Position numbers and translations under genes: made by a program
Notes under the pieces: generated by a model
The model's input: only the letters and a program-made list of their open reading frames with translations
Database searches by the model: none
What the model was told of the DNA's origin: nothing
Shown: positions 1 through 64,000 of the stretch, in pieces
Layout of the letters: each line of letters opens with the position of its first letter
How positions within the stretch are numbered: the first letter of the stretch is position 1
NCBI RefSeq assembly: GCF_000376105.1
Contig: NZ_AQWM01000003.1
Span: forward strand, 124,001 to 188,000
DNA: 64,000 nt
Source of the DNA: Asticcacaulis benevestitus DSM 16100 = ATCC BAA-896
GTDB lineage: Bacteria; Pseudomonadota; Alphaproteobacteria; Caulobacterales; Caulobacteraceae
Direction of reading: 5' to 3'

Positions 1-1205
1 AGGCCGCGCAGGCTGCGCAAGGCCGTGTCGACCGCCTCAACGAAACCATCTTCGAGGCCAGCAAGAAGGCCGATGAAGTGTTCGATGCCCGCTTCTCCGT
101 TGCGCGCCGGCTGATCGAGGAATCCTCCGACCTGATCAGCGAAGCCGGTGACCAGACAGCGCAAAAAATCGACAACAGCTTCGCCCATACGCGCCAGACC
201 CTGGCCGAGATGAACAGCGCGCTCATCGAACTCTCCAGTGGCGCCGATCAGTTGCCGAGCCTCGCCCAGGCGCGCATTGCCGAAATCCGCCAGAGCGTGG
301 AAGACGGTATCAACGCCATGATGGCCGCCGCGCAAAAAGCCGCGCAGGAAACCGAGGCGGTCGACGCCGCCTTCCAGGAGCGCGTGAAGCGCAATTACGA
401 TATGCTGACCGAGGCCGTGCGCCTGATGGGCGTGATCGCCAACGACCTGCCGCCACCGCCGGTCGCAGTGGCACCGGCCACGACAGCACCTGCACCACGC
501 GCCGAAACCCCCGCACCTCAGCCGGCGCCGCAACCCGCACCCGCCAGACCCGCCGCACCGCCCCTGCGCCTGCGTCTGACGCCGCAGACTTCGCCGCTTA
601 ACAATGGCGCCGAAACGCGCCCCTCGCCCGGCCCCCAATCAGCCCCCCAGCCCGCCCCGAAGCCTGTGGCCATGCCCGCCCCACCGTCGGTCGCCAAGCC
701 ATCGCCGGCGCGCGCCAACGCCAACACTCATGACGGCTGGTCATGGCGGGAGCTGCTGAACGGCATGGAGGGCCGTGAACCCGCCCCTGCGCCCGCTACC
801 TCCGCGGCGCCGGCGACCGGTGCTCAGCCGCCGCTCGATCCGGAGTTCGACAGCCTCGATGATCTGATGATCGCCGAGGTCAACGCCATGGGGGTCGATG
901 CCGCCTCGCTGCTCAGCCGTGCCCGCATCGAGGAAACCATCGGCGCGATCATCGCCGAGGACAATGAAGGTGCGCGCATGGTGGTCCGCCGCGTGGCGCC
1001 CGCCGCCATCCGAAGACTGAGCCGGCGGTTGCTGTCCGATGCGCAATTGCGTCAGCAGGCCAATGATTTCGCCACCTTCTACGACCAGCAGATCAATATG
1101 GCACTGATGTCGAAGGACGTCAGCAAGGCGCTGAATGAGGTGCTGTCGAACGATTCCGGCCGCGCCTATCTGTTGCTCGATGCCGCCATCAGTGACCTGA
1201 TCTGA
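1..1205 (+). CDS. C-terminal part of a large coiled-coil/Pro-Ala-rich protein (partial)
   Basis: The frame is open from base 3 and has no start in the window, so this is the 3' end of a longer gene; a GTG at 78 is internal. About 140 residues of heptad-like, Ala/Glu/Gln-rich helix come first, then a roughly 120-residue Pro/Ala linker, then a folded C-terminal region of about 120 residues ending ..LLLDAAISDLI. This layout suits a cytoskeletal or polarity scaffold such as Caulobacterales TipN, but I saw no diagnostic motif and do not assign it. It shares an A with the next gene's ATG (TGATG), so the two are probably co-transcribed. Confidence 0.6.
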   Translation, partial: AAQAAQGRVDRLNETIFEASKKADEVFDARFSVARRLIEESSDLISEAGDQTAQKIDNSFAHTRQTLAEMNSALIELSSGADQLPSLAQARIAEIRQSVEDGINAMMAAAQKAAQETEAVDAAFQERVKRNYDMLTEAVRLMGVIANDLPPPPVAVAPATTAPAPRAETPAPQPAPQPAPARPAAPPLRLRLTPQTSPLNNGAETRPSPGPQSAPQPAPKPVAMPAPPSVAKPSPARANANTHDGWSWRELLNGMEGREPAPAPATSAAPATGAQPPLDPEFDSLDDLMIAEVNAMGVDAASLLSRARIEETIGAIIAEDNEGARMVVRRVAPAAIRRLSRRLLSDAQLRQQANDFATFYDQQINMALMSKDVSKALNEVLSNDSGRAYLLLDAAISDLI

Positions 1206-2182
1206 TGCGCCTTATCATCCGCGACGAAACCTTCCCGATTGCCGGGCGCTTCACCATTGCCCGCGGGTCGAAAACCGAGGCGCGGGTGATCTATGTCGAG
1301 CTGGAAGACCAGGGCCATATCGGCCGCGGCGAGTCCGTGCCCTATGCGCGCTATGGTGAAAGCATCGGGCAATCCCTGGCCGATCTCGAACGCGCGCGTC
1401 ACCAGATCGAAGGCGGCATCGGTTTCTCCGACCTGCACGATGTGCTGCCGGCCGGTGCGGCACGCAATGCGGTCGATTGTGCCCTGTGGGATCTGAACGC
1501 CAAGCTGACCGGCATCCCGGCCTGGCAGACGGCAGGCCTGAAACGCCTCGATCCGTTGAAAACGGCCTATACGCTCAGCCTCGATACGCCCGAAGCCATG
1601 GGGGCACAGGCCTCCGTCAATGGCCGTCGTCCGGTGTTGAAGCTGAAGATCGGCGGCCCGAACGATCTCGATCGTGTCGAGGCCGTGCGCAACAAGGCGC
1701 CGCACGCGCGCCTCATCGTCGATGGCAATGAAGGCCTGTCGTTCGAGGACCTGCAACGCATGGCGCCCGAAATGAAGAAGCTCGATGTCAAGCTGATCGA
1801 ACAGCCGCTCAAGGTTTCCGAAGACGAGCAACTGCTCGGCTATGACAGCCCGGTGCCTTTGTGCGCCGACGAAAGCCTGCATACCCGCATGGAACTCGAC
1901 CGCTGCTCGCGGCTTTATACCTATGTCAATATCAAGCTCGACAAGGCCGGCGGCCTGACCGAAGCCCTGGCGCTCAAGGCCGAGGCGAAAGAGGCCGGAC
2001 TTGGCATCATGGTGGGCTGTATGGTGGCGACGTCGCTTTCCATGGCCCCGGCGATGATCGTGGCGCAGGGCGCGGATTTCGTCGATCTCGACGGGCCTTT
2101 ATTATTAGCCCGAGATCGTGAACATGGTTTGGAGATCACCGGCTCGATCCTGCATCCGGCCAGGCCGGAGCTTTGGGGCTAA
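1205..2182 (+). CDS. dgcA: Enolase-superfamily dipeptide epimerase / N-acyl-amino acid racemase
   Basis: 325 residues, normal for the L-Ala-D/L-Glu epimerase branch of the muconate-lactonizing subgroup. Visible hallmarks are the catalytic-lysine strand KLKIGG, metal-binding DGNEG, EQPL and ADES, and the second catalytic lysine in IKLDKAGG. Related enzymes epimerize L-Ala-D-Glu released from murein (YcjG) or racemize N-acetyl-D-Glu (DgcA); sequence alone does not separate these, so the symbol is tentative. It is cytoplasmic. Start ATG overlaps the upstream stop. The 3' end overlaps the stop of the convergent MFS gene by 4 bases. A role in murein peptide recycling would fit the wall genes downstream. 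Confidence 0.88.
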   Translation: MRLIIRDETFPIAGRFTIARGSKTEARVIYVELEDQGHIGRGESVPYARYGESIGQSLADLERARHQIEGGIGFSDLHDVLPAGAARNAVDCALWDLNAKLTGIPAWQTAGLKRLDPLKTAYTLSLDTPEAMGAQASVNGRRPVLKLKIGGPNDLDRVEAVRNKAPHARLIVDGNEGLSFEDLQRMAPEMKKLDVKLIEQPLKVSEDEQLLGYDSPVPLCADESLHTRMELDRCSRLYTYVNIKLDKAGGLTEALALKAEAKEAGLGIMVGCMVATSLSMAPAMIVAQGADFVDLDGPLLLARDREHGLEITGSILHPARPELWG

Positions 2183-3393
2183 ACGCTTGCCGCCATCAGC
2201 CGCTCGCGCTGGCTGTAAAGCCTTAGCCCGCAAAGCAATCCGACCAGAGCCACAACCGCCATCACGCCATAGCCGCGCCCAGCCAGCAGCGTATAGATGC
2301 CGCCCGACGCCAGGGTGCCGATGCCCATCATGACGCCATTGGCATAGGCGGCATTGACCGTCTGGCCAAGGCTCTGATAGCCCTTTGGCGTCAGGCGATG
2401 CACAAGTTCCAATCCGGCCAGAAAGGTGACCGCGAACGAAAAGGCGTGCAGACACTGCAGCGGATACAGCAGCCATAGCGGCGGCAAAAACGCCATGATG
2501 CTCCACCGCAGCACCGAGAAGACGCCGGCAATCACCAGCATGCGCCATGGCCCCACCTGACGGTGCAAACCTTCGCCGAAGGCCATGAAAGCCACCTCCG
2601 CCACCACGCCGATCGCCCACAAATAGCCGCAGGTGTCCGAGGACAGGCCGCGCTCTTTCCAGATGATCGTCGAAAAAGCGTAGTAGAAGCTGTGCGAGGC
2701 CTGCAGGCAGCCGACCGCCAGCAACAGCCAGACATAGCCCTCATCACGCATCAGCACTTTCAACCGGGCCAGGCCGCCTTCGCGCTGCGTGTCCGGCGCG
2801 ATGTCAGGCCGCGTATGCTGCCCCAGAAGAAAGCGTGCGCACAGACCGCACATAAGCGCCGCCACGACAATCCAGATCAGGATGGCATCGCTCGGCGCCA
2901 CCAGCAGCAGAAAACCGATGGTGATGTTGGCAACGATGAACGACGCCGAGCCCACCGCGCGCGGAATGGCTTAGGTGAACTCTTCCTTCATCGAGAGCTG
3001 CATGGTCATGGAATCGATCAGCGGCGCGATGCTGGTCATGCAACTGAAGGCCAGCGCGAACAGGCCAAGATAGATCGGGAAACGCGCCGTCGGAAACAGA
3101 TCGCCCAGGCTCATCAGCGCATAGAAACAGCCGCCGCAGAGCGCCAGTCCGATGATCGGCGTGCGATAAAGCCGAAAGTTATCCGCCCACAAACCGCTGA
3201 CAGGGCCGCTAAAGGCGCGCAGCAGCAGAGGCAGGGCCAGGATAGCGCCGATCTGGCCGGCGCTCATACCGTGGACTTTCAACCACAACGGCATAAAGGG
3301 CAAGGAGGCCCCCGTGCCGGCGAACAGAAGGCCATAGAATACGGCCTGGCGACGAAGGGTTGTGAGCGGGAAAGGGGTTGTGACAGCGGGCAT
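2179..3393 (-). pseudogene. MFS transporter (MFS_1-like/HcaT type) with one in-frame stop codon
   Basis: Two open stretches, 3393-2971 and 2955-2179, lie in the same frame and together encode a normal 404-residue 12-helix major facilitator. They are split only by a TAA at 2973-2971. The reading is ..SMKEEFT-stop-AIPRAVGSASF.., where relatives of this MFS_1-like family usually have an aromatic residue shortly before the R..GS motif, so a Tyr codon changed to TAA is the simplest explanation. The rest is undamaged, which suggests a recent mutation or a sequencing error. The second part could restart at a GTG at 2955. It is divergent from pip with fewer than 50 bases between starts. The substrate is unknown. 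Confidence 0.8.
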
Positions 3394-3440
3394 TTTACGT
3401 CTTAGTAAGTTTGGACAACTCTACCACCCTGAACCTGAAA

Positions 3441-4439
3441 ATGATGACCGATTCCATAAATTCCAAGCCAGCACGCGGCCTATATCCCGATATTGAGCCC
3501 TATGACAGCGGTCATATGCCCACCGGCGGCAAACACAAGATCTATTATGAGCAATCCGGCAATCCGGCCGGTATTCCGGTCGTGGTGCTGCATGGTGGCC
3601 CCGGTGGCGGCACCTCGCCCAACCTGCGCTGCTATTTCAATCCGGACGGCTATCGCATCATACTGCTGGATCAGCGCGGCTGCGGAAAATCGACGCCGCA
3701 CGCCTCCGAGGACGTCTCGCTCGAAGACAACACCACCTGGCATCTGGTGGCCGATATCGAGGCGCTGCGCGAAAAGCTCGGCATCGAAAAATGGGTGGTC
3801 TTTGGCGGGTCTTGGGGCTCCACCCTCGCCCTCGCCTACAGCCTGACCCATCCTGATCGTGTGGCCGGCCTGATCCTGCGCGGCATCTTTCTTGTGCGAC
3901 CGTCAGAGCTTGACTGGTTCTATCAGGATGGCGCCAGCCATATCTATCCGGATATCTGGGACAAGTTCATCGCCCCGATCCCCCAAGAGGAACGCGGCGA
4001 CCTTCTCAGCGCCTATGTCAAGCGCCTGAACGGGCCCGACAAGGCCACGCAGGTGCGATGCGCCCTGGCCTGGAGCGGTTGGGAAGGCGATACCCTCTCC
4101 ATCGAAGGGCCCAGCGACTCGGCGTCGAAATTCTCCGATCCGGCCTTCGCCCTGGCCTTTGCCCGCATCGAAAGCTGGTATTTCAAGAACGGCGGCTTCT
4201 TCGAGAGCGACAACTGGGTGCTGGAGAATATCGGACGTATCCGCGCCATTCCTGGCTGGATCGTGCAGGGTCGCTACGACGTGGTGACGCCGATGACGAC
4301 CGCCTGGGAGCTGAAAAAGGCGTGGCCGGAAGCGAAGTTCAACCTGGTGCGCAAGGCCGGGCACTCTTCGAGCGATCCGGGCATTCTGGAAGGGCTTGTG
4401 GCGGCGGCCGATGAGGCGCTGGTGGCCTTGACCCGCTAA
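3441..4439 (+). CDS. pip: Prolyl aminopeptidase (S33)
   Basis: Cytoplasmic alpha/beta hydrolase that removes N-terminal proline from peptides. The oxyanion motif HGGPGGG, LDQRGCGKS, the nucleophile elbow GGSWGS and late GRYDVVTP (Asp) and KAGHSS (His) complete the triad. The family's N-terminal YPDIEPYDSGHMPTG and YYEQSGNP are present. I chose the ATG at 3441: the frame extends to a TTG at 3411, but that lies only 17 bases from the divergent MFS start and adds residues not seen in the family. No strong Shine-Dalgarno is visible, and the ATG at 3444 is also possible. Length of about 332 residues is typical. Confidence 0.93.
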   Translation: MMTDSINSKPARGLYPDIEPYDSGHMPTGGKHKIYYEQSGNPAGIPVVVLHGGPGGGTSPNLRCYFNPDGYRIILLDQRGCGKSTPHASEDVSLEDNTTWHLVADIEALREKLGIEKWVVFGGSWGSTLALAYSLTHPDRVAGLILRGIFLVRPSELDWFYQDGASHIYPDIWDKFIAPIPQEERGDLLSAYVKRLNGPDKATQVRCALAWSGWEGDTLSIEGPSDSASKFSDPAFALAFARIESWYFKNGGFFESDNWVLENIGRIRAIPGWIVQGRYDVVTPMTTAWELKKAWPEAKFNLVRKAGHSSSDPGILEGLVAAADEALVALTR

Positions 4440-4460
4440 TACAAAGCGTCATGAAGGGCG

Positions 4461-4505
4461 ACTGCCTGCCGCCGCCTAAGCGGCGAGCCCTGCGGCGTTT
4501 GAGCT
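4461..4505 (+). repeat. Short GC-rich dispersed repeat, copy A
   Basis: A 45-base stretch beginning ACTGCC and ending GCGGCGTTTGAGCT matches 24850-24894 at about 31 of 45 positions with no gaps. A third site, 58472-58485, shares only the terminal 14-mer. Both longer copies lie just beyond a gene end. Function unknown. Confidence 0.4.
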
Positions 4506-4516
4506 GAAAAAAGCGA

Positions 4517-4554
4517 ATACCAATGAAGCGGTTCTACACCGCGCATGTTGGTAT
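4517..4554. terminator. Palindrome between convergent genes
   Basis: ATACCAA (4517-4523) pairs with TTGGTAT (4548-4554), and inner GCGG/CCGC arms extend the hairpin. It lies between the convergent pip and 4558-4875 genes. There is no long T-run, so it may be a weak bidirectional terminator or simply an intergenic palindrome. Confidence 0.35.
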
Positions 4555-4557
4555 AAG

Positions 4558-4875
4558 TCAGGGCTCGTCGTGACGCACGCCGTCCCACGGCTCGCGTCGG
4601 GTCAGATATTGCAGCGGCCAGACATTTTCGCGTGTCCGTCCGCAGCGCGGGCAGTCCGGCTCATGCTTCTCGAAGACGCCATAGAAAAGATGGCCCTTGT
4701 CGGCGCCCTTGGTATCGACATGCTTGCCGCAACGCGGGCAGAGGAAGAAGAACTGCGACACCGCCACAAAGAAAAAGGCGAACGACCAGAACAGGCGCGC
4801 GGAGCCGCTCAGGGCGCCGATCAGACAGACCGGCAGCAGGATAAAACAGATAGCGGCGCGCGTTCGGTAGCTCAT
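4558..4875 (-). CDS. Small membrane protein with two CPRCG zinc-ribbon motifs
   Basis: 105 residues. Two hydrophobic segments (about residues 7-25 and 28-45) are followed by a cytoplasm-sized tail with paired CPRCG motifs that should bind one zinc. The start at 4875 is chosen because it overlaps the folP stop as ATGA; the frame runs further upstream but would then lie inside folP. It is therefore the last gene of a folP operon. The family is hypothetical in alphaproteobacteria and I do not recognise a function. Confidence 0.7.
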   Translation of the reverse strand: MSYRTRAAICFILLPVCLIGALSGSARLFWSFAFFFVAVSQFFFLCPRCGKHVDTKGADKGHLFYGVFEKHEPDCPRCGRTRENVWPLQYLTRREPWDGVRHDEP

Positions 4876-5711
4876 GAAGGTTCCAGGGCAGTCCAGAGAC
4901 GCAAGGCCTGCTTCATGGCCAGAACGTCGTGGACTCGCACCATTTTTGCGCCTTTTGCGATAGAATGCAAATGCACCGCCAGCGTGCCGCCGACGCGCAG
5001 TTCCGGCTCGGCGGGCTCGGCGCACTCGCGTTCTTCCAGGGCGGCGATAAAGCGCTTGCGGGAAGCCGCCATCAGCAGCGGAAATCCATGCGAGGCCAGA
5101 CGATTCGTAGCCCTGATCAGCGCCAGATTATGATCGAGCGTCTTGCCAAAGCCTATGCCGGGATCAAGCCAGATATGGCCGCGCGCGACTCCGGCGCGCA
5201 AGGCCACCTCGGCACGTTCGAGCAGATAGGATTCGACCTCGGCCACCACGTCCTCGTAATAAGGACTGGCCTGCATGGTGCGTGGCTCGCCCTGCATGTG
5301 CATCAGGATGACCTCGCGGCCGCTGCGCGCGGCTGCCTCCAGACTATGCGGCGTATAGCTGAGCGCGCTGACATCATTCCAGATGCTGGCGCCGGCCTTG
5401 AAGGCTTCCTCGGCCACTTCCGGCTTGAGCGTATCGATACTGATGGGGGTATCGCTGAGGCCGGAGAGCGCGGCGATCAGCGGCACGACGCGGCTGATCT
5501 CTTCCTCCAGCGTCACCGGATGGGCGCCGGGACGGGTTGATTCGCCGCCGATATCGAGCACATCGGCGCCCTCGGCGATCAGTTGCCGCGCGTGGCTGAG
5601 CGCGTGTTCAAAGCCGATAAAGCGCCCGCCGTCGGAAAAGCTATCCGGCGTAACGTTGACGATGCCCATGATCAGCGGGCCTTTGGCGGCATGGAGGTCG
5701 AGGAGCGTCAT
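4872..5711 (-). CDS. folP: Dihydropteroate synthase
   Basis: Condenses 6-hydroxymethyl-7,8-dihydropterin diphosphate with p-aminobenzoate to give dihydropteroate for folate synthesis. 279 residues, normal length. The TIM-barrel motifs are in order: GIVNVTPDSFSDGG near the N-terminus, DIGGESTRPGA, SIDTLKPEVAEEAF, NDVSAL, DPGIGFGKT and a C-terminal SRKRFI. Downstream the zinc-ribbon membrane gene overlaps by 4 bases. Upstream, a 219-bp inverted-repeat element separates it from murB, so folP is probably transcribed independently. Its folate product feeds the methionine branch encoded at 36-43 kb. Confidence 0.96.
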   Translation of the reverse strand: MTLLDLHAAKGPLIMGIVNVTPDSFSDGGRFIGFEHALSHARQLIAEGADVLDIGGESTRPGAHPVTLEEEISRVVPLIAALSGLSDTPISIDTLKPEVAEEAFKAGASIWNDVSALSYTPHSLEAAARSGREVILMHMQGEPRTMQASPYYEDVVAEVESYLLERAEVALRAGVARGHIWLDPGIGFGKTLDHNLALIRATNRLASHGFPLLMAASRKRFIAALEERECAEPAEPELRVGGTLAVHLHSIAKGAKMVRVHDVLAMKQALRLWTALEPS

Positions 5712-5721
5712 AACTTACCTT

Positions 5722-5940
5722 ATCCTCCCCTGTTTACGGGGGAGGTGGCGCGGCGAAGTCCGTAAGGACACAGTCCGCGACGGAGGGGGCTTGCTGAAAG
5801 CGTCCCCCATATCGCGCATTTACCTTCCGTCATAGCCTAACCTCCGCCTGTGTCCGCCCCCTCCGTCAGCGACACCAGCCCTGCGGGCTTTGCCCGCAAG
5901 AACTGGGCGCTGCCACCTCCCCCGCTGCGCAGGGGAGGAT
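5722..5940. repeat. Composite inverted-repeat element between murB and folP
   Basis: The left arm, 5722-5790, begins ATCCTCCCCTG, then GGGGGAGGTGGC, and ends GACGGAGGGGGC. The right arm, 5856-5940, is its approximate reverse complement (GCCCCCTCCGTC ... GCCACCTCCCCC ... CAGGGGAGGAT). About 65 bases of unrelated DNA lie between. Each arm is itself hairpin-prone. This fits the palindromic intergenic elements seen in many alphaproteobacterial genomes. An apparent plus-strand frame across it is not a gene. Confidence 0.65.
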
Positions 5941-5950
5941 CAATAAGAGG

Positions 5951-6859
5951 CTACGCCTTACCCAACCGCTTGATTTCCCAATGCAGATCGATGCCCAGTT
6001 TCGTCATGACATCGGCGCGGACGGCCTCGCCCAGACCTTCCAGTTCAGCCGCCGTGGCGTCGCCGGTATTGATCATAAAGTTGGCGTGCAGTTCGGAGAA
6101 CTTGGCCGCGCCAAACAGCTTGCCGCGCCAGCCGGCCTCATCAACGCATTGCCAGGCGCTCTTACCTTCCGGATTCTTGAAGGTCGAGCCGCCGGTCTTT
6201 TCACGGATCGGCTGGGTCTGCTCACGGCGGGCCGTTATGGCCTCCATCCGCTCGGTGACCGCCGCCGCATCGTCAGGCGTGCCTTGGAACAGCGCGCCGG
6301 TATAGATGACGCCTTCGGGTTCCGAATGGCGATAGCGGAAACCCATATCGGCATTGGAGATCGTGATGCGCTCGCCAGAGCGCGTGATGGCATAGGCCTC
6401 GATCAGAATGTCCTTGGTTTCCGCCCCGTAGCAGCCGGCGTTCATGGTGAGCGCCCCGCCGATCGTGCCCGGCACGCCGCGATAGAATTCCAGTCCGGCA
6501 ATGCCATTTTGCGCCGCCACCTTGGCAACATTGGCATCCAGCGCCGCCGCACCAGCTTCGATGCGCCCCTCGCCGCGCGGCGTCACATCGGCGAAATTAC
6601 GACCAAGGCGAATGACCACGCCATCGATGCCACCATCGCGCACCAGCAGGTTCGAGCCGACGCCGATGGTCAGGACCGGAATGCCGGGATCGAGGTTTTT
6701 CAGGAATTCGCACAGGTCGGCGGCGTCTTCCGGCAGGAACACCATATCGGCCGGTCCGCCGACGCGAAACCAGGTGAAGGGCGCCAGATCAGCGCGATAC
6801 ATCATCTTGCCGCGCACCGGCGGCAGTTCGGCGATCCAGGCGTGAGAATCGTGACTCAT
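5951..6859 (-). CDS. murB: UDP-N-acetylmuramate dehydrogenase
   Basis: FAD enzyme that reduces UDP-GlcNAc-enolpyruvate to UDP-MurNAc with NADPH, in the cytoplasm. 302 residues. FAD-binding [12 protein letters not shown] and the region [18 protein letters not shown] are clear, and the C-terminal [14 protein letters not shown] carries the serine of the type II (GSxFKNP) group. The start overlaps the murC stop (ATGA), so translation is probably coupled. In many proteobacteria murB is followed by ddl-ftsQ-ftsA-ftsZ; here the next genes are a repeat element and folP. Confidence 0.97.
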
Positions 6860-8295
6860 GCTTTAAGGGCTTCCAGTTGTGCCGGCAAAGCATAGGCCCA
6901 CTGCGTGATATCGCCCGCACCGAGCAGGACGACGATATCGCCTGCCTTGGCCTCGGCCGCCACCAGACCGGCCAGTTGCGACGGTCCATCAAGCGCTATG
7001 GCGTTGCGGTGACCAAAGCGGTGCAGCCCCTCGACCAGATGGGTCTTGTCGACACCCTCGATCGGCGGTTCGCCGGCGGAATAGACGTCGGCCACGATCA
7101 CCGTGTCCGCGTCATGGAAGCACGACGAAAACTCGTTCATCAGATCACGCAGGCGGGTATAGCGGTGCGGCTGGACCACGGCGATAACCCGGCCAGCACT
7201 GACCTGTCGCGCGGCCTTCAAAACGGCAGCGATCTCGACGGGGTGGTGGCCATAGTCATCGATCACGCGGATACCATCCACCACGCCGGTCGTCGTGAAG
7301 CGGCGCTTGACGCCGCCGAAAGCACTCAGGCCGCGGCGGATATCATCCTCGCCGATTCCCAGTTCACGGGCGATGGCGATGGCGGCGGTGGCATTGGACA
7401 CGTTGTGGTTGCCGGTCATCGGCAGCTTGAGCTTCTCCCAGGTGAAGGGCTCGATGCCCCCCAATTGACTAGAGGGCGGCGAGAACACGACATCGAACAC
7501 GGCGCCTTCGGGGCCAAATTCGATGTTGGCGCAGCGCACCTCGGCCTGCGGGCTCGTGCCATAGGGGATCAGGCGGCGGTTGTCGATCTTGGCGGCCAGG
7601 GCCTGCACTTCCGGATGGTCGATGCAGACGGCGGCGAACCCATAGAAGGGAATATTCTCGACGAAATCGACAAAGCCTTTTTTGACGGCTTCGAAATCGC
7701 CCCAGTGATCGAGGTGTTCGGCGTCGATATTGGTGACGATGGCCAGGGTCGACTTCAGACGCAGGAAGGAGCCGTCGGATTCATCGGCCTCAACCACGAT
7801 CCAGTCGCCATCGCCGACCTTGGCATTGGTGCCGTAGGCATTGATGATGCCGCCATTGACCACGGTCGGGTCCTTGCCGCCAGCATCAAGCAAACAGGCT
7901 ACCATGGAGGTGGTCGTCGTCTTGCCGTGGGTGCCGCCGATCGCGATGGAAAATTGCAGGCGCATCAGTTCGGCCAGCATTTCGGCGCGGCGCACCAGCG
8001 GGATACGGCGGCGGCGCGCCTCGACCATTTCCGGATTGTCCTGCTTCACCGCGGTGGAATAGACCAGCGCGCAGACACCTTCCGACACGTGCGAGGCTTC
8101 GTGGCCGATGAAGATCTGCGCGCCCAGCTTTTCCAGACGCTCGGTATTGGCCGAGGCCTTGGCGTCGGAACCCTGCACCTTGTAGCCGATCTTGATCATG
8201 ATTTCGGCGATGCCGCTCATGCCGATGCCGCCAATGCCGACAAAATGGACGGGACCGAGATCGAAAGGCGTCGGGCGCTTGGTGTGAAGGGTCAT
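6856..8295 (-). CDS. murC: UDP-N-acetylmuramate--L-alanine ligase
   Basis: Adds L-Ala to UDP-MurNAc with ATP. 479 residues. The N-terminal Rossmann motif [13 protein letters not shown], the P-loop GTHGKTTTT near residue 120, EADESDGSF, the [11 protein letters not shown] region and late [10 protein letters not shown] are all intact, as expected for a functional Mur ligase. It is separated from murG by the AI-2E family permease and a plus-strand ParDE pair, so it needs its own promoter within the roughly 140-bp gap to parD. Confidence 0.97.
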
Positions 8296-8433
8296 GCAGG
8301 GGTCGTTTCACAGAGAAAGAAATGGGAAGGGAACAGGGTTTAGACCATCCTTGCGAGCCTGTCACTGATCCTTTTCAGCCTTTCACAGCAACGGCTTTTA
8401 TGGCAATAATGATGTCAGCAAAGAGGTTCCGCC

Positions 8434-8670
8434 ATGGGCAAGATGTCAATATCGCTGGATGAGCAATCCCGGGCGTGGATAACCGGGCAGACGGAAGATG
8501 CCGAGACCTATGTCAATGCGCTGGTCCATCAGGATCAATTGCGCAAGGCGGCTGAGGCAGAGTTGCGTGATCTGCTTGAGAACGCACGAAACAGTGGCGT
8601 GACGAACCGCACGCCTCAGCAGATCATGATGGATGTCCAAGCGGAACTAAAGCTCAGTGGCCGCGTATAA
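8434..8670 (+). CDS. parD: ParD-family antitoxin
   Basis: 78 residues. The N-terminal MSISLDEQSRAWI is the ribbon-helix-helix strand and first helix of ParD, and TPQQIMMDVQAELK near the C-terminus matches the segment that wraps the toxin. GAGG sits 7 bases before the ATG at 8434. It overlaps parE by 14 bases. It should bind ParE and repress the shared promoter in the murC-parD gap. The pair is on the strand opposite to its wall-gene neighbours. Confidence 0.85.
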   Translation: MGKMSISLDEQSRAWITGQTEDAETYVNALVHQDQLRKAAEAELRDLLENARNSGVTNRTPQQIMMDVQAELKLSGRV

Positions 8671-8938
8671 ACTGACGGCCGATGCCGAAGCCGACTTTCT
8701 GAGCCTCTATCTCTATTCAATCGAAACTTTTGGCCTGATACAGGCAAATAGCTACGCGCTTGATATGATAGATACTTTTGAAATACTGGCGATAAATCCT
8801 TTCGCCGGCCGAGATGTCAAAACGAATGCCCGCTGTTTCATACACGCATCTCACAGTATTTATTACGAGATCGAAGGCGAAGCTGTTTTAATTCTCCGCA
8901 TCCTGCATCAGTCGCAGGACCCGATGCGCCACCTTTAA
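8657..8938 (+). CDS. parE: ParE-family toxin
   Basis: 93 residues with the RelE/ParE fold pattern: YKLTADAEADFLSLYLYSIETFG, then NPFAGRD, a central SHSIYYEIEGEAVLILRILH strand pair and a C-terminal QDPMRHL. Family members poison DNA gyrase or other targets. It starts at a GTG inside parD, which ties its translation to the antitoxin. Its TAA overlaps the stop of the convergent permease gene. It is somewhat less GC-rich than its neighbours, consistent with acquisition. Confidence 0.86.
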   Translation: MAAYKLTADAEADFLSLYLYSIETFGLIQANSYALDMIDTFEILAINPFAGRDVKTNARCFIHASHSIYYEIEGEAVLILRILHQSQDPMRHL

Positions 8939-10005
8939 TCCGCTTTTGGCGCCTTCGGTTTGAGCAGACTACGCGCAGGCCCCTTCCCCTTCCCTTGCGT
9001 CACATCTTCTCCATCATAAAGCTTGCGCACCAGGGTGTAGATGATCACGGTCAGCGGCATGGCAAAGAGCACGCCCATAGGCCCAAGCAATCCAGCGAAG
9101 CCAATCACGGCGAACAGGGTGATGATCACCGGAATGGAGGCGATCTGGCGCTGAACCGCCGGCGTGATGAAATTGCTCTCCATTTGGGATACGCCGACAT
9201 AGATCAACAGCGCCCACAGGAAAGTCTGCCAGCCGGAGACCGCCGCCAGCAACAACCCGGGCCCCGCCGAGACCACCGGCCCAACGATCGGCACGAACTG
9301 CGCCAGACCCGACACCATGCCCAAAGCCAGCGCCGACGGCACGTGCAGGAACCACAGACCAAAGCCGGTCAGGGTGCCGACCAGCACCATAGAGATAAAC
9401 TGACCGATAAACCAAAGGCGCAAGGCGCGGCCGGCCACGTTCATAGCGTCCCGCACCTTCTCTTTGTGGTCATCGGCAAACAGGAAAACCACGCCGTCAC
9501 GGTACTTGCCGGGATCTATCGCCAGAATGATGCCGGCGATCGTGGCGACCAGCAGATTGGCCAGCGCCGAAAAGACGCTGCCAGCGATGAGCGGAAGCTT
9601 GGACGCCAGACCGCTGGCCTGCTGCCCCACCGTGTCCAGTTGCTTTTGCACTTCGTCGTTAAGGCCCAGTTGCTGCAGGCGCACCTGCAAGGCAGCCCAG
9701 GCCACAGGTATCTGCTTGGTCAGGTTCTGCGTCTGCGCCACCAGTTCGTAGCCGAACAGGAAGAAGGTCAGCGAAATCAGCGCCAGCACGCCGACCAGAA
9801 CGGTCAGGACCGCCAGTGTGTCATTGAGCGGCGTATATTCGATCAGCGGTTCGGCCAGGGCCCGCAGCACAGTGGCGATCACGATGGCGCCGAAGATCAG
9901 CAGCCACAGGCTGAGCAGTTTGAAGATCAGCAGACTGGCGGCGATGGCCAAAATAATAAACAGCACGCGCTGAATGAAACCAATGTCGAGCGCCTTTTCG
10001 GTCAT
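8935..10005 (-). CDS. AI-2E family transporter (PerM/YdiK type)
   Basis: 356 residues with about eight membrane segments, including paired N-terminal helices, a large hydrophilic region at residues 80-150 and the characteristic late GLAQFVPIVGP and GLLGPMGVLFAMPLTV. Members export varied small molecules or act as ion antiporters, so the quorum-signal name should not be taken literally. It starts within the murG stop (4-base overlap), so it is the last gene of the ftsW-murG unit. A Lys-rich tail follows the last helix. Confidence 0.88.
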   Translation of the reverse strand: MTEKALDIGFIQRVLFIILAIAASLLIFKLLSLWLLIFGAIVIATVLRALAEPLIEYTPLNDTLAVLTVLVGVLALISLTFFLFGYELVAQTQNLTKQIPVAWAALQVRLQQLGLNDEVQKQLDTVGQQASGLASKLPLIAGSVFSALANLLVATIAGIILAIDPGKYRDGVVFLFADDHKEKVRDAMNVAGRALRLWFIGQFISMVLVGTLTGFGLWFLHVPSALALGMVSGLAQFVPIVGPVVSAGPGLLLAAVSGWQTFLWALLIYVGVSQMESNFITPAVQRQIASIPVIITLFAVIGFAGLLGPMGVLFAMPLTVIIYTLVRKLYDGEDVTQGKGKGPARSLLKPKAPKAD

Positions 10006-11156
10006 GACCCATCCTTGATTTTGGTTACGGTGCGTTCCACCAGATCGGCTAAAAGTTTGGCCGCATCAGGGCGCGCCACCGATTTCGCGGCACCGGCGCG
10101 CATCGGCAGCATCGATGAGGCCTCGATCATCAGGCGGATCTCTTCGCTCAAGCGTTCGGCGGTGAAGTCTTCCTCGCGGATGACGATGGCGGCCTTGGCC
10201 TCTTTCAGCACCTCGGCATTGTAGGTCTGGTGATCGTCAGCGGCGATCTTGAGCGGGATCAGCACCGAGGGCTTGCCGGCCACGGCCAGTTCGCAGACGG
10301 TCGAGGCCCCGGCCCGGCCGATAACGATATGGGCGCGGCCGAGGCGTTCGGCCATGTTGGAAAAGAACGGCGCCACCTCGGCGTCGATCTCCGACAGCGC
10401 ATAGACCATCCGCGCCTGCTCGACCTGCTCGTCGCGCGCCTGCTGCTCAACGTGCAGATTGATTCGCAGCGACATCGGCAGCATGGCCAGGGCCTGCGGC
10501 ACGGTTTCCGACAGGATCTTTGCGCCCTGCGACCCCCCGGTCACCAGAATATTGACGGTCGGATCAATGGCCGGATAGGGCTCATCGTAGAGCGCGCGGA
10601 TATCCGGCCGCACCGGATTGCCGACCACCTGCACCTTGCCCTCAAGTTCATCGGGTGCCATGCGCAGCACCGGGAAAGCACAGGCGACGGCATCGACCTT
10701 CTTGACCAACTGGCGATTGGAACGGCCCAGCACGGAATTTTGTTCGTGGATCAGGGTGACATCCTTGCGACCGAGCGCGGCCATCAGAGCCGGATAGGAC
10801 GGATAACCGCCAAAGCCGATCACCGCCCACGGCTTGAGCCTCGCGAAGGCCTTGCGCGCCTGCAGGATACCCTGCCCGATCTTGATCGCCGCCTTCGCCA
10901 TGCCGATCGGATCGCCGTTCCTGAAGGTGGCGGCTTCCAGCGACAGGCGCTCGATGGCGGGAAAATGCTCGGCATAGGCGGCGCCGCGCTTGTCGGACGC
11001 CAGCACAACGTCCCAGCCGCGGCTGATGAGTTCGCGCGCCAGGGCTTCGGCGGGGAACATATGTCCGCCGGTGCCGCCCGCCGCCACGATGGCCAAAGGT
11101 TTGGTGGCAAAGGAAGAGGCCTTGCGGCGCGGTTTGGGTGGTTTAGGCGTCGCCAA
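10002..11156 (-). CDS. murG: UDP-GlcNAc--lipid I GlcNAc transferase
   Basis: Converts lipid I to lipid II on the inner face of the membrane. 384 residues with GT-B motifs: an N-terminal glycine loop AAGGTGGHMFPAEALA, HEQNSVLGRSN, the second glycine loop VTGGSQGAK and the UDP-GlcNAc site GRAGASTVCELAVAGKPS. About 20 basic residues precede the first strand, so a slightly later start cannot be excluded. It lies 74 bases after ftsW and overlaps the permease start downstream. Confidence 0.96.
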   Translation of the reverse strand: MATPKPPKPRRKASSFATKPLAIVAAGGTGGHMFPAEALARELISRGWDVVLASDKRGAAYAEHFPAIERLSLEAATFRNGDPIGMAKAAIKIGQGILQARKAFARLKPWAVIGFGGYPSYPALMAALGRKDVTLIHEQNSVLGRSNRQLVKKVDAVACAFPVLRMAPDELEGKVQVVGNPVRPDIRALYDEPYPAIDPTVNILVTGGSQGAKILSETVPQALAMLPMSLRINLHVEQQARDEQVEQARMVYALSEIDAEVAPFFSNMAERLGRAHIVIGRAGASTVCELAVAGKPSVLIPLKIAADDHQTYNAEVLKEAKAAIVIREEDFTAERLSEEIRLMIEASSMLPMRAGAAKSVARPDAAKLLADLVERTVTKIKDGS

Positions 11157-11230
11157 GTGGAATCCCCGAAATCATCGTCGTCTGACCATAACGGCTCAGA
11201 TATAAAAAGCTAAGGTCTTTTCGATGACAT

Positions 11231-12388
11231 TTACCACTTCGTCGGATCGTCCTGTGGAATCTCTTCCTGACGCTTGCGGGTCAGGGCCAGAATAAAGCCG
11301 AGCGTAACCCCCAGCGCCAGCATGGAGGAACCGCCGTAGGAGATAAACGGCAGGGTCATGCCCTTGGGCGGAATGAGGCCGAGATTGACCGACACATTGA
11401 TCAGCACCTGCGTCCCCAGCATGATGTAGAGGCCTGACGTGGCGATCTGGCGGAACGGGTCCTGCATCGCCATGGCCTTCAGCAGGCCGCGCACAATGAT
11501 GAAGGTGAAGATGCCGATGATGATCAGGATCAGCCACAGGCCGTATTCTTCTGCCACCACCGAATAGATAAAATCGGTGTGGAGGTCTGGGATATAGCGC
11601 TTCATGGTGCCTTCATTGAGGCCGCGACCGAACAGCCCGCCATTGGCGATGGCCGCCTTGGCGCGCGCCACCTGGAAGCCGGAGTCAGCATCAGGCGAGA
11701 TAAAGCCCATGATGCGGTTGCGGAAGTGCGGCTGGATGAAGAACAGCCCGACAAGCCCGACGCCAGCGGCCGACAACATGCCGATGATCCAGCGAAACGG
11801 CACGCCCGAGATAAAGAAACAGGCGCCAAAGGCAATGGTGATCAGGATCGATTGCCCGACATCGGGCTGGATCAGCAACAGGACGATGGCCAGCGCATAA
11901 AGGCAGAAGGCAACGGTCACGCCCGGCACGCCCTTGCCTTTCTGGCCCTCGCAGAACATCCAGGCGATCAGCACGATCAGGGCCGGCTTGAGGAATTCCG
12001 ACGGCTGCACCGCGATCGGCCCCAGTTCGAGCCAGCGCCGGCCGCCCTTGGCGGCGTGGCCAATCAGCGGCAGCAGGGCCATGATCGAGATCGCACCACC
12101 ATAGATCAGCACGCTGACGCGCTTGATGCCCTTGAGCGACAGCATCGAGATCATGATCATGCCCACCGCCGTCATCAGGGCGAAGACGAAATGACGCTTG
12201 GTGTAATAGAAGGTATCGTAGTGGCTGACATGCGGCGCCGCCACCGGCGACGACGAGAAGGAGAAGAAGAAGCCAAGCACCAGAAGGATCAGCGCCAGCG
12301 TAAGGGTGACGCGATCAAGCGTCCACCACCAGATGGCGGTCGGTGAGCGATCCGTGCGCGTAAACGGGTGGGCATAAGCCTGAGTCAT
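11231..12388 (-). CDS. ftsW: SEDS peptidoglycan glycosyltransferase FtsW
   Basis: Polymerizes lipid II at the septum together with FtsI. 385 residues and ten membrane segments. Signature stretches include LELGPIAVQPSEFLKPALI, the loop LIQPDVGQSI and the final PFISYGGSSMLALGVTLG. I chose the ATG at 12388, which has AGGA 8 bases upstream; the frame extends to a TTG at 12430 without support. The C-terminus carries a short charged tail ending near DDPTKW. It is transcribed towards murG, with the divergent ABC operon upstream. Confidence 0.95.
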   Translation of the reverse strand: MTQAYAHPFTRTDRSPTAIWWWTLDRVTLTLALILLVLGFFFSFSSSPVAAPHVSHYDTFYYTKRHFVFALMTAVGMIMISMLSLKGIKRVSVLIYGGAISIMALLPLIGHAAKGGRRWLELGPIAVQPSEFLKPALIVLIAWMFCEGQKGKGVPGVTVAFCLYALAIVLLLIQPDVGQSILITIAFGACFFISGVPFRWIIGMLSAAGVGLVGLFFIQPHFRNRIMGFISPDADSGFQVARAKAAIANGGLFGRGLNEGTMKRYIPDLHTDFIYSVVAEEYGLWLILIIIGIFTFIIVRGLLKAMAMQDPFRQIATSGLYIMLGTQVLINVSVNLGLIPPKGMTLPFISYGGSSMLALGVTLGFILALTRKRQEEIPQDDPTKW

Positions 12389-12531
12389 GGCGCATCCTGG
12401 GGGCGATAATTGTACTGGAACATGCGCCAACAGGATTCAGCAAGTCACGGTTAATTTTGCCTTAACGCGCAGGTTGATTGCTGAAATTCCCACTGTTAGC
12501 AGCCCTGCTGATAATTATCTCGTGCTATGAA

Positions 12532-12718
12532 ATGGGGAGCTTGACAGGCGCAAATCACAGGCCTATGGAGCCGATTATGCCGCCCTATTGCATTGCAGCA
12601 TCGCGGATATTTCAAGGAACCTAACCCCATGCCCGGCGACAGTAGTCGATCTAATCCGCCGCAACGGACACGCATCCAGGCTTAGGGTTTCTTAGGCTCG
12701 CCTGTGGTGGTCGATGCG
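12532..12718 (+). promoter_or_regulatory. Long, possibly structured leader and promoter region of the ABC operon
   Basis: The 353-base gap between ftsW and the permease holds no convincing gene. TTGACA at 12541-12546 with a TATGGA 17 bases later is a candidate promoter. ATGGGG at 12532-12537 can pair with CCCCAT at 12625-12630. Nearer the gene, CGCATC (12671-12676) and CAGGC (12677-12681) can pair with GATGCG (12713-12718) and GCCTG (12700-12704), leaving an 8-base bulge. The promoter and the first stem are mutually exclusive as parts of one transcript. I do not recognise a known riboswitch. Confidence 0.35.
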
Positions 12719-12741
12719 GCCTCTAACAAACAAGGTGAGCC

Positions 12742-14502
12742 ATGGTCTTCTTTTTCGAAGATGCCAAAGGTGCGCGTCCGCTCGTTCGCATGTTGCGTCG
12801 TGGCGGCGGGCTACCGTGGGCCGATTTAGCGGCCTTCATCCTTCTGGCCGGCCTGACAGTGATGGTCATCCACGGCACGCAGCAGATGGAGGCGCCACTG
12901 GCGCAACTGAGCGCCAACCCCGTCACGCTCGATGCGGCGCGTCTGCCCGAATACGCCCTGCGCACAACCCTGCGCATGTTCGCGGCCCTGGGGGCGTCCT
13001 TACTGTTTACGTTCACGGTCGCCACCCTTGCCGCCAGAAGCAAGAAGGCCGAACTGATCATCGTGCCCGCGCTCGACATCCTGCAATCGGTGCCGGTGCT
13101 GGGCTTCCTGACCTTCACGGTGAGCATGTTCATGGGCTGGTTTCCCGGCAGCCAGCTTGGCGTTGAATGCGCGGCCATCTTCGCCATCTTCACCAGCCAG
13201 GCCTGGAACATGGCGTTCAGCTTCTACCAATCCCTGCGCACCGTGCCGACCGATCTCGATGAGGTGACGCGTCAGTTCGGCTTCTCGCCGTGGCGCCGTT
13301 TCGTCCGGCTGGAACTGCCCTACGCCATCCCCGGCCTCGTCTGGAACATGATGATGTCGATGTCGGGCGGCTGGTTCTTCGTGGTGGCGTCCGAAGCGAT
13401 CACGGTTGGCAAAACGACCGTCACCCTGCCCGGCATCGGCTCGTGGCTGTCACTGGCCATCGCGCGCGAGGATTTCAGCGCTGTCTGGATCGGCGTGGGC
13501 GCCATGGCTGTGGTTATTATCCTTTACGATCAACTCGTTTTCCGCCCCATCGTGGCCTGGGCCGACAAGTTCCGCTTTGAGCAAACCGCCTCACAAAGCG
13601 CACCGCAATCCTGGCTCTATGATCTGGTTCGCCGCACCCGCCTCCTGCGTCAAGGCGTCGATATCCTGCTGTGGCCGCTACATAAACTGGCGGCGCTGGA
13701 GTGGTCGAAACTGCCGTCCGTGCCGAAGGTGCAGGTCTCGCTTGGCCAGAAAACCAACCGGGTATTGGATGTGGTCTGGATCGGCCTTGTCCTGACGGCC
13801 TGCGCTTGGGCTGTCTGGATTCTGGCTGATTTCATTGCCCGCCATCTGAGCTGGGGCGCTGTTATCATGGCGTTTGGACTTGGCCTCGCCACCCTCATCC
13901 GCGTCGTGGTCCTGATCGCCCTGGCCACCATCATCTGGGTGCCGATTGGCGTCTGGGTGGGCCTGCGTCCGGCCTGGGCCGAACGCCTGCAACCTATCGC
14001 GCAGTTCCTGGCGGCCTTTCCGGCCAATGTCCTGTTTCCGTTCGCGGTCATGGCGATCGTCGCCTTTCATCTCGATCCCAATATCTGGCTGTCGCCGCTG
14101 ATGATCCTGGGCACCCAGTGGTACATCCTTTTCAATGTCATTGCCGGCGCCAGCGCTATCCCCGGTGACATGAAAGAGGTCGCCGGCATCTTTGGCATCA
14201 GGCGGTGGCAATGGTGGCGGCAGGTCGTCATTCCGGCGATCTTTCCCTACTACGTCACCGGCGCCCTGACTGCCTCAGGCGGTTCCTGGAACGCCAGCAT
14301 CGTAGCTGAGGCCGTGACATGGGGCGATCGCCATCTTGAAGCCGCCGGCCTTGGCGCCTTCATCGCCAAGGCGACGGCCGCCGGTGACTATCCGCGCGTG
14401 GCGCTTGGCATCGCGGTCATGAGCGTCTTCGTCATCGCCTTCAATCGTTCCGTCTGGCGACCGATGTACCGCTTCGCCGAACGCCGTCTTCGTATCAATT
14501 AG
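12742..14502 (+). CDS. ABC transporter permease with two fused BPD domains
   Basis: 586 residues. Two binding-protein-dependent permease domains are fused head to tail (about residues 60-270 and 380-575), each with its own coupling-loop EAA-type motif (LDEVTRQFGFSPWRRFVRLELPY; MKEVAGIFGIRRWQWWRQVVIP). It resembles the nitrate/sulfonate/bicarbonate permease group. AAGGTGAG precedes the ATG. No substrate-binding protein gene is adjacent. An ATPase and a probable outer-membrane protein follow. The substrate is unknown, and direction of transport cannot be inferred safely. Confidence 0.85.
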   Translation: MVFFFEDAKGARPLVRMLRRGGGLPWADLAAFILLAGLTVMVIHGTQQMEAPLAQLSANPVTLDAARLPEYALRTTLRMFAALGASLLFTFTVATLAARSKKAELIIVPALDILQSVPVLGFLTFTVSMFMGWFPGSQLGVECAAIFAIFTSQAWNMAFSFYQSLRTVPTDLDEVTRQFGFSPWRRFVRLELPYAIPGLVWNMMMSMSGGWFFVVASEAITVGKTTVTLPGIGSWLSLAIAREDFSAVWIGVGAMAVVIILYDQLVFRPIVAWADKFRFEQTASQSAPQSWLYDLVRRTRLLRQGVDILLWPLHKLAALEWSKLPSVPKVQVSLGQKTNRVLDVVWIGLVLTACAWAVWILADFIARHLSWGAVIMAFGLGLATLIRVVVLIALATIIWVPIGVWVGLRPAWAERLQPIAQFLAAFPANVLFPFAVMAIVAFHLDPNIWLSPLMILGTQWYILFNVIAGASAIPGDMKEVAGIFGIRRWQWWRQVVIPAIFPYYVTGALTASGGSWNASIVAEAVTWGDRHLEAAGLGAFIAKATAAGDYPRVALGIAVMSVFVIAFNRSVWRPMYRFAERRLRIN

Positions 14503-14521
14503 TGCCTTGAGGAGTTTCCCA

Positions 14522-15841
14522 ATGGCTATTGTCAATAACGCCCCCCGCACCGCCAGCCCACTGGTTGAGGTCCGCAATGTCCGTCACATCTATGGCAAAT
14601 CGGGCGCCTCCGGCCTGCTGGTGCTCGATAATGTCGATCTGACCCTGCAGGACAATGAGATCGTCGGCCTGCTTGGCCGTTCCGGTTCCGGCAAATCGAC
14701 CCTGCTGCGCTCCATCGCCGGCCTGATCAAGCCCACCGAAGGCACTGTTGCCTTCCCACCGGTTGCCGACTGTGCGCCCACCAGCGTCAGCATGGTCTTC
14801 CAGAGCTTCGCCCTGTTTCCCTGGCTGACGGTGCTTGAAAACGTCGAGGTTGGGCTGGAGGCCAAGCGCGTGCCCAAGGATGAGCGGCGCAAGCGCGCCC
14901 TGGCCGCCATCGACCTGATCGGGCTCGACGGCTTTGAAAGCGCCTATCCGAAGGAACTCTCCGGCGGCATGCGCCAGCGGGTCGGGCTGGCGCGCGCCCT
15001 GGTGGTCGATCCGTCGATCCTCCTGATGGACGAACCCTTCTCCGCGCTCGATGTCCTGACCGCCGAAACCCTGCGGACCGACCTGCTCGACCTGTGGTTC
15101 GAAGGCCGCATGCCGATCAAGTCCATCCTGATGGTCACGCACAACATCGAAGAGGCCGTGCTGATGTGCGACCGCATTCTGGTGTTTTCCAGCAATCCCG
15201 GCCGCGTCGTGGCCGAGATCAAGGTCAACCTGACGCAACCGCGCAACCGCCAGTCACCCGCCTTCCGCGCCCTGGTCGAAGACATCTATGCCCGCATGAC
15301 CCAGCGCGCCACCGCCGATCAGCCGAAAGAAGGCCTGTTCTCCGGTATGGGCATCGGTATGGCCCTGCCGCGTGTTTCGACCAATACGCTGGCCGGCCTG
15401 ATGGAGGCGCTTGTGGCCGATCCGTACAACGGCAAGGCCGATCTGCCGCAACTGGCCAGTGAGTTGCAATACGAAGCGGATGAATTGTTCCCGATCGCTG
15501 AAGTGCTGCAACTGTTGCGCTTTGCCGAACTGGAAGGCGGCGACCTGAAATTGCTGCCGGCGGCGCGTCACTATGTCGAGTCCGACGTCGATCAACGCAA
15601 GGCCTTGTTCGCGCAGCATCTGCTCAGCTATGTGCCGCTGGCCGGCCATATCCGCCGCGTGCTCGATGAACGCGCCAGCCACAAGGCGCCGGCGCGCCGC
15701 TTCCGCGATGAACTGGAAGATCTGATGTCGGAAGCCTATGCTGATGAGACCCTGAAGGTTGTCATTCAGTGGGGCCGCTATGCCGAGGCCTTCGCCTATG
15801 ACGAAAGCGCCGATCAGTTCAGCCTTGAAAACCCCGAATGA
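14522..15841 (+). CDS. ABC transporter ATPase with C-terminal AAA-associated domain
   Basis: 439 residues from the ATG at 14522, which has TTGAGGAG upstream; a TTG at 14507 is less likely. The nucleotide-binding domain has Walker A GRSGSGKST, a Q-loop, the signature LSGGMRQRVGLARAL and Walker B SILLMDEPFSALD. After about residue 260 comes the AAA_assoc_C domain (about residues 280-425; LMEALVADPYNGKADLPQLASEL..), typical of ATPases paired with fused double permeases. That domain is uncharacterised and may have a regulatory role. It follows the permease by 19 bases and almost certainly forms one complex with it. Confidence 0.88.
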   Translation: MAIVNNAPRTASPLVEVRNVRHIYGKSGASGLLVLDNVDLTLQDNEIVGLLGRSGSGKSTLLRSIAGLIKPTEGTVAFPPVADCAPTSVSMVFQSFALFPWLTVLENVEVGLEAKRVPKDERRKRALAAIDLIGLDGFESAYPKELSGGMRQRVGLARALVVDPSILLMDEPFSALDVLTAETLRTDLLDLWFEGRMPIKSILMVTHNIEEAVLMCDRILVFSSNPGRVVAEIKVNLTQPRNRQSPAFRALVEDIYARMTQRATADQPKEGLFSGMGIGMALPRVSTNTLAGLMEALVADPYNGKADLPQLASELQYEADELFPIAEVLQLLRFAELEGGDLKLLPAARHYVESDVDQRKALFAQHLLSYVPLAGHIRRVLDERASHKAPARRFRDELEDLMSEAYADETLKVVIQWGRYAEAFAYDESADQFSLENPE

Positions 15842-15853
15842 ACGGAGGCGACC

Positions 15854-16564
15854 ATGACGATCAAAACGCACCGCCCTTCGGGGTGGATGGCTGGCCTGTG
15901 CGCTATTACGCTTATGGTGAGCCTCCTTGTGCCGGCGCCGGTCTATGCCGGCGGCGGAGCACACGTCATTGACGACGCTTCCGTCGAGACGCCCGGCGTC
16001 TGTCATCTGGAAAACTGGGTGACGCAATTTGATCAGGACCGAGGGCTGGTGAATCTGTCGCCTGCCTGCACGCGCAAAGTCTGGCCCAACCTGGAGATCG
16101 GGGCTTCGCTCCAGCACAGCTGGGATAGCGGGGAAGATACGACCATCGGTCCGGCGCTGAAGTACAACCTGCGTCCGGTTGAACGCGGCCTGGGCGTGGC
16201 CGTAAGCATGGGCGGTAACTGGAGTATCAGAAGCGGGCAGCTAGAGACGGCCAGCCTGATCGTGCCAGTCACCATTCCAATCGGCGACAAAGTGCAGGTC
16301 AATCTCAATGGTGGCTGGACCTATGGCAGCGCGCTGGAGCACCAGACCGCCGCCTTCTTTGGCGTTCAGGTTTTGGCTCAGGTCACACGCGACGTCAGCC
16401 TGATGGCGGAGGCCTTTCGCCGCGACCATGGCCGGGCGGGACATCAGATTGGGTTACGCTGGAACCCGCGCGGCGGGAATGTCGATATCGACATCCTTGT
16501 TGGCAGGCGTATTGATGGGGTTAATCCCGATGCCGTGACCGTTGGTCTGACGTTACGTCATTAA
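15854..16564 (+). CDS. Secreted, probably outer-membrane beta-barrel protein
   Basis: 236 residues. A Sec signal peptide ends at about residue 32 (PAPVYA-GGG). The mature part has alternating hydrophobic/polar strands (IGASLQHSW, LGVAVSMGGNW, VQVNLNGGWTYG, VDIDILVGRRI) and ends VTVGLTLRH, close to the aromatic-terminal pattern of barrel proteins. Two cysteines (CHLENW.., ACTRK) could form a disulfide. GGAGGCG precedes the start 12 bases after the ATPase stop, so it belongs to the ABC operon and may provide the outer-membrane step. Family not recognised with certainty. Confidence 0.65.
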   Translation: MTIKTHRPSGWMAGLCAITLMVSLLVPAPVYAGGGAHVIDDASVETPGVCHLENWVTQFDQDRGLVNLSPACTRKVWPNLEIGASLQHSWDSGEDTTIGPALKYNLRPVERGLGVAVSMGGNWSIRSGQLETASLIVPVTIPIGDKVQVNLNGGWTYGSALEHQTAAFFGVQVLAQVTRDVSLMAEAFRRDHGRAGHQIGLRWNPRGGNVDIDILVGRRIDGVNPDAVTVGLTLRH

Positions 16565-16598
16565 AATGAAAAGGCGATGGCCGACGCCTGCCTACCTT

Positions 16599-18635
16599 TT
16601 AAGCATTCGCACGGGCATCAAGTTCCCTCAGGAAGGCGACGCTGTCGTTCATCTGGTCAATGCCGTGGCGATGTTCGGCGGCCATGGCGCTGAGCCCGTT
16701 CAGCGAGCGCTCGATATGGCCACTTTGGGCGAAGATATCTTCAACCCTCAGCACTGTGTCCTGATAATGCTGGCTCTCATCCTTGAATTGCAGACGGGTA
16801 GCCTCAATTATACCGCCGAGCTGCTTTAAGGACGACTCGATCTCCCCGATAGCCGCCTGAGTATGTGTCAGGGTTGATTTGGTGTCGCTTGCCAGCTTTT
16901 TGACTTCGCCCGCCACGACACTAAAACCGCGGCCGGCCTCCCCCGCACGCGCCGCCTCGATGGTGGCATTGAGCGCCAGAAGGTTCGTCTGGGATGTTAT
17001 GCCATCAATAACGGACAAGACCTGACGCAGGTTGGCAAGCGCCGCGTTCAGACTGGTGAATTTCTCGGAAAGCTGTTCTGTATTTGAATCATCCCCCGTC
17101 GCACGTTGCTTCTGATCGCTCTCCATCGCATGACGGATGCCGTCCATAATGCCGCCGATATCGCCGACCTCGGTGAGGACGGTTTCTATTTTGGCCGCGA
17201 TGCCGAGATGGTTCGAGATTCCGTCAATAACGCCACCGCGCAATCTGTTGAGGATTTCCGCCCGGTTCAATTGACAGCGCGCGAAGTAGTTGACGAATTT
17301 GGCGTATTCGATCGGAAACTGATCAATAAAATCATCCTTGTAGTCCGAAGTTCCCGCTTCAAAAAACGCCACGGCGGTCAGGGTCTGGTTGACATTGATA
17401 CCGAAGAGCTCTCCGAACGTGGAGAAGCCAACGGCCGGCGCCGGCCATATGTTTTTCGCGTTTTTGAGGATGGTCTCATTCGAAAGGCGGCGCAGGATAC
17501 AGTCATTCAGCAGCACGCCGAGCAAAGGCGGCTTATCCTTCAGGAAGGCATCGACGTCACGACGGGTCTGATCAATAAAATCAGTGGCTTCCAGAAGGAT
17601 AAGGTCGTCACCAGAGCCGACATCGCAATAGAAAGTCACCGTTTCGGTATTGAAATCGATGCCCGCGACCGAGCGTACAAACAACTCCCCGTCAATTTCG
17701 ATCCCAAAGGCGCGGCCTTCAAGGGCCTTCTCCAAGCCTGAGGGCTGAACGCGCAGGGCGTCACAAAGCGCGCTGACAAACGGCACGACCTTGTTGGCGC
17801 TGGCATCATAGATGGCGCTGACGGTGCGCTTGTTCGGGTCGGCATCGACCACAACGAAATCATATCCGATTTTGCGGAAATTCTGGCTTTTCATCACGCT
17901 GTAGCGCTTGTCCTTCGCCACCTTGACAAAGGCGAGCACCGCATGGTTCTCGACAACCTTGTCACCGTCGAAGAGATAGGTGTTCTTGAAGTCAAGCTTA
18001 CCGCCGGCAGAGCCGCCAATAAACAGGCAGGGGAAGCGCGCGGCCTTATAGACCCCTTCCATGAAATAGCTTTCCGATTTGGAAACACCATCGATAAAGG
18101 TCAGCGCGAAGGTGTCACGCGCATCAATGGACAGTCTGGGCCTGACATTTTCCAGGGATTTAACGATCCGCGAGACACGCTCTTTGCGCAGCAGGGTGGG
18201 CTGCCCTGAGCGAATATCTTCGCAGTGAAGGGGTACGCTGAACACTTCGACCTGCGACAGCAACTCCGGCGAAAAAATCTGCAACACGACATTGTCCCAT
18301 GCGCCGCTCGCAGAACAGTAAAGCCCTTTTTCCGGGTCGTCGCACAACTCACCGGCTGTCGTGGTGGCGATGACGGGTGCCTGCCCGACAAGGTCTTTCA
18401 GCGCTTTGCAGGTTCGGGAGAAATCCACATGGGGTGAAATATAGGCCATAACAAGCGAGGGCGCCGCCCCCTTGAAATCGAAATCAGAAGCGGTGACTCC
18501 GGCAAAATCAGCATTGGTCCTGAGGGTGCGTATCCAGTTCGACGCAGGCACGGCCTCAAGTTTATCAGCCATGGCAAGAGGGGCTTGTGCCACATGATCA
18601 ATTTTAACGGATTTCTCGTGGTTCCTGAAAAACAT
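16599..18635 (-). CDS. FIST-domain cytoplasmic methyl-accepting chemoreceptor
   Basis: 678 residues with no membrane segment. A FIST N-terminal domain (about 55-255) and FIST C-terminal domain (about 260-420) are followed by a chemoreceptor signalling hairpin whose tip, [19 protein letters not shown], is near residue 555. FIST domains sense small ligands; some (NosP) bind heme and nitric oxide, but the heme ligand cannot be assigned here. It should signal through CheA/CheW from the cytoplasm. It lies on the wall-gene strand downstream of murD's neighbourhood, but its stop is convergent with the ABC operon and 224 bases separate it from murD. Confidence 0.88.
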
Positions 18636-18859
18636 ATTCGTCCTGCCCCGATCGCGTCGACTGAAAGTCCACTTTTGAGCAAGTCTTGTTTAAAAACCTT
18701 AACAACCCTATAAAATTTATGGCCTTGAGGCTGTGGTTATCACAGCGCTGAAACACCTTACGGACAAAGCACATCAGGCAAGCCCTTTCACAGCAAAGGC
18801 GCTCTGGATGTGACGGTAAAAGGTTAAGGTTCAGATCTTAGGGTCTCAGGCCCCAGTTC

Positions 18860-20263
18860 TCAGGCCTGGACGCCCAGCTTGATCTCAGACACGGCATCAC
18901 GGAAGGCATCGCCACGCGCCTCGAAATCGGTGAACTGATCGAACGACGCGCAGGCCGGCGAGAACAGCACGATCTCTTCCCTGCCGCTCTTTTCGGCCGC
19001 CGCATAGGCCTGCGCCACGGCGGTGAACAGCAGGCGCGACTGCGTACAAGCCGCCGACTTGCCGATGGTGACTTCGAACAATTCGGCCGCCTCGCCGATC
19101 AGATAGGCGTGCTTGACGCGACCGAACAGGTCGCGCAGTTCGTCAATGCCGCCCGCCTTGGCCACGCCGCCGGCGATCCAGTAGAAGCTGTCGAACGACG
19201 ACATCGCCTGACGCGCCGCGTCGGCATTGGTCGCCTTGGAATCGTTGATGAAGCGCACCTTGCCGATGCGGCCGATCTCCTGCATCCGGTGCGCCAGGCC
19301 GGGGAAGGTGCGCATACCGGCGACGATCTCTTCCATCTCAAGCCCGAGCGCCTTGCAGGCGCTATAGGCGGCGGCGGCGTTTTGCCAGTTGTGGCGGCCG
19401 GTCAGGGTGCGGACCTCCTTGAGATCGATCACCTGACGGGCGCGCACGCCCGTGCCATCGTAGAGCACGCCATTCAGCGCATAGACGCCCTGGCCAAGCG
19501 TGCGACGTGACGAGATCGAGATCAGTTTGACCGGCGAATTGACGCGCATGTCCGAGATCAGGGCCGCGGTGTAATCGTCGTCAGCGCCGATCACCGCCGT
19601 CTGTTTCGAGCTTTGCGCCATGAAGATGCGCTTCTTGGCCTTGATATAGCCTTCCATGCCGCCGTGACGGTCGAGGTGATCGGGCGTGATGTTCATCAGC
19701 ACCGCCACATCGGGCGAGAAGCTCATGGTCAGATCAAGCTGATAGGACGAGGTCTCGATGACATAGATGCTGCCAGCGTGCATCTCAGGCAGGTCGAGGA
19801 TGCCGATGCCGATATTGCCGCCGACATGAACGTCCCTGCCGGCCGCCTTGAGAATATGCCCGATCAGCGCCGTCGTGGTCGATTTACCATTGGTGCCGGT
19901 GATGGCCACCGTGCGCGGGCGCTTATGCGCCGGCAGCACCGCCAGGGTGCGGGCGAAGAGTTCGATATCGCCCATCACGGGCACGCCAGCGGCCTTAGCC
20001 AGCGGCACGGTCCAGTGCGGTTGCGGGTGGGTCAGCGGCACGCCGGGCGACAGCACGAGCGCGGCGAATTCGCTCCAGTCGGCGTTCTTCAGGTTCTCGA
20101 CCGTAAAGCCCGCCTTGGTGGCCGGCAGCAGGTTGGACGGCTTGTCATCCCACAGCACCGGCTCGGCGCCGCCGGCCTTGAGCGCACGCGCCGCCGACAG
20201 GCCTGAACGGCCCAGTCCGAAGATAGCGACACGTTTGCCTTCAAAGCCTTTTACCGGGATCAT
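18860..20263 (-). CDS. murD: UDP-MurNAc-L-Ala--D-Glu ligase
   Basis: Adds D-glutamate to UDP-MurNAc-L-Ala. 467 residues. Motifs: N-terminal FGLGRSGLSAARAL, P-loop GTNGKSTTTALIGHI near residue 120, MNITPDHLDRHG, HRMQEIG and the C-terminal domain NDSKATNADA with FSPACASFDQF. All catalytic motifs look intact. It starts 12 bases after the mraY stop. The downstream 224 bases to the FIST gene show no clear terminator. Confidence 0.97.
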   Translation of the reverse strand: MIPVKGFEGKRVAIFGLGRSGLSAARALKAGGAEPVLWDDKPSNLLPATKAGFTVENLKNADWSEFAALVLSPGVPLTHPQPHWTVPLAKAAGVPVMGDIELFARTLAVLPAHKRPRTVAITGTNGKSTTTALIGHILKAAGRDVHVGGNIGIGILDLPEMHAGSIYVIETSSYQLDLTMSFSPDVAVLMNITPDHLDRHGGMEGYIKAKKRIFMAQSSKQTAVIGADDDYTAALISDMRVNSPVKLISISSRRTLGQGVYALNGVLYDGTGVRARQVIDLKEVRTLTGRHNWQNAAAAYSACKALGLEMEEIVAGMRTFPGLAHRMQEIGRIGKVRFINDSKATNADAARQAMSSFDSFYWIAGGVAKAGGIDELRDLFGRVKHAYLIGEAAELFEVTIGKSAACTQSRLLFTAVAQAYAAAEKSGREEIVLFSPACASFDQFTDFEARGDAFRDAVSEIKLGVQA

Positions 20264-20275
20264 GACACGTACTCT

Positions 20276-21388
20276 CTAGCGTAGTTTCAAGGTGGCGAGG
20301 CCCACCATGGCCAGCATGGCGGCGACGATCCAGAAGCGGATCACCACCGTCGATTCCGGCCAGCCGAGCTTTTCAAAATGGTGATGGATCGGTGCCATCA
20401 GGAACACGCGCTTCTTGGTGAGTTTGAAATAGCCGACCTGAATCATCACCGACAGCGCTTCCATGACGAATAGCCCGCCGATGATGGCCAGCACGATCTC
20501 GTGCTTGAGCGCCACGGCCACGGCACCGAGGCCACCGCCAAGCGCCAGCGAACCGGTATCGCCCATGAAGATCTTGGCCGGCGGCGCGTTGTACCACAAG
20601 AAGCCCATGCCGCCGCCGATAATCGCCGCCAGGATGACCGCCACTTCACCGGCACCCGGCACGTAGTGGATGATCAGATAGTTGGCGAACTTGGCGTTAC
20701 CGACGAGATAGGCGATCAGGCTGAAAGCGCCCGCTGCGATCATCACCGGCACGATGGCCAGGCCATCGAGACCATCGGTCAGGTTGACCGCGTTGGATGC
20801 ACCGACGATCACCACCGCACCGAAGACGATATAGAAATAGCCGAGATTGAAGATGAAATTCTTGAAGACGGGGATGACCAGCGAGGTTGCCAGATGCGGC
20901 GCATCGGCCGGCACCGGCGAATAGTACATCAGCACCAGCACCGCCACGACGGCAACAGCGACCTGCGCCACCAGTTTCTGGATTGAGGTCAGGCCGGCCG
21001 AGGTCTGCTTGGTCACCTTGGCATAATCGTCGATAAAGCCGAGCAGGCCATAGGCCATGGTGACGCCGAAAACGACCCAGGCGGCGGCCGAATGCGGATC
21101 GGCCCACAGGATGGTACCGACGGCGATGCCAGCCAGGATCATCAGCCCGCCCATGGTCGGCGTGCCCTTTTTGGTCAAAAGGTGGGTCGAGGGACCATCT
21201 TCACGGATCGGCTGTCCCTTGCCCTGACGGGCGCGCATCCAGCGGATAAAGCGCGAGCCCATGGCGACCGCAACGATCATGGCCGTGATCATGGCCAGGA
21301 AGATGCGCACGGTCTGATATTTCATCAGATTGATCAGGGGCCAGTGCTGGTGCAGGCTGGTGACGTGCTCGTACAGCAGATAAAACAT
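20276..21388 (-). CDS. mraY: Phospho-MurNAc-pentapeptide translocase
   Basis: Transfers phospho-MurNAc-pentapeptide to undecaprenyl phosphate, giving lipid I in the inner membrane. 370 residues and ten membrane segments. The magnesium/active-site motifs [19 protein letters not shown] and [11 protein letters not shown] are present, with the late histidine cluster [12 protein letters not shown]. Starts 39 bases after murF and runs into murD, so murF-mraY-murD form one unit. Confidence 0.97.
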
Positions 21389-21427
21389 GAAACGCCTTTT
21401 TAGAGGGCAGCAACGCGCCCGTGAAAT

Positions 21428-22825
21428 CTACTCTGCCAATAATGCTTTTGCGATCAAACCGGCTTTGGAGCCGTTGGAGCCCTTTATCATGACCACATCC
21501 CCCCCTTGCAAGTCCTCAATGACCCGCGGCAGCAATTCGGCGGCGGTGTCGGCATGGCCACCGCGCAAGGCGGGCGGCAGGGCATCCCACAGATGACGCA
21601 TCAAAGGCCCTGCCAGATACACCTTATCGATGTCATTGGCCGCGATAACAGGGGCCAGCGAGGCATGCAGAGCCGCCTCTTCCGTGCCCAGTTCGAGCAT
21701 ATCGGTCAGGACGACAATTTTTCGTGAGTCCGCCGCTTTGGGATGCTTACCGAGCGATTGCAGCGTGGCGGTCATCGACACCGGATTGGCGTTATAGCTC
21801 TCATCGATGACGGTGATCTGGCCGTCTTTGAACGCCTTGCGCCTAACCTTGCCGCGACCGTCGAGCGCTGCCGCCCCCTCCAGCGCCGCGATCGAGGATT
21901 CCAGATCGACATCGAGCGCTTCCAGCATCAGCAGCACCGACATGGCGTTCATCGCCTGATGCTTGCCGGTGTGGGAGAGCGAGAAGGCGATCTCCTTGCC
22001 ATGGAAACGCGCGGTGATCTCGGCGCGATCGCCATTAATGACGTGCGAAACCAACTTCGCATCAACCCCACCGGCCTCACCAAAGGCCGCCACCAGCGCA
22101 CCGGCGCCACGGGCTTCGCGTTGCAGGAAATCGAACCAGACATTATCGGCGTTAAGAATGGCGAGGCCGCCCGGTATCAGACCATCAAAGATCTCGGCCT
22201 TGGCGCGCGCCACCCCCTCGTCGCCATCGGGGAAGTTTTCGGTATGTGCGCCGCCGACCGTGGTGATGATGACGGCGTGCGGCGCCACGAACTCCGACAG
22301 GGGCGTGATCTCGTCAGCGTGGTTCATGCCGATCTCGAAGACGGCGCGCTCCGTATCGGCCGGCATCCGCGCCAAAGTGAGCGGCACGCCGATATGGTTG
22401 TTGAAGCTCTTGATGGCGGAATGCGCGCGGCCGGCACGTGTAAGCCCCTGCATCACCATCTGGGTGACGCTCGTCTTGCCGACCGAGCCGGTCACCGCCC
22501 CGCGTTTGGCCTTCACCGCGCGATCGCGGGCAAAGACCGCCATATGCTCCAGCGCTTTTTGCACATCGGGCACCAGCAGGCAGGGCCCGCCCTCAATGGG
22601 CCGTCGCGTGACGGCAATGGCCGCGCCCGACTGGAAAGCCTGCGCCACGAAATCATGACCGTCGCGCACGCCTTTCAGCGCCAGGAAGATATCACCCGGC
22701 TGCAGGGCACGGCTGTCGAAATTGATGCCGGATGCGGCGCCGGAAGCGCCTTCGCCAACACCGGTCAGGGTGCCGCCGGTGGCCTTGGCCAGTTCGTCAA
22801 AGGTCCAGAGAGGCGTAGGTTTCAT
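21428..22825 (-). CDS. murF: UDP-MurNAc-tripeptide--D-Ala-D-Ala ligase
   Basis: Adds D-Ala-D-Ala to UDP-MurNAc-tripeptide. 465 residues. The N-terminal uridine domain (FDSRALQPGDIFLALKG), P-loop TGSVGKTSV near residue 115, GMNHADEI and the C-terminal DESYNANPVSM and VLTDMLELG motifs mark MurF. Unlike in a standard dcw cluster it does not abut murE: a 475-residue secreted-protein gene and an opposite-strand small gene intervene, so it should have a promoter in 22826-23013. Confidence 0.97.
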   Translation of the reverse strand: MKPTPLWTFDELAKATGGTLTGVGEGASGAASGINFDSRALQPGDIFLALKGVRDGHDFVAQAFQSGAAIAVTRRPIEGGPCLLVPDVQKALEHMAVFARDRAVKAKRGAVTGSVGKTSVTQMVMQGLTRAGRAHSAIKSFNNHIGVPLTLARMPADTERAVFEIGMNHADEITPLSEFVAPHAVIITTVGGAHTENFPDGDEGVARAKAEIFDGLIPGGLAILNADNVWFDFLQREARGAGALVAAFGEAGGVDAKLVSHVINGDRAEITARFHGKEIAFSLSHTGKHQAMNAMSVLLMLEALDVDLESSIAALEGAAALDGRGKVRRKAFKDGQITVIDESYNANPVSMTATLQSLGKHPKAADSRKIVVLTDMLELGTEEAALHASLAPVIAANDIDKVYLAGPLMRHLWDALPPALRGGHADTAAELLPRVIEDLQGGDVVMIKGSNGSKAGLIAKALLAE

Positions 22826-23013
22826 GGCTCACGCACGCAGTTAAAACAGCAAAACGTCATTGAACCTGACTCACGGCTTTAGGCAAGCAAGAGTGTGTTA
22901 ATAGTCTTTATTCAGGACCATCTCAGCGAGATTTTCGTTCGCATCGCTACCGCGTGAGTTGCCATTGCGGCAGGGCAGGACTATAATATTCAGGACAACA
23001 GAGGGAGGCTCTC

Positions 23014-23286
23014 ATGTCCCGTAATACCGCAAAACCCTGGTTTGCCCCCAAGCGTTATGGCTATGGTTCAGGCCTGCCGATCGCCTGGCAGGGATGGGTG
23101 GTGCTCGTGGTCTATATTGTGGTTTGCACAGGGTGCGCGTCGGCCCTGCCGTTGATGCTCCACAACACAGTCCTTTCCGTTTTGGCCCCCATTGCCATCG
23201 TAGGCGTGGCAACGATCATCTTGGGGATTATTTGTGCCAAAACAACAAAAGGCGGGTGGCGTTGGCGCGCGGGCGAGGATGATTAA
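23014..23286 (+). CDS. Small two-helix membrane protein
   Basis: 90 residues. The N-terminal WFAPKRYGYGSGLPIAWQGW motif resembles a small hypothetical family common in alphaproteobacteria. Two membrane segments follow (about residues 27-49 and 54-76), then a basic and acidic tail. GGGAGG lies 7 bases before the ATG at 23014, giving strong support for translation. It is on the strand opposite to the surrounding mur genes and interrupts the cluster. No function known. Confidence 0.7.
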   Translation: MSRNTAKPWFAPKRYGYGSGLPIAWQGWVVLVVYIVVCTGCASALPLMLHNTVLSVLAPIAIVGVATIILGIICAKTTKGGWRWRAGEDD

Positions 23287-23294
23287 TCTCGCCC

Positions 23295-24722
23295 TCAATA
23301 AACCGGGCAACTCATCCAGTGGTAAGCCCGCGCCCATGAAATCCCCATCGAGCGTACGATGACGAAACCTTTCGATTCCGACGGCCCGCTATCAAGCGTC
23401 GAACAGCGGCTCATATAGATGCCGGAAGGATCGTAATAGTCGAGACGACGGGCCGACAGGGTCTTGTCCGGGTTGAGCCGCACCTCGGCGACATCGTAGC
23501 TGATATAGCTGCCGGCATAGAGCCGGTCATCAACGCGGGCGCGCTCGTTCAGCACCACCACTGTGGCGGATGACCTGCCGGTGCGACGCAGATAGGGGCC
23601 GGCGCTGTCGAAACATTCGGCCGCCTGCGTATCGTCGCCGCCTTTCTTCCCGTCCTTGTCATCATGCGACCGCGGACGGCCTTTGCGCCAATCGCGCCCA
23701 CAATCGACGATGAAATAATCATCGCCATAGGCTTCCCAGATCTCGGTCGGGATCGGGGCCAGGGGCGCACCGCAGCGATTCAGCGCCCGCTCATTGATGT
23801 AGAGCCCGTCGTTCTGGCCAGTCACCCACCAGCCGATGCTCTCCATCGGCACACAGCCCTCAACGCCGACCAGCAGTGATTTGTTGATCCAGCGGCTATC
23901 GGCCTTGAAACTGTTCTTCTTGCTCTTGCGCTTTAAAACCCACTGATCGATCTCTTTCTCGATCAGGACATCCCCGGCCGTGACCGGCTGGCGCGCCGCC
24001 ACCAGATCGAGTTCCTTCACATCGGGATTATTGATCAGGTAGCTGACCGCCGGCTTGGCGCACCAGGTGACGCGGATGCTGTACTGCTCCTCGCATTGCC
24101 CAGGCACGGCAAGGTAGCGCATCGTGCCCTGCACACGCAGCCTTTCCGTCCGGTGCCAGCCACCGTTCGGACCGGGCGTCAGGGGCGGGCCTTCCGGCGT
24201 ATAGGGTCCGTGCGCCTGACGCGGTCCGCCACCGCAGGCAACCGTCTGACTCTCCACCGCCACATCGCCGCCCTTTCGATGCTCTATCGCATAGCCGACG
24301 TCCTCTCCGGCGAGCGCATAACAATCACGCGGCACGATGACATCGGAGCTTTCGAACTCAAGCTCACGCGCCTGAAACCCTTCGGCGGTCGGGAAAAGAT
24401 CGTAGAGCCGGTAATCGCGGCCATAGGCGCCGGAAATCCAGTCCTTTCCTGTCTGGGCGGCGATCGGTGCCAGCACGCGGGTTTCGCCCTGCGCCGCCGG
24501 TTTCAGGATCACCTTGTCGAAGCACGGCCCCTCCTTGAGCGGCTGGAACTTCGCCGGACAGTTGGCGCGCGGCACCGCTATCTGCAACTCGGCGCCCAGC
24601 ACCTCATGGACCGTGCCGAAATGCGCCTCATCGACCAGAATGGGCTGCGCCGATTGCGCCATCGCGCTCACCGGCAATAGTCCCACGACAACCGCCGCAC
24701 CGGCCCACAGATATGGTCTCAT
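23295..24722 (-). CDS. Secreted cysteine-rich protein of unknown function
   Basis: 475 residues from the ATG at 24722, which has GGAGGGG 6 bases upstream; the frame runs 7 codons further without support. The signal peptide ends at about residue 22 (PVSAMA-QSA). The mature part has about 16 cysteines, a number consistent with disulfides in the periplasm, and Trp/Tyr-rich segments but no repeats or membrane segment I can define. It sits between murE and murF on the same strand, with 172 and 469 bases to them. No family recognised. A role in envelope stress or wall binding is only a guess from position. Confidence 0.65.
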   Translation of the reverse strand: MRPYLWAGAAVVVGLLPVSAMAQSAQPILVDEAHFGTVHEVLGAELQIAVPRANCPAKFQPLKEGPCFDKVILKPAAQGETRVLAPIAAQTGKDWISGAYGRDYRLYDLFPTAEGFQARELEFESSDVIVPRDCYALAGEDVGYAIEHRKGGDVAVESQTVACGGGPRQAHGPYTPEGPPLTPGPNGGWHRTERLRVQGTMRYLAVPGQCEEQYSIRVTWCAKPAVSYLINNPDVKELDLVAARQPVTAGDVLIEKEIDQWVLKRKSKKNSFKADSRWINKSLLVGVEGCVPMESIGWWVTGQNDGLYINERALNRCGAPLAPIPTEIWEAYGDDYFIVDCGRDWRKGRPRSHDDKDGKKGGDDTQAAECFDSAGPYLRRTGRSSATVVVLNERARVDDRLYAGSYISYDVAEVRLNPDKTLSARRLDYYDPSGIYMSRCSTLDSGPSESKGFVIVRSMGISWARAYHWMSCPVY

Positions 24723-24849
24723 GATATGCCCCTCCGCATCCACCCCGGTTATTCATACCGCCGGAGGCGCAAAATGCCAAGGGCACGCGTCGGGGTGATA
24801 CCGCAAGGACAGAATGCGAGCGCGGGTATGAACCGGCGCTGAACGGGTG

Positions 24850-24894
24850 ACTGCCCGCTGCTGATGCGGCGCAAAGCCTAGCGGCGGTTGAGCT
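24850..24894 (+). repeat. Short GC-rich dispersed repeat, copy B
   Basis: Gapless partner of 4461-4505, running from ACTGCC to TTGAGCT. It ends one base before the murE stop codon (read on the minus strand). It lies between murE and the secreted-protein gene. Confidence 0.4.
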
Positions 24895-26352
24895 TTACTT
24901 TAAAGCGCTCTTGACCACGCTGACATCATCGAACGGCAGAACCACGCTGCCAACGATCTGGCCCTGTTCGTGGCCCTTGCCGGCCACCACCAGCACATCG
25001 CCGGTCTTGAGGCCTGCCACCGCCTCGAAAATGGCGGTCTTGCGGTCGGCGATCTCGACCGCGTCCTTGGCCATGCCGGCCAGCACTTCGGCGCGGATGG
25101 CGGCCGCGTCTTCGGTGCGCGGATTGTCATCGGTAACGATGGCGCGATCGGCCAGTTTCTGCGCGATGGCGCCCATCTGCGGACGCTTGCCGCGATCACG
25201 GTCACCACCGCAACCAAACACGCAGACCAGCTTGCCCTGCGTATGCGGACGCAGCGCCTTCAGCACCGTCTCCAGACCATCGGGCGTGTGGGCGTAATCG
25301 ACATAGACCTCGGCGCCATTGCCCTTGGTGCCGGCGCTCTCCAGACGCCCGCGCGCCCCTTGCAAGGTCGACAGGGCATGGATCACCGCGCCCGCGTCTT
25401 CGCCGGCGGCGATGGCCAGACCGGCGGCGACCAGGGCGTTGGAAGCCTGGAACAGACCGGCCAGCGGCAGCTTGGTCTCATACTTTTTGCCCAGATATTC
25501 GAGATACAGAATCTGACCGTCGACGGTCAGGTCACGGCCGGTCATGCACAGGTGCGACGAGCGCTCGCCGACGCTCATGACATTGAGGCCCGACATGATC
25601 GACATGGCGGCAAAGGCGTTATAGGCATCGGAATCGGCGTTCAGCACCGCTGTGCGGCCACGCGGCAGGAGCTGTTCGAACAGGCGCAGCTTGGCTGTCC
25701 GGTAGGCCTCCATGGTGGCGTGATAATCGAGGTGATCCTGCGTCAGGTTGGTGAAACCCGCCGCTACGAGCGACACGCCATCAAGGCGGCGCTGGTCGAT
25801 GCCGTGTGAAGAGGCTTCCAGCGTCAGATGGGTGACGCCATCGGCGGCCATGTCAGCCATGTGCTTCGCCAGATCAGCGGCGTCCGGCGTCGTCAGGCCG
25901 GGACCGGTGATGGCGTTTTCGACGCCGGCGGCATCTTGCGTGACCACGCCGAGCGTACCCACGCTGGCTGACGTGTGGCCCAGACGGCTGAAAATCTGGC
26001 GGCAGAAGGTGGCGACGCTCGTCTTGCCATTGGTGCCGGTGATGGCGACGCAGGTCTTCGGCTGCGCGCCGTAAAAGGCCTTGGCGGCCAAGGCATAGGC
26101 GCGCCGGACATCGGAGACATTGACCACGACCGAGCCGTTTTCACTGACCGTGCCTTCGGGCGCCAGGATCGCGGCGGCGCCTTGCCGGATCGCCTGCGGA
26201 ATGAACTGGCGGCCGTCCATGGCATTACCCGGCAACGCGCAGAACAGCACGCCCTCGCCCACCTTGCGGCTGTCGGCGGTGACGCCCGTGACCATGGGAT
26301 CGTTATCCAGGTCGCGGCGCAGAATATCCGACAGGCGTAAGGCGCGGCTCAT
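24895..26352 (-). CDS. murE: UDP-MurNAc-tripeptide synthetase, meso-diaminopimelate specific
   Basis: Adds the third stem residue. 485 residues. P-loop GTNGKTSVATF near residue 107, TLEASSHGIDQRRL, NLTQDHLDYH and YAHTPDGLE are present. The specificity loop reads DNPR (TDDNPRTEDAA), the signature for meso-diaminopimelate rather than lysine, as expected for a Gram-negative wall. The start overlaps the ftsI stop by 1 base. It ends the mraZ-rsmH-ftsL-ftsI-murE run. Confidence 0.97.
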   Translation of the reverse strand: MSRALRLSDILRRDLDNDPMVTGVTADSRKVGEGVLFCALPGNAMDGRQFIPQAIRQGAAAILAPEGTVSENGSVVVNVSDVRRAYALAAKAFYGAQPKTCVAITGTNGKTSVATFCRQIFSRLGHTSASVGTLGVVTQDAAGVENAITGPGLTTPDAADLAKHMADMAADGVTHLTLEASSHGIDQRRLDGVSLVAAGFTNLTQDHLDYHATMEAYRTAKLRLFEQLLPRGRTAVLNADSDAYNAFAAMSIMSGLNVMSVGERSSHLCMTGRDLTVDGQILYLEYLGKKYETKLPLAGLFQASNALVAAGLAIAAGEDAGAVIHALSTLQGARGRLESAGTKGNGAEVYVDYAHTPDGLETVLKALRPHTQGKLVCVFGCGGDRDRGKRPQMGAIAQKLADRAIVTDDNPRTEDAAAIRAEVLAGMAKDAVEIADRKTAIFEAVAGLKTGDVLVVAGKGHEQGQIVGSVVLPFDDVSVVKSALK

Positions 26353-28106
26353 TAGTGTTCGTCTCCGGTTAAGTCTTCGGCGGCGACAGGCGCCTTGTCC
26401 CAGCCAGGACCGGTGAACTTGTCTTCCTTGCGCGCCACCCCGACAAAGGGCGCGATACGTTCAATCACATGACCCGCCACCGGCGCAGCGACAGGCCCCC
26501 CCATCCGCGATCCATTGCTTTCCGGCGTACCTTGCGGCGAGTCGACAGTGATCAAAACACTATATCTATCGCCATCCACAGGTCCGTCGATCGGGAAGAC
26601 GGCGAGGAAGGAAGAGATGTTTTCTCTGGTGTAGCGACCATTGCCCGGCTTTTGCGCTGTGCCCGTCTTGCCGCCGACACGCAGGCCTGGCGCATTGGCG
26701 CGCGTGCCGGTCCCCTTAAGAACATTCTGGCGCATCAACTCTAGCATGGTGCGCGAAGTCGCGGCTGAGAACACCTGCGTTCCCGGCACCGGCGAATGGC
26801 CGTCGTACTTCTTGATCGTCAGCGGGCGCAGATAACCGCCATTGAGCGTGGCGTTGGCGGCCTCTACGAAGCTGAGCGGCGTGATCGCCATACCCTGTCC
26901 AAAGGCCGAATTGGCCAGAGACCCCTCAGACCAGCGGCTGGGCAGAAGCGGCGAAGCCGGCTCCGAGAGTTCGATATCGGCCGAACGGAACAGGCCGAGC
27001 GCTTCATAATAGCGCGTCATGGCCGTGGCGCCGACATCGAGCGCCACACGCGAAGTGCCGATGTTGGACGACTTGATAAAAACATCGGTCAGGGTCAGCA
27101 ATTCGCTCGACGCATGTTCGTCGTGGACGAAACGATTGCCGAGTTTCAGCGGCTGACGACCATCATAAACCGAACTCAGCGACGTTGTGCCGGTGTCTAG
27201 GCCGACCGAAATCGAGATGACCTTGAAGATAGAGCCGAGTTCATAACGATCGACGGCGGCATGATTGCGCTTGTCAGCATCGCTGTACTGACCTGGACGG
27301 TTGAGATCGAAATCGGGCCAGCTCGCCATGCCGAGCACCTCGCCGGTGCGGACATTGGTGACGATGCCTATGGCGCTTTGCGCACGCTGCGCCACGGCCA
27401 TGGCGCGCAGTTCGTTTTCCAACGCGCCTTGTACGCGCAGATCCATGGCTACCATCACCGGCTGATTATGGATGGCATTACCGACGATCTGATCCTGCAA
27501 GGCCTTTTCGACCCCGGAGAGACCTTCGCCGCCGCGCTGGGTCATGCCGATATAAGCCGAACCGGTGTTGGCCAGCGGATAATCACGGACGCGGTGGGCT
27601 TCGAAGCTGATACCCGGCAGGCCATAGTTGAGGATTTCGTCACGCTTGGCGGTTTTCAGATTGCTGGTCAGCAGAACGCGGTTGCCTGTCTTGAAGGCCT
27701 GATCGACCTTATCACGCAGCAAGTCAGGGAAGATCTGGAACAGGGCGCGACGCACCATGGCGCGGTCTTCGCCGGTCATATCCTTCGGATCGACGAAGAT
27801 GTTGTAATCGTTGACATCCGACGCCAGAAGCTGGCCATTGCGATCAACAAGCTGGGCGCGGGCATTGGGCTCGCCGGTCAGGGCCTGGATATCACCGCGG
27901 CCCTGCAACGAGGCACGCGTGGCGAAACCGGCCAGGCAGACATAGGCAAAGCTCATACCCACCAGAATACAGAAGATGCGCATGCGCGTGCTTGATGCCT
28001 TGACGCCGGCGGCATTGGCGCGCTCGAAGGCGTGCTCCACTTTCCAGACGCGGTCAGCGACCCACTGAAAGCCGGATTGGGTGGTTTCCAACAACGAAAT
28101 GCCCAT
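26352..28106 (-). CDS. ftsI: Septal peptidoglycan transpeptidase FtsI (PBP3)
   Basis: 584 residues. A single membrane anchor (about 44-64) is followed by a pedestal domain with RDYPLANTGSAYIGM, then a penicillin-binding transpeptidase domain with the catalytic SxxK in GSIFKVIS, SSN in IKSSNIGTS and KTGTAQK. It cross-links septal murein with FtsW as partner. It overlaps ftsL by 1 base. The 40-residue C-terminal tail is Asp/Lys-rich and extends beyond the domain. Confidence 0.96.
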   Translation of the reverse strand: MGISLLETTQSGFQWVADRVWKVEHAFERANAAGVKASSTRMRIFCILVGMSFAYVCLAGFATRASLQGRGDIQALTGEPNARAQLVDRNGQLLASDVNDYNIFVDPKDMTGEDRAMVRRALFQIFPDLLRDKVDQAFKTGNRVLLTSNLKTAKRDEILNYGLPGISFEAHRVRDYPLANTGSAYIGMTQRGGEGLSGVEKALQDQIVGNAIHNQPVMVAMDLRVQGALENELRAMAVAQRAQSAIGIVTNVRTGEVLGMASWPDFDLNRPGQYSDADKRNHAAVDRYELGSIFKVISISVGLDTGTTSLSSVYDGRQPLKLGNRFVHDEHASSELLTLTDVFIKSSNIGTSRVALDVGATAMTRYYEALGLFRSADIELSEPASPLLPSRWSEGSLANSAFGQGMAITPLSFVEAANATLNGGYLRPLTIKKYDGHSPVPGTQVFSAATSRTMLELMRQNVLKGTGTRANAPGLRVGGKTGTAQKPGNGRYTRENISSFLAVFPIDGPVDGDRYSVLITVDSPQGTPESNGSRMGGPVAAPVAGHVIERIAPFVGVARKEDKFTGPGWDKAPVAAEDLTGDEH

Positions 28107-28555
28107 CAGTGCGCCTCGCTCTTAACGGCCGGTTTGACGGCGATCAGATCGTCCTGGCTGCCGACCTGAACCGTGGCGGTGGCCGCCGGTGCGGCAGCGG
28201 GGGCAGCAGCATTGCCGGCGACCGGACGGGCGGTCGCGCGGGAAATTTCACCCAGGCTTTCCAGGCGTGCTTCATGATTGGGCTCGACCGGCTTCATGCC
28301 AAGATAGGTGACGGCCAGTTGCTCAAGGCGGCCCGGACGCTCCAGTTGCGCCACCTTGATCTTGAGGGCGCCAACGGCTTCCTGTTCCTCGGCGATCTGA
28401 CGATCGAGATCGCTGATACGGCGGATGTCCTCGCCCTCGCGCGCCTTGCTGACGCAGACCCATAAGATCAGGGCGAAGACCAGCACCACCCCGACCAGTT
28501 CGATCAGACGGATACCCCGGACACGCTGTTCAAAAAGTCGCATAAAGCCGTTCAT
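28106..28555 (-). CDS. ftsL: Cell division protein FtsL-like
   Basis: 149 residues. A short cytoplasmic start, one membrane helix (about residues 17-36), then a periplasmic coiled coil (DLDRQIAEEQEAVGALKIKVAQLE) and the YLGMKPVEP region seen in alphaproteobacterial FtsL, with an Ala/Pro-rich tail. FtsL partners FtsB/FtsQ to activate FtsWI. The assignment rests on topology and position between rsmH and ftsI, since FtsL sequence diverges quickly. Start overlaps the rsmH stop as ATGA. Confidence 0.85.
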   Translation of the reverse strand: MNGFMRLFEQRVRGIRLIELVGVVLVFALILWVCVSKAREGEDIRRISDLDRQIAEEQEAVGALKIKVAQLERPGRLEQLAVTYLGMKPVEPNHEARLESLGEISRATARPVAGNAAAPAAAPAATATVQVGSQDDLIAVKPAVKSEAH

Positions 28556-29526
28556 GATCTTGCCTTCTTGAGCGGAAATACGGAGGAGACGAGCGGCGCA
28601 GAGGTGCGGCGCACGGCGCGCAGCTTGGCCGAACGGGCGCGCGGATTGACGGCGGTTTCGGCCTCACCCGCCTGCACCGCCTTGGGCGTGACCAGCGTAT
28701 AAACCGACTGCTTGGCCTCGACCTTGTGCGGCGCATAACGCGAACCGGACGAAACCTTGCCCGCGCGCTCATTAAAGAAATTCTTGACGATGCGGTCTTC
28801 GAGCGAGTGGAAGGTCACCACCGCCAGCACGCCATCAGGCGTCAGCAGGGCTTCGGATACGTCAAGCGCGCGCTCCAGTTCACCCAGCTCGTCATTGACC
28901 GCGATACGCAGCGCCTGGAAGGTGCGCGTCGCCGGATGGACCGGGGCACCACGACGGCCGCCAAGGGCGCGTTCGACCACCTCGGCCAGATCAAGCGTGC
29001 GCTCGAACGGCACTTCGTTGCGGCGCTTGACGATGGCGGCGGCGACGCCGCGCGACTTGTGTTCCTCGCCATAGAGCCAGATGATGTGGGCGATGTCGTC
29101 CTTGTCGTCCTCGTTGACGATATCGGCAGCACTGCGGCCCTCCGTGCTCATGCGCATATCGAGCGGCCCGTCGCGCATGAAGGAGAAGCCGCGTTCGGCT
29201 TCGTCGAGCTGCATCGACGATACGCCGATATCGAGCACGATGGCGTCGCAGGTGTCATGCCCCAGATCGGCCAGGCCTTCCTTCATTTCGGAGAAGCAGC
29301 GATTGACCCACTGGAAGCGATCCGGGAACTCGCCTTTAAGCGCATCGACATAGGGCTTGACGCGAGCGTCGCGGTCAAAGGCGATAACGTGCGCGCCGCG
29401 TGACAGGATAGCACGCGAATAACCGCCGGCGCCAAAGGTGCCATCAACGACCAGCTTGCCCGACACATCGCCAAGCGCGGCCAGCACTTCGGGCAGCAGG
29501 ACGGAGGCGTGCGCTTGCTGGCTCAT
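28552..29526 (-). CDS. rsmH: 16S rRNA (cytosine(1402)-N(4))-methyltransferase
   Basis: Methylates N4 of C1402 in the ribosomal P site. 324 residues from the ATG at 29526, which overlaps the mraZ stop (ATGA); the frame extends into mraZ and that part is not used. SAM motif GTFGAGGYSRAIL, AFDRDARV, LDIGVSSMQLDEAERGFSFMRDGPLDMRM, and late FHSLEDRIVK are diagnostic. Formerly mraW. Confidence 0.97.
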   Translation of the reverse strand: MSQQAHASVLLPEVLAALGDVSGKLVVDGTFGAGGYSRAILSRGAHVIAFDRDARVKPYVDALKGEFPDRFQWVNRCFSEMKEGLADLGHDTCDAIVLDIGVSSMQLDEAERGFSFMRDGPLDMRMSTEGRSAADIVNEDDKDDIAHIIWLYGEEHKSRGVAAAIVKRRNEVPFERTLDLAEVVERALGGRRGAPVHPATRTFQALRIAVNDELGELERALDVSEALLTPDGVLAVVTFHSLEDRIVKNFFNERAGKVSSGSRYAPHKVEAKQSVYTLVTPKAVQAGEAETAVNPRARSAKLRAVRRTSAPLVSSVFPLKKARS

Positions 29527-29981
29527 ATTTGGCCCTCGCGTCTGGCAAAGGCGGCCTCGACCAGCTTGTCCTGCTCGACGGCATAGGCGGCATAGGCGGC
29601 AGGCCCCCATATCTGGAAGCTTTCACCGAGGCCCGCGATCACCACATCGCCACTCAGGCCGAACTGCTCGCACAGCTTTTCCGGCAGGGTGATGCGGCCG
29701 GCCGTATCGAAGCTCAGGCGGTGCATCGAAGCGTAAAAGCGGCGCTGCATCGCCGTGCGGGTTGGAGACATGGGCGGATACTCGTCAATCACGTCGCGGT
29801 ACATGGCGAAAAACGCGCCACCCCCACATTCGAGACAGGCGGCGTTGATCGCGGCGAAACAATACAAACCTTCAAAGGGCTCGACACCCGGATGGGGCGC
29901 CAAAGCGGCGGCGCGGAAGTCCTGCGGGACCAGAAGTCTCCGTTTCGCATCCAGTTGCTTCTCGTGGGTCGAGAGAAACAC
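29523..29981 (-). CDS. mraZ: Transcriptional regulator MraZ
   Basis: 152 residues with two AbrB-like swapped-hairpin halves: FLSTHEKQLDAKRRLLVPQDFR and RLSFDTAGRITLPEKLCEQFG. MraZ forms a ring-shaped oligomer that represses its own dcw operon. Start is a GTG at 29981 with GAGGCGGG just upstream; there is no better ATG. Candidate operator repeats lie about 90-110 bases upstream. The gene heads the tight rsmH-ftsL-ftsI-murE run. Confidence 0.95.
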   Translation of the reverse strand: MFLSTHEKQLDAKRRLLVPQDFRAAALAPHPGVEPFEGLYCFAAINAACLECGGGAFFAMYRDVIDEYPPMSPTRTAMQRRFYASMHRLSFDTAGRITLPEKLCEQFGLSGDVVIAGLGESFQIWGPAAYAAYAVEQDKLVEAAFARREGQI

Positions 29982-30068
29982 GCGCCCGCCTCAGGCCGTT
30001 TTAGCCTGCTCCTCTGTCCGTCAAAATCCATGGCCAGCCCTCCCGGCCAAACTGCTTCGGGACGCATT

Positions 30069-30093
30069 AGGGTTAACATGGGATTAAATGGGA
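30069..30093. promoter_or_regulatory. Candidate MraZ operator repeats
   Basis: Read on the plus strand, AGGGT (30069), TGGGA (30079) and TGGGA (30089) recur at exact 10-bp spacing, each separated by 5 AT-rich bases. This matches the known MraZ box architecture of TGGGN direct repeats with 5-bp spacers, although the boxes point away from mraZ. A GCGTA/TACGC palindrome lies further upstream at 30129-30142. Confidence 0.6.
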
Positions 30094-30340
30094 CGCAATG
30101 ACTCTGAATGACACATACATCGTATTTTGCGTATAAATACGCCCAAAGACGGATAAGTGTAGAACACATGAAGAACATTCTGTATGCTTTACTCTACGCT
30201 ACTGGGGGCACTGGACATAGGTTACGCCACGACTGTTCAGGCAGACGCACATGACATCCCCGTGGCGACGCGACACCAAAGGTTGTAAGCCCGTAGGCTT
30301 AATGCGATCTTAAGGTGGGGGATGGGCTTTTGAGGCACAG

Positions 30341-30729
<389 letters not shown>

Positions 30730-30834
30730 AGGCCTTTTGCGCGTAAATATCCAGGAAATCAAGCTTGGGATGCGGCACCCTAAGTATTGAAGATACTTCG
30801 CAGAAGCTCGGGCGCACGGTCGCGCTTGCCAAAA

Positions 30835-31194
30835 CTACCTTTTGGAGGGCTCAACCAGCGCACCAATCACCACCGCCAGCCAGCCCAGAATGGCGATCGT
30901 GCCACCGATCGGCGCCAGACCGGGAATGACGATACCTATGATCGCATGGATCAGGATTTCGAGCGCGAAGACGCCGCTGCCGGTCAGGAGCAGGGCCAAA
31001 GGCAGGGCGCGCCGCCAGCCGGTGATCAGGACAGTGCTTAAAAGGCCAATTACCGCCGCAGCGTGAAACAACAGAAACTGACCGCCGACGGCCAGATTGC
31101 CGGTCTGGGGCGGATGCGAGCCGGCCGCCAGCATGATCACGCCGGTCAGGCCCCACAGGCCGGCGATCGCCAGAATGATACGTTGTCCGGTCAT
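30835..31194 (-). CDS. DUF423 family small membrane protein
   Basis: 119 residues with four membrane helices and the family pattern of an N-terminal GLWGLTGVIMLAAGSH, then FLLFHAAAVIGL, SGVFALEILIH and PIGGTIAILGWLAVV. Typical length for DUF423 (YgdD). The ATG at 31194 gives the family-like N-terminus; a longer frame would overlap the L,D-transpeptidase gene. It ends an operon with the amidase and transpeptidase, 10 bases after the latter. Function unknown. Confidence 0.8.
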   Translation of the reverse strand: MTGQRIILAIAGLWGLTGVIMLAAGSHPPQTGNLAVGGQFLLFHAAAVIGLLSTVLITGWRRALPLALLLTGSGVFALEILIHAIIGIVIPGLAPIGGTIAILGWLAVVIGALVEPSKR

Positions 31195-31204
31195 TATCTT
31201 GTCC

Positions 31205-31711
31205 TCATGGCTTGATCTCGATAGGCGTACCGTTGGCCACCATCGCCCACAGGGCCTCGATCTCGGCATTGCTGATAGCGATACAGCCGGCGGTCCAGTC
31301 ATAGGGGATTTTGAGTTTGCCCGGCAAGGTGCCGTTTGGCTGGCCATGAATAAAGATATCACCGCCGGGCGAAACGCCACGTGCCTTCGCCTGAGCACGA
31401 TCCGCCGCATTGGGATAGGAAACCCTCAAGGACAAATGATAGGCACTGGTCTTGTTGCGGCCGGATATCCGGTAAAGGCCCTCTGGCGTCCTGCCATCGC
31501 CCTCTTCCGATTTGTGCCCCTTGGGGCTTGGTCCCAGGGCAATATGGAAAGTTTTGAGCGCGCGCCCGGCAGCATCATAGGCCACCATGCGACGCTCCGA
31601 TTTCCACACGACAATGCGGGCAGCCGCCTGATTCTGAGGCTGAGCCTGCGCTTGCCCTGCAAGGAGCAACCACGCCGCCGGCAATGCCAGAATCTGTCGC
31701 TTGCTAAACAT
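31205..31711 (-). CDS. L,D-transpeptidase family protein (YafK/YkuD type)
   Basis: 168 residues. A signal peptide (to about residue 23, GQAQA-QPQ) is followed by a compact YkuD-type catalytic domain with HGQPNG and the active-site motif DWTAGCIAISNAEI, where Cys is the nucleophile and His lies upstream. Such enzymes make 3-3 cross-links or attach/detach partners on diaminopimelate in the periplasm. The motif has Thr-Ala-Gly-Cys rather than the common Ser-x-Gly-Cys, as in the YafK branch. The start shares one base with the amidase stop. Confidence 0.85.
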   Translation of the reverse strand: MFSKRQILALPAAWLLLAGQAQAQPQNQAAARIVVWKSERRMVAYDAAGRALKTFHIALGPSPKGHKSEEGDGRTPEGLYRISGRNKTSAYHLSLRVSYPNAADRAQAKARGVSPGGDIFIHGQPNGTLPGKLKIPYDWTAGCIAISNAEIEALWAMVANGTPIEIKP

Positions 31712-32460
31712 CAGACATCCAGCAAGGTCATATGGCGCAGCAGCGCCATCAGCGTCACGCGCAGTTTGGCGTCGGCACGGCCTTCGATATCTGTGCCGAT
31801 CTGTTCGGGCAGCCAGTGGCGCTGGAAGGCGGTGACGATGGTGGCCGTCTCGGCGTCATAAGATCCGCCGGCCAGAATATTATAGCCCAGCTTGCCGAGC
31901 GCCGATTGCAGCGAAAAGACACCCAGTCCGGTTTCGCCCATTCCCAGGGGCGGCCCCATCGCGCCCTCGGGCGGCATATCCGGCGTCACCCACAGGCCAT
32001 GGCCGTGCTCGGCCAGCACCTGCCACGGGAAGCGCTCACCCGGATCAGCTTTACGCGCCGGTGCGACATCAGAATGACCAAGGATACGCCAGTCGGGAAT
32101 ATCCCAGCGCTCGCGGATGCCATCGAGCAGGCCGATGACCGCATCGATCTGTGCTTGCGGAAAGTCACGATAGCCGAACTCATGGCCGGGATTGACGATC
32201 TCGATGCCGATGGAGGCGCCGTTGATATCGGTCTCGCCCTTCCAGAAGCCGACGCCGGCGTGCCAGGCGCGCCGTTCTTCGGCCACCAGCCGATAGATCG
32301 CGCCATCCTCTTCGACCACATAATGCGCCGAAACCTTCGCTTTAGGGTCGCACAGGCGGGCGATGGCCGCAGGCCCGCTCGTCATGCCGGTATAGTGCAG
32401 CACCACCATGTCCGGCGGGCCCTTGCGTTCATTGAAATTGGGTGATGGCTGTTCGAACAT
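31711..32460 (-). CDS. N-acetylmuramoyl-L-alanine amidase, AmiD-like
   Basis: 249 residues. An amidase_2 (T7-lysozyme-like) zinc domain runs to about residue 155 with HYTGM, SAHYVVEEDGAIYRLV, WHAGVGFWKG, NGASIGIEIVNPG and GHSDVAPARKADPG; the His pair and the late HSDVAP segment hold zinc. A C-terminal peptidoglycan-binding_1 domain follows (FSLQSALGKLGYNI.. ..TAFQRHW). No signal peptide is visible, so it may act on recycled cytoplasmic anhydromuropeptides (AmpD-like). Co-transcribed with the L,D-transpeptidase. Confidence 0.88.
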   Translation of the reverse strand: MFEQPSPNFNERKGPPDMVVLHYTGMTSGPAAIARLCDPKAKVSAHYVVEEDGAIYRLVAEERRAWHAGVGFWKGETDINGASIGIEIVNPGHEFGYRDFPQAQIDAVIGLLDGIRERWDIPDWRILGHSDVAPARKADPGERFPWQVLAEHGHGLWVTPDMPPEGAMGPPLGMGETGLGVFSLQSALGKLGYNILAGGSYDAETATIVTAFQRHWLPEQIGTDIEGRADAKLRVTLMALLRHMTLLDV

Positions 32461-32499
32461 GGGCCTGTCTTAGCGGCATTTTCATCGATTGGACAAATA

Positions 32500-32531
32500 A
32501 AAACGCCGCCATCTTGCGACAGCGGCGTTTT
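32500..32531 (-). terminator. Rho-independent terminator
   Basis: AAAACGCCGC (32500-32509) pairs perfectly with GCGGCGTTTT (32522-32531). Read on the minus strand the stem is followed by TTTTTATTTG, so it ends the 32554-32871 transcript before the amidase gene. Confidence 0.8.
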
Positions 32532-32553
32532 CGAATATCGCGGAAAGACGGGT

Positions 32554-32871
32554 TTAGTAGACCGTCCAGGTCGAACCATCCTTGCGGGCTTCATAGACGC
32601 CCTTGCCGTCATCGGTATTGACGCGCACCTTGGACGGCTTGCGGCGGATCAGCGCCATGGCGCCCATCAGGCTGACCAAGACAGCGCCGATCACGGCCAC
32701 CGAAGCGGCGAAGACGGCCAGAAGCGCGATCACGCCCAAAACAGCCAGACCGGCGACGGCCATGCCCATGGCATAGACGATGCGGGCGATCAGGTTCTTG
32801 CGGCGGAGCTGACCCCAGGGCTTGTAGGCGCCGGAAGCAAAACTGGCAAAAGACATGTCACGCTTGGTCAT
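32554..32871 (-). CDS. Small two-helix membrane protein
   Basis: 105 residues from the ATG at 32871, with AGAGG about 10 bases upstream; a later Met (MSFASF) is possible. A basic, Trp-containing N-terminus is followed by two long hydrophobic segments (about 30-50 and 52-75) and a hydrophilic C-terminus ending ARKDGSTWTVY. No family recognised. It is flanked by its own terminator downstream and a 186-base upstream gap, so it is monocistronic. Confidence 0.65.
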   Translation of the reverse strand: MTKRDMSFASFASGAYKPWGQLRRKNLIARIVYAMGMAVAGLAVLGVIALLAVFAASVAVIGAVLVSLMGAMALIRRKPSKVRVNTDDGKGVYEARKDGSTWTVY

Positions 32872-33057
32872 CAACTTGATACCTCTAAACGATGGAGACA
32901 ATACGCGCCTCGCATTAACAGATTGGCATGAATACGTCCCGCGTCAACCTCTGCCACCAGTTGAGGGGATAAATTTTAATAACATTTTAAGACAGAAACC
33001 GCGCATTTAAGCGAAAATCATGCCTTCGGAAGACAAAAACTCCGTAAAATTAAGCCG

Positions 33058-33738
33058 TTAGGCCAGCGCACTCCGTTCCTTCACAATCTGGTCATAAGCC
33101 GAATTAATCAGGGCGGTTTTCTGCGTATAAAGCGCTTCAAAGTCGATCGGCAGGCCGCGCGCACGGATTCTGTCCGGATGGAAATCGCTGAGGCGCGAAC
33201 GACGCGCCAGACGGATATCATCGTCCGAGGCATCCGGCATGAGCCCCAGAATGTAGTAGGGATCATCATCACTCAATGGCACGTAACCGGCGCGCACGCG
33301 GCGATAGGCGGCCGTCTTGATGCCGAAAAGATCGGCCACCGTTTCGAGATAGACCTCTTCCTGATGGCTCAGGCGACCATCGGATACGGCGATATGAAAC
33401 AGGCCTTCGAGCACATCCTCAAGGATTTGCGGGCAACTCGCATAACGCTTGGCCAGCCGACGGGCGTAGGATTCAAAGCCGAGGCTGGTCTGGCGCGCCA
33501 GATCATAAAGACGCATCACATCGCGGCGCGCCTTGTCGTCCGGCTGGAACACATGCAGGAAAGCGGTCTGCTCGACCTCATGCGCCAGGCCATCGGCCAT
33601 GGCCAGCTTGGCGCCAAGCGCCGTCACCGCCGTGGCGAACGCCGGGTCAGCGCCCGGAGGCCCCTTGGGGCATTCCGTGCATTCCGCAGCGTCGAAACGC
33701 CCAACGGCCAGTTGCGCCAGATTTTTCCAGAACGACAT
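33058..33738 (-). CDS. TerB-DnaJ domain protein (DjlA-like cochaperone)
   Basis: 226 residues. A TerB-like helical domain (about 35-150; KLAMADGLAHEVEQ.., HIAVSDGRLSHQEEVYLETVADLFGI) is followed by a J domain with DDPYYILGLMPDASDDDIRLA and the HPD motif in SDFHPDRI near residue 195, which should stimulate DnaK. Unlike E. coli DjlA there is no N-terminal membrane helix. The N-terminus has a CTEC pair. Standalone gene with about 220 bases upstream to the next start. Confidence 0.85.
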   Translation of the reverse strand: MSFWKNLAQLAVGRFDAAECTECPKGPPGADPAFATAVTALGAKLAMADGLAHEVEQTAFLHVFQPDDKARRDVMRLYDLARQTSLGFESYARRLAKRYASCPQILEDVLEGLFHIAVSDGRLSHQEEVYLETVADLFGIKTAAYRRVRAGYVPLSDDDPYYILGLMPDASDDDIRLARRSRLSDFHPDRIRARGLPIDFEALYTQKTALINSAYDQIVKERSALA

Positions 33739-33962
33739 TTCTACTCAAAAAAGACGGGTTCAGCGATATAGTTAGGGGGCAATCGTAGCCGAATTACGGC
33801 GCAATGTGTTCTTAAGTTTTGGTAAGGCGCTCAAAAAAACATCACACATGGCGATTTTATGCCTTACTTGCTGTATAGATTGCCTTAACCGCAGAAGACA
33901 TGTGCGCTTTTGCCGCAATATTCCCAGGGGCGCCTGACGCCTTATGAAGCCCGGAGCTTACC

Positions 33963-34862
33963 TTGCACCTGCTGAGATCGTCTGTTCTACGCGCCTCCCT
34001 TCTGTCTCTGGGCGTGTGCGCCTTCGCCCTGCCGGCGGCTGTACCGGCCGACGCAGCCAAGTCGCGCGCCGCAGCGGTCAAGAAGAGCCCGGCCAAGGCC
34101 AAGCCTGCCGCGCCCACAGCCGACAAGGCGGCGATCACCGGCCGCAATGCCGATGGCAGCCTGCATTCGCCAACCCTCGAAGACGCGCCCAAGGACGACT
34201 TCCTGCGCGTCGCCTGGTGCCACGGCATCCTCTCCGGCAATATGGACATGGCCGAACGGGTCGATTCCATCATGCCCATCGACGATCAGATTCAGACCAT
34301 CGGCCTCTCCTACCTGCGCGCCTATGAGGCGGCACTGACCCTGTCCGGCAAGGGCAAGGACGCCGCCCAGCACAAGAAGGCCGAAGAGGTGCGCGACTAC
34401 GGTTATAACGAATGGGCCGCCGCCCGCGCCGCGCCGACACCCGAAGCGGCTTACGCCTACGCCAACTGGCAATTGCCGGGCGATTGCGAACACGCCGCCG
34501 TCCGCCTGTCCGGTCACCCCAACCTGTTTGCCGAAATGGCGACCGACAAGGAATTGGATGCCATCGAACTGGCGCTCAAGTCGGGCGGACCGCACGACTA
34601 CGCCGAAAAGCCCAAACCCGTCCTGACCGCGCAAGCCGCGCCGGTCGATGGGGACGGCCCGGTGGCCAGCAACACCCTGGGCCGCCGCGTCAATGCCGCC
34701 ACCACCCTGCCCGTCCTGCCGACAGCCGTCAGCGACGAACCGGCAGACCGCGAAACCACCCTGCCCGCCGGCACCGTGCCCAACCCGAACCACGTCGAAA
34801 AACGCAAGTGGTCCGAAGGGCTCGGCTATCGTCTCGGCTGGAGCGACAAGCCCAAACAATAG
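33963..34862 (+). CDS. Secreted Ala/Lys/Pro-rich protein of unknown function
   Basis: 299 residues. It begins at a TTG (33963) with GGAG 6 bases upstream; the signal peptide starts there at once (LLRSSVLRASLLSLGVCAFALPAAVPADA), and there is no in-frame ATG before residue 94, so the TTG is likely real. The mature start is Lys/Ala-rich and low-complexity, then a helical middle (residues 75-200) with LRVAWCHGILSGNMDMAERV and LPGDCEHAAVRLSGHPN, then a Pro/Thr-rich tail. No family recognised. Confidence 0.65.
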   Translation: MHLLRSSVLRASLLSLGVCAFALPAAVPADAAKSRAAAVKKSPAKAKPAAPTADKAAITGRNADGSLHSPTLEDAPKDDFLRVAWCHGILSGNMDMAERVDSIMPIDDQIQTIGLSYLRAYEAALTLSGKGKDAAQHKKAEEVRDYGYNEWAAARAAPTPEAAYAYANWQLPGDCEHAAVRLSGHPNLFAEMATDKELDAIELALKSGGPHDYAEKPKPVLTAQAAPVDGDGPVASNTLGRRVNAATTLPVLPTAVSDEPADRETTLPAGTVPNPNHVEKRKWSEGLGYRLGWSDKPKQ

Positions 34863-35008
34863 CCAGTGAACCGGCCCATGTTACCGCAAAACCTTGATAT
34901 TGCAGCGCAAACCGCATTAACCACATCTTAATCGCCTGTGGATAGACTACAGCTTGTAAGTGTAGAGTTTTGGGAGTTTAACAGTCTGCGGTAGAAAGCC
35001 GGTTTATC

Positions 35009-35194
35009 ATGAGCTCGATCGAAGCCTTAAGTGCGTGTACCTCGCCTCTCCAGACCGCTATCATCTTCAATCCGATCCGACCGGAATATTACCGCGCCGA
35101 CGAATTGAAAGCCGCCAAGGCTGAGAAGGCCGCTGCCGACCCGGCGGTCACCATCACGCTTTCGGATCAGGCGCAGGCGAAACTGAAACGCTGA
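35009..35194 (+). CDS. Small hypothetical protein
   Basis: 61 residues: a hydrophobic/neutral N-terminal half with FNPIRPEYYRADE, an Ala/Lys-rich helix and a C-terminal VTITLSDQAQAKLKR. It ends directly against the convergent toxin gene. The ribosome-binding site is weak and no family is recognised, so expression is uncertain. Confidence 0.4.
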   Translation: MSSIEALSACTSPLQTAIIFNPIRPEYYRADELKAAKAEKAAADPAVTITLSDQAQAKLKR

Positions 35195-35479
35195 TCAGCG
35201 ATCTTCGCGCATATGCCAGATGCGCAGAATGACGATCGTATCGCCCGTAATTTCGTAGCGGACTTCATAGTCATCCACCAGCAACCGGCGCACATCTCTC
35301 GGACTGTGAATATCGATGATATGTCCTATACGAGGATGCTCTGGTAATTTACGAACCGACGCTACAAGATTCTGAACAATTCGTGCTGCAGCGCGTGGAT
35401 TGACGTCCTTCAGGAAATCATAGAGGCGCACCAGATCACGCTGTGAAACCGATAGCCAGCGGATGTGCATGGCCGTCAT
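35195..35479 (-). CDS. RelE/ParE-family toxin
   Basis: 94 residues. The N-terminal IRWLSVSQRDLVRLYDFLKDVNPRAAARIV, central LPEHPRIGHIID and C-terminal VRYEITGDTIVILRIWHMRED follow the ParE toxin pattern. The start at 35479 overlaps the antitoxin stop as ATGA. It is the second toxin of the window and differs clearly from parE at 8657. Confidence 0.85.
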   Translation of the reverse strand: MTAMHIRWLSVSQRDLVRLYDFLKDVNPRAAARIVQNLVASVRKLPEHPRIGHIIDIHSPRDVRRLLVDDYEVRYEITGDTIVILRIWHMREDR

Positions 35480-35709
35480 TCGAGACCTGCCACCCACGTC
35501 TCAATGACGTCGTGTTCGACGAAATCTCCCTCATCTGCTGCTTTCAAGGCTTCCAACGTCATCTGGTGGCGCCGCTCTTCCAGACTAATCCAGTTTTGCA
35601 GCGCCTGCTTGACGATCCAGCCGCGTGGACGCTCCAGGCGCTCGGCGGCGGCATCGATCTGCTCGGCAAGTTCAACCGGGATATGGGCAGTGACCGTGCG
35701 TGTTGACAT
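35476..35709 (-). CDS. Ribbon-helix-helix antitoxin
   Basis: 77 residues from the ATG of MSTRTVTAHIPVELAEQ; upstream codons in the frame look non-coding. The N-terminal strand TVTAHIP and following helices are a CopG/Arc-type DNA-binding fold, with RPRGWIVKQALQNWI as second helix and an acidic C-terminus for toxin binding. It lies directly upstream of and overlaps the ParE-type toxin, the normal antitoxin-first order, and should autoregulate from the 68-base gap to metH. Confidence 0.82.
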   Translation of the reverse strand: MSTRTVTAHIPVELAEQIDAAAERLERPRGWIVKQALQNWISLEERRHQMTLEALKAADEGDFVEHDVIETWVAGLE

Positions 35710-35777
35710 GACGAAATCTCCAGGGGCAGCCTTAATATCCACCCGGCATCAAATTTCGTCAATCTGATTAAATCTGA

Positions 35778-38438
35778 TTACGGCACGTAGTTCAGGATCG
35801 GACTGAGCCAGCGCTCGGCCTCATCGACCTGCCAGCCCTTGCGGCGGGCATAGTCCGCCACCTGATCCTTCTCGATCTTGCCGACGCCGAAATAATGCGC
35901 CTTGGGATGAGCGAAATACATGCCCGAAACCGAGGCCGGCGGCGTCATGGCCAGAGATTCCGTCAGTGCCATGCCGGTGCGGGCGCGGGCGTCAAGCAGA
36001 TCAAACAGCGGCCACTTCTCGGTGTGATCGGGCTGGGCGGGATAGCCCGGCGCCGGACGGATACCGAGATATTTCTCACCAATCAGTTCCTCGACCGACA
36101 GGGTTTCATCGGCCGCATAACCCCACAGTTCGCGGCGTACCTTCTTGTGCAGGGCCTCAGCGAAAGCTTCAGCCAGACGATCGGCCAGGGCAGTGGCCAA
36201 AATGGCATTATAGTCGTCGCCTGCCGCCTTGAACTTGTGCGCAATCTCCATCTCGCCATGACCAGCGGTGACGGCGAAACCGCCGATCCAGTCGGGCGTA
36301 CCTTTCGGCGCGATAAAATCCGACAGCGCCGTATTGCTCTGGTCGGCGCGCGGCTTCTTCATCTGTTGACGCAGGGTCTGGAAACGCGCCAGCACCTCGG
36401 TGCGGCCCTCGTCGGTGTAGAGTTCGATATCGTCGTCATCGGTGGCGTTGGCCGGCCAGAAACCGACAACGCCTGAGGCCGTGAACCACTTCTCTTCCAG
36501 AATCTGCGCCAGCATCTTTTGCGCGTCCTTGAAGAGATCGGTGGCCGCTTCGCCGACGATTTCGTCCTCAAGAATGGCCGGATACTTGCCGGCCAGTTCC
36601 CAGGTGGCGAAGAAGGGCGTCCAGTCGATATGGTCGGCCAAATCGTGCAGATCGTAAGGGCTGAAGGTCTTCAGACCGAGGAAAGACGGCGCCACGGGCG
36701 GCTCGGCAGCGAAATCGATCCTGAATTTGTTGGCACGCGCCTCAGACAGAGACGAACGCGGCGCTGAATTGCCCTTGCCATAGGCTTCGCGCACCTTGAT
36801 GTATTCGGCCTTGGTGCTGTCCACGAAGCTGTCGCGGTCGGTTTCCGAGAGCAGTTGCGACACCACGCCGACCGCGCGCGACGCATCGAGTACGTAAACC
36901 ACCTGATTGTTCTTGTAGCCCGGCTCGATCTTGACCGCCGTATGCGTTTTTGAGGTGGTGGCGCCGCCAATCAGCAGCGGGATGTTAAAGCCGGTGCGCT
37001 GCATTTCACGCGCCACAAACACCATCTCATCGAGCGACGGCGTGATGAGGCCGGAAAGCCCGATCATATGGACGCCCTGTTCCTTCGCTTCCGCCAGAAT
37101 CCGGTCGCACGGCACCATGACGCCGAGGTCGATGACCTCGTAATTGTTACATTGCAGCACGACGCCGACGATGTTCTTGCCGATATCGTGGACATCGCCC
37201 TTGACCGTTGCCATCAGAACCTTGCCGGCCGCCTGATAGGTGCCACCGGCGGCGACATGCGCTTCCTTTTCAGCCTCCATATAGGGCATGAGATAGGCCA
37301 CGGACTGCTTCATCACGCGCGCCGATTTCACCACCTGCGGCAGGAACATCTTGCCGGCGCCAAACAGATCGCCGACCACGTTCATGCCGGCCATCAGCGG
37401 GCCTTCGATGACGTGCAGCGGGCGCTCGGCCTGTTGCCGCGCTTCCTCGGTATCCTGATCGATATATTCGGTGATGCCATTGACCAGCGCGTGCTTCAGC
37501 CGCTCTTCAACCGAGCCTTCGCGCCACACCAGATTGACCACCCTGGCCTCGGCCTTGTCGCCCTTGTACTTCGGCGCCAGATCGACCAGCCACTCCGTAT
37601 TGCTGACATCGTGGCGCTGCGGGCGATTGAGGATAACGTCCTCGACCGCCTCGCGCAGTTCCGGCTCGATGCTGTCATAGACCGGCAGGTCACCGGCATT
37701 GACGATGCCCATATCCATGCCGGCGGCGATGGCGTGATAGAGGAAGACGCCGTGGATGGCGCGCCTGACCGGCTCATTGCCCCGGAAGGAGAACGACACG
37801 TTCGACACGCCGCCGGACACCCGCGCATAGGGCAGGGTCTGCTTGATGGCGCGTGTGCCTTCGATGAAATCGACGGCGTAATTGTTGTGCTCGTCGATCC
37901 CCGTCGCCACGGCAAAGATATTGGGGTCGAAGATGATATCTTCCGGCGGGAAGCCGACCTCATCGACCAATACGCGGTAGGCCTTGGTGCAGATTTCAAT
38001 CTTGCGTTCGGCGGTATCGGCCTGACCTATCTCGTCGAAGGCCATCACCACGACGGCAGCGCCGTATTTCAGGCACAGGCGCGCCTGTTCCTTGAACTTG
38101 TCGATCCCTTCCTTCATCGAGATCGAATTGACGATCGGCTTACCCTGCACGCATTTCAGACCGGCCTCGATTACCTCCCACTTGGACGAGTCGATCATCA
38201 CCGGCACGCGGGCGATATCGGGCTCCGCCGCCATCAGGTTCAGGAAGGTGCGCATGGCCACTTCGGAATCAAGCAGCCCCTCGTCCATATTGACGTCGAT
38301 GACCTGAGCGCCGGCCTCCACCTGCTGGCGCGCCACATCGAGCGCCGCGGTATAGTTGCCCTCGACGATCAGCTTCTTGAACTTGGCGGAACCGGTGACG
38401 TTGGTGCGCTCGCCGATATTGATAAAGGTAGGGGTCAT
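35778..38438 (-). CDS. metH: Methionine synthase, C-terminal subunit (pterin, cobalamin and activation domains)
   Basis: 886 residues. It lacks the homocysteine domain, which is a separate gene at 40729. In order: pterin-binding domain ([16 protein letters not shown] at the start), cobalamin cap, B12 domain with DVHDIG in which His417 is the cobalt ligand, and the SAM-dependent reactivation domain ([15 protein letters not shown] near the end). It transfers methyl from methyl-tetrahydrofolate through cobalamin. The start shares a base with the DUF6882 stop, so it ends an eight-gene operon. Confidence 0.96.
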
Positions 38439-38932
38439 CAGCTCACAAATCGATTGGATTTAATTAATAAAAACAAAGCACCGGTTTCACTTGGCGGACG
38501 ATATGCACCGACGGCATCGAGAACGCGAACCGCAACGGCTGTCAGTTCCCATCCCAGTTGGTTCAAGTCAACGTCTGTGACATAGCCACTGATCAATTCC
38601 TGGATGCTGTTTTCTTCGCCAAAACTGACGACGCGCTCCAAATCAGCAACAACAGGTTCCGGCCAATGCGTGTTCGCCCATCCCCAAAGCCAGTCTTTTG
38701 GGCTAACCGTACCTACAACTTGAATGTCCGCTACAACCTTGACCACTCCGTTTTCTGAGAAGGTTAATTGTTGTGCTTCCACGTCATAATCGTATCTTGG
38801 CAGATCATTGATGCCGTAAATTTTTCGCACATGCGCTTGCTTATCCATAAGCTGATGCACGGCCTCATGACGCCATTCCGCATACCATTCGGGCGCGCCA
38901 AGAACATCCCCATCGTCGTCAATGTCGCTCAA
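38438..38932 (-). CDS. DUF6882-like protein
   Basis: 164 residues, soluble. The stretch [16 protein letters not shown] followed by GEENSIQEL resembles DUF6882 proteins, often encoded as putative immunity or accessory proteins. The gene is visibly less GC-rich than its neighbours, especially at 38441-38520, which suggests recent acquisition. It is joined by stop-start overlaps to DUF4259 upstream and metH downstream, so its expression follows the methionine operon. Function unknown. Confidence 0.7.
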
Positions 38933-39321
38933 TTCAAAGCCTCATCGATGGCGGCGATCGTACCCAGCCATGTGTTGTAGGAACCACTATCGAGATAGAG
39001 TTCGCGGATTTCGGAATCGCCCGTGCTCAGGCGCTTCAAAGCGATTTTGGCCACGGCAGCCAGGTCTTCGGGTGGCGGCCCCATGGCCTCCAGCGTCATA
39101 TGGATATCCTGCGCCGATACGTCGCTCTTACCGAGCGCCACGGTGAGCAAGGCCGCCGCCGCGCAACCGCGTGCACCTTCGGGCAATTCGACATAGTCCT
39201 CATTGGCCATGACATCCGCAAAGGCCAGCCGCACCATCTCCCATGACGGCGCCGCCTCCAGTTCCATCAGGAAGTCGGCGGCGTCATCATTGTCGAACGG
39301 TCCGCTGGCCCATGACGCCAT
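38929..39321 (-). CDS. DUF4259 family protein, copy 1
   Basis: 130 residues. The N-terminal WASGPFDNDDAADFLMEL and the Ala-rich GCAAAALLTVALG with the conserved LYLDSGSYNTWLGTI end are the DUF4259 pattern. It is a tandem paralogue of 39324-39728, with the same layout but low identity. DUF4259 proteins are uncharacterised; immunity-like roles are an inference from their scattered occurrence. It starts 2 bases after the second copy's stop and overlaps DUF6882. Confidence 0.8.
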   Translation of the reverse strand: MASWASGPFDNDDAADFLMELEAAPSWEMVRLAFADVMANEDYVELPEGARGCAAAALLTVALGKSDVSAQDIHMTLEAMGPPPEDLAAVAKIALKRLSTGDSEIRELYLDSGSYNTWLGTIAAIDEALN

Positions 39322-39323
39322 GC

Positions 39324-39728
39324 TTAAACCTTTTCTTCCAGCACGGCCTGTATGTCGTCCAGCGTTTGCAGCCAGCCCGCATATCCATCATTAGCTTCTT
39401 GCCAAAGTTCAGCGAGTTCAGATTCGGGCCCGCGCACGCGACCAAGAGCTACAATAGCCAGCTTCACCATATCCGCTGGTAAAGGTCCCAGCTTGGAGGT
39501 CAAATCCTTGTAGTTATCAGGCAGAAAATTACGGCGCCCAAGACAGGAGGCTACGAGAGCCGCGCTGGCGACCGCTTGAGATCCATCCGGAGCTTCCAGA
39601 TATCCTTTTGAATTTGCCGCCTGCTCAAGTTCAAGCCTGACGCTTACCCATGTCGGATCCTCTTCGAGAGCATCGACAAAATCGAGGGCATCATCATCCG
39701 CAAAGGGTTCTTTTCCCCACGTACCCAT
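39324..39728 (-). CDS. DUF4259 family protein, copy 2
   Basis: 134 residues. MGTWGKEPFADDDALDFVDALEE at the N-terminus and ELWQEANDGYAGWLQTLDDI at the C-terminus define the family. Compared with copy 1 it is less GC-rich and more divergent, so the pair is either an old duplication or two separate arrivals. Its start overlaps the ddl stop, an unusual coupling of a wall enzyme with an uncharacterised protein. Confidence 0.8.
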   Translation of the reverse strand: MGTWGKEPFADDDALDFVDALEEDPTWVSVRLELEQAANSKGYLEAPDGSQAVASAALVASCLGRRNFLPDNYKDLTSKLGPLPADMVKLAIVALGRVRGPESELAELWQEANDGYAGWLQTLDDIQAVLEEKV

Positions 39729-40717
39729 TATTTTCCGACCCTCTTCACCGCCAGATCGATCTGGCCCTGCAAAAAGTCGATGAACTCGATGCCCTGCGCC
39801 TTCAGCGATTTTGGATAGAGCGACGCCTTGGTGAGGCCCGGCAAGGTGTTGGTCTCCAGATAGACCGGCCCCTTGTCCGAGATGATGAAGTCCGAGCGCG
39901 AATACCCCCGGCAGGACATCGCCTTGTGCGCCTTGACCGCCAGACGTTGCAGTTCGGCGTTGATCTCGGGTGCGAAACGCGCCGGGCAGATTTCCTGCGT
40001 CGTCGATTTGAGATACTTGCCGGCGTAATCGAAGGCGCCGTCACCCGGCACGATCTCGACCGGCGGCAGGGCGATGATCGAGCCATCAGCCTGTTCCAGA
40101 ACGCCGCAGGTCGCTTCCGGGCCGGAAATGAAGGGCTCGATCAGATAGGCAATGCTGGCGGATTCACGCCGCACCGCCGCGATATCCTGAGACGAATTGA
40201 CGTAGATCAGGCCGTAGCTTGACCCTTCCGACGCCGGCTTGGCGATCAGGCGGCCATAGTGCGACAGCGCCTCATCGGCCTCATCCAGCGTGACGGTTGA
40301 CGGCGAATAGACACCCGCCAGACCGGCGAACAGTTTAGCCGCCGTCTTGTCGAACGCCAGGTGCGAAGCCGCCGAACCGGAACCCGTGAAGGGCACGTTA
40401 CGCGCCTCGGCCAGCACCTGAAACTGGCCGTTTTCGGCGGTGCCGCCATGCAGGCCCAACACCAGAACGCGGTCCTCGGCGGCCGCCTTGTCGAGCGCTT
40501 CAGCTATCGCGCCCAGGCGCGCGCCATCGGCCTTGAACGGCACCTCGAAAGGCTTGTCATGACCGAGCAGCGCGGCTTGCGAGGTTTCAGACACCGTGCC
40601 GTCGAGGTCCCAGAACCACAGGTCCGCCTCAGGCAGAGCCTGGGTCAGGGCCTGCGCACTGGCGACGGAGACAAGACGTTCGCGGCTGGTGCCGCCAAAG
40701 AGGATAGTCGTCTGCAT
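39728..40717 (-). CDS. ddl: D-alanine--D-alanine ligase family protein
   Basis: 329 residues, ATP-grasp. N-terminal ILFGGTSRERLVSVASA, GLHGGTAENGQFQ, KPASEGSSYGL and the C-terminal magnesium site VYLETNTLPGLTKAS support Ddl. The HG..E segment is divergent from typical Ddl, so a related amino-acid ligase is possible. It is the only ddl-like gene in the window and sits between the two metH halves, 11 bases after the first and overlapping DUF4259. The dcw cluster lacks ddl at its usual place. Confidence 0.85.
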   Translation of the reverse strand: MQTTILFGGTSRERLVSVASAQALTQALPEADLWFWDLDGTVSETSQAALLGHDKPFEVPFKADGARLGAIAEALDKAAAEDRVLVLGLHGGTAENGQFQVLAEARNVPFTGSGSAASHLAFDKTAAKLFAGLAGVYSPSTVTLDEADEALSHYGRLIAKPASEGSSYGLIYVNSSQDIAAVRRESASIAYLIEPFISGPEATCGVLEQADGSIIALPPVEIVPGDGAFDYAGKYLKSTTQEICPARFAPEINAELQRLAVKAHKAMSCRGYSRSDFIISDKGPVYLETNTLPGLTKASLYPKSLKAQGIEFIDFLQGQIDLAVKRVGK

Positions 40718-40728
40718 ACGGAAATTGC

Positions 40729-41793
40729 CTAAGCTAGTTCGAACGGCTCCAGCCCCGACAGGCGCAAAGCCTTGGGGCGATCGGGTATCTGACGCGGCGC
40801 GACATCGCGCACCTCGTCAGCCACATGCTTTATGTGATCCGGCGTCGTGCCGCAACAGCCACCGAGGATATTGACGATACCGTCCTTGGCCCACTCGTGC
40901 AGTTCGTGCGAGGTCTCGTGCGGCTGCTCGTCATACTGGCCCATGGCATTAGGCAGGCCGGCATTGGGATAAGCGGCGACGAGGCAATCGGCGACGCGCG
41001 CCATTTCGGCGATGTGCGGACGCATCAGGTCCGCCCCTAAGGCACAGTTAAAGCCAACGGCGAACGGCTTTGCGTGCTTGACCGAGTTCCAGAAGGCTTC
41101 GGCCGTCTGGCCCGAAAGCGTGCGGCCCGAACGGTCGGTGATGGTGCCCGAAATCCAGATCGGCAGGGTCTCTTGGCCCTCCTCCTCCAGATCGAGGATG
41201 GCCTTGATCGCCGCCTTGCAGTTCAGCGTGTCGGTGATGGTCTCGATGAGATAGAGATCGACCCCGCCCTCATAAAGCGCCGCCACCTGCTCACGATAGG
41301 CCTGATAGACCTGATCGAAGGTCACCAGACGCGCGCCCGGATCATTCACATCCGACGACATGGACAGCATCTTGTTGAGCGGCCCGATCGAACCGGCCAC
41401 GAAGCGCGGCTTGTGCGGCTCTTTCAAAGTCCATTCATCGGCCTTCGCACGGGCGATCTTCGCGCCTTCGCGGTTGATGTCGATGACCGCCTGCAGGTCG
41501 AGATGATAGTCGTCCTGCGCGATGGTGGTGGCCGAGAAGGTGTTGGTTTCCGAGATATCGGCGCCGGCGGCATAATACTGATCGTGCAGATCGGCGATGA
41601 TGTCCGGCCGCGTCAGGCACAGGATATCGTTATTGCCCTTCATCTGGCCCTTATGGCCCTTGAAACGCTCCCCGAGGAAGTCCTCTTCGGACAGTTCGCG
41701 GCGCTGGATCATCACGCCCCACGAGCCGTCGAGAATCAGGATGCGCTCTTTCGCGGCCTGTTTCAGCGCGGCAATACGGTCTGTGCGGTTCAT
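40729..41793 (-). CDS. metH: Methionine synthase, homocysteine-binding subunit
   Basis: 354 residues, equivalent to the N-terminal barrel of full-length Met[40 protein letters not shown] and [11 protein letters not shown] are present; the Cys of GFNC and the paired Cys of GGCCG bind zinc and activate homocysteine. It must act with the separate 886-residue subunit encoded 2.3 kb downstream. The start overlaps the metF stop. Confidence 0.95.
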
Positions 41794-42713
41794 ATCTTAC
41801 TCTCCTTCAATCCCAGTATCCGCCCGATGGCAAACACCAGATCGGCGCGATTGAGCGTATAGAAGTGAAAGTTCTCCACCCCTTCGCGCTCAAGCCCCAG
41901 ACACATCTCCACCGCCACCGCCGAGGCCAGCAGCTTGCGCGTTTCGGCGTCGTCGTCGAGCCCTTCGAACAAACGCTCCATCCAGCCGGGCACCGCCGCC
42001 TCGCAGGCCGCCGCCATCCGGCGCAGGCCCTTGTAATTGGTCACCGGCATGATGCCCGGCGTAAGGTCGATACGAATGCCGGCGTCGGCCACCGCGTCAC
42101 GGTAACGCAGGAAGGTATGCGGCTCGAAGAAGAACTGGCTGATGCCACGCGTCGCGCCGGCGTCGACCTTCTGGCGCAGGACGTCGAGATCGAAATCAAG
42201 CGACGGCGATTGCGGGTGCTTTTCCGGATAGACCCCGACGCTGACCTCGAAATCGCCGATCTTTTTGATGGCGGCGGTCAGTTCGGTGGCGTTCTGATAG
42301 CCGTCAGCACGCGGCGTGTAATCGCCGAAACCTGTCGGCGGATCACCGCGCAGCGACACGATATGGCGCACGCCGGCCTCCCAGTAGCCACGGATCACCT
42401 CATCGACCTCGTCGCGCGAGGCATCGACGCACGTCAGGTGCGCCGCCGGCTTGAGGTGCGTCTCGTCGAGGATGCGCTTGACCGTGCGGTGCGTGCGCTC
42501 GCGCGTCGAACCGCCGGCGCCATAGGTCACCGAAACAAACTCAGGGTTTAACGGCGCCAGACGTCGGATAGACTCCCACAATGTGGTCTCCATCTCTTCC
42601 GACTTCGGCGGGAAAAATTCAAACGACACCTTCAGATTCTGGCCGCCGCCGGCGAGCGAACGCGCGATCGGGGCCAGATCGGAAGTGAGATTGGGGTTCA
42701 GCGAGGGGCTCAT
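41790..42713 (-). CDS. metF: 5,10-methylenetetrahydrofolate reductase
   Basis: FAD enzyme that makes methyl-tetrahydrofolate for methionine synthase. 307 residues from the ATG at 42713; a TTG five codons earlier is less likely. SFEFFPPKSEEME, SVTYGAGGSTRERTH, HLTCVDASRDEV, ALRGDPP-like SLRGDPPTGF, QFFFEPHTFLRY and PGIMPVTNYKGLRRMA are all family motifs. It lies between sahR and metH(N), the standard SAM-cycle order. Confidence 0.96.
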   Translation of the reverse strand: MSPSLNPNLTSDLAPIARSLAGGGQNLKVSFEFFPPKSEEMETTLWESIRRLAPLNPEFVSVTYGAGGSTRERTHRTVKRILDETHLKPAAHLTCVDASRDEVDEVIRGYWEAGVRHIVSLRGDPPTGFGDYTPRADGYQNATELTAAIKKIGDFEVSVGVYPEKHPQSPSLDFDLDVLRQKVDAGATRGISQFFFEPHTFLRYRDAVADAGIRIDLTPGIMPVTNYKGLRRMAAACEAAVPGWMERLFEGLDDDAETRKLLASAVAVEMCLGLEREGVENFHFYTLNRADLVFAIGRILGLKESKI

Positions 42714-42750
42714 AATATTTGGTCTCAATTCAGCCTGTGAAGGCGACAGA

Positions 42751-43722
42751 TCAGAGGGTCTTTTCGGCGAGCCATATCTTGACGGTCAGGCCGACGCGGC
42801 TGGGTCTGGATCTGGCTTTCGGCGGCAGGGCGACCGATGCACTCAGCGTCAGGCCCGCGGCGTCCAGCCAGCTTCGCATGTCCTCGTCCAGCATGCCGAG
42901 GCGACGGTGCTGATACTGCTCGCGCATGATTTCGAAATTATGATGCTCAAAATCGGCGATCAGCAGACGACCTCCGGGTTTGAGCAGGCGGGAGGCCTCA
43001 GTGATGGCGCGACCCGGATCTGCCAGGAAGTGCAGCACCTGATGGACCACCACCAGATCGGCCGATTGCGCCGGCAGGCGGGTATCGCAAATATCGCCGT
43101 GGCGGAAATCGACGCCCTCAAGCTGCGCCTCGAAGGCCTTGGAGCGGGCGATGTTGAGCATGTGCTGCGACAGGTCGATACCGATGGCCGATTGTGCACG
43201 GGCCGCCAGCAGGGTCAGCATACGGCCGGAGCCGGTGCCGAGATCGATCAGGGCATTGATCGGCCGGTCGCCCAGCGCCTTGACCACCGCCGCCTCGACA
43301 TCGGCCTCGGAGACATAATGGCTGCGAATTTCGTCCCACTTCGGCGCGATCGTCTCGAAGTAGCCTTCCGCCGACTTGCGCCTTGATTGCCGCACCGCTT
43401 CAAGCTGTTGCAGGTCTTCGCCATAGGCGTCATCGAGCTGATGAAGAATGGCATCGACCAGAGGGCGGATGGTGGGGGCCGACGACAGGCGGTAAAACAC
43501 CCAGGCGCCGTCGGGGAAACGCTCGATCAGGCCGGCCTCGCTCATCAGCTTGAGGTGGCGCGAGATGCGCGGCTGGCTCTGGCTGAGGATTGATACCAGT
43601 TCCATCACCGACAGTTCCTCACGCGCCAGCAAACGCAGCAGACGCAGGCGCGTCGGCTCACCAGCGGCTTTCAGCGCTTCGAGCAGGGTGTTGAAATCGG
43701 TTTTGACGTGATCGGATGTCAT
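42751..43722 (-). CDS. sahR: ArsR-family regulator fused to a methyltransferase-like domain (SahR type)
   Basis: 323 residues. A winged-helix ArsR domain (about 10-100; GEPTRLRLLRLLAREELSVMELVSIL, SQPRISRHLKLMSEAGLIE) is followed by a class I methyltransferase fold (about 140-300) with LGTGSGRMLTLLAARAQSAIGIDLS. In SahR this second domain senses S-adenosylhomocysteine and releases DNA, derepressing metF, metH, ahcY and metK. No metal-site cysteines of classic ArsR are evident. A 26-bp perfect palindrome touches its start, consistent with autoregulation. It leads the met operon. Confidence 0.82.
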   Translation of the reverse strand: MTSDHVKTDFNTLLEALKAAGEPTRLRLLRLLAREELSVMELVSILSQSQPRISRHLKLMSEAGLIERFPDGAWVFYRLSSAPTIRPLVDAILHQLDDAYGEDLQQLEAVRQSRRKSAEGYFETIAPKWDEIRSHYVSEADVEAAVVKALGDRPINALIDLGTGSGRMLTLLAARAQSAIGIDLSQHMLNIARSKAFEAQLEGVDFRHGDICDTRLPAQSADLVVVHQVLHFLADPGRAITEASRLLKPGGRLLIADFEHHNFEIMREQYQHRRLGMLDEDMRSWLDAAGLTLSASVALPPKARSRPSRVGLTVKIWLAEKTL

Positions 43723-43725
43723 ATA

Positions 43726-43751
43726 ACCATATAAAGATATCTTTATATGGT
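43726..43751. promoter_or_regulatory. 26-bp perfect palindrome, probable SahR operator
   Basis: The left half ACCATATAAAGAT is followed by its exact reverse complement with no spacer. It ends 3 bases before the sahR start codon (43722), so bound protein would block the promoter or initiation. A length of 26 exact bases is well beyond chance, and position and symmetry suit an ArsR-family dimer. AT-rich in a GC-rich region. Confidence 0.8.
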
Positions 43752-43858
43752 ATGCAAGCGTTATTTGGCCACGCCAAAAAATTAGGTGCGTCAGCTTAGC
43801 GCATGGCTTTTTTGCTCTTTATATTCCATTATGACGGTTCAGCATAGAAGGCATCCCT

Positions 43859-44221
43859 ATGAGAAACGGCGTCAAACTCACCACAGCCCTGCTGCGCGGC
43901 CTCCAGCGCAAGTGCCCGTGCTGTGGCGAAGCGCCGGCATTTCGCGGCTATCTCAAGGTGGTCGATGCGTGCAGCCACTGCCAGACCCCGCTCAGCCTCT
44001 ACCCCACCGATGACGGCCCGGCCTATGTCACCATGATTCTGGTTGGCCACCTGATCATCGCGCCGGCCTTCATGTTCGGCTTTTTCTATGAGTATCCGCT
44101 TCAGGTCGTGGTGCCCACCATGGTGATCTCGCTTGGGTTCGTCACACTGGCCGCCCTGCCCTATGTCAAGGGTGCCTTCCTCGGCCTGATGTGGTATCTC
44201 GGCCTGAAACAGGCGCGCTAA
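43859..44221 (+). CDS. DUF983 family membrane protein
   Basis: 120 residues. RGLQRKCPCCGEAPAFRGYLKVVDACSHC is a two-CxxC zinc ribbon at the N-terminus, followed by the family motif DDGPAYVTMILVGHLIIAP that runs into the first of two or three membrane helices and the final GLMWYLGL. Length and motif order are typical of DUF983. Function unknown; cofactor or heme-related roles are suggested only by genome context elsewhere. Divergent from sahR with about 137 bases between starts. Confidence 0.88.
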   Translation: MRNGVKLTTALLRGLQRKCPCCGEAPAFRGYLKVVDACSHCQTPLSLYPTDDGPAYVTMILVGHLIIAPAFMFGFFYEYPLQVVVPTMVISLGFVTLAALPYVKGAFLGLMWYLGLKQAR

Positions 44222-44281
44222 AGCTTGCCCATCACCTCTTAATCTGCCAGCTTTGCGCAGCGATTAAACCAGGGGAAGCGC

Positions 44282-45565
44282 ATGATCACCGGCAAGTCCA
44301 TCACACTTATGTGCCTCCTGGGCGTCATCGCCCTGCCCGTCCATGCCGATGTTTCTTATGAGGCCGCCGCGAAGCGCCTGTTCGCCAGCCCGGGAATCGC
44401 CGCCGCCAAAGCGCATCTGACCAGCGATTATCCCCGCATCGTCGACGATATCGTCACCCTGACCGAAATCCCCGCCCCGCCCTTCAAGGAACAGGCGCGC
44501 GCCGAGGCCTTCATGGCGCTGTTGAAAGCGCACGGCCTGAGCGATGTCCGCATGGACGCCGAGGGCAATGTCATGGGCCTGCGCAAGGGCACCGGCGGCG
44601 GCCCGCTTGTGGCGGTCGGCGCGCATCTCGATACGGTCTTCCCCGAAGGCACCGACGTCAAGGTCAGGCGCACGCCGACCCGACTGAGCGCGCCCGGTAT
44701 CGGCGACGATACCTCCAGCCTGGGCGTCATGCTCGGCATGATTCGCGCCCTCGATGCCGCCGCCATCACCACAAAGGGCGACATCCTGTTTGTCGGCGAT
44801 GTCGGCGAAGAAGGCCTGGGTGACCTGCGCGGGGTCCGCTACCTGTTCACCAAGGGCGATTACGCCGGCAAGATCGACGCCTTCATCGCGCTTGAACCTG
44901 GCGGCTTGCGCCCGCTGATGACCGGCGCGCCGGGCTCGAAGCGTTACCGCGCCACCTTCTCCGGCCCCGGCGGCCATTCGATGCTCGATTTTGGCATCGT
45001 CAACCCCGCCTACGCCATGGGCGACGCCATCACCCGCTTCGCCGCCACGCAAGCGCCTCCCGGCCACGGCAACGTCTTTAATGTCGGCATTGTCGAAGGC
45101 GGCACCTCGGTCAATTCGATCCCGTCACAGGTCTCGATGTCGGTCGATATGCGCTCGGAAGATGTGGCCTCGCTGAAAGATCTGGAAACCGGCTTCCTCG
45201 CCAAGGTCAAGGACGCCGTGACCGCCGAGAACGCCCGCCGCTCGACCGCCAAGGGTGCCATCACCCTCAAACTCGATGTCATCGGCGATCGGCCGGTGGC
45301 CAAAATCGACCCGCAGGCGCCGATCATCCGGACGGCCGCCGCGGCCATCGCGGTCAATGGCGGCAAGGTGGCTTATGAGGCCAGTTCGACCGACGGCAAC
45401 CTGCCGATGAGCCTCGGCATCCCCACCACCACGCTCGGTTCCGGCTTTTCGGTTAAGGGCATGCACTCGCCCGAGGAATATCTCGATCTCCAGCCGGAAG
45501 CCGACATAAAGGCCATGATCACCACGCTTGGCACCATCCTCCTGCTGGCCGACAGCAAAAAATAG
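44282..45565 (+). CDS. Secreted M20 family metallopeptidase
   Basis: 427 residues. Signal peptide to about residue 22 (LPVHA-DVS). Zinc-dependent catalytic domain: VGAHLDTVFPEG (first His and catalytic Asp), GIGDDTSSLG (bridging Asp), GDVGEEGLGD (catalytic Glu-Glu) and a late GMHSPEEYLDL (last His). A dimerization lid lies in between (YRATFSGPGGHSM). It likely trims peptides or acyl-amino acids in the periplasm. The start has AGGGGAAG upstream. Confidence 0.9.
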   Translation: MITGKSITLMCLLGVIALPVHADVSYEAAAKRLFASPGIAAAKAHLTSDYPRIVDDIVTLTEIPAPPFKEQARAEAFMALLKAHGLSDVRMDAEGNVMGLRKGTGGGPLVAVGAHLDTVFPEGTDVKVRRTPTRLSAPGIGDDTSSLGVMLGMIRALDAAAITTKGDILFVGDVGEEGLGDLRGVRYLFTKGDYAGKIDAFIALEPGGLRPLMTGAPGSKRYRATFSGPGGHSMLDFGIVNPAYAMGDAITRFAATQAPPGHGNVFNVGIVEGGTSVNSIPSQVSMSVDMRSEDVASLKDLETGFLAKVKDAVTAENARRSTAKGAITLKLDVIGDRPVAKIDPQAPIIRTAAAAIAVNGGKVAYEASSTDGNLPMSLGIPTTTLGSGFSVKGMHSPEEYLDLQPEADIKAMITTLGTILLLADSKK

Positions 45566-45656
45566 GACAGCTTTATTCCATGCGTCTGGAAAGGTCTAAG
45601 TTTCGCCGTAAGGCGGTGGTGATATGCCTCAAACAACAACCAGAGAGGGCTCATCC

Positions 45657-46556
45657 ATGCGTACATTCCTGCTTTTAAGCATCACGGCGGGCCTTCTGGC
45701 CGCCACCGGCACCGCGGCCTTCGCCCAAACCGCCCCTGTCGCCGCCTCGCCCTATGACAAGGCGCCGTGGTGGATGAAGGAAAGCGTCATCACCCAGACC
45801 GGCTATGTCTATACCGAGGTGCCGGCCAACCGCGCCAGTTTCTCGGCCACCTTCCTGACCGTGGCCGATACGGCGGAAAAGGCGCAGGCTCAGGCGATCG
45901 CCCAGACGCGCGGCCTCAATCAGGCCCTGGCCAAGCTCGGCTCGGACAAGGTGCGGATCACCACCAGCTTCTCGATGCGCGCGCTCTATGAGCAGTACCG
46001 CGACAAGAACGGCAACAAAATCGAAGACCAGCGCGGCGACAAGATCGACAAGTATCAGGTGTCGCTCAACCTGTCGGTCGAGGTGCGCGACACCGCCCAG
46101 TTAGAGAAGGCCTATGCGCTGGTGCTGGCGGCGGCCCCCACCTCATCGACGCCGATCAATTTCAGCCTGCAGGCCGATAACGCCACCAACACCTGGCTCT
46201 ATACCGAAGCCACCAAGGACGCCCACACCCGCGCCCTGCAATCGGCGGCGGCGGCGGGCGGCAAGCTTGGCGCCATCAAGGTGATCGACCCGACCGGACG
46301 CGCCTGCGAGACCGATATCCTCGCCCGCGCCCCGGAAGGAAGCTGGGATAATACCCAGGCTCGGGAGGTAGAAGTGATGGTGAGTGGCACGCGTGCCTAT
46401 GCCCCGGCGCCACCACCCGCGCCCATGGCTATGGCGGATTATGCGCCCGGCTCGGTTGAATATCTTGAAGCCAAGGCGCTGCAAAACCCCTTTATCCAAG
46501 TCCCGCCGCTGCAACGGCTCGATGCCAAGTCCTGCGTGGTCTACGGCCTGAACTGA
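45657..46556 (+). CDS. SIMPL (DUF541) domain secreted protein
   Basis: 299 residues from the ATG at 45657, which has GAGAGGG just upstream. Signal peptide to about residue 24. The body (about 40-230) has the SIMPL pattern: VYTEVPANRASFSATFLTVADTAEKAQAQAIAQTRGLNQAL, a Lys-rich KVRITTSFSMRALYEQY and VSLNLSVEVRD. The C-terminus is Pro-rich, then PGSVEYLEAKALQNPFIQ. Some SIMPL proteins are linked to oxidative stress or outer-membrane complexes; no role can be fixed here. Confidence 0.75.
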   Translation: MRTFLLLSITAGLLAATGTAAFAQTAPVAASPYDKAPWWMKESVITQTGYVYTEVPANRASFSATFLTVADTAEKAQAQAIAQTRGLNQALAKLGSDKVRITTSFSMRALYEQYRDKNGNKIEDQRGDKIDKYQVSLNLSVEVRDTAQLEKAYALVLAAAPTSSTPINFSLQADNATNTWLYTEATKDAHTRALQSAAAAGGKLGAIKVIDPTGRACETDILARAPEGSWDNTQAREVEVMVSGTRAYAPAPPPAPMAMADYAPGSVEYLEAKALQNPFIQVPPLQRLDAKSCVVYGLN

Positions 46557-46563
46557 TCACGCC

Positions 46564-46594
46564 TTGAATTTAACTTATTGCAGTGCAATATAAT
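46564..46594 (+). promoter_or_regulatory. Candidate promoter with central palindrome upstream of the patatin gene
   Basis: TTGAAT at 46564-46569 and TATAAT at 46589-46594 are separated by 19 bases. Between them ATTGCA-G-TGCAAT (46577-46589) is a perfect 13-base palindrome overlapping the -10 element, suggesting an operator. Confidence 0.4.
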
Positions 46595-46628
46595 CCCGGT
46601 ATCGCGTTCCTGATATCGGGATTTTTGT
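46592..46628 (+). terminator. Hairpin with T-run between SIMPL and patatin genes
   Basis: AATCCCGGTATC (46592-46603) pairs with GATATCGGGATT (46612-46623), with one G-T pair, followed by TTTTTG. It looks like the SIMPL-gene terminator but ends only a few bases before the patatin ATG at 46632, and overlaps the candidate -10, so it may also shape the patatin mRNA 5' end. Confidence 0.6.
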
Positions 46629-46631
46629 GCC

Positions 46632-47810
46632 ATGTCGTTTGAAAAAGACCTCCCCATTCTCTCCGATCCTGTCGTGGATCAGACCTACGACCAGACCGTG
46701 CTGGTGCTGCAAGGCGGTGGCGCGCTGGGCGCCTATCAGGCCGGCGCCTACGAGGTGCTGCATGAAAACGGCGTCGAGCCCGACTGGATCGCCGGCATCT
46801 CCATCGGCGCCATCAATGCCGCCATCATCGCCGGCAACGCGCCGGAACACCGCATCCACCATCTGCGCGCCTTCTGGAATGAGATCGGCACCACCGTGCC
46901 CGGCGAAGCCCTCGCCAGCAAGCACGATGTCAGCGACCTGAGCTTCCGTCAGATAAGCGGCCTGATGAGCCTGATGGCGGGGGTGAAAAACTTCTACCGC
47001 CCGTGGTTCTTCCTGCCGTGGTTCAACAAGCGCGGCACGCCCGAAGCGACCAGCTTTTACGACACCGCGCCTTTGCGCGAAACGCTCTTGCGCCATGTCG
47101 ATTTCGACCGCATCAACAACGGCACAACCCGCCTGAGCCTGGGCGCCGTCCATATCCGTTCGGGCAATTTCGTCTATTTCGACAGCCGTGATCAGGTCAT
47201 ACGGCCCGAGCATGTCATGGCCAGCGCTGCGCTGCCTCCCGGTTTCCCGGCGGTCTATATCGATGGCGAGCCCTACTGGGACGGCGGCCTCGTCTCCAAC
47301 ACCCCGCTCAGCTATGTGCTCGATGCCGGCGTGGCGAAAGACACCCTCATCTTCCAGATCGACCTGTTCAGCGCCGAAGGGCCTGATCCGGCCACGATGG
47401 ACGAGGTGCAGGAGCGGATGAAGGACGTCACCTATTCGAGCCGCACGCGCCTGAACACCGACGCCTTCCTGGAAAAGTACCGCCTGCGCCAGGCCATCCG
47501 CCAACTGGCGGCCCATGTACCGCCCGACGTGCTTGAAAGCATCTGTGGCGCAAAACAGACTGGTCTCAATGGCGGACGCGTCAGCCTGGTCCACCTGATC
47601 AATCGCCAGAACCGCCGGGAAATCCAGTCCAAGGACTATGAGTTCTGGCAGGTGTCGATCGACGAGCACTGGAAGGACGGCATGAAGGACGCGCGAGTCG
47701 CCATGGCCGAAAAGAGCTGGCGCACCTTCAGCGATCCTGACGCCGGTCTTGCGGTTTATGACTATATCCGCCCGGAATCGCACAAACTGCCGCTCAAACT
47801 GTGGCCTTGA
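46632..47810 (+). CDS. Patatin-like phospholipase with DUF3734 tail
   Basis: 392 residues. The patatin domain (about 25-230) carries the oxyanion loop QGGGALGAYQAG, the nucleophile elbow GISIGAINA and the dyad aspartate in PYWDGGLVSNTP. The C-terminal part (about 260-380; ..RLRQAIRQLAAHVPPDV..) matches DUF3734, a frequent partner. It should hydrolyse acyl lipids; no signal peptide is visible. Palindromic promoter and hairpin elements occupy the 75 bases upstream. Confidence 0.9.
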   Translation: MSFEKDLPILSDPVVDQTYDQTVLVLQGGGALGAYQAGAYEVLHENGVEPDWIAGISIGAINAAIIAGNAPEHRIHHLRAFWNEIGTTVPGEALASKHDVSDLSFRQISGLMSLMAGVKNFYRPWFFLPWFNKRGTPEATSFYDTAPLRETLLRHVDFDRINNGTTRLSLGAVHIRSGNFVYFDSRDQVIRPEHVMASAALPPGFPAVYIDGEPYWDGGLVSNTPLSYVLDAGVAKDTLIFQIDLFSAEGPDPATMDEVQERMKDVTYSSRTRLNTDAFLEKYRLRQAIRQLAAHVPPDVLESICGAKQTGLNGGRVSLVHLINRQNRREIQSKDYEFWQVSIDEHWKDGMKDARVAMAEKSWRTFSDPDAGLAVYDYIRPESHKLPLKLWP

Positions 47811-47940
47811 AGCCACGCATTGTGACCGAAATGCTTACCGCGGCACACAATGGCCAAATACCTGCGCGCCGCTACTGGCAGAAATTAACACATCGCTCCA
47901 TATAACCGGCAGTATCGTAATCGACGGCCGGAGGCGTGTC

Positions 47941-48753
47941 ATGAAGTATCACAGTGCAATCGCCGGCCTTATGACCGCTGCCTTTCTGAGCTTAAGCGCC
48001 CCCGCTTTCGCGGAAAGTGCTGCTCAGCATCAATGCGGCGCGTCGCGGACGGTGGTTGAAGCCACCGATATCGCTGACCTGAAAGCCCGCGCCGAAGCCG
48101 GCGATGCGATGGCGCAGACCGAACTCGGCATGGCCTACTGCAAGGGCTACGGCGTGGCGGTCGATAGCGACAAGGCGCTGGCATGGACGCTGAAAGCCGC
48201 CAATCAGGGCTATGTCGGTGCGCAATATAATCTGGGCGTTGCCTATGATAATGGTCTGGTCGTCAAGGCAGATCAGGCGCAGGCCTTTCTCTGGTACAAG
48301 AAGGCGGCCGAACAGGGCTACGATATCGCCCAATTCAACATCGCCACCATGTACGAGAACGGCGAAGGTGTGGCGAAGGATATCGCGCAGGCCGTTGTCT
48401 GGTACAAAAAATCGGCGGCGCAAAACTACGCGCCGGCAGAGTATAATCTCGGCAATATGTATTTTATCGGCCGCGATGTGCCGCGTGACGAAGCGCAAGG
48501 CGTGGCCCTGATCACCAGCGCCGCCAAACAGGGCCTGCCGCTGGCGCAGAGCCGCCTCGCCGATCTCTATTATCTGGGCGAAGGCGTCAAACAGGACAAG
48601 GTGCAGGCCTATGCCTGGGCGCTTCTGGCCGCCGATGGTGGCGATGAGGATGCCGACAAACTGCTGGATATGATGGACAATGCCCGCGCCCTGAGCGACG
48701 ACGACCGCCGTCAGGCCGGCGCCCTGGCCGATCAATACGTGGCGATGCAGTAG
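47941..48753 (+). CDS. Secreted Sel1-repeat protein
   Basis: 270 residues from the ATG at 47941, with CCGGAGGCG upstream; an in-frame extension would overlap the patatin gene. Signal peptide to about residue 22 (PAFA-ESA). Then about five 36-residue Sel1 repeats with AxxxYNLGVxYxxGxGVxxDxxxAxxWYxKAAxQGY spacing, giving an alpha-solenoid for protein binding. An ion pair C-CGA/C-KGY near the N-terminus may form a disulfide. Unrelated in sequence to the Sel1 protein at 54186. Confidence 0.85.
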   Translation: MKYHSAIAGLMTAAFLSLSAPAFAESAAQHQCGASRTVVEATDIADLKARAEAGDAMAQTELGMAYCKGYGVAVDSDKALAWTLKAANQGYVGAQYNLGVAYDNGLVVKADQAQAFLWYKKAAEQGYDIAQFNIATMYENGEGVAKDIAQAVVWYKKSAAQNYAPAEYNLGNMYFIGRDVPRDEAQGVALITSAAKQGLPLAQSRLADLYYLGEGVKQDKVQAYAWALLAADGGDEDADKLLDMMDNARALSDDDRRQAGALADQYVAMQ

Positions 48754-48871
48754 CCCGCACTGGCCGCTACTTGCGACTTCTTCGAAAAAAACCCGCATGC
48801 CGTGTGATGAGAATCGCGTTACTTTTCGTGATAATTGATTCATGGAGTCCATCAGGGACGGGAGCGGGATT

Positions 48872-49558
48872 ATGAAAAAAGCTTTAGCCGAACTCATCGG
48901 CACGTTTGTTTTGGTGTTTTTTGGCTGCGGCTCAGCGGTTTTCGCTGGTGATCAGGCCGGGATGTTGCCGCTGGGCATCGCCTTTGCCTTCGGACTGGCT
49001 ATTGTTGCCATGGCCTATGGCATCGGACCGGTTTCGGGCTGTCACGTCAATCCGGCCGTCTCGCTTGGCGCATGGATCGCCGGCCGCATGAACACGAGGG
49101 ATCTTGGCATCTATGTTGTGGCCCAGGTCATCGGCGCCATTCTCGGCGCGGCGGCGCTCTATGTTATTCTGTCGGGCCAGATCGGCGCCGGACCGGTCAC
49201 CGGCCTCGGCCAAAACGGCTGGGGCGAAGGCTATCAAGGCGGCTATGGTGTGGGCGCGGCCTTCCTGTTTGAAGTGCTGGCGACTTTTATTTTTCTCGTT
49301 GTTATCCTTGGCTCAACGCACAAATTGGCGCCGACAGGTTTCGCCGGACTGGCCATCGGCCTGACCCTGACAGCGATTCATATCGTTGGCATCCGCATCA
49401 CGGGTGTGTCGGTCAATCCAGCACGCAGTCTGGGGCCTGCGTTACTGATCGGCGGACAGGCCCTGTCGCAACTTTGGCTGTTTATCGTGGCCCCCTTCAT
49501 CGGGGCGGCACTTGCCGGCCTGCTGTTCCGCCTTGGCATCCTTGAAGGCAAGGCCTGA
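48872..49558 (+). CDS. aqpZ: Aquaporin Z
   Basis: 228 residues from the ATG at 48872, with GGGAGCGG upstream. Six membrane helices and two half-helices with NPA motifs, HVNPAVSLG and SVNPARSLGPAL; the Arg after the second NPA and the helix-5 His in AIHIVGI are the water-selective filter residues. It conducts water through the inner membrane. Monocistronic. Confidence 0.95.
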   Translation: MKKALAELIGTFVLVFFGCGSAVFAGDQAGMLPLGIAFAFGLAIVAMAYGIGPVSGCHVNPAVSLGAWIAGRMNTRDLGIYVVAQVIGAILGAAALYVILSGQIGAGPVTGLGQNGWGEGYQGGYGVGAAFLFEVLATFIFLVVILGSTHKLAPTGFAGLAIGLTLTAIHIVGIRITGVSVNPARSLGPALLIGGQALSQLWLFIVAPFIGAALAGLLFRLGILEGKA

Positions 49559-49610
49559 CAAGTAAATCGGGGGCTCTTTATCTTTTCCCCAAAAAAACTG
49601 TTCGAGGCGC

Positions 49611-49639
49611 TTGCTAACCGGCAAAGGCTTGGCTATACA
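49611..49639 (+). promoter_or_regulatory. Promoter of the tRNA-Val gene
   Basis: TTGCTA (49611-49616), 17 bases, TATACA (49634-49639), placing the transcript start about 30 bases before the tRNA. The -10 lies in GGCTATAC, close to the Caulobacter housekeeping form. Confidence 0.55.
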
Positions 49640-49674
49640 CCCGCTCTCCCTCACGGGGTTCTTCCAATGAAGAT

Positions 49675-49749
49675 GGGCGCTTAGCTCAGCGGGAGAGCAC
49701 TTCGTTGACATCGAAGGGGTCACAGGTTCAATCCCTGTAGCGCCCACCA
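49675..49749 (+). tRNA. tRNA-Val (GAC anticodon)
   Basis: GGGCGCT (49675-49681) pairs with AGCGCCC (49739-49745), followed by A and an encoded CCA. D-arm AGCTCAGCGGGAGAGC, anticodon stem CTTCG/CGAAG around loop TTGACAT (anticodon GAC, reads GTC), and T-arm AGGTTCAATCC are all present. Followed at once by a strong terminator. Confidence 0.97.
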
Positions 49750-49757
49750 TCTTCAGC

Positions 49758-49793
49758 AAAAAAGGCGTCTGGTTCCGACCAGACGCCTTTTTT
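49758..49793 (+). terminator. Rho-independent terminator after tRNA-Val
   Basis: GGCGTCTGGT (49764-49773) pairs perfectly with ACCAGACGCC (49778-49787) around a 4-base loop, followed by six T and preceded by six A, so it can work for both strands. Confidence 0.92.
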
Positions 49794-49824
49794 GTTGTTC
49801 TGAGTGGATAAACGCCTAAGCCAC

Positions 49825-49878
49825 TTACGCCGCTATAAGACGTTCGATCCCGGTGACGATGTCGCTCGCAGCCCTCAA
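49825..49878 (-). pseudogene. Remnant 3' end of a response-regulator gene
   Basis: Read on the minus strand it encodes LRAASDIVTGIERLIAA followed by TAA, matching the end of the neighbouring CpdR gene (LREIVTEVERLIAA, TAA). The DNA aligns with 49917 onward at most positions over about 44 bases. Nothing upstream continues the homology, so only the tail of a duplicate remains. Confidence 0.7.
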
Positions 49879-49916
49879 GCAGCGCAAGCGGTAGGGCAAG
49901 CAAAAAGCATTTGCGC

Positions 49917-50273
49917 TTACGCAGCGATAAGACGCTCGACCTCTGTGACGATCTCGCGCAAATGCACCGGCTTTTCCAGCACCTTGGCGTTCGGCGAAGC
50001 CTTTTGCGCATTGAGCGCCACGGCGGCGAAACCCGTGATGAACATGATCTTGAGATCCGGCTGCAATTGCGCCGCGCGCTTGGCCACCTCGATGCCGTCA
50101 GCGCCGGGCATGACGATATCGGTCAGCAGCAGATCATAAGGACCCTGGTCGAGCGCCAGAATGGCAGTATCACCATCGGGGCAGCTCACCACGTCATAGC
50201 CGGCGCGCTGCAGGGCGCGCGTCAGGAAGCTGCGGACAGAATCTTCGTCTTCGGCAAGCAGAATTTTTTTCAT
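49917..50273 (-). CDS. cpdR: Single-domain response regulator CpdR
   Basis: 118 residues from the ATG at 50273 (MKKILLAEDE), the family start; a Met four codons earlier lacks a ribosome site. Only a receiver domain: AEDED acidic pocket, Asp52 in LLLTDIVMPG as phosphorylation site, IMFITGFAA and the Lys of EKPVHLREI. In Caulobacter, unphosphorylated CpdR goes to the cell pole and directs ClpXP to CtrA and other substrates, under CckA-ChpT control. A duplicate remnant follows it. Confidence 0.88.
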   Translation of the reverse strand: MKKILLAEDEDSVRSFLTRALQRAGYDVVSCPDGDTAILALDQGPYDLLLTDIVMPGADGIEVAKRAAQLQPDLKIMFITGFAAVALNAQKASPNAKVLEKPVHLREIVTEVERLIAA

Positions 50274-50404
50274 CACTTCGGTCATCAGGGAGCCCCATGC
50301 GCCATTGGCATCATATCCGCGAATGCGCAGAAGTCACTATCTTTGCCGCAGGCGTGTAAATTTGAGGTGAAGACGTGACAGGAATGTCCTACTAAAGTGC
50401 TAAT

Positions 50405-51301
50405 ATGAGCGCGGTCGAAACCTCCCCCTGGCACCTTGTCCACCATGTCGAACACACCCCCCTGGTCGTCAGGCCGGGTATCGGCGCACCCGTGGGCGTC
50501 CATCGCGTGGTCTACAGCCTGCCGCACAGCGGGCGCTACTATCCGGAAAGCTTTATCGCCGAGGCCCGGCAAAGCCCGCTGGGCCTGCGCGCCAGCGAGG
50601 ACGCCTTTGTCGATGACATGGTGGGGCTGTCGCCGGAACTTGGCGTCTACGGTGTGGCCAGCCGCTACGCCCGCGCCTTTTGCGACGTCAACCGCAGCGC
50701 GCTGGAACTGGACGCCCGCCTGATCCGCGGCGACCTGCCCAAGGCGGCCCTGAGCCTTAGCGCGCGCGTCAAGGCCGGTTTCGGCGTCATCGCCCGCCGC
50801 CTGAGCGTCGATCAGGACATCTATCGCCAGCCGCTCGACATGGCTGAGGTCAACCGCCGCCTCGACCTGATCCACCGCCCCTATCACGATGCGCTGCGAG
50901 CCCTGCTGAGCGAAGCCAAACTCGCACGAAGCGACAGCGCGCCGGTCATCCTGATCGACTGGCATTCGATGCCGAGCACCGCGCTCAATCATTTCCGCGC
51001 CGGTGAGCCCAAGCCGGACATCGTGCTGGGCAATCGCCACGGCGAAACCTGTTCGGACGGGCTGGTGCGCAAGGTGCGGGGCGTGCTGGAAGGCGCAGGC
51101 TTGCGCGTCGGCCTCAACAAGCCGTTTGCCGGCGGCTATATCGTTGAGACCTATGGCCGGCCACAGGCGGGCATCGAAGCGCTGCAGATCGAGATCAACC
51201 GCGCCCTCTATATGGACGAAGCGCTTGTAGAGCCCCGCGCCGGCGCCGAGCGGCTCAAGGGCATCTTCCGCACCCTGACCGAAAAACTCATCACATCCTG
51301 A
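50405..51301 (+). CDS. N-formylglutamate amidohydrolase family protein
   Basis: 298 residues. HRVVYSLPHSGRYYPESF near residue 35, a central ARAFCDVNRSALELD, and DWHSMPS followed by DIVLGNRHGETC are family motifs with zinc-binding His/Asp/Glu. The classical enzyme ends one branch of histidine breakdown (formyl-Glu to Glu + formate), but no hut genes are near, so the real substrate is open. Divergent from cpdR, with 131 bases between starts. Confidence 0.88.
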   Translation: MSAVETSPWHLVHHVEHTPLVVRPGIGAPVGVHRVVYSLPHSGRYYPESFIAEARQSPLGLRASEDAFVDDMVGLSPELGVYGVASRYARAFCDVNRSALELDARLIRGDLPKAALSLSARVKAGFGVIARRLSVDQDIYRQPLDMAEVNRRLDLIHRPYHDALRALLSEAKLARSDSAPVILIDWHSMPSTALNHFRAGEPKPDIVLGNRHGETCSDGLVRKVRGVLEGAGLRVGLNKPFAGGYIVETYGRPQAGIEALQIEINRALYMDEALVEPRAGAERLKGIFRTLTEKLITS

Positions 51302-51328
51302 TCCTGGCCTTAGTCGGCGCTATAAGGC

Positions 51329-51356
51329 AAAAAAAAGCCGCGCTCAACGGCGCGGC
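51329..51356 (-). terminator. Rho-independent terminator on the minus strand
   Basis: GCCGCGC (51337-51343) pairs with GCGCGGC (51350-51356), with an eight-A run on the plus-strand left, i.e. T-run after the stem on the minus strand. It is about 165 bases beyond the DUF599 stop, a long trailing region that could also hold a small RNA. Confidence 0.75.
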
Positions 51357-51521
51357 AAAGTCTACAGGGAGGAAACGCCCAGGAAGGGCATCAGCGCCTA
51401 AGCGCCGAACAAGTTAAATTTAGTTTGCGGTGCGAAAGATTGCAAGTCCAAATATAAGACAATTGGATCACGTATCGTTACAAGACGAAGCAGGCTCACG
51501 CTTTGACTGTGAAGACTGGTT

Positions 51522-52346
51522 TTAATAGCCACCTTTCGCATTGTGCGTTGCAGCATTTTCTTTCTTGTTTTGCGCAGATGCGGGATCATCCGCTGAATTG
51601 ATCGGGCGCGGCGGCGTCGGGTACGGGTGCTCCTCCAGCAATTCGCGCAACTGGCGCAAGCCACGCGCCGACTGCGAGCGCGACTGGCGCCACCCCAGCA
51701 GAAGCACGGCGCCCACACTGGCGATGCTGAGATAGATGGGCCCCCACAGCCAGGCCGCGGCTGCCAGCGAGAAGTAATAGGCGCGCACGCCTTGCGAGAA
51801 GCTGGTCATGGCCGGCTCCAGTATATTGGTGACGGCATTGCCGAACTTGGCGGCGGTGTCGGCGTCCATGTTTTCCGGCAGGGACCCCATGGCGGCGGCG
51901 CAATAGTTCATCTGGCGCAAAGACCAGATGAAATCGAGCAGACCGCGCGACAGGCAGACCAGCACAAGCGCCAGCTTAATCTGGAAAAGCTGGGTGGAGG
52001 AAACGTCAAAACCCAAGGCTGTCATGGATTTGAGCGGCAAATGACCACCGAACAGCACGCCTGCCACGGCGGCGATCAGCAGCAGGTTGGCCGAGGAAAA
52101 GTTGGTGGCCGAATTGACCGCATGCGCCATCAGGTTGGAATCGAACAGCTTGACCTCGCGCACGGTCATTTCCTTCATCCAGGCCCGGCGCACCACGCTC
52201 ATATCCTTGGTGATCAGGCCACGGCTCTTGGAGATTCGGCGCAGGAAGGGTTCATAACCGAGCCAGCAGAAGACGAAGATAGCCAGGCCCGCGATATCAA
52301 GGGGGCTGTTCTTCGCCGCGTCGATCAAGGTGTTGAGGAGGGACAT
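51522..52346 (-). CDS. DUF599 family membrane protein
   Basis: 274 residues from the ATG at 52346; the frame runs 12 codons further without a ribosome site. Four membrane helices (about 15-33, 78-98, 110-132, 190-215) in the DUF599 arrangement with GYEPFLRRISKSRGLI, MKEMTVREVKLFDSNLMAH and FSQGVRAYYFSLAAAAWLWGP. The C-terminal 50 residues are hydrophilic and Asn/Asp/Pro-rich. Function unknown. Divergent from ppa. Confidence 0.85.
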   Translation of the reverse strand: MSLLNTLIDAAKNSPLDIAGLAIFVFCWLGYEPFLRRISKSRGLITKDMSVVRRAWMKEMTVREVKLFDSNLMAHAVNSATNFSSANLLLIAAVAGVLFGGHLPLKSMTALGFDVSSTQLFQIKLALVLVCLSRGLLDFIWSLRQMNYCAAAMGSLPENMDADTAAKFGNAVTNILEPAMTSFSQGVRAYYFSLAAAAWLWGPIYLSIASVGAVLLLGWRQSRSQSARGLRQLRELLEEHPYPTPPRPINSADDPASAQNKKENAATHNAKGGY

Positions 52347-52517
52347 GACGATCTCTGGAGCGAATGGAGCAGGAAGCAACACCTATAAGGCGCTTCTACC
52401 CCCTCTGTAATAGGTTTTGTCGGAAAAGTTTGGCTTTTTATGGTTTCTTCGCTTGTGCGAAACATGCCCAGCGCTTATGAAAGCGCACCCTTTTTGGCTC
52501 CAGATCAAAGTCACATA

Positions 52518-53054
52518 ATGAATATCGATAAAATTTCCGTTGGCCCGAACGCACCCTGGGACGTCCACGCTGTTATCGAAATACCGCAAGGCGGTATGCC
52601 GGTGAAGTACGAAATGGACAAGGATTCCGGCGCTCTGTTCGTCGATCGCTTCCTTTATACCTCGATGTACTATCCGGGTAACTACGGCTTCATCCCCCAT
52701 ACCCTGGCTGACGATGGCGATCCGTGCGACGTCATGGTGGTCGGCCCGACGCCGGTTTATCCGGGCGTTGTCATCCGCGTGCGCCCGATCGGCGCGCTGA
52801 TCATGGAAGACGAAGCCGGCAAGGACGAAAAGATCCTGGCCGTGCCGGTCGATAAGCTGCACCCCTACTACACCAACGTGCAGAGCTATCGTCAGATGCC
52901 GTCGATCCTGATCGACCAGATCACCCACTTCTTTGCTCACTACAAGGATCTGGAAAAGAACAAGATGACCCATGTGACCGGTTGGGTCGAGCCTGAAGAG
53001 GCCGCGCAACTGATCCGTGATGGCCAGGAGCGTCTGGCCCGCAAGGTCGGCTAA
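52518..53054 (+). CDS. ppa: Inorganic pyrophosphatase, family I
   Basis: 178 residues. Hydrolyses pyrophosphate to two phosphates, driving biosynthetic reactions. VIEIPQGGMPVKYEMDKDSG, YPGNYGFIPHTL and DDGDPCDVMV carry the metal-binding Asp set, and KDEKILAVP follows. The ATG at 52518 gives the family N-terminus (MNIDKISVGPNAPWD). Ends in a strong terminator. Confidence 0.97.
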   Translation: MNIDKISVGPNAPWDVHAVIEIPQGGMPVKYEMDKDSGALFVDRFLYTSMYYPGNYGFIPHTLADDGDPCDVMVVGPTPVYPGVVIRVRPIGALIMEDEAGKDEKILAVPVDKLHPYYTNVQSYRQMPSILIDQITHFFAHYKDLEKNKMTHVTGWVEPEEAAQLIRDGQERLARKVG

Positions 53055-53076
53055 GTTTCCTGATAGAGACACTGAA

Positions 53077-53112
53077 GCAAAGCCGGTGCGTTCGCGTACC
53101 GGCTTTGCTTTT
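53077..53112 (+). terminator. Rho-independent terminator after ppa
   Basis: GCAAAGCCGGT (53077-53087) pairs perfectly with ACCGGCTTTGC (53098-53108), followed by TTTTG. Confidence 0.9.
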
Positions 53113-53321
53113 GCCACCTGCCCTGCCTTGAAGAGCGGCGATGAAAAACCGCTCCACACCACGCTTGCGGGCGGACTACGTCCTCACGGGTTAGGCGTGG
53201 CCTGAAATCCGCCACCTTTTAAGCGTAAAAAGCGAAAAGTGCCGCATTTAAGACATATTTGAAAAAACACCCTCAGATATGCAATGATAATAATTCCAAT
53301 AATGTGCAATATTTTTGAAAA

Positions 53322-53335
53322 TGATAGCGCTATCA
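53322..53335. promoter_or_regulatory. Orphan LacI-type palindrome in an AT-rich gap
   Basis: TGATAGCGCTATCA is a perfect 14-bp palindrome with the central CG and TG..CA ends typical of LacI-family operators. The surrounding 53113-53575 has no gene I can support; from 53225 to 53380 it is markedly AT-rich. Confidence 0.45.
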
Positions 53336-53459
53336 AACAATAAATTTGCTTAAATCATACAATTGAAAATAAATTTTCCCGCCTGACCTGAAAAACAGCA
53401 GGCAATACAGTCAGATAGCCCGCAAGGGATGTAAAGCGGTAGGTGCGTAATGGCTGCAT

Positions 53460-53482
53460 TTGAACACATTTATCGCTATAAT
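53460..53482 (+). promoter_or_regulatory. Candidate promoter for the 53576 gene
   Basis: GCTATAAT at 53475-53482 fits the Caulobacter housekeeping -10 (GCTANAWC) closely. TTGAAC at 53460-53465 is a possible -35 but is spaced short. It implies a leader of about 85 bases. Confidence 0.4.
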
Positions 53483-53575
53483 AGATGTGATTAAGCGTAT
53501 GCGTTGCGGGCTTGGACGTGCCTTGTGTGTTTGGCGTCCTCAGTTTCGGCCCGAGTTGAGAGTTCGTATTAACCC

Positions 53576-53851
53576 ATGTCAAAAAAGAAAATGATGGCTA
53601 ATTCCTCCCCGAATGTGGCCTCGCGTCTCTATGCCCTGGCTGTCGCACGCGACACCGCCAATCTGGTTGACGCCGATGCCGCCCTGGCGCTCGCACGCGC
53701 TTCCACCCGCACCCTGATGGCCTTGTCGCCCCAGGCGGCGTTGTTGATGCGCAGCTTTGCCCAGGAAGAAATCGACCGCTTGTCGATGGAGTGCACCGAA
53801 GAATCGGAAGGTTCGATCGCCCTTATTCAGGATGCGCTCACCATGGCCTGA
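53576..53851 (+). CDS. Small hypothetical helical protein
   Basis: 91 residues, Ala/Leu-rich, predicted all-helical, with no signal or membrane segment. Features: NVASRLYALAVARDTANLVDADAALALARAST and SFAQEEIDRLSMECTEESEGS. A candidate promoter upstream and a strong terminator 23 bases downstream support it as a monocistronic gene. No family recognised. Confidence 0.6.
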   Translation: MSKKKMMANSSPNVASRLYALAVARDTANLVDADAALALARASTRTLMALSPQAALLMRSFAQEEIDRLSMECTEESEGSIALIQDALTMA

Positions 53852-53873
53852 CGGTCATGCTTACCCCTTTGTC

Positions 53874-53908
53874 AAAAGGCGCCTCGTTCACGGGGCGCCT
53901 TTTGCTTT
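53874..53908. terminator. Rho-independent terminator
   Basis: AAAAGGCGCC (53874-53883) pairs with GGCGCCTTTT (53894-53903), followed by GCTTTTT. Lies between the convergent 53576 and 53916 genes and can serve both. Confidence 0.88.
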
Positions 53909-53915
53909 TTGGGTA

Positions 53916-54095
53916 TCAGTCGGTCTGGTCATCCACCTCGGCATTGGGGCCGTTTTTCAGCACCGAATCGATGGCGTTCTTGGCCGAGGCCTTTGAGCTG
54001 TAACCTTCGGTCCACCAGATGCTTTCGCCATTATAGGTGAAATAGGCGACGAACTCGCCGGCCTTGTTCTTGCGGATTTCAAACTTGTGGGCCAT
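53916..54095 (-). CDS. DUF1508 (YegP-like) protein
   Basis: 59 residues, found by reading the minus strand. MAHKFEIRKNKAGEFVAYF, NGESIWWTEGYSSKASAKNAI and SVLKNGPNAEVDDQ are the single DUF1508 unit: a strand-strand-helix fold with the conserved K.G.(F/Y) and Y.SK..A..AI pattern. GGGAG sits 6 bases before the ATG. The function of DUF1508 is unclear; E. coli YegP has two such units, this one only one. Confidence 0.9.
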   Translation of the reverse strand: MAHKFEIRKNKAGEFVAYFTYNGESIWWTEGYSSKASAKNAIDSVLKNGPNAEVDDQTD

Positions 54096-54185
54096 GTCGC
54101 ACTCCCTTGTTTTTGCGTAATATGGATCCGCATTTCGTCCAGTGCGCGAAGCCTTGTCAAGGCACTAAGATGTGATGGTTTTGCG

Positions 54186-55055
54186 TCAGGACGCCTTGGC
54201 CTGATGCGCTGTTTTCCACGCCGCCGCGCGCTTTTCCCCCTCGGCGGCCTCAGCCGGTTTCAACTGCGGCCTCAGCCAGTCCAGCGCCGAATCGACGTCC
54301 TCACGCTTGGGATCGGCGAGCAGCAACCACTTATAGGCTTCGGCGCGATCCTGAGTGACGCCGCGACCGCTGTAATACATATAGCTGTAATCGAGTTGTG
54401 AGCGCGTATCGCCCTCTTCCGCTGCCTTGCCCAGCCATTGCAGCGCCTTGGCGTCATCCTTCAGGCGGCTGTAGTGATTATAATAGAGATTGCCGAGCGC
54501 AGCGCTCGAACCCTTGACGCCTTGCGCTGACGCCTTGAGCAGCCAGGTTTCAGCCTCTTCATACTGCCCTGCTCCGGCGAAATTGCGACCGAAGATCAGT
54601 TGCGCCTTGCCGTCGCCGGCCGCGGCGGCCTCACCCATCAGCTTGTCGGCGCGCTGGATATCGGGCTCACCCTTGCCGCGGCCGATGCCGATATACGCCG
54701 CCAGCTTGCGCTTGGCTTCCAGACTGCCGGCATCGCTGGCCTTTTGATACCAGGCGATCGCCTGATCGCCGGCCTCTTCGGTCGTGACGGTGTCGTAATG
54801 GTCACCGAGCGCCAGCATGGCCTTGACGTGGCCCTTGGCGGCGGCTTTTTCGAACCAGGCCACCGCCTTATCGCCCTGCGCCTTGAGGCCAAGCTGATAC
54901 AAGGCGTCCGGATCGCCGGTCTGCGCCTCGATCTGCTGCAGGATAGCGTTTTCGCCGGTCTTCCAATTGTGGCTGGCCGCAAATATGCCCCCTGCCACCA
55001 CCGCCAGCACGATCAGTGTGACGATAAATCCGTTCGAACCGTTCTTCTTTTTCAT
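54186..55055 (-). CDS. Membrane-anchored Sel1-repeat protein
   Basis: 289 residues. One N-terminal membrane helix (about 10-27) after a basic start, with no obvious cleavage site, then about six Sel1 repeats (LYQLGLKAQGDKAVAWFEKAAAKGHVKA, MLALGDHYDTV.., YSYMYYSGRGVTQDRAEAYKWLLLA). It should display a solenoid in the periplasm. It lies 29 bases after the transglutaminase-DUF2126 gene on the same strand, so it may be part of that unit. Confidence 0.85.
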   Translation of the reverse strand: MKKKNGSNGFIVTLIVLAVVAGGIFAASHNWKTGENAILQQIEAQTGDPDALYQLGLKAQGDKAVAWFEKAAAKGHVKAMLALGDHYDTVTTEEAGDQAIAWYQKASDAGSLEAKRKLAAYIGIGRGKGEPDIQRADKLMGEAAAAGDGKAQLIFGRNFAGAGQYEEAETWLLKASAQGVKGSSAALGNLYYNHYSRLKDDAKALQWLGKAAEEGDTRSQLDYSYMYYSGRGVTQDRAEAYKWLLLADPKREDVDSALDWLRPQLKPAEAAEGEKRAAAWKTAHQAKAS

Positions 55056-55084
55056 GACGTTCCCCCAAACATGGGAGAGTCATA

Positions 55085-58000
55085 TCAAGGCTTCCAGCGC
55101 AGGTCCAGTGTATGCGGGTAATCGGGATTGATCACCACCGGCGGCACCTTGATGCGGCCGGCCGTATGGGTCGGCGCCTCGAAGCGCGACAGGCGACGCC
55201 CTTCGGCCTCGTTCTCGTTGAGCGGCAGGGTGTCGTAGTTGCGCCCGCCCGGGTGCATGACGTGATATTTGCAGCCGCCGAGCGACCGTTCCAGCCGCGT
55301 ATCGAGCACATCGAATTTCAGCGGCGTATTGATCGGCAGGTTGGGATGCAAGGCAGACCACGGATTCCACGCCTTGTAACGGATGCCCGCCACCTGAACA
55401 TTGCCGTCGCGCGTGGGGGAAAGCGGCAGGCGCAGGCCGTTGCAGGTGACGACGTGCTGCGACGACACAGCCCCTTTGAGCAGGATTTCCATGCGCTCGA
55501 CCGATGAGTCGACCCCGCGCGACGTGCCGCCGGCGCTCGATTCCTCGCCCATCACCGGCCACGGCTCCAACGCGTTTTTCAGTTCGAGCGTCACCCCGCC
55601 GATCTGCACCTGCCCGACGCTCGGGAAGCGGAAATCGAAGAAGGGCACGAACCAGTCCGGCGAGAACTTGAAGCCGCTGCGGCCGAGATAGTCGAGCACC
55701 TCGGTCAGGTCTTCATGGACATAATGCCCCAGCATGAAGCGGTCGTGCAGTTGCGTGCCCCAGCGCACCAGCGGCGCCTTGTAGGGTTTCTTCCAGAAGG
55801 ACGCGACAAGCGCCCGGATCAGCAGGGCCTGGATCAGGTTCATTTGCGGATGCGGGCTCATCTCGTAGCCGCGCATTTCCAGCAACCCTAATCGCCCGCG
55901 ATCTGAGTCCGGCGAATAGAGCTTGTCGATGCAGAATTCAGCGCGGTGAGTGTTGCCGGTCAGGTCGACCAAGAGGTTGCGCAACAGGCGATCGACCAGC
56001 CACGGCGCGGTCTCCTCGGTGCCATCCGGCATATTTTTCAGAGCGATTTCAAGCTCATAGAGCGTATCGTGGCGCGCTTCATCGATGCGCGGCGCCTGAG
56101 AGGTGGGCCCGATATAGAGGCCGGAGAAAAGATAGCTTAAGGACGGATGGTTCTGCCAGAAGGTGATCATCGAGCCCAGCACATCCGGCCGGCGCAGGAA
56201 GGGGCTGTCTTCCGGCCTTGAGGCGCCCATGACGATATGGTTGCCGCCGCCGGTGCCGATGCGCTTGCCGTCGATCATGAACTTGTCGGCGATCAGGCGT
56301 GCCTGCGTCGCCTCTTCATAGACCGTGGTGATGATGTTTTTCAACTCGCTCCATGAGCGCGCCGGCTGGATATTGACCTCGATGACGCCGGGATCAGGCG
56401 TGACCGACATGCTCTCGACGCGGTGATCGCGCGGTGGCGAATAGCCTTCGATCACCACCGGGATTTTCAGCGATGTCGCCACGGCCTCGATGGCGTGGAT
56501 CAGGTCGAGATAGTGCTCGATATAGGTCAGGGGCGGCAGGAAGAGGAACAGCTTGCCGTGACGGATTTCAGCGCAGATCGCCGAACGGATCAGGCCGTTG
56601 GAGCCATTACCCTTCCCTTCCGCCACCGCCTTCGCCGTAACCGGGGCGGCGGAAGCCAGGCCGTCCCTGTAGGCTTTTACGGTTTTCGCGCTATCCGCCA
56701 GTGCCCCGGTTTCGGCAAAAGGCGAGCGCGGCGGGAAGAAATGCTCTTCCGCCAGCACCGGATCCACCACCGGCAGCGCGCCCAGCGGCAGACGCAGGCC
56801 CACCGGAGAGTCTCCCGGTATCAGCATCATCTTGTCGGTGCGGAATTTCCAGGCATTGCTGATCCAGCCGTCGGTCTTGGCCGAAAATGCCAACGGCAGG
56901 ACATAGCCGGTCGGTTTGCCGACATTCTCATCCAGCCTGGCCTGCAGGCGCTTGCGCTCGGTCGCTTCAAAGAGATCGGCCTTGAGCATTTCGCCCTCGG
57001 CCGGAATGCGCTGCTCTTTCCACAGCAGATAAGGAATATCCTCATAGGCCGACAGCACGTAATCCGCGCCGACGCCCAGCACATCAGCCAGTTTAGCAAG
57101 GAAATCCCCCGCCACCGCCGCCTTGAGGTCGCTCCTGGCTTCCGGATCGGCCAGCAAGGCCTGATCGAGCCACACCGGCTGACCGTCATGACGCCAGTAC
57201 ATATTCATCGCCCAGCGCGGCAGGATTTCGCCGGGATACCACTTGCCCTGCGCGTGCTGCGCCAGGGCGCCGGTGGCGAAACGCGCCGAAAGCCGCTGGA
57301 AAAGATCGTAGCCCAGCTTCTTTTTGTTGTCGGAAAGCGCCGAGAAATGCCACTCATCGCCCAGACGATCATCAAGACTGACAAAGGTCGGCTCGCCACC
57401 CATGGTCAGGCGGACATCGCCCTCGACCAGCTTTTGATCGACCTGTTCGCCGAGCGCATCGATCGCCTGCCATTCGGAATCCGAATAGGGCTTGGTGACG
57501 CGGCGGCTTTCATAAATGCGCGTGACGCCCATCTCGTGCGCGAAGGTCGATTCCGCTCGCTCGTGCGCGCCGGTGATCGGCGCGGCACTGGTCGGGTTGG
57601 GGGCGCAGCACAGCGGAATATGGCCTTCGCCGGTGAACATGCCGGACGTCGGATCAAGACCGATCCAGCCGGCGCCCGGCAGATAGACCTCGTACCAGGC
57701 GTGCAGGTCGGTGACGTCCTGCGACACCCCCGAAGGCCCGTCGAGCGATTCGATATCGGCCTTGAGCTGGATCGAGTAACCGGAGACAAACCGCGTCGCC
57801 AGCCCCTTGTGGCGCAGGATCTGACAGGCCAGCCAGGCCATATCGCGGCACGAGCCCTGCAAAAGGTTCAGCGTCTGGGCCGAGGTCTGGATGCCCGGCT
57901 CCATGCGCAGGGTATAGCCAAGGTCCTGATTGAGCTTCTGGTTGAAGGCGACGAGGTAATCGACGGTCGGCTTTTGATCATCCGGAATCGAGCGGACATA

Positions 58001-58387
58001 GTCCATCAGGACGTCGTCGTTTTCCTTGATCTCAAGATAGGGCGCCAGTTCTTCATGAAGCGCGGCGTCATAGGTGAAGGGGAAGGTCTGGGCACTGTCT
58101 TCCAGAAAGAAGTCGAACGGATTGAAGACCTTGATCTCCAGCACCAGATCGACCGTCACCTTGAAGGACGAGATCTTTTCCGGAAAGATGATGCGCGCCA
58201 GGTAGTTGCCAAAGGGGTCCTGCTGCCAGTTGATGAAGTGGCCTTCGGGCTCGACCTTCAGGGCGTAGGACTGCACATGGGCCCGGGTGTGCGGTGCCGG
58301 GCGCAGGCGGATGACCTGAGGCCCCAGGGTGATCGGACGATCGTAGCGATAATCCGAAACATGATGCAACGCAGCCAGAATACTCAT
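55085..58387 (-). CDS. Transglutaminase-like protein with DUF2126 domain
   Basis: 1100 residues. Transglutaminase N-terminal beta domain (about 1-90), transglutaminase-like peptidase core (about 150-260) with Cys180 in GSCRDMAWLA, His229 in DLHAWYEVYLPGAGW and Asp245 in GLDPTSG (complete triad), then a long DUF2126 region (about 310-1090). No signal peptide or membrane helix, so cytoplasmic. Such proteins are found next to circularly permuted ATP-grasp and alpha-E genes and are thought to cleave or transfer peptide amide bonds. It is divergent from that group here. Confidence 0.93.
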   Translation of the reverse strand: MSILAALHHVSDYRYDRPITLGPQVIRLRPAPHTRAHVQSYALKVEPEGHFINWQQDPFGNYLARIIFPEKISSFKVTVDLVLEIKVFNPFDFFLEDSAQTFPFTYDAALHEELAPYLEIKENDDVLMDYVRSIPDDQKPTVDYLVAFNQKLNQDLGYTLRMEPGIQTSAQTLNLLQGSCRDMAWLACQILRHKGLATRFVSGYSIQLKADIESLDGPSGVSQDVTDLHAWYEVYLPGAGWIGLDPTSGMFTGEGHIPLCCAPNPTSAAPITGAHERAESTFAHEMGVTRIYESRRVTKPYSDSEWQAIDALGEQVDQKLVEGDVRLTMGGEPTFVSLDDRLGDEWHFSALSDNKKKLGYDLFQRLSARFATGALAQHAQGKWYPGEILPRWAMNMYWRHDGQPVWLDQALLADPEARSDLKAAVAGDFLAKLADVLGVGADYVLSAYEDIPYLLWKEQRIPAEGEMLKADLFEATERKRLQARLDENVGKPTGYVLPLAFSAKTDGWISNAWKFRTDKMMLIPGDSPVGLRLPLGALPVVDPVLAEEHFFPPRSPFAETGALADSAKTVKAYRDGLASAAPVTAKAVAEGKGNGSNGLIRSAICAEIRHGKLFLFLPPLTYIEHYLDLIHAIEAVATSLKIPVVIEGYSPPRDHRVESMSVTPDPGVIEVNIQPARSWSELKNIITTVYEEATQARLIADKFMIDGKRIGTGGGNHIVMGASRPEDSPFLRRPDVLGSMITFWQNHPSLSYLFSGLYIGPTSQAPRIDEARHDTLYELEIALKNMPDGTEETAPWLVDRLLRNLLVDLTGNTHRAEFCIDKLYSPDSDRGRLGLLEMRGYEMSPHPQMNLIQALLIRALVASFWKKPYKAPLVRWGTQLHDRFMLGHYVHEDLTEVLDYLGRSGFKFSPDWFVPFFDFRFPSVGQVQIGGVTLELKNALEPWPVMGEESSAGGTSRGVDSSVERMEILLKGAVSSQHVVTCNGLRLPLSPTRDGNVQVAGIRYKAWNPWSALHPNLPINTPLKFDVLDTRLERSLGGCKYHVMHPGGRNYDTLPLNENEAEGRRLSRFEAPTHTAGRIKVPPVVINPDYPHTLDLRWKP

Positions 58388-58535
58388 CGAATAGCGTCTC
58401 CAGTCAGATTCCGAAGACAGGCCTGTCTCCGGCTAAGGCGGCCGCCGGTCGCGCCCTGCGGCGCTACCCTTGCGGTGATTGAGCTATAAAGATTTACGGA
58501 ATCGCAAAAAAAGTGTCATGTGCAAATCTTTAGGG

Positions 58536-58566
58536 ACTAGACAGCCGCAATTTTAAAAAGTCTAGT
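58536..58566. promoter_or_regulatory. Inverted repeat in the divergent transglutaminase promoter region
   Basis: ACTAGAC (58536-58542) and GTCTAGT (58560-58566) are perfect inverted arms around 17 AT-rich bases, between the two divergent operons. Could be an operator for both. AGACAGGCCTGTCT at 58415-58428 is a second perfect palindrome in the same gap. Confidence 0.35.
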
Positions 58567-58603
58567 TGCATTGCAATATCCCCATGAAAAAGACAGACTT
58601 TTC

Positions 58604-60538
58604 ATGCGGGCAGTAAGGAGCGGGCAACATGGAAAGAAATTTCTTTTGAGCGCGATATCGAGTGACATTCTGGCTTTCAGCTTCGACGGTTTGAGTTCGC
58701 CGGCGATCGACCTTAAGTTCCGCAAGGCCGGGGTCAAGGGGGAACACACGCTGGGCTGGGGCCTTGCCTGGTATCCGGGCGACACCAAGGCCGCCATCGT
58801 GGCCAAGGACCCCTCCGCACGCGACACCAAATCGCTGCATGGCGCCATGCACGACTGGGACAGCTTCCGCTCGACCGTCTTCTTCTGCAAGGTGCGCGGC
58901 GCGGCGTCCGGCTACACCCATTTAGAGACACAGCCCTTCTCGCGCAGCTTTGCCGGTCAGGACTGGGTGTTCATGCACAATGGCGATCTCGACAAGACCG
59001 CCATGACCAAGCTGCACTTCAACAAGTCGATCTTCCTTGAGCCAATGGGCCGCACGGATTCAGAACTCGCCTTCTGCTTCCTGCTCGGCAAGGTGCAGGA
59101 CTATGGCGCCCGCGCGCTGGCCGATATCGATCATCAGGTGCTGCTGAGCTGGTTCCTCCAGCTCGACGATATGGGCAGTGCCGACATGGTGATCTCCGAT
59201 GGCACCACGGTGGCCGCCTTCTACGGCTCGCAGTCGGAAACCCAGATGTTTTACGGCCGCCTCAAGCCGCCGCACGGCGAGCGCGGCTATCATTCTGAAT
59301 CCGCCTCCTTCGCGCTCAATAACCCGCGCGATACCTTCCGCACCGCCATGGTGTTCTGCTCCGCACCCTTCCGCGAAGGCGACTGGAAGCCGATGCAGAA
59401 GGCGCAACTGATCATCGCCCGCCGCGGCAATCTCGTCTGGACCAACAAGAAGGACGACAAGACCCTGCCGGCGCAGCAGCCCCTGCATGAGCAGGAAGGC
59501 CACCTGCAGGGCACGCGCACCGTCCAGCCCAACCTCTTCGCCGACCAGCAAGCACAGGCCCAGCAGCTTTCCATCGTGCAATCCCTGCAGCAGATGAAGA
59601 CGGTGCAGCACAACATCCTCAATGTGCGCTCCCTGACCCACGCCCCCGATGGCACGCCCCTCACCTTCCGCACCTATGATGTCGTGCACTCGACCGAATA
59701 TAATTATGAGCATGAGGTCGAGCATTCGACCCACAGCTTCCGCCTGATGCCGGTAGAAGACGCCGTGCAGGAGGTGGTCAACTGCACGCTCAGCATCTCG
59801 GCCGAGGGCGAGGACATGCGCTTTCAGGATGTGTTCGGCAATCAGAGCATCCATTACAGCATCATCAAGCCCTACAAGAAGCTGACCATTTCCTGCCGCT
59901 CGCTGGTCAAGATCTTCGGCCGCGCCACCGATGACTTCTCGCCGGAAAAGCGCCAGCATTTCATCCCGCTGGCCCTGATGCCGTGGCAACAGCTCATGAT
60001 GGAGCCTTACCTGCGTCCGCCGGAACTGCCGGAAACCCAGATCCAGGAACTGCTGATCTACGCCATGAGCTTCGCCGAGCGTAACGGCCGTCACCTGATG
60101 GATACGCTGAACGACATCAATCAGAGCATCTACCGCGATTATCGCTATGTGCCGGGCTCGACCTCGCTGAAGACGACGCCGTTCGACGTCTATGCTTCGC
60201 GCGAAGGCGTCTGTCAGGATTTCGCCAACCTGTTCATCTGTCTGGCGCGCCTGCTCGGCATCCCGGCGCGCTACCGCGTCGGCTACGTCTTCACCGGCGC
60301 CAACTATGAAAACAAGATGCAGTCCGATGCCAGCCACGCCTGGGTGGAGATCTATATCCCCTATCTCGGCTGGCGCGGCTTTGACCCCACCAACGGCATT
60401 CTGGTGGCGCAGGATCATATCCGCGTCGCCTGCGGCCGCAACTATCTCGATGCGACCCCCACCGCCGGCACCATCTATCGCGGCGGCGGCAAGGAAGCCC
60501 TGCGGGTTCAGGTCACCATGAACGAGGTTTTTAACTGA
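58604..60538 (+). CDS. Class II amidotransferase-like / transglutaminase fusion protein
   Basis: The frame is open from 58571; I use the ATG at 58604, though the start is uncertain. Residues about 15-260 match a class II glutamine amidotransferase (Ntn fold) with GWGLAWYPG, FMHNGDL and GRTDSELAF. Residues about 360-640 are a transglutaminase-like domain with Cys537 in GVCQDFANLF, His578 in SHAWVEIY and Asp594 in FDPTNG. The amidotransferase nucleophile should be Cys2 after the initiator Met; none is present at the matching place (..KKFLLSAISSDI..). A strong AAGGAG points to an out-of-frame ATG at 58629. Confidence 0.88.
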   Translation: MRAVRSGQHGKKFLLSAISSDILAFSFDGLSSPAIDLKFRKAGVKGEHTLGWGLAWYPGDTKAAIVAKDPSARDTKSLHGAMHDWDSFRSTVFFCKVRGAASGYTHLETQPFSRSFAGQDWVFMHNGDLDKTAMTKLHFNKSIFLEPMGRTDSELAFCFLLGKVQDYGARALADIDHQVLLSWFLQLDDMGSADMVISDGTTVAAFYGSQSETQMFYGRLKPPHGERGYHSESASFALNNPRDTFRTAMVFCSAPFREGDWKPMQKAQLIIARRGNLVWTNKKDDKTLPAQQPLHEQEGHLQGTRTVQPNLFADQQAQAQQLSIVQSLQQMKTVQHNILNVRSLTHAPDGTPLTFRTYDVVHSTEYNYEHEVEHSTHSFRLMPVEDAVQEVVNCTLSISAEGEDMRFQDVFGNQSIHYSIIKPYKKLTISCRSLVKIFGRATDDFSPEKRQHFIPLALMPWQQLMMEPYLRPPELPETQIQELLIYAMSFAERNGRHLMDTLNDINQSIYRDYRYVPGSTSLKTTPFDVYASREGVCQDFANLFICLARLLGIPARYRVGYVFTGANYENKMQSDASHAWVEIYIPYLGWRGFDPTNGILVAQDHIRVACGRNYLDATPTAGTIYRGGGKEALRVQVTMNEVFN

Positions 60539-60599
60539 TGTAGACTAGCGGAGCCCCTGTGTGCGCGTACCTGGCACGGGGCGATAACAGACATACTGG

Positions 60600-62057
60600 A
60601 TGACGCTCTTGACGCTTGAGACTTATAAGACCGACGGCTTCTACGACGAGCTTTTTGCCGAGAACGGCGTGGCGCATCCAAGCGCCCGGCCGCTGATCGA
60701 GCAGATCGACACCCTGACACGCGCTGGCCTCGGCCGGCGGCAAAAACAGGCGGAAGATATCCTTTATCAGTCCGGTAACACCTTCAATGTCTATGGCGAC
60801 AAGAAGGGCACCGAGAAGATCCTGCCGTTCGACATCATTCCGCGCATCGTCTCCGGCGCCGACTGGGCCAAGCTGGAGCGCGGCATCGCCCAGCGCATCA
60901 CGGCGCTCAACCTGTTCATCCAGGACATCTACAACGATCAGAAGATCATCAAGGACAAGGTGGTGCCGGCAGAGTTGATTTTCTCGTCGGCCTGCTACCT
61001 CAAGCCCTGCGAAGGCCTGAAGCCGCCCAAGGGCGTATGGACGCATATTTCCGGCACCGATTTCGTCCGGGACGGTGACGGCGAGTTCTACGTGCTGGAG
61101 GATAACCTGCGCTGCCCGTCGGGCATTTCCTACGTGCTGGAAAACCGCGCCGTGCTCAAACGCATCCTGCCGGCCCTCTTCCACACCATGAAGATCCGTC
61201 CGGTCTCCGATTATGGCGACCACCTGTACAAGACGCTGAAGCACATCGCGCCCGAAGGCCGGGACGATCCCAACATCATCGTGCTGACCCCCGGCATCTA
61301 CAATTCGGCCTATTTCGAGCACGCCTATCTGGCGCAGCAAATGGGCGTGCCGCTGGCGCAGGGCTCCGACCTCGTGGTCGATGACGATGTCGTCTACATG
61401 CGCACCACCGCCGGCCTGCAGCGCGTCGATGTCATCTACCGCCGCATCGATGACGAGTTCATCGACCCGACCGTCTTCCGCAAGGAATCGCTCTTGGGCG
61501 TGCCCGGTATCATGAACGCCTACCGTAAGGGCAATGTGGCCCTGGCCAATGCGCCTGGCACCGGCATCGCCGACGACAAGGCGATCTATGCCTATGTGCC
61601 AAAGATCATCAAATATTACCTCGGTGAAGAGGCGATTTCGCACAATGTGCCGACCTATATCTGCGAGGACGATAAGGAGCGCGAGTACGTTTTGGCCAAT
61701 CTCGACAAGCTGGTGGTCAAGGCGGTCAATCTCTCCGGCGGTTATGGCATGCTGATCGGGCCGAAATCGACCAAGGCCGAGCAGAAGGAATTCGCCGCCC
61801 TGATCAAGGCCAAGCCGCGCGACTATATCGCCCAGCCGACGCTGTCGCTGTCACGCGCCCCGACCCTCATCGGCAACGGCATCGAAGGCCGCCATGTCGA
61901 TTTCCGCCCCTATTCGCTCTACGGCGAGGAGATCTTCACCCTGCCCGGCGGCCTGACCCGCGTCGCCATCAAGAAGGGCTCGCTGGTGGTGAACTCATCG
62001 CAGGGCGGCGGCTCAAAGGACACCTGGGTGCTTGAAGATGAAGCGGAGGCAAACTGA
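60600..62057 (+). CDS. Circularly permuted ATP-grasp protein
   Basis: 485 residues. Matches the circularly permuted ATP-grasp type 2 family (DUF404/DUF407): an N-terminal DGFYDELF, FNVYGDKKGTEKILPFDIIPRI, LFIQDIYNDQKI, VLEDNLRCPSGISYVLENR, AQQMGVPLAQGSDLVVDDDVVYMRT and a C-terminal SGGYGMLIGP and FTLPGGLTRVA. It probably forms an amide bond using ATP. 61 bases after the fusion gene; the next gene starts inside its stop (TGATG). Confidence 0.93.
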   Translation: MTLLTLETYKTDGFYDELFAENGVAHPSARPLIEQIDTLTRAGLGRRQKQAEDILYQSGNTFNVYGDKKGTEKILPFDIIPRIVSGADWAKLERGIAQRITALNLFIQDIYNDQKIIKDKVVPAELIFSSACYLKPCEGLKPPKGVWTHISGTDFVRDGDGEFYVLEDNLRCPSGISYVLENRAVLKRILPALFHTMKIRPVSDYGDHLYKTLKHIAPEGRDDPNIIVLTPGIYNSAYFEHAYLAQQMGVPLAQGSDLVVDDDVVYMRTTAGLQRVDVIYRRIDDEFIDPTVFRKESLLGVPGIMNAYRKGNVALANAPGTGIADDKAIYAYVPKIIKYYLGEEAISHNVPTYICEDDKEREYVLANLDKLVVKAVNLSGGYGMLIGPKSTKAEQKEFAALIKAKPRDYIAQPTLSLSRAPTLIGNGIEGRHVDFRPYSLYGEEIFTLPGGLTRVAIKKGSLVVNSSQGGGSKDTWVLEDEAEAN

Positions 62058-62995
62058 TGCTGAGCCGTGTCGCCAACTCCATCTACTGGATGGCCCGCTA
62101 TCTCGAACGCGCCGATTGCGTGGCGCGCTTCATCGACGTCAACACCCATCTGATGCTCGATCTGGCGCTCGATCAGAACTCGGCCCAGTGGTATCCTCTG
62201 ATCGCCACCTCCGGCGACGACGAGGACTTCACCCGCCGCTACAAGCAGGCGGATGAAAGCACCGTGGTCAAGTTCATGACCTTCGATCGCAATAATCCCA
62301 ATTCGATCCTGCAATGTATCTTCCGCGCCCGCGAAAACGCCCGCACGGTGCGCGAGGTCATTCCGGTCGAGATGTGGGAGAAGATCAACGAGCTTTACCA
62401 CCTGACGCAAAGCCAGAGCCGCAAGCGCTCCGTGGCCGATCTGCAGGACTATTACCGCGAGGTGCGCCAGTCCGGCCACCTGTTCACCGGCCTGATGCAC
62501 AACACGATGAGCCGTGACATGGGCTGGCAGTTCGCCCACCTCGGCCAGATGCTGGAGCGCGCCGACAAGACCGCCCGCCTGCTCGATGTGAAATACTTCC
62601 TGCTGCTGCCGCACAATGACGTCTGGAAGGACAGCGCCTATGACGCCGTGCAGTGGGGCGCCGTGCTCAAATCGGTCAATGCGCTGGAAATGTACCGCCA
62701 GCAGTTCCACACCATCAACTACAAGGACGTGACGCAGTTCCTGCTGTTCTCCAAGGCCTTCCCGCGCTCGGTCCTCTTCTGTCTGGAAGACGCCTCCGCC
62801 GCGCTCGATACCCTGACGCACGACAAGGCCGAGGCCAACAAGGCGACACGCGAAATGGCGATCCTGTGCAAGACCATCCATAGCTCCGACGCCAGCCATA
62901 TCATCTCGGCCGGCCTGCACGAGTTCATCGATATCTTCCAGTACAACCTCAACCTGGTCGACGAAGCGATCTACGAAAGCTATTTCAAGGATTAG
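62057..62995 (+). CDS. Alpha-E domain protein (DUF403)
   Basis: 312 residues, all-helical. It opens with the family signature MLSRVANSIYWMARYLERADCVARFIDVNTHLMLD, with conserved Arg/Glu pairs throughout. Alpha-E proteins occur only next to the permuted ATP-grasp protein, sometimes fused, and are thought to be its partner. Translation is coupled to that gene. Its stop codon TAG runs into a repeat element (62994 onward), so the exact C-terminus may have been set by the element. Confidence 0.93.
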   Translation: MLSRVANSIYWMARYLERADCVARFIDVNTHLMLDLALDQNSAQWYPLIATSGDDEDFTRRYKQADESTVVKFMTFDRNNPNSILQCIFRARENARTVREVIPVEMWEKINELYHLTQSQSRKRSVADLQDYYREVRQSGHLFTGLMHNTMSRDMGWQFAHLGQMLERADKTARLLDVKYFLLLPHNDVWKDSAYDAVQWGAVLKSVNALEMYRQQFHTINYKDVTQFLLFSKAFPRSVLFCLEDASAALDTLTHDKAEANKATREMAILCKTIHSSDASHIISAGLHEFIDIFQYNLNLVDEAIYESYFKD

Positions 62996-63095
62996 AGCGT
63001 CTTCCGATCTGATTGGATCAGATCGGCGCTCTAAATTTTTGTTTTGACGCACTTTTTAATCCGAAAAATGCGCCACACTTTTCGGAAAGCGCTCT
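62994..63095. repeat. Palindromic intergenic repeat element
   Basis: AGAGCG (62994) pairs with CGCTCT (63027-63032), with an inner CCGATCTGA/TCAGATCGG stem. A T-rich stretch, TTTTTGTTTTGACGCA, and a second TCCGAAAA/TTTTCGGA hairpin follow, ending AGCGCTCT. This architecture resembles a repeat common in Rhizobiales and Caulobacterales intergenic regions. The first hairpin plus T-rich stretch probably also terminates the alpha-E transcript. Confidence 0.65.
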
Positions 63096-63130
63096 GAGCT
63101 TCGTCTTTCAAAGCTTCCGGTTCCCGCGGT

Positions 63131-63159
63131 CATATGATACGGTATATCCTTATCATATG
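63131..63159. promoter_or_regulatory. Perfect 9-bp inverted repeat before the terminal gene
   Basis: CATATGATA (63131-63139) and TATCATATG (63151-63159) are exact inverted arms with an 11-base spacer, 8 bases before the ATG at 63168. Likely operator or RNA hairpin that covers the ribosome-binding region. Confidence 0.55.
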
Positions 63160-63167
63160 GGGAAATC

Positions 63168-64000
63168 ATGCGTTATCCGGCCTGTTTAATCGTCCTTGCC
63201 GCCAGCCTTGCCTTTCCGGCTCTCGCTCAGGATAATGCCGACATCGAAGCCCTCAAGGCGGCGGTGACGCAAAACGCCGATCCGGATTATCATGTCCTGC
63301 CATTGGCGCTTGAAGAGAGCGGCAAGATGCTCCAGCATTTTACCCAGACCAAGAGCACCACACGCGGCAGTGTCACCCAAAGCGGCACCGGCACGGCGGA
63401 TTACAGCCTTGTCTATGCGCAGACTGAAGATGGCTACCGCGTCACCAAGACCCTGCTCAAGTTCGCGATCTCCGATGTCACCGATCCGGCCATCAAAGAG
63501 GGTATGAAGGACCCGGCCGCGGCGAAGATGATGGAAAACCTGACCTCCGCCCTGTCGCCGCTCAGCTACAGCGCCGATGAAAGCCTGTCACCGGTCCTGA
63601 TCGAGGACTGGGAAGGCACGAAGGCGCGCGTCATGAAGGCCGTGAACGACATGGCGGCGAGTGTCGGTGCCTCGCCTCAGGAAGCCGCGCAACTCAAACA
63701 AGCCATGAATGCCGTCTATGGCCAGCTCACGCCGGAAACCGCCACCGGCATGTTCCTTGAAACCGATCGCATGATGGCGCTGCCGCACAATATCGGCCTA
63801 AGCCTGAACAAGCCGATCACCGCCACCAGCCAGATCCAGATGCCGCTGGGCGGTCAGCCGATCGACGCTCAGGTAAGCATCGCCCTCATAAGCTGGAATG
63901 ATGCCGGCAATACGGCGCATGTCAGCTATGACTACGCCCCGACACCGGAGTCATTGAAGACCTACCTTACCACCTTCCTGCCCACATTCATGAAACAGGC
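63168..64000 (+). CDS. Secreted protein of unknown function (partial)
   Basis: 277 residues are visible and the frame is open to the window end. The start ATG has GGGGA upstream. Signal peptide MRYPACLIVLAASLAFPALA-QDN ends at residue 20 or so. The mature part has repeated polar strands (GSVTQSGTGTADYSLVYAQTEDGYRVTKTLL) and helices (KEGMKDPAAAKMMENL). There are no cysteines after the signal. No family recognised. It probably has its own promoter, since the repeat element separates it from the alpha-E gene. Confidence 0.7.
   Translation, partial: MRYPACLIVLAASLAFPALAQDNADIEALKAAVTQNADPDYHVLPLALEESGKMLQHFTQTKSTTRGSVTQSGTGTADYSLVYAQTEDGYRVTKTLLKFAISDVTDPAIKEGMKDPAAAKMMENLTSALSPLSYSADESLSPVLIEDWEGTKARVMKAVNDMAASVGASPQEAAQLKQAMNAVYGQLTPETATGMFLETDRMMALPHNIGLSLNKPITATSQIQMPLGGQPIDAQVSIALISWNDAGNTAHVSYDYAPTPESLKTYLTTFLPTFMKQ

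Follow-up and report, generated by a model that had tools for sequence, protein, structure and literature searches.

A four-gene cluster of Asticcacaulis benevestitus with a serine-bearing GATase_4/transglutaminase fusion, a subtype of the predicted permuted-ATP-grasp and alpha-E peptide-amide systems

Introduction

A predicted peptide-tagging system, reportedly defined by Iyer et al. in 2009, unites an ATP-grasp ligase, a permuted glutamine synthetase (GS)-like ligase, an Ntn-hydrolase and an alpha-helical domain. A related gene set is the Anbu operon, which encodes an ATP-grasp protein, an alpha-E protein, a transglutaminase (TG) and the proteasome-like Anbu; the part of one report that was consulted (PMC6376114) describes phosphate release from ATP by the ATP-grasp protein of the Yersinia operon, and for Anbu neither peptidase activity nor specific binding to its operon partners. 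In Rv2566-type proteins a TG domain is joined to a carboxylate-amine ligase, and small-peptide formation rather than protein conjugation has been proposed for them (PMC2588565, in excerpt).

Here we describe a cluster from a 64,000-nucleotide stretch of the genome of Asticcacaulis benevestitus DSM 16100, a stalked bacterium of fresh water (the window). It is well supported as a four-gene subtype of the predicted permuted-ATP-grasp and alpha-E peptide-amide systems, with a TG-DUF2126 ligase on a divergent arm. Each of the four part classes of the system of Iyer et al. has a counterpart here, for the Ntn-hydrolase at the level of the fold, the difference being that this Ntn part, at most a candidate peptidase, is a GATase_4 domain with a Cys-to-Ser exchange, fused to a TG. 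The preliminary description of the cluster is partly confirmed, the cluster being real but in need of corrections; its interpretation is partly supported, and we agree, as a prediction, with the peptide-making or peptide-modifying role that it proposed.

Results

Composition of the cluster

The core consists of a large gene on the minus strand and, divergent from it, the genes of the fusion, the ATP-grasp protein and the alpha-E protein on the plus strand. The features considered are as follows.

54186..55055, minus strand: Sel1-repeat protein (Pfam), with an N-terminal hydrophobic stretch seen by eye
55085..58387, minus strand: TG-DUF2126 putative amidoligase, 1100 aa (Pfam, triad conservation, fold matches)
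58388..58645: intergenic region between the two divergent arms, containing conserved blocks (window aligned with 15 Asticcacaulis loci)
58536..58566: dyad ACTAGAC-N17-GTCTAGT, a candidate shared operator, in 11 of 16 aligned rows
58646..60538, plus strand: Ser-GATase_4/TG fusion, 630 aa (Pfam, start from relatives, Foldseek); leader MSAIS ahead of Ser6, followed by the GATase fold (about 6-268), a linker (about 269-335) and the TG (about 336-630)
60600..62057, plus strand: circularly permuted ATP-grasp protein, 485 aa (Pfam CP_ATPgrasp_1/2, best E 2e-167)
62057..62995, plus strand: alpha-E protein, 312 aa (Pfam Alpha-E, E 1.1e-94)

The pairing of a permuted ATP-grasp with alpha-E, a feature of the predicted peptide systems already noticed in the preliminary description, is borne out by these Pfam matches and by the gene overlap, the alpha-E gene beginning on the final base of the ATP-grasp stop codon. 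The ATP-grasp protein matches the structure 3n6x_A (E 8.4e-163); for alpha-E, in which the pairs E17-R18 and E167-R168 are invariant (32/32), no sequence match to solved structures was obtained up to E 0.001. No NCBIfam family reached its curated cut-off for any of six proteins. Judged by eye, the proteins of the cluster look cytoplasmic.

The TG-DUF2126 protein

The large protein had been read as a transglutaminase, which holds for its N-terminal part (residues about 1-276; Bact_transglu_N and Transglut_core), where the triad Cys180/His229/Asp245 is invariant in all 31 sequences (window and 30 loci); what had been overlooked is the fused amidoligase. Residues 277-1097 are DUF2126, a putative amidoligase domain (Pfam, 1216 bits), which makes the protein a TG-amidoligase instead of simply another transglutaminase. 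The first 28 PDB fold matches of the DUF2126 model (mean pLDDT 76.6, pTM 0.79) were glutamine synthetases or GS-like proteins, weak (E 2.2e-2 for the best, with nothing reaching E 0.001) but consistent, and the GS-like second ligase of the peptide-system definition is thus present. Sequence searches of solved structures with the TG-DUF2126 protein gave no match up to E 0.001. The two-domain architecture is common to the Rv2566 type, from which the window differs in that its TG-ligase gene is divergent to an operon of Ser-GATase-TG, ATP-grasp and alpha-E.

DUF2126 was not found anywhere in the genomes G005 (99% complete) and G369 (1.5 Mb), which have the fusion, ATP-grasp and alpha-E, and we therefore rejected it as an obligate partner. 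In a further genome (G361, locus L055) no DUF2126 match was found, but there the contig ends inside the gene. The three-gene form lacking DUF2126 (Asticcacaulis tiandongensis, L046) offers itself for testing.

The GATase_4/TG fusion

The fusion combines GATase_4 (Pfam, E 2.4e-44) with Bact_transglu_N and Transglut_core. Its start was placed at the TTG at 58646 by comparison of 26 loci (own genome and 25 relatives), in preference to the first open TTG at 58571. The TG triad Cys523/His564/Asp580 is complete in all 41 distinct fused proteins, so that the claim of two transglutaminase domains with full triads stands for both proteins. The fusion was modelled from 25 sequences with mediocre quality (mean pLDDT 63.5, with values below 50 over much of the TG domain), and active-site geometry was for that reason not read from the model; in Foldseek its top match was 1te5 (E 5.1e-16), followed by 3isr and EgtC (4zfk, E 4.2e-10), with beta-lactam synthetases also among the matches. 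The GATase domain is under purifying selection (dN/dS 0.07-0.15 in six pairs, with dS near or above 1 in some). A GATase-TG fusion is nowhere described in the literature as far as our searches covered it, and whether Iyer et al. 2009 list one lies outside that scope.

The N-terminal domain has the fold of class-II GATases of the YafJ/GATase_4 type and of EgtC, from which the fusion differs by Cys-to-Ser and His-to-Lys exchanges, a short leader and the C-terminal TG. Merging of identical tails reduced 59 loci, in which many genes occurred twice, to 41 distinct fused proteins; all of these have Ser6, Asp7 and Lys82, whereas canonical GATase_4 rows, L065 and L068 among them, have Cys in 11/12 and His in 12/12 at the corresponding positions, the twelfth being a paralogue from the window's own genome (L194) with no readable N-terminus in that frame. 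The retrieval patterns cover residues 102-117 only, by which remote relatives are missed, and thus did not force Ser6 and Lys82. The glutamine pocket is mostly kept (Asp138 in 40/41, His111 and Gly113 in 41/41) and partly eroded, with Asn112 in 39/41 and Arg84, which we take to be the Gln-carboxylate arginine, in 30/41. With the nearest upstream ATG, GTG or TTG as start codon, 5-8 residues precede the serine in 23 of 25 aligned proteins (six in L013, L014 and L021), two begin Met-Ser, and the residue at -1 varies (S/T/L/N/A).

Possible roles of the serine-bearing domain

The fusion had been described as amidotransferase-like, which is right as to the GATase_4 fold; since the N-terminal catalytic Cys of class-II glutamine amidotransferases is lacking, the name "amidotransferase" is not justified. 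An ordinary glutamine amidotransferase with Ser for Cys, feeding ammonia to the ligases, would fit the strength of the GATase_4 match and the retained Asp138, His111 and Gly113, but with the Cys nucleophile gone in every fused protein and the presumed Gln-carboxylate Arg lost in 11/41 we regard it as very unlikely. The domain may instead be a pseudo-enzyme, that is a glutamine or peptide sensor or a scaffold that steers the fused TG, and to this we give slightly less than even odds. The lost Cys, the losses of Arg84 and Asn112 (the latter in 2/41), the residues before the serine with their varied -1 position, and the beta-lactam synthetases among the fold matches, whose N-domain has kept the fold and lost glutaminase activity, all point that way. 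A drifting dead site would not be expected to keep Ser6 and Lys82 invariant over several phyla, and the two proteins that begin Met-Ser, a usual substrate of methionine aminopeptidase, also speak against a pseudo-enzyme.

The same invariance of Ser6, Asp7 and Lys82, set against the Cys and His of canonical rows, argues for a domain that may be catalytically active as an Ntn amidase or isopeptidase of the Ser type with Anbu-like trimming, in which Ser6 and Lys82 would replace the Cys-type site and Ser6 would be exposed either when Met is removed or when the short leader cleaves itself off. This is conceivable, though somewhat less likely than not: among Ntn matches the closest folds are GATase_4 and, after it, EgtC, a gamma-glutamyl hydrolase, and the domain takes the place of Anbu in the gene set, but the residue at -1 is not Gly, which is usual before self-cleaved Ntn nucleophiles. 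A Ser nucleophile has been reported in some of the proteasome homologues BPH (PMC5777263, in the part consulted). Should the site be active, the conserved Cys-to-Ser and His-to-Lys changes would amount to an unusual swap of nucleophile for a fold of the class-II GATases. The further-reaching proposal, that the GATase fold was turned into a Ser-Lys Ntn (iso)peptidase and took over from Anbu in a mobile system for the tagging or storage of peptides, is doubtful in our judgement; if true, two distinct Ntn families would occupy the same slot, which would then need an Ntn amidase.

Distribution and phylogeny

Of 40 retrieved loci, 33 (L032-L064) are fusion loci, the remainder (L065-L071) being weak matches to unfused proteins that were excluded; flanks of the loci other than the window were annotated for the query set only. 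Of these 33 public loci, 28 share all four genes and their divergent order, so the arrangement is not due to chance. The divergent pair is kept in 31/33 (the contig cuts the large gene in L055 and L063) and the left half is absent from the other two; the doubt raised in the preliminary description, that the divergent halves might not be conserved together, thus falls away. ATP-grasp and alpha-E lie close to the fusion in 31/33 loci, and L064 has the order ATP-grasp, alpha-E, fusion. All 25 Asticcacaulis genomes searched carry the fused form, and among 299 Pseudomonadota genomes it was found in one, the window's own (E <= 1e-8).

A tree of ATP-grasp sequences, built by a quick method, places 30 of 31 fusion rows in one clade (SH-aLRT 98; it contains a single locus under two labels, L062 and L175), separate from the Anbu-type ATP-grasps of Caulobacteraceae. 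By record labels the clade spans Pseudomonadota, Cyanobacteriota/Melainabacteria, Myxococcota, Lentisphaerota and Verrucomicrobiota, several of these phyla resting on MAG contigs. As the ATP-grasps of one clade are spread over five phyla, the four-gene unit probably travels horizontally between phyla. Tree distances of the four proteins correlate (r 0.41-0.89 over 13 non-Asticcacaulis loci; 0-5 of 999 permutations as high).

Sporadic occurrence over phyla and the single fused form among the Pseudomonadota genomes would also suit a secondary-metabolite cluster, antibiotic- or siderophore-like, in place of a housekeeping peptide system. The constant presence in Asticcacaulis speaks against this, as does the window's cluster, which has no exporter, carrier-protein or tailoring gene, and we consider such a role improbable.

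Relation to Anbu

The window set resembles the Anbu operon in its ATP-grasp and alpha-E, bacterial TG and Ntn-fold protein, and differs from it in that the Ntn fold is a serine-bearing GATase_4 fused to the TG rather than the proteasome-like Anbu, that the ATP-grasp belongs to another clade, and that a divergent TG-DUF2126 arm is added. It is well supported that one fused protein stands in place of the separate TG and Ntn-fold Anbu of the classic operon; G005 and G369, with fusion, ATP-grasp and alpha-E, have the Anbu-operon parts list with another Ntn fold. Anbu was found in none of the 33 fusion loci (stretches retrieved) as against 50 of 90 sampled alpha-E neighbourhoods, the 90 including one fusion locus. 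These 90 are not a random sample, being roughly one per genus among the matches listed plus extra picks (L175, chosen for its fusion, L178, and second copies in G188 and G030), with L176 and L177 excluded. In the stretches retrieved, 26/90 lack Anbu, DUF2126 and fusion and 13/90 have DUF2126 only, so a nearby Ntn partner is not obligatory.

The window genome has a single PF00227 match, on another contig and HslV-sized (187 aa), and no Anbu gene. Among the 42 fusion genomes (25 Asticcacaulis, G044 and 16 others), 8 were searched with an Anbu protein and the rest judged by size and match region of PF00227 matches, so that a divergent Anbu may have escaped notice; the MAGs, too, may have gaps. 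Three of the 42 carry Anbu elsewhere, which shows that the two Ntn proteins are not mutually exclusive and weakens a strict replacement of Anbu. In G363 and G365 it is Anbu, rather than the fusion, that has ATP-grasp and alpha-E beside it; the third, G015, is a MAG (4% contamination) with Anbu at a contig end lacking partner genes. The preliminary description drew no link from the cluster to Anbu operons or to nitrogen supply.

Intergenic region and Sel1 neighbour

The dyad pattern has a single match in the genome, and its reversed-pattern control likewise matches in one place, so that rarity alone is no evidence for it; with no second genomic place, its membership in a wider regulon was not upheld. 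An A-rich block of the intergenic region occurs once in the genome and its control not at all. An RNA element was rejected, as Rfam gave no match up to E 1 in 58200-58800, and inspection of the intergenic region by eye revealed no sigma-54 site. The Sel1 protein, formerly counted as an addition to the core, had a match in 12 of 16 Asticcacaulis loci, in 10 of them adjoining the cluster, whereas the 17 remaining loci, some with little left flank, gave none; we do not retain it as a core part and regard it as a genus-limited, fast-changing neighbour.

Discussion

The best explanation of the whole, to which we assign a probability of roughly 0.6, is a peptide-amide system of the cytoplasm, perhaps under nitrogen control, in which the serine domain fills the slot of Anbu. 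In such a system the ATP-grasp with alpha-E would activate a carboxylate and form an amide bond, and the GS-like DUF2126 would form a second ATP-dependent amide by adding an amine or ammonia to a carboxylate. The two papain-like TG domains may cut or transfer amides, and the Ser-GATase domain would bind glutamine or a gamma-glutamyl-like group and then hydrolyse or sense it, a job presumably done elsewhere by Anbu. The product would probably be a small peptide or peptide tag for nitrogen storage or recycling. A variant with a glutamine-pocket Ntn fold narrows the shared substrate, maybe to glutamine or a gamma-glutamyl-like group, and in the fusion a single polypeptide unites the Ntn and TG steps.

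Nitrogen regulation of the window's cluster may perhaps be supposed by analogy with homologous operons of other bacteria, for which it is reported. In a Burkholderia ntrC mutant, the genes for DUF404/407 and DUF403 and two TG genes were 6- to 9-fold lower (PMC5491218, in excerpt), and in Pseudomonas putida on nitrate versus ammonium, PP_2685 (proteasome beta subunit) and PP_2688 (permuted ATP-grasp) were higher, with log2 values of 4.4 and 4.0 (PMC8050072, likewise in excerpt). In the part consulted of another study (PMC5666114), expression of the Pseudomonas operon was unchanged across various conditions, a rise in nitrogen-limited P. putida notwithstanding, and its genes were dispensable without stress.

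Gene content of the cluster

The cluster is genuine and conserved and represents a subtype of an already predicted system; its new element is a serine GATase-transglutaminase (TG) fusion occupying the slot that Anbu, a proteasome-like Ntn-fold protein, holds in the classic ATP-grasp/alpha-E/TG operon. The parts named in the preliminary description (two TG proteins, a permuted ATP-grasp and alpha-E) were borne out by Pfam domain matches:

54186-55055, minus strand: Sel1 protein (Pfam)
55085-58387, minus strand: TG + DUF2126 protein (Pfam)
58646-60538, plus strand: GATase_4 + TG fusion (Pfam; TTG start at 58646 from relatives)
60600-62057, plus strand: permuted ATP-grasp (Pfam)
62057-62995, plus strand: Alpha-E (Pfam)

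The fusion start was moved to TTG 58646 (630-aa product) because in 26 loci (the own genome and 25 relatives) a conserved Ser/Thr-Ser-Asp-Ile stretch follows the nearest start codon by 4-7 codons. Both TG domains were found, and the large TG protein additionally carries DUF2126, a putative GS-like amidoligase, as its C-terminal 820 residues; the first 28 PDB matches of the predicted DUF2126 model (pLDDT 76.6, pTM 0.79) were all glutamine synthetases or GS-like enzymes, although weak, with none at E<=0.001. We infer amide-forming chemistry and an Anbu-like function for the cluster. The TG + ligase architecture is known from Rv2566, for which synthesis of small peptides was proposed (PMC2588565).

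Adjoining alpha-E (63168-64000) is a protein that looks exported by eye and has no Pfam match; relatives (~32-40% identity) occur in 7 of 16 Asticcacaulis loci, in two copies in three of these. An N-formylglutamate amidohydrolase-like gene (50405-51301; Pfam) lies ~4 kb left of the cluster, and the stretches covered of L032, L033 and L047 also contain a similar gene.

The serine GATase domain

The amidotransferase-like domain described earlier stands as a GATase_4 domain and fold, but not with a Cys nucleophile: Ser-Asp-Ile aligns with Cys-Glu-Leu of canonical GATase_4 (MCELLGMS...), and the catalytic-position Cys is Ser in all 41 distinct fused proteins. In the xHxR strand, the His of 12/12 canonical rows is Lys in 41/41 fusions, and the Arg (12/12 canonical rows) is retained in 30/41. 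The HNG Asn is kept in 39/41 fusions and Asp138 in 40/41, while Gln96 (His in 11/12 canonical rows) and Asp180 are invariant.

The predicted fold of the fusion is closest to 1te5, with EgtC next among Ntn folds. Purifying selection acts on the GATase part, with dN/dS of 0.07-0.15 in six pairs, some of which have dS approaching or exceeding 1; in the same pairs the TG part gave 0.06-0.19 and the linker 0.13-0.33. Leaders in 25 aligned proteins have 1 residue (2 proteins), 5 (8), 6 (4) or 8 (11), and since several 8-residue leaders from distant taxa share the form MFx(I/L)PxLx, the short leader may matter.

Gene order and Anbu neighbours

The divergent halves are conserved together: TG-DUF2126 runs leftward and GATase-TG, ATP-grasp and alpha-E rightward in 28 of the 33 fusion loci, and two more, L057 (Algimonas) and L059 (Hyphomonas), have the divergent pair alone, with a complete ATP-grasp/alpha-E/TG/Anbu operon elsewhere in both genomes. 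The right-hand genes are inverted in L055, a contig of 3.3 kb; the TG-DUF2126 arm is missing from L046 (A. tiandongensis) and L064, and a search for DUF2126 in these two genomes found none.

Anbu was found in 0/33 fusion loci within the stretches covered. Among 90 alpha-E neighbourhoods (about one per genus plus a few extra picks, not random), 45 had Anbu only, 5 Anbu + DUF2126, 13 DUF2126 only, 1 fusion + DUF2126 and 26 none of the three. Thirteen ORFs in these neighbourhoods (L087-L175) are ATP-grasp/alpha-E fusions, which argues that the two proteins act together. In a further mixed form (L144, L157, L161, L165), a gene for an ATP-grasp/alpha-E fusion is oriented divergently to a tandem of Anbu and TG-DUF2126. 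In an Asticcacaulis MAG (4% contamination), Anbu is encoded at the end of a contig (L176, G015:C144), and no partner genes were found in the preceding 8.5 kb.

Distribution and evolution

The fusion was present over nearly its whole length in 25/25 Asticcacaulis genomes searched, in 0/12 genomes of the rest of the family and in 1/24 of other families of the order. Among 299 Pseudomonadota genomes (E<=1e-8) the fused form occurred only in the window's own genome, the other GATase matches being frames of 256-396 aa (standalone GATase_4 size); Alpha-E was present in 156. Public contigs yielded 33 fusion loci, 16 from Asticcacaulis and 17 from alphaproteobacteria, a Pseudomonadales MAG, Melainabacteria, Polyangia, Lentisphaera, Verrucomicrobia and one further bacterium, although individual assignments may be wrong because many of these loci are MAGs.

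When 135 ATP-grasps were placed in a fast maximum-likelihood tree, 30 of 31 fusion-locus rows (L062 and L175 being one locus counted twice), L064 excepted, formed one clade spanning five phyla by record title (SH-aLRT 98), with long branches among the ATP-grasp/alpha-E fusions (tool warning). The cluster is probably mobile, and on this tree the subtype probably moved between phyla. That the Asticcacaulis locus is an altered copy of the family's Anbu operon is contradicted by this tree, in which the Anbu-type ATP-grasps of Caulobacteraceae fall in a separate clade and the locus is another subtype. Among the four proteins (13 non-Asticcacaulis loci, two pairs of them near-identical and one row truncated), tree distances matched most closely between TG-DUF2126 and the fusion (r 0.83) and between ATP-grasp and alpha-E (r 0.89), and less across these pairs (0.41-0.51; 0-5 of 999 permutations as high), a pattern compatible with two modules that usually move as one.

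The divergent region and nitrogen

The divergent intergenic region (258 bp) has no Rfam family match and contains two elements conserved across much of Asticcacaulis:

58494-58518: A-rich block (alignment)
58536-58566: dyad ACTAGAC-N17-GTCTAGT, kept in 11/16 aligned rows

The dyad pattern occurs at a single place in the genome, but a reversed-pattern control also gave one match, so only conservation, not rarity, speaks for it.

Homologous operons are reported to depend on NtrC (PMC5491218) and to be expressed more highly on nitrate than on ammonium (PMC8050072), and Anbu expression is reported to rise under nitrogen starvation (PMC6376114, PMC5666114), remaining unchanged under various other conditions in the latter. 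For Asticcacaulis we infer that the cluster may have a nitrogen role.
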